This document shows positions 1 through 29,539 of a DNA stretch of 29,539 nucleotides, piece by piece. How positions within the stretch are numbered: the stretch's first letter is position 1; each line of letters begins with the position of its first letter. The translations under genes were made by a program, and so were the position numbers. Source of the stretch: a virus; IMG/VR virus record IMGVR_UViG_3300032093_000612, positions 1-29,539 of that record, one strand, 5' to 3'. The notes under the pieces were generated by a model that did no database searches, was not told the DNA's origin, and worked only from the letters and a program-made list of their open reading frames with translations.

Positions 1-1
1 A

Positions 2-1870
2 GGTAATAGTTTACCAAAAGAAGTTGCTATTAAAATAGAAACTGAGTCTCCTATTTCTGCATTCTTTATACAGGATTACATCTTAAATGTATTTATGGAT
101 TACTTCCCATTAAGAGCAAGTGACAAGATAAATACTTATCTATCTGATATAGTTAATAATAATTATAATGATATATATGAAGCATATGGAGATGTTGATA
201 CTTTTATTGATCTCTTTAGAAATGATTTATTACAATTTATAATTCAGAATAGTATTGGCTCTGTAGATATAAATACAATAGCTAACTATAAAGGATATGC
301 AGTAAATGATTCTATTGATGTAGAAAAAGTAAAAGGACTTAAAAGAAGTGCTGTATATTATGAAGGTAAAATTTATATTGATAGAGTTAAGCTACGTGAA
401 GAATATAATAACAAAACTTATTCTAAAGCTGCTTATGAAGAAACCGGTTTAGCTAAATTACCAGCAGATAAACGTACTGATGTTGTACCTTTATTTAGTT
501 CTGAAAAACAGTATGCAGCTTTTGTATTAGAAAGAGAGTATTTGCGTGCTACTAGAGAACAAGGAAGTTTTACAGATGATATATATGAGCAAGGTCTTGT
601 TGAAGATGCTTTACATAATGTATATAATCTTAAGAGCATGTTCTTTGGTACTAATAGTTTCCCAGATAAGTATGAGTTTATAAAAAATCTTTTAGAAACT
701 TCTAATTATACATTGTTTGATTATCTTGTTTATGATTCTCAACAAATTAAAACTGGAACTAAAAATGCAATTATCAAAAATCTACGTCTTATAGGTGATA
801 CAAAAGATGCGGACTTTTTAGAAGACATGAATGCTCAGTTTGAAGAACTATCTGATATAAATGTAGAAAAGAATCCTGACCCTATTATTAATAGAGAAAT
901 TTCTGAGTTCTTTAATAAGTTATCAATCTTTGGATTTATGCAGTCAGGTATGAATAAGTCATATCTAAGTTTTGTACCTATACTATCTAGTAGAAACTTT
1001 AAGGATATTATCAATACTAATATTAGTGAGTTCTCTAAAGTACTAGAAAGTGAAAAAGGTAATACCGCACTTTATAGATACTATACTAAGTTTAATGAGC
1101 AGAACTCTAGAAACAATACTACCAAGTATAGATTTAAAAATTATGTTGTAGATAACACTATTAGTAAGATGGGAAATGAAATTCCTAAACTTCCAGAAGG
1201 TACATCTTCAACATTAACACCTAGAGTATATACTTACAAATATACTAAAGCAGCTACGGTTGGTTTAATTAATAAGTATAGTGAAATTGTAGGTGTTTAT
1301 AGCGCAGCTAAAGATGGTACAGGAACTAATATGTTAAACACTGATACATATTTAGGAAATGCATCTAAAATAAAGGGTACAACTATAGGACTTCCAATTT
1401 TTGAATCCTTTGTTGGAAAACCTAAGTATTTAGATTATGCTAACCATGCTGATAATATGAAGTTAGTTGAAGATGTTATCACTCATCTTAAAGAACTTTA
1501 TGATAATGGTAAAACATTACTATTTAACACTGAAGGTTATGGAATTTTAGATGAAAATCTTAATATTGATAGTATTGCTTATGCACAGTTATTTAAAGAA
1601 TTATATTATAATTTTGGATATTTAAACCCTGTATTTGCAAAAGATCCTAAATTTATGGAGTATATTTATTCTGTACAACCTATAAATCAAGCTTTTGATG
1701 CGGAAGATTCTGCTCCAGATACGCAAGATGATGTTGTAGAAGAAAAAGAAATATCTCTTATAGATGGTAAAGTGTATCCTGTTTCTGCTATTAATTCTCA
1801 AATGTTAGAAGAAATGGGTTATGATGAAGATGGAATTAGTGATATACTTGAAGAAGCTTGTAAAAAATAA
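2..1870 (+). CDS. large phage protein of unknown function, 5' truncated by window
   Basis: The reading frame is open from base 2, before the first visible ATG at 95, so this is the C-terminal part (at least 622 residues) of a larger protein and 95 is probably not its start. I recognise no catalytic motif. The sequence is rich in Asn, Lys, Tyr and Asp, has no membrane segment or signal peptide, and ends in an acidic stretch (about 40 residues with many Asp and Glu) before the tail EEACKK. It sits five bases upstream of the next giant gene and in line with a third. Such tandem giant genes in tailed phages often encode internal or injected virion proteins, so a virion role is inferred from context only. 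A portal or other head protein cannot be excluded. Confidence 0.75.
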   Translation, partial: GNSLPKEVAIKIETESPISAFFIQDYILNVFMDYFPLRASDKINTYLSDIVNNNYNDIYEAYGDVDTFIDLFRNDLLQFIIQNSIGSVDINTIANYKGYAVNDSIDVEKVKGLKRSAVYYEGKIYIDRVKLREEYNNKTYSKAAYEETGLAKLPADKRTDVVPLFSSEKQYAAFVLEREYLRATREQGSFTDDIYEQGLVEDALHNVYNLKSMFFGTNSFPDKYEFIKNLLETSNYTLFDYLVYDSQQIKTGTKNAIIKNLRLIGDTKDADFLEDMNAQFEELSDINVEKNPDPIINREISEFFNKLSIFGFMQSGMNKSYLSFVPILSSRNFKDIINTNISEFSKVLESEKGNTALYRYYTKFNEQNSRNNTTKYRFKNYVVDNTISKMGNEIPKLPEGTSSTLTPRVYTYKYTKAATVGLINKYSEIVGVYSAAKDGTGTNMLNTDTYLGNASKIKGTTIGLPIFESFVGKPKYLDYANHADNMKLVEDVITHLKELYDNGKTLLFNTEGYGILDENLNIDSIAYAQLFKELYYNFGYLNPVFAKDPKFMEYIYSVQPINQAFDAEDSAPDTQDDVVEEKEISLIDGKVYPVSAINSQMLEEMGYDEDGISDILEEACKK

Positions 1871-1875
1871 ATTTA

Positions 1876-3606
1876 ATGGCAACCTGTCCTATAAAATCAG
1901 ATCCTAATTTTCAAAGATTAGAAAGAATCCAAGGTACTAAGATGGCTTATTATCTATGGGATAAGTTTGAAGGGGATCCTCCAAAAACAGTTTATTATAA
2001 TGTTTTAAATAAAAAGAGTAAATCCTTACCACTGAATCCTAAATTCTCTGCAGGGATAAATAAAATATTGGTGGATTATCTTAAAGCTTTAAATATTAGA
2101 TTAGAAACTGGAGATGTAGCTGATGCTGTATTAAACAATATTCCGGGTAATCCTTTAGCAGGTTTTGATATTTTACAAAAGTATTTAGCAATTAGAGATG
2201 GTTCTGAAGATGTTTTACCAAAACAAGTTGCTAATATAATGTTAAGCTTCTTAGGTAAGAAGAGTGAACTTTATAATAATTTTTGGTTTAATATTAAAAG
2301 CTGGTCTAAGTATAAGGAGCTTTATACAAAGTATAAAGATAGATTAGAGCAAACTGCAGAGTTAGAAGATATTGCCACTAAAAAAGATTCTACATATTTT
2401 GAAGATCAGTATACAGATAGAACTTTTAATTCTACAGCTCATAAACAAGTTATAGTAGATTTTATAGAGGAAGGTTTAGTTGATTTTTATGGAAGAGATC
2501 TTACAACTTTTGTAAGAAGTGAGAGAGGTAATCCTGATATTGATAAAGCATATTTTGAAAAGCGTGGTTTTAAATATAATCCTTATGATAAAGAATCAAC
2601 TGCTTTAAAAAAACTTTGGTATAGAATACATGATTTCTTTCTATCTCTTTTTAGAAGAAAGTTTGATAAACTAAGTCAAGTAGATTTAGAAGACAGAGTT
2701 TTAGATTTAGTTGATGATATATATAAAGGTAATTATAGAATATTTACAAGAGGTGTAGAGAAAGTTGGTGACTCTTTACTTGTACCTAATGCAAATGATC
2801 CCACTAATTTTAAGCAATTAGAAATTAAAAAATATAAACAGACACTATCTAAAGATCCAATAGCAAAATCTATTATAGATTGGATGACTAATAATCCAGA
2901 GATGGGTTATAAATTAAGTGGCTCTATGGTGTTAAGATATTTTGGATCTGTATACAGAGCTATTGATGAAGATATCCATGATATAGATGGTATTATACCT
3001 TTAAGTGTTGTAGAAAAAGAAAAGAATTACAATGAGTTTTATGGATGGTTACATCATAAAGGTATTTATATAAAAGATCAAGTTGAATTTACTACTAAGG
3101 TAAAAGAATTTATAGAAGATCATAGTTGGTATAAAGCTTTTACAAAAAAGTATCCTACATTTGAAATGACCAATGCTTTTATTGGTAAGGATCATAAAAA
3201 GAATCAAGAGACAGTTACAGTGCAAGGTGTTATACCAATATTAGATGCTAATGGTAATAAGCAGTTTGATGATAAAGGTAATGTCATAGCTTATGTTTTT
3301 GATTTTTTTGTGCGTACAAACTTTGGTAATTATCCAGATATTTTTGATAACTATTTCTATGATTGGAAACAGATCTTTGAAGCTAAAATTAAAATGGGTA
3401 GAGCAAAAGATATAGTGGATTTAGTATATTATGATCCTTTTATAGATGATAAGTTTAAATTTAAAAATTCCGGTTACAGATATTTTTCTTTTGCTGATGG
3501 TATTAGCTCATTTAATTTAGATAGAAATGCTGAACCAGTTAATAGTTATGCCCCGATTGGATATCCTGAAGTTCAAGATGAAACATATAACAGTTGTAAA
3601 TTATGA
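1876..3606 (+). CDS. probable polyvalent/virion protein with nucleotidyltransferase-like motif
   Basis: This encodes 576 residues and starts five bases after the previous stop. The N-terminus (MATCPIKSDPNFQRLERIQG) resembles the short CP-N-S/D...L...G segment I associate with large polyvalent proteins of Bacteroidota phages. Residues 347-371 contain LSGSMVLRYFGSVYRAIDED followed by IHDID. This fits the nucleotidyltransferase-fold pattern of GS (349-350), a downstream Arg (354) and a paired acidic motif D369-x-D371. No signal peptide or membrane helix is seen. The stop overlaps the next start (ATGA), implying translational coupling with the 1852-residue gene. A nucleotide-transferring activity delivered with the DNA is an inference, and the match could be a degenerate, inactive domain. 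Confidence 0.7.
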   Translation: MATCPIKSDPNFQRLERIQGTKMAYYLWDKFEGDPPKTVYYNVLNKKSKSLPLNPKFSAGINKILVDYLKALNIRLETGDVADAVLNNIPGNPLAGFDILQKYLAIRDGSEDVLPKQVANIMLSFLGKKSELYNNFWFNIKSWSKYKELYTKYKDRLEQTAELEDIATKKDSTYFEDQYTDRTFNSTAHKQVIVDFIEEGLVDFYGRDLTTFVRSERGNPDIDKAYFEKRGFKYNPYDKESTALKKLWYRIHDFFLSLFRRKFDKLSQVDLEDRVLDLVDDIYKGNYRIFTRGVEKVGDSLLVPNANDPTNFKQLEIKKYKQTLSKDPIAKSIIDWMTNNPEMGYKLSGSMVLRYFGSVYRAIDEDIHDIDGIIPLSVVEKEKNYNEFYGWLHHKGIYIKDQVEFTTKVKEFIEDHSWYKAFTKKYPTFEMTNAFIGKDHKKNQETVTVQGVIPILDANGNKQFDDKGNVIAYVFDFFVRTNFGNYPDIFDNYFYDWKQIFEAKIKMGRAKDIVDLVYYDPFIDDKFKFKNSGYRYFSFADGISSFNLDRNAEPVNSYAPIGYPEVQDETYNSCKL

Positions 3607-6600
3607 GTAAGTGTAGATTAGATATAGAAAATGATGTATTAAAAACATACAAAAGAGGTTTAGCAGAAAAAGTTGGTAAATTTTTATTACCTACAGATAG
3701 TTTAGATACATTTTATGTTAACTCTGCTGGTGATACAAAAGCCGGAGCAGCATCAATTTCAAAAGCCGTGTTTGCTTTAAATGAATTTTGGAATGCTAAG
3801 ATGGCTGATTTTATAACCTGGGATGGTAACGCTAGAGTATTTGTTAGACCTCCTAGTTATGTTGTAGATTACTATTGGGAAGCTTATAAAAAGAAGAATA
3901 ACATAACTGAAGAATCTCCTGACTATTATAGAGTACAAGATGAGGATTTTATAAATGAATTATTTCCGTCTGTAGAATCTCAACAGAATGTAAAAGCTCA
4001 AGAGATAGCAACTAAGTTTGCTAACAATCTAGCTTCTCAGACGGGTATCAATTATAAAATGATATCTGCAGAACAGGCTGCACAAATTACAACTGATACT
4101 ACAGCACCATGGAATGGTGAGCCAGCTTTTTATTATCAAGATACAGTTTATTTTGTTGAGAATGGCTTTAAGTTAAATAATGTATTACATGAGTATGCAC
4201 ATCCTATAGTTAGAAGTTTATATCTAAATAATAAAGATTTATTTAATAAACTTTATAGTGATATACTAGCTACAGAAGAAGGTGTTAATATATTTAATAC
4301 TGTAACTGAACTATATCCGGAGTTTACAGCAGCTGATCCAAACTTTTTACAAGAAGTATTTGTAAGAGCTTTAGAACAAGCAGCTTTACAGAAAGCTAAT
4401 AAGATATCTTCTACCCCTGGATTTAATTCTTTTATCTCTAATTTATTGTTTGCTATTAAACAATTAATAAGAAAGGTATTTGGTAAAGGTGTAAAAATTG
4501 AAAAGTTATCTATAGATACTACACTTGATCAGTTAGCTGATATGTTAACTGGTGAAAACTTTATTCTTACTACAGAGATTATTACACCGCAGGATTTAGT
4601 TTCATATGCTAGAAGTAATCAAACTTTATATAATGATTTAAATAAAGTTGATACACAAGATCTTATAAGGGTAGTTAATAGATTTTTTGTTAATTCTAAA
4701 ACTCAATTAAATAGAATAAGTACTAATAAAAACTATTCTGATTTTGTTAGTGCAATTACCACTGATTCCGGAAGATCTATTCTTAAAGATATAGTTGATA
4801 ACTTAAGAGTTGCAGAGACAACTACTGTAGATGATAAAGTTAAAAAATTTAAAGATGACCTTGATAAAAGAGAGAAACAAATTACAGCAATTGTAAGAAG
4901 TTCATTACAAACAGATATATTATTAGATAGAGTTTTAGAAAAACTTGTAGACATGAAGTCTATGAGTGATACTAAAGAAGTTATTAATCAAACATTCTAT
5001 TATGATATTTTATTGCGTAACTGGAACAAGTTTATTCAAGAAACTATTAATGGTTTAAGTGATTCCGGATTACGTACAGACAGTTCATTGTTTGCTTTAT
5101 TTTCTAGAATGTCTAATAAGACAGCTCAAGCAAATAGACTTATCAATGAAATCTATAAAAAAGGTGTTGGTGGTATTTTAACTGAACAAATAGAACCATT
5201 AGCAAAAAACGTAGACAATTATTTTACTGAGAAACTTAAAAAATTAAAATCTGAGAATGCCTCTGCAAGAGAAATAAAAAAGATAGAAGAAGAGTGGAAT
5301 AGATTAAAACTTAACCGTGCCACTATTGATGATTATTTATCAGGTATGCGTGGTGATGTTAACTCTTTGTCTGCTTACGTAGAATCTTTTGCAAGTTCTC
5401 CAGATCCTATTATTTCTAGCTTTTCAGTGTTTCTAGATAATGCTTATACAGATGTAGAACTTAAAGCTAAAAAGAATAAAGATGACTTCTTAAGAGAGTT
5501 ATTACCTGCATTAAAAGAAGCCGGTTACTCTGATAAGAATATCACTAGTTTAATGAAAGAGCTAGTTTTTGAGGAAGAAGTTATAGTACGTGATAAAAAT
5601 GGTAATGCTAGTACTGTAAAGAAACTTGTTCTACTTAATCCTTTTAAAGCTTTTGAAAAAGTAACTAGTCAGTTTCAGTTTGATATAGAAGAAGCTAAAA
5701 GACTTGGTGATATAGAAAAAGCAAGACTTCTTAATAAACAATACAGACAATTCTCCCGTGATTATATGCATGATGAATTTGTACCAGAATTTTATGCTAA
5801 GGAGAAAATTTATGATTCTGAATTAGGTTCTATTATATATCAAAGAAAACAAGATATACTAGCTGATATAGCTGATATAGATCAAAGAGTATTTGAAGAT
5901 CTTACAGAAGATGAGGCTTTTGAAGAAAAGAAAATTCTTTGGAAAAAATATAGTCAGCTTGCTTCATTACGTGATGAGGTTGGTAAACTCAAGATAGGTG
6001 ATGAATTAGAGATGGCTAAGATAGAAAAGAAGTATAGAGAAGAGTCTAGAAAGTTTTATGAGACTAAAGAAATTACCGGTCTATTTGAGTTTAAGTTAAA
6101 TCAATTTAAACAAGATCTTTTGGATCAAGGTTTACTATCTGACTCTCAAGAGTTCAAAGATAATGTTAATGATTGGCTTAACTCTAATACACGCTTATCT
6201 ATAAATGAAAAGTTTTATGAAGATAAAAAAATAATTCTTGATAAGATTAAAGCTATAACAGATACTTTACCTAAAGATGTAGCTAAAAAACTTCAGCAGG
6301 ATAAACTTTGGGAAGAGCTTATTGATATATCTGTTGGTTTTAGAAATGCTGATGGTCAAATTGTTGCTTCAGAAATGTCTGAAGAAAGAATAAAAAGAGT
6401 TAAAGAACTACAAAAAGAATTGATGACCATAAAAAATAATATGGCCGGTTTTAGTGGTTTAAATAAAGAACAATTTGAAAGATATTTAGAACTTGCTAGA
6501 TTAATTAAAAGCAAGAGAGCTACAATAAATGATAAAGAAGAGTTTAAAGAATTAGATAGATTAAAGACAGAGGGTACTGTAGATAAGTTAACAAAGAAAG

Positions 6601-9161
6601 CTCTTTTAAAACTTTATGCTGATTTACAAGAAATGCAGTATAAAGAACCAACTGATGATTATTTATCTGCATTTAATGCTAGTTTAGAAGCAATTGATCC
6701 TACAAAGATTGCTGCTTTTTCTGTTAGTGAAATAACTACTAGTAATGCTGAAAACTTTTTAAAGCCGGCTTTCTTATCTAAATATTTTAAAGCTAGTCCA
6801 GAGTTTAAAAAATGGTTTTTAGATAATCATATTGAAACAGAAAGATATAATGCTAAAACTAAGAAAGATGAAAGAGTTTATGAAAGATTGTATGTATGGA
6901 ATGTAACTCTTCCAAATGATGAAAAGTATTATAATACTTACACTTACAATGATGTAAACCCTGCTACTGGTGAGATTACTGAAACTACTTTGTATAAAAT
7001 ACCTACTATGGATTTTTATAGAAGAGTTGTTAAGAAAGAATACAGAACAGGTTACAATAAATCTACAGGTAAAGTAGAACGTAAAGTAGGAGTACATGTA
7101 GATAACCGTGGTAATTGGTTACCAAGAACTGTTGCAGAAGGTGCAAAAGATGATTCATATATAAACAAAGCTTATTATGATTTACAAAAAAGCTCGCCTA
7201 CTAAAGCTAAAGTTCTTGATGTTATTACTAAATACACTCTTCTTTTCCAGGAAGATAAAACTAAATATAGTAAATTATATTTAGATGTTCCAAGATTTAG
7301 AAAGTTAAAAAATGAACTTATCGGCAGTAGTTTAAATGCCGGTGCTCAGAAAGTTAAAACATTTATTAAACAAGCTAAAGATGCTGTAAGTAGCTCTGAT
7401 GATGATTTTGATCAAGGTTTTAACTATAATGATAGTTTTAATTTAGTTAAGGCTGATATATTTGATGAAGAAATTTCATCTATTCCTGTAAAAGGGTTAT
7501 ATAAATTAGATGTAGATCAAGTATCATTAAATGTACCTTATTCTTTACTTCAATACATGCTTTCATTAGAGCATCAAAAGAAGTTAATAGAATTAAATCC
7601 TTTAGCGCAAGCTTTACAGAAAGTTGTTAATAACCCTGAGAATGCTATTAAAGATACATCTAAAGTAAACGGTTACAACTGGGTTACTAATAATGTTAAA
7701 TCTTTTGTTGCTAAAAAAGGCAAGAATGTAAGAGCTGAAGCAATTAACACTCTTATTGAAAGGGAGTTTAAAGGACAAACAAGAGAGGGTTGGTTATCTG
7801 ATCCTTCCACTACAAGTAAGGTTGTAGATATATTACAGAAACAAGCATCCTTTGGAATGTTTGCTTTTAATATATTTCCTTCTGCTGTTAAAAATTTTGG
7901 AGGTGCTGTAACACAAATGATTATAGAATCAGGTGGTGGTAAGTATCTTAATAAGCGTTCTTACATACAAGGCCAATCAAAAGCTTTAAAAATGATGACT
8001 GATATTTCTGCTAGTATATATAATGCTGGTGAGAAGAGTATTGATTATCAATTAGTTGAAATATTTGATCCTATTAAAGGTAGATTTCAAGAAAGATTTG
8101 GTGCTGACTTTGGTAGATCAATGGGTACTGATTTGGCTGATAGTTTAATGTTTGGTTCAGGAAGAAGTTTCTCAAATGGTATATATACAGCTCCAAGAAA
8201 ATGGTTAGAGAATGAAGGTACTTTGTCTTTGTTTGCAGGTATGATGATATTCAAAAAAATACCAAGAACTATTAATGGACAAACTAATATGATATCTTAC
8301 ATAGATGCTTGGGAAAAAGAATCTGATGGTACTATTAGATTAAAGTCAGGTATTGATCAAAAGTATGCTCCAGGAGGAGAAGAATTTAAAGCTATGCGTA
8401 ATACTATCCAAGAGAAAAGCAATGACTTACAAGGTGCTTATTCTACAATGGATAAAGTATTGTTAGATAAATATGCTGTATGGAGAATGTTCTCAGGATT
8501 AAGAAGATATTTTACAAGAATGTTTGTAAATAGATTTAGTCCTTTAAGATATAATTCACGTACAGGAGATCTTACACAAGGTTATTATATAGCATTTATG
8601 AAGTTCTTGAAGTCTTTTATTTCAAGAGCATCTAGTGGTAATGTATTTATTACAGAAGATGAAGCTTATGCTGCAAAGAAAGTAATAACTGAAGGTGTTA
8701 CTATTACATTACTATCTCTTATTATTGCTTATCTTTTTGATTATGATCCTGATGATGAAGAAAGATTTGAAAAAATGCGTCAGAGAAGTGGTGATTTACT
8801 TTCTGAAGATTTTAATCTAGGTGGTTGGTTAATAAACCATGGTCTTGTTGCAACATTAGGAACAAGACAAGAGACTATTACATTCTTAAATCCAAAAGAA
8901 TATGTTGGATTAATATACAGTGGTGGTGCTCCTACATTAGGTCCAATTTCAGATAAGTATAAAGACTTTGGTGTAGATTTAATGCACCTTGTTTTAAATG
9001 ATAATCGTGCTTACTATACAAGAGATGTAGGACCATATTCATGGCAAAAAGAAAACTCTCCTAAAATATTTAATGATGTTGGATATTTATTTGGATTTAC
9101 TGGAAGTCAGGTTGATCCTGTTAAAGCATTGAAAGGAATGGAATATCAGATTAGAAGATAA
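3603..9161 (+). CDS. giant virion protein (1852 aa) with HExxH metallopeptidase-like domain
   Basis: This is the largest gene in the window. An N-terminal zincin-like motif LHEYAHP lies at residues 195-201 (H196, E197, H200). A candidate third ligand is E251 in QEVFVRALE, the arrangement of phage polyvalent-protein metallopeptidases. Residues about 330-1150 are highly charged and predicted helical or coiled. The last 450 residues are more hydrophobic: FGMFAFNIFPSAVKNFGGAV around 1418, and GVTITLLSLIIAYLF around 1700, which could span a membrane. Size, long helices, a protease-like head and a membrane-active tail fit an internal protein ejected with the DNA. This is inference from architecture and from its place just before the lysis cassette. 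I looked for an RNA polymerase DxDxD signature and found no convincing one. Confidence 0.8.
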   Translation: MSKCRLDIENDVLKTYKRGLAEKVGKFLLPTDSLDTFYVNSAGDTKAGAASISKAVFALNEFWNAKMADFITWDGNARVFVRPPSYVVDYYWEAYKKKNNITEESPDYYRVQDEDFINELFPSVESQQNVKAQEIATKFANNLASQTGINYKMISAEQAAQITTDTTAPWNGEPAFYYQDTVYFVENGFKLNNVLHEYAHPIVRSLYLNNKDLFNKLYSDILATEEGVNIFNTVTELYPEFTAADPNFLQEVFVRALEQAALQKANKISSTPGFNSFISNLLFAIKQLIRKVFGKGVKIEKLSIDTTLDQLADMLTGENFILTTEIITPQDLVSYARSNQTLYNDLNKVDTQDLIRVVNRFFVNSKTQLNRISTNKNYSDFVSAITTDSGRSILKDIVDNLRVAETTTVDDKVKKFKDDLDKREKQITAIVRSSLQTDILLDRVLEKLVDMKSMSDTKEVINQTFYYDILLRNWNKFIQETINGLSDSGLRTDSSLFALFSRMSNKTAQANRLINEIYKKGVGGILTEQIEPLAKNVDNYFTEKLKKLKSENASAREIKKIEEEWNRLKLNRATIDDYLSGMRGDVNSLSAYVESFASSPDPIISSFSVFLDNAYTDVELKAKKNKDDFLRELLPALKEAGYSDKNITSLMKELVFEEEVIVRDKNGNASTVKKLVLLNPFKAFEKVTSQFQFDIEEAKRLGDIEKARLLNKQYRQFSRDYMHDEFVPEFYAKEKIYDSELGSIIYQRKQDILADIADIDQRVFEDLTEDEAFEEKKILWKKYSQLASLRDEVGKLKIGDELEMAKIEKKYREESRKFYETKEITGLFEFKLNQFKQDLLDQGLLSDSQEFKDNVNDWLNSNTRLSINEKFYEDKKIILDKIKAITDTLPKDVAKKLQQDKLWEELIDISVGFRNADGQIVASEMSEERIKRVKELQKELMTIKNNMAGFSGLNKEQFERYLELARLIKSKRATINDKEEFKELDRLKTEGTVDKLTKKALLKLYADLQEMQYKEPTDDYLSAFNASLEAIDPTKIAAFSVSEITTSNAENFLKPAFLSKYFKASPEFKKWFLDNHIETERYNAKTKKDERVYERLYVWNVTLPNDEKYYNTYTYNDVNPATGEITETTLYKIPTMDFYRRVVKKEYRTGYNKSTGKVERKVGVHVDNRGNWLPRTVAEGAKDDSYINKAYYDLQKSSPTKAKVLDVITKYTLLFQEDKTKYSKLYLDVPRFRKLKNELIGSSLNAGAQKVKTFIKQAKDAVSSSDDDFDQGFNYNDSFNLVKADIFDEEISSIPVKGLYKLDVDQVSLNVPYSLLQYMLSLEHQKKLIELNPLAQALQKVVNNPENAIKDTSKVNGYNWVTNNVKSFVAKKGKNVRAEAINTLIEREFKGQTREGWLSDPSTTSKVVDILQKQASFGMFAFNIFPSAVKNFGGAVTQMIIESGGGKYLNKRSYIQGQSKALKMMTDISASIYNAGEKSIDYQLVEIFDPIKGRFQERFGADFGRSMGTDLADSLMFGSGRSFSNGIYTAPRKWLENEGTLSLFAGMMIFKKIPRTINGQTNMISYIDAWEKESDGTIRLKSGIDQKYAPGGEEFKAMRNTIQEKSNDLQGAYSTMDKVLLDKYAVWRMFSGLRRYFTRMFVNRFSPLRYNSRTGDLTQGYYIAFMKFLKSFISRASSGNVFITEDEAYAAKKVITEGVTITLLSLIIAYLFDYDPDDEERFEKMRQRSGDLLSEDFNLGGWLINHGLVATLGTRQETITFLNPKEYVGLIYSGGAPTLGPISDKYKDFGVDLMHLVLNDNRAYYTRDVGPYSWQKENSPKIFNDVGYLFGFTGSQVDPVKALKGMEYQIRR

Positions 9162-9191
9162 CATAGTTATATAATATTTACTAAATTTTAG

Positions 9192-9204
9192 GTATATTAT
9201 ATAT
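9192..9204 (+). promoter_or_regulatory. shared 13-mer upstream of holin gene (candidate late promoter element)
   Basis: GTATATTATATAT occurs here, 17 bases before the ATG at 9221, and identically at 14274-14286, 11 bases before another small gene. Both copies follow a T-rich run (ATTTT). The region is AT-rich, so chance is possible, but the shared placement in two of the few real intergenic gaps of the late strand suggests a phage promoter element. The alternative ATG at 9203 would fall inside it. Confidence 0.3.
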
Positions 9205-9220
9205 GTATAAGTATATAACT

Positions 9221-9499
9221 ATGAAAATTTTTAAATCAATATTTGAGTGGATCAAGCAATTCTTGGCTGATGCTGATGGGGAGGCTTCATCTAAAAGATT
9301 AAGTATGCTCTTTCTTGTTTCTTGTCTTGGATTTGGTTTTATCGCTAGTGCTGTCACTCACAAAGATATACAACCATCTGAGCACCTCACTGATGCGGTG
9401 GTTACAGTCATTCTTTTCTTAGCCGGTTTTACTAATATAGATAGAGCTATTAAAGCATTTGGTTCTAAACCAAAAAAAGATGAGGAGGTTATACCATGA
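9221..9499 (+). CDS. holin-like small membrane protein
   Basis: This encodes 92 residues from ATG 9221. An in-frame ATG at 9203 would add MYKYIT but lies in a probable promoter element. A short amphipathic head (MKIFKSIFEWIKQFLADADG) is followed by a basic patch and two hydrophobic segments, around LSMLFLVSCLGFGFIASAV and AVVTVILFLAGFT, then a charged lysine-rich tail. Two helices, small size and a charged C-terminus are typical of phage holins, which permeabilise the inner membrane at lysis. The stop overlaps the endolysin-like gene start (ATGA at 9496), which supports a lysis role by coupling. No family-specific motif is seen, so another small phage membrane protein remains possible. Confidence 0.65.
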   Translation: MKIFKSIFEWIKQFLADADGEASSKRLSMLFLVSCLGFGFIASAVTHKDIQPSEHLTDAVVTVILFLAGFTNIDRAIKAFGSKPKKDEEVIP

Positions 9500-10083
9500 G
9501 TTTTACAAGAGAGCAAGTAGAATTAGCTGTAAAGGCTAAAGGTTATAAATATTTTGAAAACGGAGACTTAAATGTAAATATTATTGGTATCCGTAACTCT
9601 GCACCCGGTAGTAAAGTTACCAACCTATTTGATGATTGGTTAACTCTTTCTTATAAAGAGGGAGGTGTATGGCAGTTCTATATTTGGAATGCCACCACTG
9701 ATCCCGGAAAAGCTCCTATGGTTGCTGGTAATAAAATTGGTGGTATAGCTAGAGTAGTTCCAGGACAATATCCCGGTTCTCATATGGTTAGATTACACCA
9801 AGGTAAGTATGAAGCTTTAGGACAGAAAGCTAATATTAAAGTATATAGAGATAATGACAGAGATACAGAATATGATACAGACACTATCACTGAAGGTGTT
9901 TATGGTATTAATATTCATAAAGCTGGTCAAGACTCTACATGGGTAGAGCGCTGGTCTGAAGGTTGTCAAGTGTTTAAGCGTGTAATGGATTTTGATGCAT
10001 TTATGAAAATCTGTAAGAGAGCTTCTAAAATTCACGGTAATTCCTTTACTTACACTTTAATTGAATCTAAAGATATCAAATAA
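9496..10083 (+). CDS. probable endolysin / cell-wall peptidase with H...SxGC motif
   Basis: This encodes 195 residues. The C-terminal half has YGINIHKAG (H141) and, 13 residues on, SEGCQVF (S154, C157). This His followed by SxGC pairing resembles the catalytic site of YkuD-type L,D-transpeptidases and related phage wall enzymes. The segments TTDPG (67-71) and VYRDNDRD (116-123) recur in proteins I associate with Bacteroidota phage lysis regions. There is no signal peptide, so export would depend on the holin-like protein encoded just upstream with a 4-base overlap. Its stop overlaps the next start by one base (TAATG). I infer peptidoglycan cleavage from the Cys/His motif and location. Whether it is a peptidase or a transpeptidase cannot be told from sequence alone. 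Confidence 0.7.
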   Translation: MSFTREQVELAVKAKGYKYFENGDLNVNIIGIRNSAPGSKVTNLFDDWLTLSYKEGGVWQFYIWNATTDPGKAPMVAGNKIGGIARVVPGQYPGSHMVRLHQGKYEALGQKANIKVYRDNDRDTEYDTDTITEGVYGINIHKAGQDSTWVERWSEGCQVFKRVMDFDAFMKICKRASKIHGNSFTYTLIESKDIK

Positions 10084-10376
10084 TGGCATCACGTAAAGTT
10101 AAACTTGGAGAAGACATGGAGTTTTCTCTTACTCCTAAAGTATTAGCTGGTATTATAGGAATTGTATCTGCAGTTATTGGATACCATTACTGGATACTTG
10201 GTCAATTAGATGAGGCCAAGTCTCTACCTAAAATAGGTAATGGTGTGTATATTGTAGATCCTGCTGATCCTGCAGCTAAAGAAACTTATCCTCCGTCTAG
10301 ACAAGAATTTCAAATGAAAGATGAACTTACTAGACAAGAAATTATGCAGTTAAAAGAATTAATAAATAACAAATAA
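10083..10376 (+). CDS. small single-pass membrane protein of lysis cassette
   Basis: This encodes 97 residues. A charged head is followed by one hydrophobic helix (about residues 20-40, VLAGIIGIVSAVIGYHYWIL), a Pro/Asp-rich linker (GNGVYIVDPADPAAKE) and a charged helical tail (RQEFQMKDELTRQEIMQLKE). The start overlaps the previous stop (TAATG), and the next gene begins two bases after its own stop. This topology and position suit an inner-membrane spanin-like subunit or another lysis accessory protein. No outer-membrane lipoprotein partner with a lipobox is visible nearby, so the spanin idea is weak. Confidence 0.6.
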   Translation: MASRKVKLGEDMEFSLTPKVLAGIIGIVSAVIGYHYWILGQLDEAKSLPKIGNGVYIVDPADPAAKETYPPSRQEFQMKDELTRQEIMQLKELINNK

Positions 10377-10377
10377 T

Positions 10378-10749
10378 ATGAAAACCATCTTTGCAATTTT
10401 TTCAATGTTGTTTTTTACAACCATTTATTTTTTTATAACAGAAGAGGTTAAACAACCACCTGTTAAGTTTAATCTTAAAGCTGCACCTGTAGTAGTTGTA
10501 CAGTATATGGCACCATGGCCCGGTGTAACTGCTTATCAAGGTCTTGAAAAACTTCAAGGTTGTGCATACATCTCATGTGATTTAGAAAAATCTCCTTATT
10601 ACAAGACTAGTCAGAAGATTCATAGTCTTCCAACTATTATAGTTTACAAAGAGGGTCTTGAAATGAAAAGATGGGAAGGCGGTCTTGCAATGAAAATTAG
10701 TGTTCCATTTTCTGTAATACAATCTGAAGTAAAAAAATGTCAGCCGTAA
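10378..10749 (+). CDS. membrane-anchored thioredoxin-fold protein lacking CXXC
   Basis: This encodes 123 residues. A hydrophobic N-terminal segment (IFAIFSMLFFTTIYFFI, residues 4-20) acts as signal or anchor. It is followed by a thioredoxin-like pattern: strand APVVVVQYMAPWPGV (36-50), helix, second strand YISCDLE, and the cis-proline strand SLPTIIVYKEG (83-93). The position where active thioredoxins have WCxxC reads APWPGV, so the redox pair is absent. Cys62, Cys67 and Cys121 are elsewhere. A redox-inactive, periplasm-facing binding role is inferred. It lies in the lysis cassette, and its last 13 bases overlap the next tiny gene. The fold call rests on pattern only. Confidence 0.65.
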   Translation: MKTIFAIFSMLFFTTIYFFITEEVKQPPVKFNLKAAPVVVVQYMAPWPGVTAYQGLEKLQGCAYISCDLEKSPYYKTSQKIHSLPTIIVYKEGLEMKRWEGGLAMKISVPFSVIQSEVKKCQP

Positions 10750-10850
10750 AGAAAAAATCAATGGGTACTGTTGCTTCTTTAGCTCCAAAGAACAACAAGA
10801 AGAAGGGTAAAGCTCACAAATCTGTGGGCCCTAAAGGCAGCATTCTTTGA
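10737..10850 (+). CDS. tiny basic peptide, paralogue 1
   Basis: This encodes 37 residues (MSAVKKKSMG..., ending GSIL) and starts within the end of the thioredoxin-like gene. It is recognisable as real because its core, APKN-N-KKKGKAHKSVGPK, is repeated almost exactly in a second small gene at 14298-14438, with synonymous codon differences (for example AAGAAGAAGGGT against AAGAAAAAAGGA). It is Lys- and Gly-rich with no predicted membrane segment. I do not recognise the family. A nucleic-acid-binding or virion-packing role is a guess from charge alone. Confidence 0.6.
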   Translation: MSAVKKKSMGTVASLAPKNNKKKGKAHKSVGPKGSIL

Positions 10851-10886
10851 AAAATGCCGTAAATTAATAATAAGAGGTAAACTATA

Positions 10887-11474
10887 ATGTCGCAAATAGA
10901 AAATATAGCAGCTGAGTTAAGTTTATGGGCAAATGAATCAGAAGTACTATATTCAAAAACTAATGAGTTAGTATATAATAATCTATCAGGACATTTAAAT
11001 TTATTATCTGCTTATACATATAGACTATTAGCAGAACCCACATCAGGAGGTGTTACTACATTTAATACTAGAGTAGGAAATGTAGTTTTACTTTCAACTG
11101 ATATAACTAGTGCTTTAGGATATACACCACCGGTTACACTTAATGAATTAAATGATGTAACAATTCCATCACCTTCAGATGGACAATTGCTTAGATTTAA
11201 TTCAGCTACTGGTCAATGGGAAAACTGGAGTCCTTCTTTTAATGCGTTTAAGATAGATTATGATTATAATTTATCAGGTGCAAAAAATGGAAGTAATACC
11301 AACTTTAACACTAGTTCTAATTTTGTAACAGGTACTACAAGAGTATTTCTAAATGGACAAAGATTAACTAGGGGTATAGGATATGATTACGTAGAAGCAG
11401 GAGTAAGCCAAATAAGTCTTGTATATGCTCCTGTACCTTCAGATCAATTAATAATAGAATATCAAATAAGTTAA
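10887..11474 (+). CDS. tail-fibre-like / receptor-binding protein (195 aa)
   Basis: A helical N-terminus (about 1-45) precedes FNTRVGNVVLLSTDITSALG at about 59-78, a phage fibre repeat also found in the 254-residue fibre gene downstream. Then comes LNELNDVTIPSPSDGQLLR, which matches the GLSDVTLSSPADGQLLR segment of the 666-residue fibre. The last 70 residues (NGSNTNFNTSS..., VFLNGQRLTRGIGYDYVEAG, ...LIIEYQIS) are homologous to the C-terminus of the 666-residue protein. A likely SD-like AGAGG lies 13 bases upstream of the ATG, which is unusual here. I infer a distal tail or adhesin component made of swappable modules. Confidence 0.75.
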   Translation: MSQIENIAAELSLWANESEVLYSKTNELVYNNLSGHLNLLSAYTYRLLAEPTSGGVTTFNTRVGNVVLLSTDITSALGYTPPVTLNELNDVTIPSPSDGQLLRFNSATGQWENWSPSFNAFKIDYDYNLSGAKNGSNTNFNTSSNFVTGTTRVFLNGQRLTRGIGYDYVEAGVSQISLVYAPVPSDQLIIEYQIS

Positions 11475-11493
11475 ATAATAAATAAATAAAAAA

Positions 11494-13494
11494 ATGGCAC
11501 TAACTAAAATTAAAAAGTCGCAACTTGATGCACTTAATATTGTAAACAGCGATATAGATGTATCAGCAGCCATAGCAAGTTCTAAACTTGCAGATGGTGC
11601 AAATTTTATCAAGAAGGATGGATCAGTAGCTTTTACAGCAGATCAATCTTTTGGAGGTAACAAAGTAACTAACATAGGAACTCCTACTTCAAATACAGAT
11701 GCTGCTACCAAAGCTTACGTAGATTCAGTTGCTCAAGGTTTGAGCGTTAAGACTGCGGTACGAGTAGCAACAACTGCAAATATTACATTGAGTGGTACGC
11801 AGACTATTGATGGTGTTGTATTAAGTGCTGGTGATCGTGTTTTAGTTAAGAACCAGAGTACTACAACAGAGAATGGTGTATATAATGTATCAGCAGGTGC
11901 TTGGTCACGTTCAACAGATTCAGACACAGGTGCTGAGTTGGTTAATGCCTTCTACTTTGTAATATTGGGAACTACTTTGCAGGCTACAGGTTGGACTCAG
12001 AGTACACCCGGACCTATTACAATTGGTTCTACAGCAATTGTATTTAACCAGTTCTCTGGTGCTGCGGATTACCAAGCGGGTAACGGTCTGACTAAATCAG
12101 GTCTTACCTTTAACGTAGGAACTGCATCAGCTTCTCGTATTGTTGTAAATGCTGATGACATTGACTTGGCAACCACAGGCGTAACAGCAGGTACATATAA
12201 CCGCTTTACTGTTGATGCTTATGGTCGTATCACAAGTGCAACAGCTGGTACAACAGATAACTTAGTAGAAGGTAGTACAAACTTATTCTTTACTAATGTT
12301 CGTGCTCAAGCTGCTATTACAGGAGCCGCATCTTCTATTGTAAATACAAACTTAACTGCAAGTAGAGCTTTAGTTTCAGATGTAAGTGGAAAAGTAACGG
12401 TAAGTGCTGTAACAGCAACTGAAATAGGATTTTTAAGTGGTGTAACATCTGCTATTCAAACTCAATTAAATGCTAAACAACCTTTAGATGCTACGTTAAC
12501 TGCATTGGCAGCAACAATTACTGCTGCTGACACAATGATTTATTTCAGTGGTGTAGATGTAGCTCAGATTGCTTCTTTAACAGCATTTGGAAGAACTATA
12601 ATGAGTGCTGCTGATGCTACTACAGGTCGCGCTGCATTAGGTGTTGTAATTGGAACAGACGTTCAAGCATATGATCCTGACTTAGGTGCAATTGCTGCAT
12701 TGAGTGGTACTTCAGGTTTCTTGAAGAAGACTGCCGCAAACACTTGGTCACTTGATACCAATACTTACTTGACAGGTAACCAATCTATTACCTTGTCTGG
12801 TGACGTTACAGGTACGGGTGCAACAGGTATTGCAGTAACATTGGCTAACTCAGGTGTAACTGCCGGTACGTATGGTAGTGCAACTCAGGTTCCTGCTTTT
12901 ACAGTTGATGCAAAAGGTCGTGTAACTAGTGTAACTAATACAGCAATTAACTTGATTAGTTCTTTGAGTGGATTGAGTGATGTAACTCTTTCTTCTCCTG
13001 CTGATGGTCAATTATTACGCTATAGTGGTGGTGGAACAAATAAATGGGTAAACTGGACTCCTAACTACATTACAGGTAACCAAACAATCACTGTAAGTGG
13101 TGATGCAACAGGTTCAGGAACTACTTCTTTATCTCTTACTTTAGCTAATAGTGGTGTTACTGCTGGAACTTATACTAAAATTACTGTAGATGCTAAAGGT
13201 AGAGCTACTGTTGGAGCAAGTTTAAGTACAAGTGATCTTCCTTCTGGAACGATTAATATCTCAAACATTGCAACTAGAGAAACTCCAACACCTTTACCTA
13301 ACGGTGTTAATACTACATTTACTGTAACTGGTGCTTGTATTCCAGGAACTGAAAATGTTTATTTTAATGGTGTACTTATGGAGCCCGGTGCAGGTAATGA
13401 TTACGTTGTAACTTTGGCAAGTCCTTTTACAATTAACTTCTTATTTGCTCCTACTTCTACAGATAAAATTCGTATCTCTTATATTAAACCATAA
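11494..13494 (+). CDS. tail fibre protein with repeated beta modules (666 aa)
   Basis: The N-terminus (MALTKIKKSQLDALNIVNSD) leads to the tail-fibre module GGNKVTNIGTPTSNTDAATK-AYVDS, a widespread phage tail-fibre repeat, then TENGVYNVSAGAW. The middle contains YNRFTVDAYGRITSATAGT and two copies of a repeat: NQSITLSGDVTGTGATGI..., ending VDAKGRVT, and NQTITVSGDATGSGTTSL..., ending VDAKGRAT. The C-terminal domain (PNGVNTTFTVTG ... VYFNGVLMEPGAGNDYVV) is shared with the preceding gene. The composition is low in Lys and Cys and rich in Thr, Ser and Gly, as in beta-helical fibres. Base composition of the first 1.4 kb is visibly richer in G and C than the flanks, which suggests recent exchange. 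The stop overlaps the next start (TAATG). Confidence 0.88.
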   Translation: MALTKIKKSQLDALNIVNSDIDVSAAIASSKLADGANFIKKDGSVAFTADQSFGGNKVTNIGTPTSNTDAATKAYVDSVAQGLSVKTAVRVATTANITLSGTQTIDGVVLSAGDRVLVKNQSTTTENGVYNVSAGAWSRSTDSDTGAELVNAFYFVILGTTLQATGWTQSTPGPITIGSTAIVFNQFSGAADYQAGNGLTKSGLTFNVGTASASRIVVNADDIDLATTGVTAGTYNRFTVDAYGRITSATAGTTDNLVEGSTNLFFTNVRAQAAITGAASSIVNTNLTASRALVSDVSGKVTVSAVTATEIGFLSGVTSAIQTQLNAKQPLDATLTALAATITAADTMIYFSGVDVAQIASLTAFGRTIMSAADATTGRAALGVVIGTDVQAYDPDLGAIAALSGTSGFLKKTAANTWSLDTNTYLTGNQSITLSGDVTGTGATGIAVTLANSGVTAGTYGSATQVPAFTVDAKGRVTSVTNTAINLISSLSGLSDVTLSSPADGQLLRYSGGGTNKWVNWTPNYITGNQTITVSGDATGSGTTSLSLTLANSGVTAGTYTKITVDAKGRATVGASLSTSDLPSGTINISNIATRETPTPLPNGVNTTFTVTGACIPGTENVYFNGVLMEPGAGNDYVVTLASPFTINFLFAPTSTDKIRISYIKP

Positions 13495-14258
13495 TGGCTA
13501 GAACACAGATTACCGGTTCTCTTATTGAAAATTCTTCCGTACTAAGAAGTGATATAAATACCACTATCTCTGGGGAAGCACTAATTACTAAAGTATTGGT
13601 TAATAGTCCTTTGACAATTAGCAGTACAGGTATAAACTCAGGAACAGGCGATGTTACTTTGGGTCTTAGCACAAGTAATTTAGTGACTAGTTTTAATACG
13701 AGAACCGGAGCCGTAACCTTGAGTGGTAGTGATGTAACTACTGCTCTAGGTTTCACTCCTGTTAGTGGAAATCAAACTATTACATTAAGTGGAGATGTTA
13801 CTGGTTCAGGTGCAACTGCAATTACAGCAACTTTAGCTAACACTGCAGTTACTCCAGGTTCTTATACAAGTGCTAATATTACAGTAGATTCTAAAGGTAG
13901 AATTACTGCTGCTTCTAATGGGGGTGGAGGAGGATCTACAACTACAGCAAGTTTAATTACAGGAAATACTATTAATCTATATAATACTACTAGTGACGTA
14001 GGTTTTTTAAAGTTAGAATATTATGCTAAGCGCACCAGTGCTCCTATAAATGGAGAACAAGAAATGGGTCTTATATATGTTACATTTTTATCAGGAAATC
14101 CTTTAGGAATAAACTATTGGATAGATTTTCAAACTCTTACTCCTGCTTCTTTTGGACAACTAAGCTTTAATGTTACAGGTGGACCAGTATTAGATATTAC
14201 AGTTAATAATCCCAATCCATATAACATGGACATCTACTATAAGATTACTAGTTTGTAA
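13494..14258 (+). CDS. tail-fibre-like protein (254 aa)
   Basis: The start overlaps the previous stop by one base. The head (MARTQITGSLIENSSVLRSD) is followed by SFNTRTGAVTLSGSDVTTAL, the same module as in the 195-residue gene, and then by NQTITLSGDVTGSGATAI with VDSKGRITAAS, the same repeat as in the 666-residue gene. A Gly run (GGGG, about residue 143) links to a distinct C-terminal domain of about 100 residues with no similarity to its neighbours. This is a third fibre paralogue carrying an alternative tip domain, which is probably the receptor-facing part. The order of modules suggests duplication followed by replacement of the tip. Confidence 0.8.
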   Translation: MARTQITGSLIENSSVLRSDINTTISGEALITKVLVNSPLTISSTGINSGTGDVTLGLSTSNLVTSFNTRTGAVTLSGSDVTTALGFTPVSGNQTITLSGDVTGSGATAITATLANTAVTPGSYTSANITVDSKGRITAASNGGGGGSTTTASLITGNTINLYNTTSDVGFLKLEYYAKRTSAPINGEQEMGLIYVTFLSGNPLGINYWIDFQTLTPASFGQLSFNVTGGPVLDITVNNPNPYNMDIYYKITSL

Positions 14259-14273
14259 TTATTAATATATTTT

Positions 14274-14286
14274 GTATATTATATAT
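14274..14286 (+). promoter_or_regulatory. second copy of GTATATTATATAT (candidate late promoter element)
   Basis: This is identical to 9192-9204 and lies 11 bases upstream of the small basic peptide gene that starts at 14298. The preceding bases, ATATATTTT, are also similar to the first copy. It falls in the first true intergenic gap after the fibre genes. A role in transcription is inferred from recurrence and placement only. Confidence 0.3.
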
Positions 14287-14297
14287 AAGACTTAGTA

Positions 14298-14438
14298 ATG
14301 GCAGCAGCAAAAAAAGGTGGTAACAGCATGGCTAAAAGCCCAGCACCTAAAAATACAAACAAGAAAAAAGGAAAAGCTCACAAGTCTGTAGGACCTAAAG
14401 CAACTCCTAAATCTAAGTATAGAGGTCAGGGAAGATAA
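14298..14438 (+). CDS. tiny basic peptide, paralogue 2
   Basis: This encodes 46 residues (MAAAKKGGNSMAKSPAPKN..., ending KYRGQGR). It shares the core KKKGKAHKSVGPK and the preceding APKN with the 37-residue peptide at 10737-10850. The third-position differences show that the protein sequence, not just the DNA, has been conserved. It is highly basic (about 13 Lys or Arg), without hydrophobic segments. It sits after the last fibre gene and has its own upstream AT-rich element. Function unknown. Abundant tiny basic proteins in phages may bind nucleic acid or neutralise charge in the capsid, but nothing here proves that. Confidence 0.65.
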   Translation: MAAAKKGGNSMAKSPAPKNTNKKKGKAHKSVGPKATPKSKYRGQGR

Positions 14439-14616
14439 TCTGATTTTTATTCAAATAACATGCCAAATTATTTAAATATATTTTTTAAATTTTATACATT
14501 ATTGTAGAACTTATAGAATTTTTATATACTTCCCCTAAGTCTTCTAATAGGTTTATTTTATTGATAGTTCATATACTAATTACATATTTTATATTTAGTA
14601 TTTAATAAATTTAGTA

Positions 14617-14624
14617 TATATTTG
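14617..14624 (+). promoter_or_regulatory. Bacteroidota-type -7 box before dCTP deaminase gene
   Basis: TATATTTG matches the TAnnTTTG -7 consensus described for Bacteroidota. It ends five bases before the ATG at 14629, so the transcript would start at or within a few bases of the start codon (leaderless or nearly so). I see no good -33 TTTG at the usual distance. The rest of 14439-14628 is very AT-rich with no convincing gene or terminator. Confidence 0.4.
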
Positions 14625-14628
14625 TCAC

Positions 14629-15162
14629 ATGGTATTAGCAGATTCAGAAATATTATTGGAGTTAGAAAGAGGTATGGTTGTCATTGAACCATTTGATCAG
14701 AAATATCTTAATCCAAACTCTGTAGATTTAACTTTAAATCCTAAGTGTAAAATTTATGTTGCTGATGTTTTAGATTGTAAAAAGCCAAATCCTGTAGAAG
14801 AATTTGAAATTCCTGAAGAAGGTTTTGTTTTACAACCGGGTGAGCTGTACCTATACTCTTGTAATGAAACAGTGGGATGTAGAGGTGATGTTTGTGCAAC
14901 AGTATTAGGTAAGTCTAGTTTAGGAAGATTAGGTTTAGATATCCATATCTGTGCAGGATTTATTGATTCAGGTTTTGTAGGATCTCTTGTACTTGAAATG
15001 AGAGTTGTAAAGCCATTAAGAATCTATCCTAATATGAAGATCTGTCAAATTAAATTTGAAAGAGTGGCCGGTAAAATTCTTGCTAGTTATGACAAAAAAC
15101 CAGAAAGCAAATACCACGGACAATCAGGAGTCCAAGAATCCCTCATGCACAAAAATTTCTGA
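14629..15162 (+). CDS. dcd: dCTP deaminase / dUTPase-superfamily protein
   Basis: This encodes 177 residues. GKSSLGRLGLDIH (94-106) corresponds to the substrate-binding GKSSLARLGL motif of dCTP deaminase. IDSGFVGSLVLEM (112-124) corresponds to the region carrying the catalytic Glu, here E123. The C-terminal KYHGQSGVQES (from about 162) is the flexible Gly/Gln-rich lid typical of the family. The enzyme converts dCTP to dUTP, feeding thymidylate synthesis, which suits an AT-rich phage. The bifunctional form, which also makes dUMP, cannot be ruled out. The start is the only ATG near the -7-like box at 14617. The end overlaps the zinc-ribbon gene, beginning a coupled three-gene set with the PhoH-like gene. 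Confidence 0.85.
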   Translation: MVLADSEILLELERGMVVIEPFDQKYLNPNSVDLTLNPKCKIYVADVLDCKKPNPVEEFEIPEEGFVLQPGELYLYSCNETVGCRGDVCATVLGKSSLGRLGLDIHICAGFIDSGFVGSLVLEMRVVKPLRIYPNMKICQIKFERVAGKILASYDKKPESKYHGQSGVQESLMHKNF

Positions 15163-15274
15163 TTATTGTGTATTTTGTAATAGTAAGGTAGAATATATTT
15201 TTGTACATGGGCACTATCAATGTCCAGTATGTAAACAAAATGCTATACCTTGCTGCAACGGAGAACAAGCATGA
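15089..15274 (+). CDS. small zinc-ribbon protein
   Basis: This encodes 61 residues from the first in-frame ATG; a longer frame upstream starts only with TTG. The C-terminal half carries CVFC (27-30) and CPVC (45-48), plus CC at 55-56, a clear two-knuckle zinc ribbon with YIFVHGHYQ between the knuckles. The N-terminal 25 residues overlap the end of the dCTP deaminase gene in another frame and are low in complexity, so the functional part is the ribbon. The stop overlaps the PhoH-like start (ATGA), so the two are probably co-translated. Such ribbons usually bind nucleic acid or protein. The specific partner is unknown. Confidence 0.7.
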   Translation: MTKNQKANTTDNQESKNPSCTKISDYCVFCNSKVEYIFVHGHYQCPVCKQNAIPCCNGEQA

Positions 15275-15957
15275 CATCAAATTCACATGAAGATGAGGTT
15301 TTCAAAGCTAAAAGAAAACCCAAAGGGCCGATAACATTTAATATCACCCTAAATGAAGAACAGAAAAAAGCTAAGGCTTTAATCTTAGATAATCCTATAA
15401 CTGTTCTTAGAGGAATGGCCGGCTCAGGAAAAACTCTTGTAGCTTGTCAGGTTGCTTTAAATCTTCTCTTTACAAAAGAGATAGAGAAGATTATTATAAC
15501 CCGGCCTACAGTCTCTAAAGAAGACATAGGATTTCTTCCAGGTGATATAAAAGAAAAAATGGATCCATGGTTAGCACCTATTTATCATAACCTATATGCT
15601 CTTTACAACAAAGAGAAGATAGATAAAGAAATAGAGCTTGGTAATATTGAGATTGTACCATTTGCTTTTGTAAGAGGTAGAACCTTTGTTAATAGTTTTG
15701 TTATTGTGGATGAAGCACAGAATGTGACTCATACACAAATGGAAGCTATTCTAGGTAGACTTGGTAGAAATAGCAAAATGGTTGTTTGTGGAGACATGGC
15801 TCAAATAGATCTTAAAGATAAGAAGACTACAGGTTTTAGTTTTCTATCAAGAGTAGAAGAGCATGTACCCGGTTTTAAAGTATTTACTTTATTACAAAAT
15901 CATAGACATGAAATTGTAGCTCCTATACTAGAAGTGTATAGAACTTTTAGGGATTAA
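15271..15957 (+). CDS. phoH: PhoH-like ATPase
   Basis: This encodes 228 residues starting at the ATG that overlaps the zinc-ribbon stop. An upstream TTG at 15250 is less likely. Walker A is GMAGSGKT (48-55). ITRPTVSKEDIGFLPGD (76-92) is the signature block of PhoH proteins. Walker B is VIVDEAQN (144-151). VVCGDMAQID and LLQNHRHE complete the SF1-helicase-like core. This is a common phage auxiliary gene. Family members are ATPases linked to RNA metabolism, but the exact phage role is unsettled. It is the last gene of the rightward unit, and its final 11 bases overlap the end of the leftward unit. Confidence 0.93.
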   Translation: MTSNSHEDEVFKAKRKPKGPITFNITLNEEQKKAKALILDNPITVLRGMAGSGKTLVACQVALNLLFTKEIEKIIITRPTVSKEDIGFLPGDIKEKMDPWLAPIYHNLYALYNKEKIDKEIELGNIEIVPFAFVRGRTFVNSFVIVDEAQNVTHTQMEAILGRLGRNSKMVVCGDMAQIDLKDKKTTGFSFLSRVEEHVPGFKVFTLLQNHRHEIVAPILEVYRTFRD

Positions 15958-16585
15958 GATCATTATAGAAAAAATACGGACTGTTACCGTATGATCTATC
16001 TATATCTTCTGAAGTAAAGTCTTCAGCATTAACTTTTAATCTAGGAATATTATTTATATCATATGGGATTATAAAATCCGGATTGTGCCATCTAAGTAAG
16101 TTATTAGGTTGAGCACAGAAATTACCATCTTCTAATTGTATAAATTGATAGCATTTACTATCATTATCTACAGCATATCCTACACTTATTGAGTTAGCAT
16201 CACCAAAATAATCATCTAAGGTAAATAAATATTTACCTGATCTCCATTTACCATCTCTACAATGGATATCTACTCTCTTGTATTGTAAGAAACTAAATGT
16301 AGTTACAGAGATATGATTACTCTGGCAATCCCAGGTCTGTAATAAACTTAATCTAGTCTGTTCATTATCAGAGAGCAAATCAAAATCTTCTTTGTGTACA
16401 AAAGCACTAAGGGGCTGCATAAAAAACACAGCCCCAAAATTGCTTTGAAAATGAAATAACAATGGTTTATTTATAATACATTTTACACCAAACAAATATC
16501 CTTCAGTAATACCATCACCAAGTCCTATATAAGAGTTCCTTATATAACACTTTATGTATGGGATATTTGCGTTTAGTGCACTCAT
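15947..16585 (-). CDS. conserved-looking phage hypothetical protein (212 aa)
   Basis: I do not recognise this family. It has no membrane helix or signal peptide and is rich in aromatic residues and Asp. Segments such as TWDCQSNHISVTTFSFLQY and DGKWRSGKYLFTLDDYFGD alternate hydrophobic and polar residues, suggesting a mostly beta fold. It is the promoter-distal gene of the leftward replication unit and converges on the PhoH-like gene with an 11-base overlap. A GGGGCTG/CAGCCCC inverted repeat lies inside it at 16417-16435. The upstream gap holds the structured element at 16591-16666. Confidence 0.7.
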   Translation of the reverse strand: MSALNANIPYIKCYIRNSYIGLGDGITEGYLFGVKCIINKPLLFHFQSNFGAVFFMQPLSAFVHKEDFDLLSDNEQTRLSLLQTWDCQSNHISVTTFSFLQYKRVDIHCRDGKWRSGKYLFTLDDYFGDANSISVGYAVDNDSKCYQFIQLEDGNFCAQPNNLLRWHNPDFIIPYDINNIPRLKVNAEDFTSEDIDRSYGNSPYFFYNDLNP

Positions 16586-16590
16586 TTTAA

Positions 16591-16666
16591 ACTAGGCAGG
16601 ACTTACATGACTTAGCTTTCCATCATCCATCAAAGCCTATTACCAGTGGGTTAGTGGTTACCTAGT
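16591..16666. other. 76-nt closed inverted-repeat element in intergenic gap
   Basis: The gap between the GroES-like stop and the next start is bounded by ACTAGG (16591-16596) and CCTAGT (16661-16666), which are complementary. Inside are GCTTT/AAAGC around a 12-base loop CCATCATCCATC, and ACCA/TGGT around GTGGGTTAG. The result looks like a multi-branch or cloverleaf outline of tRNA-like length. It is not a tRNA: there is no 7-base anticodon loop and no TTCRA T-loop on either strand. It could be a small RNA, an RNA-processing site or a DNA binding site. The fold is judged by eye. Confidence 0.35.
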
Positions 16667-16667
16667 A

Positions 16668-16955
16668 TTACCAAATAATGGCAATATCTTGTTCGCCTAT
16701 CATCATTTTTATGCCTTCTTCTTGCATATCAATTATCTCAGCGTTTTGTAAAACATATGTTGGAAGATAAACTTTATCACCAACTTTAACTTCTACTACA
16801 TCAGAACCAATTGCATAGACTTCTAGCTCTTTCCAGCTCTTCATCCAATCTTTTTCTAATTCTGCTTCTGCTTCTGGAGTAAGTTCTATACCTGAGTTTC
16901 TTTTTTCAGGTTTGTTTATAAGAATTCTTTTACCCCGTAATTTGAATGTTGTCAT
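16668..16955 (-). CDS. GroES-like co-chaperonin
   Basis: This encodes 95 residues, the length of Cpn10/GroES. The order of elements fits: an N-terminal strand FKLRGKRILINKPEKRNSGI (like the RVLVKP...GGI region), a mobile loop-like insert ELTPEAEAELEKDWMKSW, ELEVYAIGSDVVEVKVGDKV (V.AVG...VKVGDKV), YLPTYVLQNAEIID, and a C-terminal strand MIGEQDIAIIW (EqDIlAvi). Phage co-chaperonins such as T4 gp31 replace host GroES for capsid-protein folding, and I infer the same here. The start overlaps the preceding DnaA-like gene by 26 bases. The fit to the fold is good but identity is low, so I leave the symbol blank. Confidence 0.72.
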   Translation of the reverse strand: MTTFKLRGKRILINKPEKRNSGIELTPEAEAELEKDWMKSWKELEVYAIGSDVVEVKVGDKVYLPTYVLQNAEIIDMQEEGIKMMIGEQDIAIIW

Positions 16956-17451
16956 AATTATCTAATATATCTTTTATTTTGTTCTTCAAATCTAATTCAT
17001 TTTTATATGACTTAGGTACTTTTTCCCAGTTTTTCATCTTCTTTAAAGCATTAATAACCGTTGCATGGTCTCTTCCTCCAAAGTATTCTCCTATTTTATT
17101 AAGAGCATAACCCTTTTGTTTAAGACAATAGAATGCAATATGTCTAGCTATTACCAACTCTCTTTTTCTAAGAGCAGAGCATAGTTGTTGCTTTGTAAAA
17201 CCGGTAACTAATAAAATAGAATTAAATACTTTATCTATATAATCTTCTTCTAATAAAGGTTTAGATAGTATAGTAACTCTTTTATTTAAACTTACAATAG
17301 TCTCAGCATAATCTTTTTTTATATCTTCAATTCTGGCTACATAGTAAGTCTCTACATCCTGTAATTTTTTTGTAAGCCTCTTATTTTGTTCTTTAAGAGA
17401 GCGAATCTCACTTAGTAATCTGGTTTCGTACTGTGTTACTGCACTTCCCAT
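16930..17451 (-). CDS. DnaA domain IV protein with N-terminal coiled coil
   Basis: This encodes 173 residues. Residues about 8-65 form a charged coiled coil (EIRSLKEQNKRLTKKLQDVE and onward). Residues about 75-145 match DnaA domain IV: RKRELVIARHIAFYCLKQKG, then IGEYFGGRDHATVINALKKM, which contains the DnaA signature GGRDHATV that contacts DnaA boxes. The AAA+ domain of full DnaA is missing, so it should bind DNA without being an initiator ATPase. It could recruit or compete at the phage or host origin, or act as a repressor. It lies between an unknown small gene and the GroES-like gene in the replication strand. Confidence 0.88.
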   Translation of the reverse strand: MGSAVTQYETRLLSEIRSLKEQNKRLTKKLQDVETYYVARIEDIKKDYAETIVSLNKRVTILSKPLLEEDYIDKVFNSILLVTGFTKQQLCSALRKRELVIARHIAFYCLKQKGYALNKIGEYFGGRDHATVINALKKMKNWEKVPKSYKNELDLKNKIKDILDNYDNIQITG

Positions 17452-17452
17452 A

Positions 17453-17692
17453 TCACTTATTTAATTCAAGTAAGCGTTTGATTTTAGTCTCAGCTTCTTT
17501 TCTATTTAGTGGGCCAAAATCTTCCCATTGTATGGAAATTTTTTCAACAACACCATTTACTTCTTCAATAAAAGCAATGAAGGGATGAGCCTTTAATTCG
17601 AGCTCATCCTCCCATTGTAATTTCTCAGTGTATACACCGGTCATCTCTATAGATGATTTTACCTTCTTGTCATTTTTATTAAATGATATCAT
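17453..17692 (-). CDS. small hypothetical protein (79 aa)
   Basis: Unrecognised. It is charged, with no membrane segment. The middle (KLQWEDELELKAHPFIAFIE and VEKISIQWEDFG) suggests a small beta sheet and the tail (EAETKIKRLLELNK) a helix. It starts four bases inside the polymerase gene end and ends one base before the DnaA-domain gene, so it is translationally packed between two DNA-acting genes. No function can be assigned. Confidence 0.6.
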   Translation of the reverse strand: MISFNKNDKKVKSSIEMTGVYTEKLQWEDELELKAHPFIAFIEEVNGVVEKISIQWEDFGPLNRKEAETKIKRLLELNK

Positions 17693-19671
17693 AGTTCTAG
17701 TTTTGTTTGTTGATAGGTTATTTTTTCAGGTGATATGTTTACAATCTCTTTAATTGCATTACTAATATAGTAATCATAATTAATATTATTCCAATCTATA
17801 TCATGAACTTTATTAAACAAAGTTTGCATCCATCTACCTGCTTCTACTTGTGCAAGTCTGCCATCTTTATATTTCTTTATAATCTTACAACCTTTCTTAC
17901 TTATATAGTACCTAACTATTTTGTTTAGTGTAGTCTCTACAAGCTGTTGGTTTATCATACACATAGATACAAAGTTGGCCGTACTTTTTGCTTTTACACC
18001 ACCACAAAAGTCCATTATATTTTTGGATTCTTTTATAGTTTTTTCTACTGGTATTCCATTAACAAAGTAATGATATAAAGCCTTCCTTATAATTAAGAAG
18101 GATTTATTTTTATGTAAGGCTAGTTTATGAAACTCAAATCTACCCTTACATTTTACAGGTTTAAAAGATAAATCTTTCATGTATACATAGTAGGGCTCAT
18201 CTTTCTTAAGTTCTTCATATGACTTTTCATCTTTGGCTTTTCTCTCTGTAAACACTGCTATATAGTTATTTACATCACCAATAATCATCTTTTCATATTC
18301 ATCAAACTCCAATTCAAGCTGAGTTATTTTTTCCCACTGCTTACAGATCTCTATGTATTTATCATATGTTTCATTGGGTATTAGAAACTCTAGACCATCT
18401 GTATTCTGCATAATAGGAATGCTACCTGGAATACCTTCTGCAATCATTTCATATAGCATCATTAAACTTAACTGACCATTGATAGTAATTCTCATGGTAA
18501 GTTCCGGGTCATATAGAAAACTATTTGCATCATTGCTAAGACCATAAGTACTATTTAATATAATCTTATATACATAGTTCTTAGGATCTTTCTTAGGTAT
18601 CTTCTTTCTCTCTGTAAAGAACCATTCATACTGTTCACAGAAATCTTCTTTTGGTAAATGTGCAGGGGACCATTTATTCTTGATAGCCAGATTAGGATAA
18701 TAACTTACTACATCTGCAGTAACTATTCTCATTCCTTTGCCGGCCTGAATAATACCTTGCCTTGCACCATGTAAACCACCCAAACCAAAGTCTGTTTGCA
18801 TCCCTTTATAGTTTACACTATAACTAAATGCACCCTTTGTATTATTGGCATCTATTTCTAAATCATTAAACTTGGCCAGTAAATCTTTTAGTACTGGTGT
18901 TTCAAACTTAACATAAGGTAGAATAATATTCTTAACCTTGATCTTGTCTCTCTTAGTTCTTAGTTGGCTGATTTCATAAGCACTCATACCAATCTTCTTT
19001 GCTAAGAAATACTTAAAGAGTTCTTTAGATATTCTTGGTTCAGATGCACTGTATAAATCTATACCATATTCACTACTAAGACCTACCCGGAGCATAATCT
19101 GTTCTTTACTTGCTTCCATTATCTTCTTAGTAAACTTTACATCATTCTTACAATAATTAATAACCATCTCTTCTTTCTCATCTGTATCAATTATATCTGT
19201 ATGATGTAGAGGCATCTCTTCCACATTGTGCCAATCCATAGTATATTCCAACCATTTAAGGCTAGAACTTTTTGCTGGATTGTCCCAGTGATTAAGTTTA
19301 AATAAATCTATTTGTCTAATAAGAATATCTTTAGGTCTGTATAGCGCAAAACTATTACTCTGCTTTCTATTAATAACATCTTGTGCTGTTATATAAACCT
19401 TCTTTGTAAACTCTTTGTAATCAAGAGATTTAAGAGTATCTCTCTTATCTATTAAGTATTGAATAATCTGAGCATCAAAGTCAAGACCATTAAAACTAAT
19501 GTGCCATTCATTGTTCTTAACTGTTTCTTCAAGAAATTCCATTAGTTCATTAAAGTTATTCTCTTTAAAAGAAACTTTATAGACTCTTACTTCATTAGTT
19601 TTGTAGTGCTCAAATACTACACAAAAGAAATCAGACATAGTTTCTATGTCCATTATCCAATTATTCTGCAT
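17689..19671 (-). CDS. family B DNA polymerase with 3'-5' exonuclease domain
   Basis: Replicative polymerase, 660 residues from ATG 19671. An in-frame ATG at 19707 would encode MGEETPP from the arms of a G5/C5 hairpin and is rejected. Exonuclease motifs are DIE (8-10), FNGLDFD (60-66) and YCKND (173-177). Polymerase motif A is DVVSYYPNL (320-328). Motif B is KIILNSTYG (369-377). Motif C reads QNTDG (422-426), where the family norm is YGDTDS, so the first Asp is Asn. D425 remains. Only about 50 residues separate motifs A and B, which leaves no room for the TPR1 insertion of protein-primed polymerases. The end overlaps the next small gene by four bases. Confidence 0.88.
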   Translation of the reverse strand: MQNNWIMDIETMSDFFCVVFEHYKTNEVRVYKVSFKENNFNELMEFLEETVKNNEWHISFNGLDFDAQIIQYLIDKRDTLKSLDYKEFTKKVYITAQDVINRKQSNSFALYRPKDILIRQIDLFKLNHWDNPAKSSSLKWLEYTMDWHNVEEMPLHHTDIIDTDEKEEMVINYCKNDVKFTKKIMEASKEQIMLRVGLSSEYGIDLYSASEPRISKELFKYFLAKKIGMSAYEISQLRTKRDKIKVKNIILPYVKFETPVLKDLLAKFNDLEIDANNTKGAFSYSVNYKGMQTDFGLGGLHGARQGIIQAGKGMRIVTADVVSYYPNLAIKNKWSPAHLPKEDFCEQYEWFFTERKKIPKKDPKNYVYKIILNSTYGLSNDANSFLYDPELTMRITINGQLSLMMLYEMIAEGIPGSIPIMQNTDGLEFLIPNETYDKYIEICKQWEKITQLELEFDEYEKMIIGDVNNYIAVFTERKAKDEKSYEELKKDEPYYVYMKDLSFKPVKCKGRFEFHKLALHKNKSFLIIRKALYHYFVNGIPVEKTIKESKNIMDFCGGVKAKSTANFVSMCMINQQLVETTLNKIVRYYISKKGCKIIKKYKDGRLAQVEAGRWMQTLFNKVHDIDWNNINYDYYISNAIKEIVNISPEKITYQQTKLEL

Positions 19672-19681
19672 ATTTTTAGAT

Positions 19682-19705
19682 AAAAAAGGGGGAGTCTCCT
19701 CCCCC
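19682..19705 (-). terminator. G5/C5 hairpin with T-tract before polymerase gene
   Basis: On the minus strand, GGGGGAG-GAGA-CTCCCCC forms a 7-bp GC-rich stem with a GNRA-type loop, followed at once by TTTTTTA. It has the form of an intrinsic terminator downstream of the 125-residue gene. It also sits 16 bases before the polymerase ATG at 19671, like the hairpin before the primase, so it may attenuate rather than end transcription, or mark RNA ends. Confidence 0.75.
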
Positions 19706-19733
19706 ATTTTACATATGTTGGTTTTTTTATCCT

Positions 19734-20111
19734 TTAAAGAGTTGCATCTAATATAGACAAATCAAACTTGTCACTATTAATACTAAACATATTAATAATG
19801 GATTTAATCTCATCTACAGTTGTGATGTAGTACTCCTGGTAAGAATCAACTAATCTTCTCTCTTCCTTGTATGTTTTCTCTGGGTTCTTTCTATTTTTAG
19901 CAGGAGTTACGTCACCATTTGCATCCAATACAGGTAGCATGTGATAAGCCTGTTTTCTTAATTTAGATATAATAACCATCATTTTTACTTCAGGGTCATA
20001 TATCATTTCTACATAGGGGCAACTCTCGTTAATTGGAATAAGTCTGAAGCTATTTCTACCATTCCATACGGAGTTAATACATATCATAGATTTTTCTAAT
20101 CTTTCACTCAT
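19734..20111 (-). CDS. hypothetical protein (125 aa) upstream of polymerase
   Basis: Unrecognised. I place the start at ATG 20111 (MSERLEKSMICINSV), since the longer frame from 20123 begins with TTG inside the previous gene's end. The start then lies eight bases after the upstream stop at 20120. The protein has a beta-like N-terminus (SFRLIPINESCPYVEMIYD), a basic middle (PAKNRKNPEKTYKEERR) and a helical tail. There are no membrane segments. It is followed by the G5/C5 hairpin, which could set its transcript end. A replication accessory role is only inferred from location. Confidence 0.65.
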   Translation of the reverse strand: MSERLEKSMICINSVWNGRNSFRLIPINESCPYVEMIYDPEVKMMVIISKLRKQAYHMLPVLDANGDVTPAKNRKNPEKTYKEERRLVDSYQEYYITTVDEIKSIINMFSINSDKFDLSILDATL

Positions 20112-20119
20112 TCTACAAA

Positions 20120-20680
20120 TCAAATAATCAAATCTTTCATTTCCAAACTTTCTATTGGAATTTTTAATGTTTCTTTATCAATGTCCAAAGGTGCACATAA
20201 CTCACCCACTTGTTTTAGCAAGTCTACTTCAACACCTAGCAATTCAGCATAGATATTAAAATAATCATCCGGGTACAAGTAACTCATTACATACTCATGA
20301 GTACTAGAACTTGTACCGTAATAACTTTTAATTTCTTTCTTTGTTGCATCACTAAGTTGTGAATATTTACCTGCTACAACTCTATCAAAATCTAGTGGCT
20401 TGTCATCAAATGTAAAGATATAAATACCTTTACTATCATCTGTTTGTCTGAAGTCACAGAACATTTTATTACCTAATAACTTTACACGTTCAAAGGTTTT
20501 AAATTGCTCTGAGTCATCCATGTTATAAACACAGATAAGCTTTCTATCTTTTGGAGTTACTATCTCTTCCCAAGCCACATATGTTTGCACAGGCTTAACA
20601 AGTGTACCCCTTCTTATGTCTAAGCTAGGATATAAGAATATCCTAGATTTCTGTATGTAATCCTTATGTAGTTTCTTCAT
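20120..20680 (-). CDS. hypothetical protein (186 aa) in replication cluster
   Basis: Unrecognised. It encodes 186 residues, soluble by composition, with a beta-rich N-terminal half (RKLICVYNMDDSEQFKTFER, KGIYIFTFDD) and a helical C-terminal half (YLYPDDYFNIYAELLGVEVD). The start overlaps the nuclease gene stop by four bases (20677-20680), implying coupled synthesis with the PD-(D/E)XK nuclease. A helper to that nuclease is possible, but no motif supports it. Confidence 0.7.
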   Translation of the reverse strand: MKKLHKDYIQKSRIFLYPSLDIRRGTLVKPVQTYVAWEEIVTPKDRKLICVYNMDDSEQFKTFERVKLLGNKMFCDFRQTDDSKGIYIFTFDDKPLDFDRVVAGKYSQLSDATKKEIKSYYGTSSSTHEYVMSYLYPDDYFNIYAELLGVEVDLLKQVGELCAPLDIDKETLKIPIESLEMKDLII

Positions 20681-21648
20681 AGAATCATGCGCTTTTTAAC
20701 AAACTGATATGGTAAATCAAATTTTTTATTAGTGTAATACCATTCAAACTTTTCTAACTCTTCATTAACTTTTAATGCCCATGTTGCTAATGTTAGCGGT
20801 GATACAGGAAATACATACATCTGTTTATACTTATCTACCACTATAAACTCACAATCAAAACCATACTCATATCCAAAAGCCTGCCTAACTAATATACAAT
20901 AGATAGCCATTTGGGCCCAATAGTTATAGTATTCTACAGTCTCTGGAAATTCTGTAATAGTTTTACCGGTGGTCTTAATATCACGTATGCAATACAACTT
21001 CTTATCATGATCAATAACAAGTCTATCTATAATACCTTTCAAACCAAACGGTGTTTCTTTTACATCAATCATTAATGGGTGCTCAGAAAAGATTTCTACA
21101 TTATCAAACTCTGACTTATCCATAAATAAACTTTCAGCAATACTTGGATTCTTCTTCATTAACTCTACAGTTTTATTAGCAGAATCATACATAGATTGCT
21201 CTATTACAATTTTACCTTTTGCAGAGATTAACCCTTTAAGATATTCATTTGTATCATCAGTTATAATTTTCTCCAATCTTTGCTTATCTGTTTTAAGAGA
21301 TTGGTGTAGGTTATATCTGATTAGTTTATTTAGAATATCATCCTGGTAGTTCTCTAATAAATCAATGTCTGGATACTCTCTAAACAATTCATCTATTATT
21401 CTTTTAGTGTTCTCAGATGGAAACTTTCCACTGCTAATACTAAACTTATTACTAAACTCAGTTGGTTCTAGTAGAAGGCAGTGAATAACACTACCCTCTA
21501 CTAAATGACTGTCCAACCTATCTTCTTTTTGTCCAAGCACATAATAGTTATAATATGCCATAGGACTAAACATAGCTTTACTAAGTGCTGAGTAACTAAG
21601 ATATAACTTATTACTATAATACTGATCTATTAATTCTTGTTCTGTCAT
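20677..21648 (-). CDS. PD-(D/E)XK nuclease, RecE/RecB-like
   Basis: This encodes 323 residues. The N-terminus LSYSALSKAMFSPMAYYNY (17-35) and VEGSVIHCLLLEP (50-62, H56) are the helical entry and His motif of RecB/RecE-type nucleases. GLKGIIDRLVID (202-213, D208) and YCIRDIKTTGK (219-229, D223 and K225) form the PD...DxK active site. YNYWAQMAIY after it is the usual QxxxY helix. Family members degrade dsDNA 5'-3' and make ssDNA for annealing or Sak4-type recombination. A RecA-like Sak4, an SSB-like protein and RusA are encoded nearby, consistent with a phage recombination set. It overlaps both neighbours by four bases. Confidence 0.85.
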   Translation of the reverse strand: MTEQELIDQYYSNKLYLSYSALSKAMFSPMAYYNYYVLGQKEDRLDSHLVEGSVIHCLLLEPTEFSNKFSISSGKFPSENTKRIIDELFREYPDIDLLENYQDDILNKLIRYNLHQSLKTDKQRLEKIITDDTNEYLKGLISAKGKIVIEQSMYDSANKTVELMKKNPSIAESLFMDKSEFDNVEIFSEHPLMIDVKETPFGLKGIIDRLVIDHDKKLYCIRDIKTTGKTITEFPETVEYYNYWAQMAIYCILVRQAFGYEYGFDCEFIVVDKYKQMYVFPVSPLTLATWALKVNEELEKFEWYYTNKKFDLPYQFVKKRMIL

Positions 21649-22763
21649 ACTAATTTTTCCTTAAAGTCATCTTTTAAACTAATAGATGTAATTGCAAACA
21701 TATCATTTTCACCGTGATTTTTAATAAACTCTAAGATTTCATTTTTAAATAATCCTAAAATTTCTTTATTCATAGTTCCTCTGTTAAAACATGGTCTAAT
21801 TACATGCATTATGTTATTACGATAAAAATAACTGATATCTATACTCCATTCTTTCTTACAATAGTTTCTTAGATTCTTATAACTAACGTGTTTACTAGCT
21901 GAGATATCATTAAAACTATGTTTAGATGCTAATAAAAGAATATAAAACATAGACTCTTCATAATTATAGTTACATAATAATTCCAAAGCTACTTCAGCAT
22001 TCTGATAATTACTAAACATTTGGTTTAATCTTGTATAACCTTCATGATCAATAGTTTTATTACCATTACACTGTTCAATAAGAGTTTTTTCATCAATCAA
22101 ATCAGTATTTGTATTTTTAATATTCTGTGTAAGATTATTATAAACATCACCTTTAAAAAATCTCATTTGTATAGAAACATCACTTACTTCTAAATCATCT
22201 TCAGGTATACTATACAAATCACAAAATTTTGCAATTAAGTTTCTTACTCTATAAGGAACTAAAACTTTATCATTATTAATTGATGCTATTTTACTTTTAA
22301 CTTCAGTTATAAAAGTTTTTAGCTTAACTTCTTGTGAATAGTCAGGATCATTCTCTATTAAATCTAAAAGCTTAATAAATGTATCTACACGTATAGTTTC
22401 ATAATAATAATTAATTTTCTCTGTTGTCTCATCTATGAATGCTTGTGTGTTAATTATAATTTTAGTAGCTTTATCTATATTTCTTACAATATCAAATCCC
22501 ACATCTTTACCAAGTTCTCTAACTTTAAATCTTGGGATGGTAACACCGGGAAGGAAGTAGATTTTATCTCCCTTCCCTAGTTTATTGTTTGAAATATTTA
22601 GATTATCTAAATCTGAGTCTTCAAATATTATTTTTTCATAAATATTCATTTCTTCAGATAAAAATGCTACTGCTTCATTTTTATGATTTTTAAAATTATA
22701 AACACTAGTTAAATTATTTAATTGATAATGACTAGTGGTTAAGAGCTCTAAAATATTTTGCAT
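21645..22763 (-). CDS. hypothetical protein (372 aa) between MoxR and nuclease
   Basis: Unrecognised. A segment at about 64-104 (DKIYFLPGVTIPRFKVRELG, then ...NIDKATKIIINT) looks like a compact beta-alpha unit. The rest is mostly helical and Asn/Lys rich. There is no membrane helix. It begins two bases after the MoxR-type gene and overlaps the nuclease start by four, so its product is expected with both. It could be a substrate or scaffold for the MoxR/VWA pair, but that is inference from gene order alone. Confidence 0.7.
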   Translation of the reverse strand: MQNILELLTTSHYQLNNLTSVYNFKNHKNEAVAFLSEEMNIYEKIIFEDSDLDNLNISNNKLGKGDKIYFLPGVTIPRFKVRELGKDVGFDIVRNIDKATKIIINTQAFIDETTEKINYYYETIRVDTFIKLLDLIENDPDYSQEVKLKTFITEVKSKIASINNDKVLVPYRVRNLIAKFCDLYSIPEDDLEVSDVSIQMRFFKGDVYNNLTQNIKNTNTDLIDEKTLIEQCNGNKTIDHEGYTRLNQMFSNYQNAEVALELLCNYNYEESMFYILLLASKHSFNDISASKHVSYKNLRNYCKKEWSIDISYFYRNNIMHVIRPCFNRGTMNKEILGLFKNEILEFIKNHGENDMFAITSISLKDDFKEKLV

Positions 22764-22765
22764 AA

Positions 22766-23521
22766 TTATTTTACTGTGTATTCTACAACTTTATCGTTTA
22801 ACAATAGTTTCTGAAACTTTTGCTTGTTACCATTAATAAGATTTCTTACAATCATATATTTCAAGTCAACAGCAAATAGATCATCAACAATTAATTTTTC
22901 AATTCTTTTAATTTGTACATCTTTAACAGGATTGGTTTTGAAATAGTTAAGAGCATAGTTTACAATCCTAGTACTAAAGATACTAGCAATGTCTGCTCTA
23001 TAATTTTCTCCTTTACCAATACTTGCATTTAACTGACCAATAACATATTGCTCACTGTCATTAAACAATACATCATGTGGTGAAATTAATTTATCAAGTT
23101 TGTTATTAATAAACATAGTAAATAATTGACTCATCTCTGGACCAACACTACCCTCACCAAGCATTTGAATCATAGCAAGGTTTTCTTCAAAGCTTTCAAA
23201 GCTTGAAATACTATTAAAGAAAGTAGTAATTGCACGCGGGTTAGTTTTCTCTGTTACAATCTCAGGATGCTTAATAATAAAATTAATACATCTGCCATCT
23301 ATACCAGCTTCTTCTGCCCACTCAGCCCAGCAGTTTACATCAAATTTTAATTCACAAGATACAAATCTGGTTGTTTGTGCTGTATCCATAGATTGTACAT
23401 TATACTCACCATTATCAGGATTAGTGGTAAGAATAATAGTCCAGTCTTTTGGTAACTGCCAAGAGATATACTTTTGAGTATTGATTAAATCCATGCATGC
23501 TTGTAACATTCTAGGGTCCGC
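22766..23521 (-). CDS. MoxR-type AAA+ ATPase, exon 2 (C-terminal part)
   Basis: This is the second exon of the intron-split ATPase, joined to 24784-25212. It encodes 251 residues starting at ADPRMLQACMDLINTQKYI, the continuation of the Walker B helix. Sensor 1 is WTIILTTNPDN, followed by MDTAQTTRF, where an Arg (TTRF) is placed like an arginine finger. An ATG at 23524-23522 would make this look like an independent 252-residue gene, but that ATG is the last three bases of the intron and the resulting protein would lack Walker A and B. Exon joining at 24784/23521 keeps frame (CGT|GCG, Arg-Ala) and gives 394 residues. Confidence 0.88.
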   Translation of the reverse strand, partial: ADPRMLQACMDLINTQKYISWQLPKDWTIILTTNPDNGEYNVQSMDTAQTTRFVSCELKFDVNCWAEWAEEAGIDGRCINFIIKHPEIVTEKTNPRAITTFFNSISSFESFEENLAMIQMLGEGSVGPEMSQLFTMFINNKLDKLISPHDVLFNDSEQYVIGQLNASIGKGENYRADIASIFSTRIVNYALNYFKTNPVKDVQIKRIEKLIVDDLFAVDLKYMIVRNLINGNKQKFQKLLLNDKVVEYTVK

Positions 23522-23593
23522 CATTTTGTTATCCTATAGGCTCTTTATCCTATAGATCTATATATTACTATATAGTTCAGACTATATCATCAA

Positions 23594-24733
23594 TCAAATT
23601 AGATCCCAAAAATTATCACTTATTATCTGACTAAATTCAGAATTAAGTGGTTTTTGATTATCTATAAATGATTGCAGGGCACTCGTGTCAACATTACTGT
23701 CCTCAGCATTACCTGTTAGGACTCGGTTGTTAGTCGTTGAACCTTCAAGAGTATTACTACTCAAGCTTGGCTGCTGATTGTCCTCATTTGTAGGAGTTTC
23801 CAGCAATTCACCCTGTTTTAAACGCGCATCGGACCAGATGCTTTCTTTATAAATTTTTCTTTCACCTTTTATTACCCTCATTATATATAAGGTTTTAAAA
23901 CCTAAAACTTTAGAAATTTCAGATGTACTATTCCATAAAATTTTAGTACCATCTTTTTTTTCTTCTAGTACAGGAAAGTTTTTTGTTCCTGTATATATAA
24001 TGTTGTTTTTTTCTTCATAACTGTAAATAAATTTATCTTTTACACTATAGTTTGTATTTTTTGCAGCACTTGATATAATAGCTGATAATGAATTGATATT
24101 ATCACCATCTTCTAATATATATTTTGCAGCATCAACAATTGAATTAAAAGTCTTAATTTTTTTACCAAGTTTTGTATACATGGTAATTTTTTTAATTTTA
24201 GAAAATTTACTGTTATTATTATAACTAATATTTTCTTTTTTTATATAAGACCATTGAAATCCACCTGCTGATTTATAAAGTTTTCCTCTACAGCAAGCTG
24301 ATATACTAGAACTTTCTAAATTATAGAATCTAGCAGCTTCACTTGCGGATGGAAAATACCCTATATAATCACCATTTAAACTATATTGATAAACTATTTT
24401 AGATTGTGTTTTAGAATTTGTTTGTGTTACAGGATCCATTTTAGAGTTAAGATCTGGTGATAAAGTATCAATCCAGTATTTTTCTCTATGTAATCTTATA
24501 TCTTCAGAACATTCTTCTAATAAACAATAAGCACATTTGTTAATACTATACTTATTAAATCTATTTTGCATATATCTATTTTCATGCTTAGATTTTTTAA
24601 GTTTTAATATATGTGCTCTTAATCTTTGTTTTACATTTAAAGAACTACCTACATACATATGTTCATTTATTTTTATTAAATAAATTCCAGATGTATTTAA
24701 GCTTTTTGGAATAATAGACTTGAAAGAATTCAT
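23594..24733 (-). CDS. GIY-YIG homing endonuclease inside the group I intron
   Basis: This encodes 379 residues. The GIY-YIG nuclease domain occupies 15-96: SGIYLI (15-20), YVGSS (27-31), R39 in QRLRAH, E84 in REKYWIDTL and N96. All expected catalytic residues are present. DNA-recognition repeats of NUMOD type follow, for example VYQYSLNGDYIGYFPSASEA from about 114, with more NUMOD-like repeats to about 300. The protein should cut intron-less MoxR alleles near the insertion site and drive intron spread. The gene begins in the P1 loop. From S301-R304 it reads through the P10/guide bases and then most of the ribozyme core, so its last 75 or so residues are dictated by RNA structure. A hairpin covers its start codon. 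Confidence 0.93.
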   Translation of the reverse strand: MNSFKSIIPKSLNTSGIYLIKINEHMYVGSSLNVKQRLRAHILKLKKSKHENRYMQNRFNKYSINKCAYCLLEECSEDIRLHREKYWIDTLSPDLNSKMDPVTQTNSKTQSKIVYQYSLNGDYIGYFPSASEAARFYNLESSSISACCRGKLYKSAGGFQWSYIKKENISYNNNSKFSKIKKITMYTKLGKKIKTFNSIVDAAKYILEDGDNINSLSAIISSAAKNTNYSVKDKFIYSYEEKNNIIYTGTKNFPVLEEKKDGTKILWNSTSEISKVLGFKTLYIMRVIKGERKIYKESIWSDARLKQGELLETPTNEDNQQPSLSSNTLEGSTTNNRVLTGNAEDSNVDTSALQSFIDNQKPLNSEFSQIISDNFWDLI

Positions 24734-24750
24734 CCTACAAATATAGGATG
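24731..24750 (-). promoter_or_regulatory. hairpin sequestering the endonuclease start codon
   Basis: CATCCTA-TATTTG-TAGGATG is a perfect 7-bp hairpin, and its last three bases are the ATG of the GIY-YIG gene, with AGG immediately before. In the unspliced RNA this would hide the start. Homing endonucleases of T4 introns use comparable hairpins to block early translation. The same role is inferred here. Confidence 0.55.
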
Positions 24751-24783
24751 TTTTATTTTAGAAAGCAATTATTTTTTTATTTT

Positions 24784-25212
24784 ACGCGTATAATCATCCA
24801 GTAAAAGTATCCCAGACTCACCTTTATCAGCAATCCACTCTGGTGGGCAATATGTAGTCCTTCTTTTACCTGTAAGCTTAAAACCAGCTTTTACACCCAA
24901 CTCAGCCTCTATCTCAGTAACCCATTTCTTTTGAGTGATAGCACCATTCTCTATCTTAGCCAATTCCAATTCTTTCATTGGAAAACCAATCAAGTCTGAT
25001 AACTCTTCTATCATTGCAAGATTCAACTTTACAAAGTGCATACCTTCTTCTTTTGCAAGTTGTTCTACCATTGTGGTCTTACCAAGACCAGCATTACCCA
25101 TAATATTTAAAGCAGTGGGAACTTTACCACCGTTCTGAATAAATCTATTGTTGTTAATGAAATGCTTAACAAAACCTTTTAACTCTTTTGTGTTTAATTT
25201 TACTTGTGCCAT
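24784..25212 (-). CDS. MoxR-type AAA+ ATPase, exon 1 (N-terminal part)
   Basis: Exon 1 encodes 143 residues. Walker A is GNAGLGKTT (39-47). Walker B is ILLLDD (135-140), and the exon ends DDYTR. Read without splicing, the frame runs four codons into the intron (KIKK) and stops. Joined to 23521-22766 it gives a 394-residue MoxR-family ATPase, a ring-forming chaperone-like motor. MoxR proteins commonly work with a VWA-domain partner that inserts metal centres or remodels complexes. Here the VWA gene lies 11 bases upstream. The intron sits right after the Walker B helix, a highly conserved site of the kind intron endonucleases favour. Confidence 0.9.
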
Positions 25213-25223
25213 GTTTTTAATTT

Positions 25224-26393
25224 TTAATTTAGTTGGATTTGTGAACCGGGCAATTGTTGATTAGGTGTACCATTTGTGGAAATAACCCACAACATTTTGC
25301 CTCTTGGTGTAATACTAGTAGTACATTCACCGTCTGTTAAATAAACTAAGGATGTGTAGATGTGAGTATTACTATTATAATACTCTAGTATAGGGTCAAA
25401 TTCTGTACCCCCTCTACCATAAATTGTTATATCCTTTCTAGGATTATATTTAGAGATGTCTCGGATTTCTGTATCACACTGTGCTACAGTTAATTCCGTT
25501 CCTGCTCTATGCAGGTGATATATTTCATTAAGAAATTCTTTAACTTCAGTATCACTAACTGAACCTGAAGTATCTATTGCAACCAAGATATGTTTCTTGG
25601 GTTTAAATTTCATTGCCGGAAAATCCGGAAATCTCTTGTTAAATTTCTTTCTAGATGTTCTTGTCTCTACCTGATAACTGTTACCTATAAAGTTCCTAAT
25701 ATATTTACGCCAATCAAACTTTGGAGGCTCCGGATTTGTAATCCTATGATATATATTAGAAATCTCTCCAGGTAAATACCCTCTTGCTTTAATCACTTCT
25801 TCTGCAGCTTCACGTATTTGATATTCTGCTTGTGCTGTCATTAATCTTTTTTCAGCTTCAGACATATTATCAAATTCTTTCCATGTTTCATGCATGTCTT
25901 CATCACCTAGTGCATCAAGTAAATCTTGTAAACCACCACCACAATTACCATTACGATTATTATTTTCTTGATCTTTAAGAAGTTCATTGTAATAATAATC
26001 AGTTCCGGCTTTAAGTTTTAAATTTAACTCAGGAAATGTACTAGGAAGAATTGCACCTTCTGGAAGTAAGTGCTGAGGAATATATTGATTTAACTCACAA
26101 TCTGCAGCTATATTAAACAGTCTAAAGTCACCATAGCTATTTCTCAAATTAATATGATCAAAAACTATATGTAAAACTTCATGCCATAGTAAGCCTTTTC
26201 TGTGATCATTACTCAAACTATTCCAGAAATCAGGGTTAATTACAAGCTTGTAATTAATATTTTGTCTACTGACACCTGCTGTGGGTACAGCTTTACCAAA
26301 TTCCTTATTCAAACCAATAAGGAACAGACCATAAAATGGTTGTTCTAGCATCAACTCTTTAGAGATGATTGCTAGCTCTTCATGTTTGTTCAT
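25224..26393 (-). CDS. VWA-domain protein with N-terminal metallopeptidase-like domain
   Basis: This encodes 389 residues. The N-terminal domain has LLWHEVLHIVFDH (68-80; H71, E72, H75) and NIAADCELNQYIP (94-106), where D98/E100 are third-ligand candidates, a zincin-like pair known from the DUF2201/VWA-like family. A linker with an acidic, Asn/Gly-rich segment (140-180) follows. The VWA-like domain starts IDTSGSVSD with the MIDAS motif D274-T-S-G-S278. TELTVAQCDTEI and VYLTDGECTTS continue the fold. It precedes the MoxR-type ATPase gene, the classic MoxR/VWA arrangement, so the two should form a complex. The target in a phage is unknown. Confidence 0.88.
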   Translation of the reverse strand: MNKHEELAIISKELMLEQPFYGLFLIGLNKEFGKAVPTAGVSRQNINYKLVINPDFWNSLSNDHRKGLLWHEVLHIVFDHINLRNSYGDFRLFNIAADCELNQYIPQHLLPEGAILPSTFPELNLKLKAGTDYYYNELLKDQENNNRNGNCGGGLQDLLDALGDEDMHETWKEFDNMSEAEKRLMTAQAEYQIREAAEEVIKARGYLPGEISNIYHRITNPEPPKFDWRKYIRNFIGNSYQVETRTSRKKFNKRFPDFPAMKFKPKKHILVAIDTSGSVSDTEVKEFLNEIYHLHRAGTELTVAQCDTEIRDISKYNPRKDITIYGRGGTEFDPILEYYNSNTHIYTSLVYLTDGECTTSITPRGKMLWVISTNGTPNQQLPGSQIQLN

Positions 26394-26397
26394 AAAA

Positions 26398-26649
26398 TTA
26401 AATTAGTTTATCTAGTTCTTCTAGATATTTGAATGCCTCTTCTTCTTCTGCATCTATAAATGCATCACCAACCTTTCTTTTAAAGGCGTGATCTATTGTT
26501 TTTATAAAGAAAGAATTTTTAGATTTGGCATCATTACATGCCTTTTTAAGATCATTGTTTAAGTACTCTCTAATAAAAGCATACTGAATATTGAGAGCTC
26601 TTGCTAAGATATATGCTTTTCTAACTTCTTTTAGCTTATCATTATCCAT
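26398..26649 (-). CDS. small helical hypothetical protein (83 aa)
   Basis: Unrecognised. It is almost entirely charged and helical (KLKEVRKAYILARALNIQYA..., tail DAEEEEAFKYLEELDKLI), with no Cys and no membrane segment. It overlaps the upstream 77-residue gene by eight bases and ends four bases before the VWA gene starts, so it is co-translated with the MoxR/VWA set. No function can be given. Confidence 0.6.
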   Translation of the reverse strand: MDNDKLKEVRKAYILARALNIQYAFIREYLNNDLKKACNDAKSKNSFFIKTIDHAFKRKVGDAFIDAEEEEAFKYLEELDKLI

Positions 26650-26875
26650 TAAGTCTAATAGCTATAGGATCTGCCCAACCATTTGAATCTTCTACACCTT
26701 TTACATAGGCATCTGCTTCAGCTTTAGTATCAAACTCAATAACACCATAGTCATAATCTTTTTCAAGCTCTGTATTGGTGTCAGAAAGCAAAGCGTCCCA
26801 GCCATTTATATCTACATAAACAGCAGCTTTTTGAGAGAATGCATAAGCAACTCTATACGTTTTCTTTTTTTCCAT
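26642..26875 (-). CDS. small hypothetical protein (77 aa)
   Basis: Unrecognised. A basic head (MEKKKTYRVAYAF) is followed by a beta-alpha pattern, DYDYGVIEFDTKAEADAYVK, reminiscent of small ferredoxin-like folds with an aromatic strand and an Ala-rich helix. It is acidic overall with no membrane segment. The start shares one base with the RusA stop. It overlaps the 83-residue gene by eight bases. Confidence 0.6.
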   Translation of the reverse strand: MEKKKTYRVAYAFSQKAAVYVDINGWDALLSDTNTELEKDYDYGVIEFDTKAEADAYVKGVEDSNGWADPIAIRLNG

Positions 26876-27240
26876 TACTTTAGGATTTTAATTTCTACTC
26901 TTGGGTTTTTATTATCATATTGGTAAATAGCAAATACCGGAATAAGTTCATCAGCGTTATCATCATCTATCCAATCATAGTTTACCATTGCATCTTGTAC
27001 AGCTTGTGCTATGTTAATCAAGTCAAACTTATGTCTGCTCTTTCTATAGAACTTAAACTCTACATACAATGGCTTAGTAAGACCTTTAGATTCTTTTCTA
27101 AACTGTTTTGCTTGATCTTTAAATTCTTGCTCGGTAGCAGCTTTCCATTTTCTTGTAGCTGCACTTGCTATACTATATCTTCCGGTCCATACTCTACTAT
27201 TCTTTGAACTAGGAGTGTTACCATGTATTGTATATATCAT
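26875..27240 (-). CDS. rusA: RusA-type Holliday junction resolvase
   Basis: This encodes 121 residues, the RusA length. The opening IHGNTPSSKNSRV (5-17) matches the G.P.SKN.R start of the family. KFDLINIAQAVQDAMV (71-86) and WIDDDNADE (90-98) carry the acidic residues D73, D83 and D92-D94 that bind Mg in RusA-like nucleases. The strand YVEFKFYRKSRH (59-70) precedes them, as expected. The enzyme resolves four-way junctions and branched replication intermediates before packaging. The start overlaps the primase stop by four bases, placing it in the replication operon. Confidence 0.9.
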   Translation of the reverse strand: MIYTIHGNTPSSKNSRVWTGRYSIASAATRKWKAATEQEFKDQAKQFRKESKGLTKPLYVEFKFYRKSRHKFDLINIAQAVQDAMVNYDWIDDDNADELIPVFAIYQYDNKNPRVEIKILK

Positions 27241-28190
27241 AAAAGATGATTTATTATATTTTGTATCTTCTTTGTACCATGTGCTTTAACAGCATCTGCT
27301 ACATCTTTTTCCACTTGCAAATATAATGGTTTTAGATTTGGATACATATTACAATATTTCTCTGTTGAGATTCTACCTGCATCATCATTATCAAAAATTA
27401 TATACATTTCTTTATGATTAAGCTGAGAAATAAATTCTTTCTTAATCATACTATTCTCTGAATCAGGAGCAATAAAATCAAAATCTGGAAACATAGTTCT
27501 TAAGCATAATCCATCTTTCATAGATGATGCAATAAACAACTTATCTTTATCCTGCAGTTGATCACTACCCTGTACATAATCTTTAATCTTTAAAAACTTT
27601 TTTCTTGAATTAGTGGGCTGATATATCTTGCAAAGCTCTTCTTCTTTATTGAAATAACCATAAAGAATACTAGAACTTACATTTATAGATTTATACAGAC
27701 CATCCTCTTCTTTAAACATTACATACTCCTGTATTGGTTTTACATTATAGAAATCCAATAATTTACTACCAATATTATATTGACCCCAATATTTGGCATC
27801 ATTTGTATTCCAATTACGGAGTGTGCAAGTATCTACTTTATATCTTGGTGATTGTTTAAATGTTTGTATAGTATAAGCATCACCGGGTTTGTAGAGAGCA
27901 TAATCTTTAACTATTCTATCAATAGCTGAGAATCTATCAGGTAAACCAAATAACTGCTGTACTAAATCAACATGATCACCGCCCCTGTTAGTTGAGAAGT
28001 CTTTGTATTTATAAACTCCCTTCTCTTTATTTACATAAATAAACATACTTGGAGTTTTGTCATTGCTGTTAAACAAAGACTTCATTCTAACATCTTGGCC
28101 ACTAAGCTTTTCTGTTAATTTACAATAATGTTCAAACACCCAGGTTATTGGAACACTTGTAATATCAAATAAACCTTTAGTGCTAATCAT
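27237..28190 (-). CDS. TOPRIM DNA primase-like protein
   Basis: This encodes 317 residues. The N-terminal domain (LFNSNDKTPSMFIY, then YKYKDFSTNRGGDHVDLVQQ) resembles the DnaG CHC2 fold (PSF.V...K..Y.CF....G.D.I.F), but the zinc cysteines are missing. The C-terminal TOPRIM domain has KLFIASSMKDGLCL, where DnaG-type proteins have vvEGxxDal and the Glu is here replaced, and MYIIFDNDDAGR with the DxDxxG motif intact. It should synthesise RNA primers for the family B polymerase, but no helicase domain is attached. It starts 15 bases after a G5/C5 hairpin. The first five residues (MISTK) equal those of the SSB-like protein. Confidence 0.82.
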   Translation of the reverse strand: MISTKGLFDITSVPITWVFEHYCKLTEKLSGQDVRMKSLFNSNDKTPSMFIYVNKEKGVYKYKDFSTNRGGDHVDLVQQLFGLPDRFSAIDRIVKDYALYKPGDAYTIQTFKQSPRYKVDTCTLRNWNTNDAKYWGQYNIGSKLLDFYNVKPIQEYVMFKEEDGLYKSINVSSSILYGYFNKEEELCKIYQPTNSRKKFLKIKDYVQGSDQLQDKDKLFIASSMKDGLCLRTMFPDFDFIAPDSENSMIKKEFISQLNHKEMYIIFDNDDAGRISTEKYCNMYPNLKPLYLQVEKDVADAVKAHGTKKIQNIINHLL

Positions 28191-28205
28191 ACATACAATA
28201 ATAAG

Positions 28206-28230
28206 AAAGGGGGAATAAACTTCCCCCTTT
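28206..28230 (-). terminator. G5/C5 hairpin between SSB-like and primase genes
   Basis: AAAGGGGGAA-GTTTA-TTCCCCCTTT forms a perfect 10-bp stem on the minus strand, followed by CTTATTATT. It is nearly symmetric and could also act on the other strand. It lies 20 bases after the SSB-like stop and 15 bases before the primase ATG. It has the form of an intrinsic terminator, though partial read-through must occur unless the primase has its own promoter, for which there is little room. Confidence 0.72.
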
Positions 28231-28250
28231 TCTTAAATAAACTTTAAAAG

Positions 28251-28952
28251 TTAAAACTCAAACTCTGTAGATTGAGGTGCAGGTGTGCTATCCATAAAAG
28301 GATTAACATCATCATTATTACCACCAAACTGTGTTACAGTTTTAGCTTCAGTCTTTTTAATGTGTTCTGCAGGATTAAACTTCATTAACTTACTAGCTTC
28401 AATACTAGCATTCTCAATAGCATAACTATTCATAGAAGACTTAGGAAGGAATAAGTCATACTTAGTATAACCATCTTTCTCATATTCTTTACCAGCTGTG
28501 CATATTCTAATCTGTGTTTTACTATTAGTGATAGCTTTGTTAGCACCATTTACAAATTCTTCAATAGTTTCATATTTACCATCTGCTTCTTCAAACCATT
28601 TCATGTTATCTGTAGCAATACAGATTTGTTGAATAGCTCTAAGAATACTTATATCTCTGCTAATCTTTACACCTGTTTTAGTTACACCGTCAGAGAAAGG
28701 ATAGTAACCAAATTTTACTCTACCGATCTGTCCTTTGTGTCTACCAAGTTCAGGTTTATCTTTATTTTTAAAGAAACCTTCAAACTCAGAACCCATGTCT
28801 GGGCCCTCTACATTAAGAACAAGATGATAAGCACCTTCTTTATAAGATACTTTCTCAAGTCCAAGATTGTAAATAGTTACTGTGTGTTCACCGGGGTTTA
28901 AGGTTTTAGCCGTGCTGCCACCTTTAGATTGAATGTCTTTTGTGCTAATCAT
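28251..28952 (-). CDS. single-stranded DNA-binding protein-like
   Basis: This encodes 233 residues. A beta-rich core (PGEHTVTIYNLGLEKVSYKE, YHLVLNVEGP, QIGRVKFGYYPFSDGV) is followed by a helical section. The C-terminus ends in a disordered acidic, aromatic tip: DDVNPFMDSTPAPQSTEFEF. Such tips in SSB proteins recruit partners. It lies between the Sak4-like ATPase and the primase, as phage SSBs commonly do. There is no sequence-specific SSB signature, so the call rests on architecture, tail and gene order. It ends just before the G5/C5 hairpin. Confidence 0.7.
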   Translation of the reverse strand: MISTKDIQSKGGSTAKTLNPGEHTVTIYNLGLEKVSYKEGAYHLVLNVEGPDMGSEFEGFFKNKDKPELGRHKGQIGRVKFGYYPFSDGVTKTGVKISRDISILRAIQQICIATDNMKWFEEADGKYETIEEFVNGANKAITNSKTQIRICTAGKEYEKDGYTKYDLFLPKSSMNSYAIENASIEASKLMKFNPAEHIKKTEAKTVTQFGGNNDDVNPFMDSTPAPQSTEFEF

Positions 28953-28956
28953 AATT

Positions 28957-29538
28957 TTAATTTTCGTAGTTAATAATTGCTTGTTTTACTAAGTTTAAGT
29001 CATTAGCAATTTCAAATGACTCAAACATTCCTGCTGGAGATTTACATGTATTCTCACTATTATTCTGAGTCTCAAATACATATCTTATAATTCCATCTTT
29101 GTCTTTCTTTACTTTACCAAAAAGTACAATAGAGAATAAACCTTCAAGAGTTAAAGAGTTATCTACAAGTTTACCAATAGTTTTGGCTTTAAACTTTCTT
29201 CTACCTTCTAAATCTTGTGATTCTTCTGCATGAGTTAGAAAAAATATAGTAAGATCATCACGCATGTAAATAGGCATCCTTGCAATGTGGGCCATATTTT
29301 TACCAATGCTTGTGAATTTTTCATAACCTTTTTCATCAGCTCTATCAAAATATTCAAAAGCAAAAATGTATTGAAAATCATCTATAACAATGTTTTTAAT
29401 TTCTGGACGTTTTTCATTAACATATTTAAGACAAGCTTCTATATCTTTTACAGATGGTCTAGTGTACATTCTACCTTCCTGGTTTTCTTTAGACCAAATA
29501 GGATACATCTTTTTCCATCCTTTAAAAGGAAGAGGTTT
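28957..29538 (-). CDS. Sak4/RecA-like recombination ATPase, 5' part outside window
   Basis: The frame is open to the right window edge (KPLPFKGWKKMYPIWSK), so the N-terminus with Walker A is missing and the ATG at 29508 is internal. The visible part has a RecA-type Walker B strand IKNIVIDDFQYIF, then IARMPIYMRDDLTIFFLTHA, the conserved H-containing strand of Sak4/AAA_24 ATPases, and the sensor-like segment KAKTIGKLVDNSLTLEGLFS. Sak4 proteins anneal or exchange strands with SSB and a 5'-3' exonuclease. Both partners are encoded downstream. The stop is four bases before the SSB-like gene start. Confidence 0.82.
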   Translation of the reverse strand, partial: KPLPFKGWKKMYPIWSKENQEGRMYTRPSVKDIEACLKYVNEKRPEIKNIVIDDFQYIFAFEYFDRADEKGYEKFTSIGKNMAHIARMPIYMRDDLTIFFLTHAEESQDLEGRRKFKAKTIGKLVDNSLTLEGLFSIVLFGKVKKDKDGIIRYVFETQNNSENTCKSPAGMFESFEIANDLNLVKQAIINYEN

Positions 29539-29539
29539 G

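Follow-up and report, generated by a model that had tools for sequence, protein, structure and literature searches.

A group I intron with a putative homing endonuclease gene in the MoxR-type ATPase gene of a phage

How can a phage obtain a complete ATPase from a gene whose two halves lie in separate reading frames? The question is raised by the window studied here, a 29,539-nt stretch that makes up IMG/VR virus record IMGVR_UViG_3300032093_000612, on the minus strand of which a preliminary description recognized a MoxR-type ATPase gene split by a group I intron. In this study, we consider it about 95% probable that the insert is a mobile group I intron, that it would be spliced to give the mRNA of a 394-residue ATPase, and that it would spread by endonuclease-driven homing.

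The interrupted ATPase gene

The two exons (Table 1) join in frame after the codon for Arg143 to encode a protein of 394 residues. Walker A (GNAGLGKT, residues 39 to 46) and Walker B (ILLLDD, residues 135 to 140) are both encoded by exon 1, and the PHROG ATPase profile phrog_1297 is matched contiguously, from 16 to 108 by exon 1 and from 111 to 282 by exon 2. Intron-less IMG/VR homologues that are 75% identical over residues 1 to 394 (L002 to L005) continue straight across the junction, as the proposed split of one gene implies; many more homologues exist at lower identity, and the residues around the junction (R143-A144-D145) are invariant in ten aligned proteins. Furthermore, dN/dS between an intron-bearing relative (L353) and the intron-less L002 is approximately 0.04 in both exons; therefore, the interrupted gene is under purifying selection.

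The protein has Walker A and B, sensor 1, and a MoxR-type fold, and its Walker motifs are conserved together with T(T/S)NPD and TRF. In a Foldseek search with a model of the intron-less L002 protein (pLDDT, 77), NorQ (E = 9e-8) and CbbQ2 were among the best solved matches, with TM-scores of about 0.4 by query length, and the best fold matches included NorQ-NorD VWA complexes. A VWA protein is the usual type of partner of a MoxR ATPase, and an intact DUF2201 VWA gene adjoins the ATPase gene upstream. The protein thus resembles the MoxR, NorQ, and CbbQ ATPases in its fold matches and its VWA neighbor; however, it differs from them in matching the curated MoxR profile (PF07726, AAA_3) at only 21.4 bits, below the cutoff of 27. 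For this reason, the ATPase is best regarded as a divergent MoxR relative, a label that stands for fold and gene neighborhood and not for profile membership. Two other MoxR homologues (L243 and L266) carry a lysine- and glutamate-rich insert of approximately 70 to 100 residues near residues 87 to 100; these inserts are in-frame protein extensions, and the two genes were ruled out as intron-interrupted candidates.

Alignment with the homologues delimits the insert as 1,262 nt, preceded by a 5' exon that ends in T and itself ending in G. The Infernal search of the minus strand matched the Rfam group I intron model RF00028 over its full length at positions 23558 to 23898, with a score of 90.3 bits against a cutoff of 50 bits; introns at two other positions in homologous genes, designated 145 and 42 below, scored 74.8 to 90.9 and 76.9 bits, respectively. 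When cmscan was run over the whole window or over 2.6 kb (22700 to 25300), the 23558 to 23898 intron was not reported, whereas shorter or slightly different stretches returned it at 90 bits. Given that the three runs that did detect it gave concordant scores, the misses in the two longer stretches were taken for a filter effect of cmscan, and they caution against trusting a single cmscan run. As judged from its sequence, the insert is an ordinary group I intron of the mobile type, with a putative homing endonuclease gene. The intron call of the preliminary description therefore stood, but the endonuclease gene within the insert had gone unmentioned.

Table 1. Features of the interrupted ATPase locus, in window coordinates
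Feature	Coordinates	Strand	Remarks
Exon 1, MoxR-type ATPase, residues 1-143	24784..25212	-	Translation, phrog_1297 profile, intron-less homologues
Exon 2, residues 144-394 and stop	22766..23521	-	phrog_1297 profile directly continuing exon 1
Group I intron, 1262 nt	23522..24783	-	RF00028 match; boundaries from homologue alignment, exon-end U, intron-end G, P1, P10
Putative GIY-YIG/NUMOD homing endonuclease gene, 379 codons	23594..24733	-	In P1 loop; last part shared with P10 strand, guide, and core as far as P8
Predicted Bacteroidetes-type promoter, TTG-N20-TATATTTG	24738..24768	-	Ends 4 nt before endonuclease ATG
Hairpin CATCCTAT-ATTT-GTAGGATG	24731..24750	-	Over endonuclease start codon; fold z-score -2.3, 84-nt stretch
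P1 exon strand ACGCGT	24784..24789	-	Guide pairing, U-G at 5' splice site
P1 guide strand GCGCGT	23822..23827	-	16 nt before GTGAA, a spacing common to most relatives
P10 intron strand GGTCCG	23830..23835	-	Pairs with exon-2 CGGACC
P10 exon-2 strand CGGACC	23515..23520	-	6 bp with GGTCCG
P3 5' strand CAGGG	23811..23815	-	100% paired in 39 introns; 4 of 5 pairs changed on both sides
P3 3' strand CCCTG	23675..23679	-	Partner of CAGGG
P4 5' strand TTGCTG	23801..23806	-	99% paired; 4 pairs changed on both sides
P4 3' strand CAGCAG	23771..23776	-	Partner of TTGCTG
P7 5' strand GACTA	23731..23735	-	100% paired; 2 pairs changed on both sides; Rfam alignment
P7 3' strand TAGTC	23580..23584	-	Partner of GACTA; Rfam alignment
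P8, CAATCA (23674-23669) with TGATTG (23596-23591)	23591..23674	-	99% paired; 5 pairs changed on both sides
P9 hairpin CTATATA/TATATAG	23558..23575	-	91% paired; 5 pairs changed on both sides
P9.1 hairpin CTATAGG/CCTATAG	23534..23555	-	100% paired; 6 pairs changed on both sides
VWA/metallopeptidase-like gene (DUF2201), intact	25224..26393	-	PF13203, E = 5e-18; PF09967, E = 4e-16

Splice-site pairings and core helices in related introns

A search with exon 2 alone revealed further MoxR genes that are themselves interrupted, and a search with an endonuclease alignment added at least 78 loci, every one flanked by MoxR exons; the latter search returned the best 80 of 178 confirmed matches, and its patterns were derived from the endonucleases of MoxR introns, which biases it toward them. 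Searches with exact core patterns found introns in other genes and none in MoxR. In all, at least 94 group I introns, 39 after dereplication at 95%, were mapped in homologous phage MoxR genes, with the junctions placed by homologue alignment at five positions, which are named for the preceding codon. Position 145 holds at least 64 introns; position 42, at least 23, inside codon 43 and within Walker A; position 154, at least 4, inside codon 155; and position 73, at least 2. Position 143, directly behind Walker B and six bases from position 145, is occupied by the window intron alone among the introns mapped. At least seven loci have two introns in one MoxR gene (L279, L280, L283, L285, L287, L321, and L322). 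A supposed intron at codon 151 (L298) was rejected on inspection, which places it at position 145. One position-145 intron (L350) was left out of the mapping; it has a larger insert, of 1.5 kb, in which the usual P3 anchor GTGAAYT was not found, and it may represent a second insertion or a decayed intron.

The preliminary description had also held that the splice sites were predictable from a guide and a P10 strand, and the rules that it applied hold in the relatives. Among the 39 introns, each guide pairs with its own exon over 6 to 8 bp (mean, 6.8), compared with an average of 1.5 bp for guides exchanged between positions; at position 154, where the pairing falls one base beyond the range of the script, it was determined by eye. 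Likewise, P10 averages 7.3 bp for an intron's own exon and 2.6 bp after swapping, although at position 42 it is weaker in most rows, at about 4 bp. At position 42, exon changes among T, A, and G are matched by guide changes among A, T, and C (CTGGGCT/GGTCCAG, CAGGGCT/GGTCCTG, and CGGGGCT/GGTTCCG). Because position 143 comes from one contig, the proposed P1 and P10 of the window intron are argued by analogy with the other positions and from their own 6 and 6 pairs, the U-G pair included.

In the 39 aligned cores, which are many related rows and not independent events, P3, P4, P7, P8, P9, and P9.1 are 91 to 100% paired, and 26 of their 36 pairs have changed on both sides; sliding the partners by one or two columns gave much lower pairing values. 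The P7 strands are those named in the preliminary description. The candidate P7.1 (GTCCT/AGGAC), part of the extension between P7 and P3 that would be expected of the phage-type subgroup IA2, is 77% paired, with four pairs changed on both sides, and P6a was not recovered in this alignment. The loop of P8 contains the end of the endonuclease reading frame.

These data suggest how splicing would proceed. In the precursor RNA, the exon end ACGCGU would pair with the guide approximately 950 nt downstream to form P1, leaving the endonuclease gene in a loop; the core (P3 to P8, P7.1, P9, and P9.1) would catalyze two transesterifications, started by an external guanosine; and P10 would align exon 2, so that the joined mRNA encodes the 394-residue ATPase.

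It can also be envisioned that the intron no longer splices and that the gene is translated as two separate halves, the second starting at ATG GCG GAC. If unspliced, exon 1 continues TR-KIKK-stop, ending four codons into the insert, and an in-frame ATG preceded by an A-rich stretch lies at the very 3' end of the intron (23524 to 23522). That ATG, however, belongs to a conserved 3'-terminal sequence of these introns. Where the intron occupies position 42 or 154, the ATG does not share the frame of exon 2, and a stop soon follows (ATG TGG TAA or ATG TGG AAA, ATG TGT GGA TAG), and some position-145 introns end in TTG. Together with the intact, covarying core helices and the purifying selection on both exons, these features make translation as two halves very unlikely, and splicing remains the preferred reading.

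The intron-encoded endonuclease and its predicted expression

The product of the reading frame within the intron matches GIY-YIG (PF01541; E = 7.5e-8), NUMOD1 (E = 1.4e-7), and I-HmuI_NUMOD-like (E = 5e-10) domains, and the residues that match the GIY-YIG active site (G16, I17, Y18, Y27, G29, R37, H41, E84, and N96) are invariant in its relatives. No close relatives were found for the endonuclease of the window itself, in contrast to the search with the alignment of endonucleases from the other positions. The reading frame begins 50 nt inside the intron, and the distance from the 5' splice site to the guide places the endonuclease gene in the P1 loop.

At the 5' end of the intron, the layout TTG-N20-TATATTTG-TAGG-ATG leads from the predicted promoter to the endonuclease start. 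A -7 box of the form TAnnTTT[GA] lies no more than 14 nt from the endonuclease ATG in 35 of the 39 introns, where shuffled sequences would give 3%, the rows again not being independent, and it is present at all five intron positions. It is therefore probable, as far as sequence can indicate, that the endonuclease is expressed from a Bacteroidetes-type promoter of its own; the position of the box predicts a near-leaderless mRNA, and the promoter type points to a phage host in the Bacteroidetes. In the window, the -7 box sits within the hairpin that covers the endonuclease start codon.

A comparable arrangement exists in the T4 td intron, which interrupts the thymidylate synthase gene, has a subgroup IA core with P7.1, and encodes the GIY-YIG endonuclease I-TevI; there, a hairpin with a promoter inside it covers the endonuclease start. 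The window intron resembles the td intron in its candidate P7.1, GIY-YIG endonuclease, and predicted start hairpin with promoter; in contrast, the td endonuclease gene lies in the P6 loop and that of the window in the P1 loop. By analogy with I-TevI, the hairpin may hide the endonuclease start in read-through precursor RNA, and the intron's own transcript would leave the start free. Upon coinfection, the GIY-YIG endonuclease would then cut intron-less alleles of the same gene, into which the intron would be copied.

The window is part of a metagenomic data set, a single contig of 29.5 kb, and position 143 was seen in this contig only among the introns mapped; hence, one might suppose that a dead intron disrupts the ATPase gene and that the contig represents either a defective phage or an artifact of assembly. 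Many loci, in many samples, have introns built in this way at the other positions, and in the window the core, exons, and endonuclease frame are open and conserved, so that we regard a dead intron as extremely improbable compared with a functional mobile one.

Origin of the intron and invasion of phage MoxR genes

The P1-loop layout is not new, since the crAssphage dUTPase intron (Carjivirus communis, BK010471.1, KP06_gp34/gp35) likewise has its endonuclease gene between the 5' splice site and the guide. Its guide lies 16 nt before GTGAA and forms 7 bp (exon AGACTAT, guide GTAGTCT), and its endonuclease tail enters the core as in the window, the translated core stretch being 71% identical; it differs in its dUTPase host gene and HNH-type endonuclease. 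In a quick core tree (226 columns), the window core fell in a group of five with the crAssphage dUTPase intron, its nearest named core, and with DnaB-like helicase, RIIA-like, and glutamine-amidotransferase introns (SH-aLRT, 95), apart from the position-145 introns. On this basis, the window intron probably arrived independently, which is the simplest reading; the alternative, a position-145 intron shifted by six bases, is spoken against by the same tree.

The endonuclease tree unites the position-145 genes in a single clade (100/96) and the position-42 genes in another (99/96), as would be expected if homing is site specific. The window gene joins a position-154 pair (96/92), but the branches are long and the join may be false. 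The nearest annotated endonuclease (38% identity over 160 residues) belongs to the GIY-YIG introns of Crassvirales DnaB helicase genes (Kolpuevirus 'frurule' OQ198718.1, cr111_1, and PhiCrAssBcn18), where it lies beside or between helicase fragments; these introns differ in their host gene and in forming a separate endonuclease clade.

Near relatives include stages of the homing cycle: an empty allele (L002), a filled allele (L353), and an allele with the endonuclease deleted and the core kept (L365). The last (RFPL01000031.1) lies on a contig binned as a Sphingomonadaceae metagenome-assembled genome, with a phage-like MoxR gene and an intron at position 145 that has lost an internal part of its endonuclease gene; it is probably a misbinned phage contig.

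The DUF2201 VWA gene is interrupted in many relatives (L206:470-1574, L279, L308, L328, L353, and others) as well. The inserts lie near residues 73, 98, and 329 and contain LAGLIDADG-like or other open reading frames; their group I matches were weak, at 26.5 and 18.3 bits, and below the cutoff. In L206, the insert resembles a group I intron whose reading frame falls between the P4 and P7 strands and not in P1.

In crAss-like and jumbo gut phages, endonuclease-bearing introns of group I are common (PMC7886860 and PMC12363816), as they are in Bastillevirinae, in which the type of intron and the type of nuclease are likewise decoupled (PMC11878797). The closest published host is ATP_43b of Delta-group crAss-like phages, likewise a phage AAA-domain ATPase gene and likened here by its description; introns in the MCP, PolB, and primase genes are listed beside it (PMC7886860). 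A tblastn search at 1e-5 with the window ATPase matched no named crAss-like record. For comparison, 74 exons downstream of other phage introns with a core of this type most often matched major head proteins in PHROG, and MoxR is absent from the 25 PHROG families listed for them. The suspicion that a MoxR host gene is unusual is thus fair for phage introns generally, but the window is not a lone case: on the mapped sequences, the phage MoxR gene is a recurrent target at five positions, and the invasions appear to be independent. No report of a MoxR host gene for group I introns was found in the open-licence literature, which does not prove that none exists. The mechanism and kind of element are textbook; what is new is the MoxR-type host gene and its recurrence as a target.

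What maintains these introns may be asked separately. Such introns might be kept as a switch, in which GTP-requiring splicing delays or conditions ATPase production and so serves the phage and not only the intron. For introns in energy-linked genes of Bastillevirinae, a switch of this kind has been put forward (PMC11878797); moreover, inserts recur in both the ATPase gene and the adjoining VWA gene, and L365 retained its intron after losing the endonuclease gene. An essential switch is disfavored, however, because most homologues in the sample are without an intron (a mapped one occurs in 15 of the 80 loci that match exon 2 best), and homing accounts for the pattern without a switch. We therefore consider the switch improbable and retain homing as the explanation.

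A further suggestion, offered tentatively as a minority possibility, is that the MoxR-VWA gene pair of this phage lineage is a battleground on which unrelated introns with distinct endonucleases settle at adjacent positions, such as 143 and 145, each destroying the target of the other. If so, an intron would shield its own phage from a rival endonuclease during coinfection, as has been reported for the PhiPA3 intron endonuclease (PMC11620839).

In conclusion, a MoxR-type ATPase gene can be added to the genes in which phage group I introns are known, and annotation pipelines would otherwise present such a gene as two truncated ATPases. The empty, filled, and endonuclease-deleted alleles of close relatives form a good natural series in which the homing cycle, target-site shifts, and the mutual exclusion of neighboring introns could be followed.
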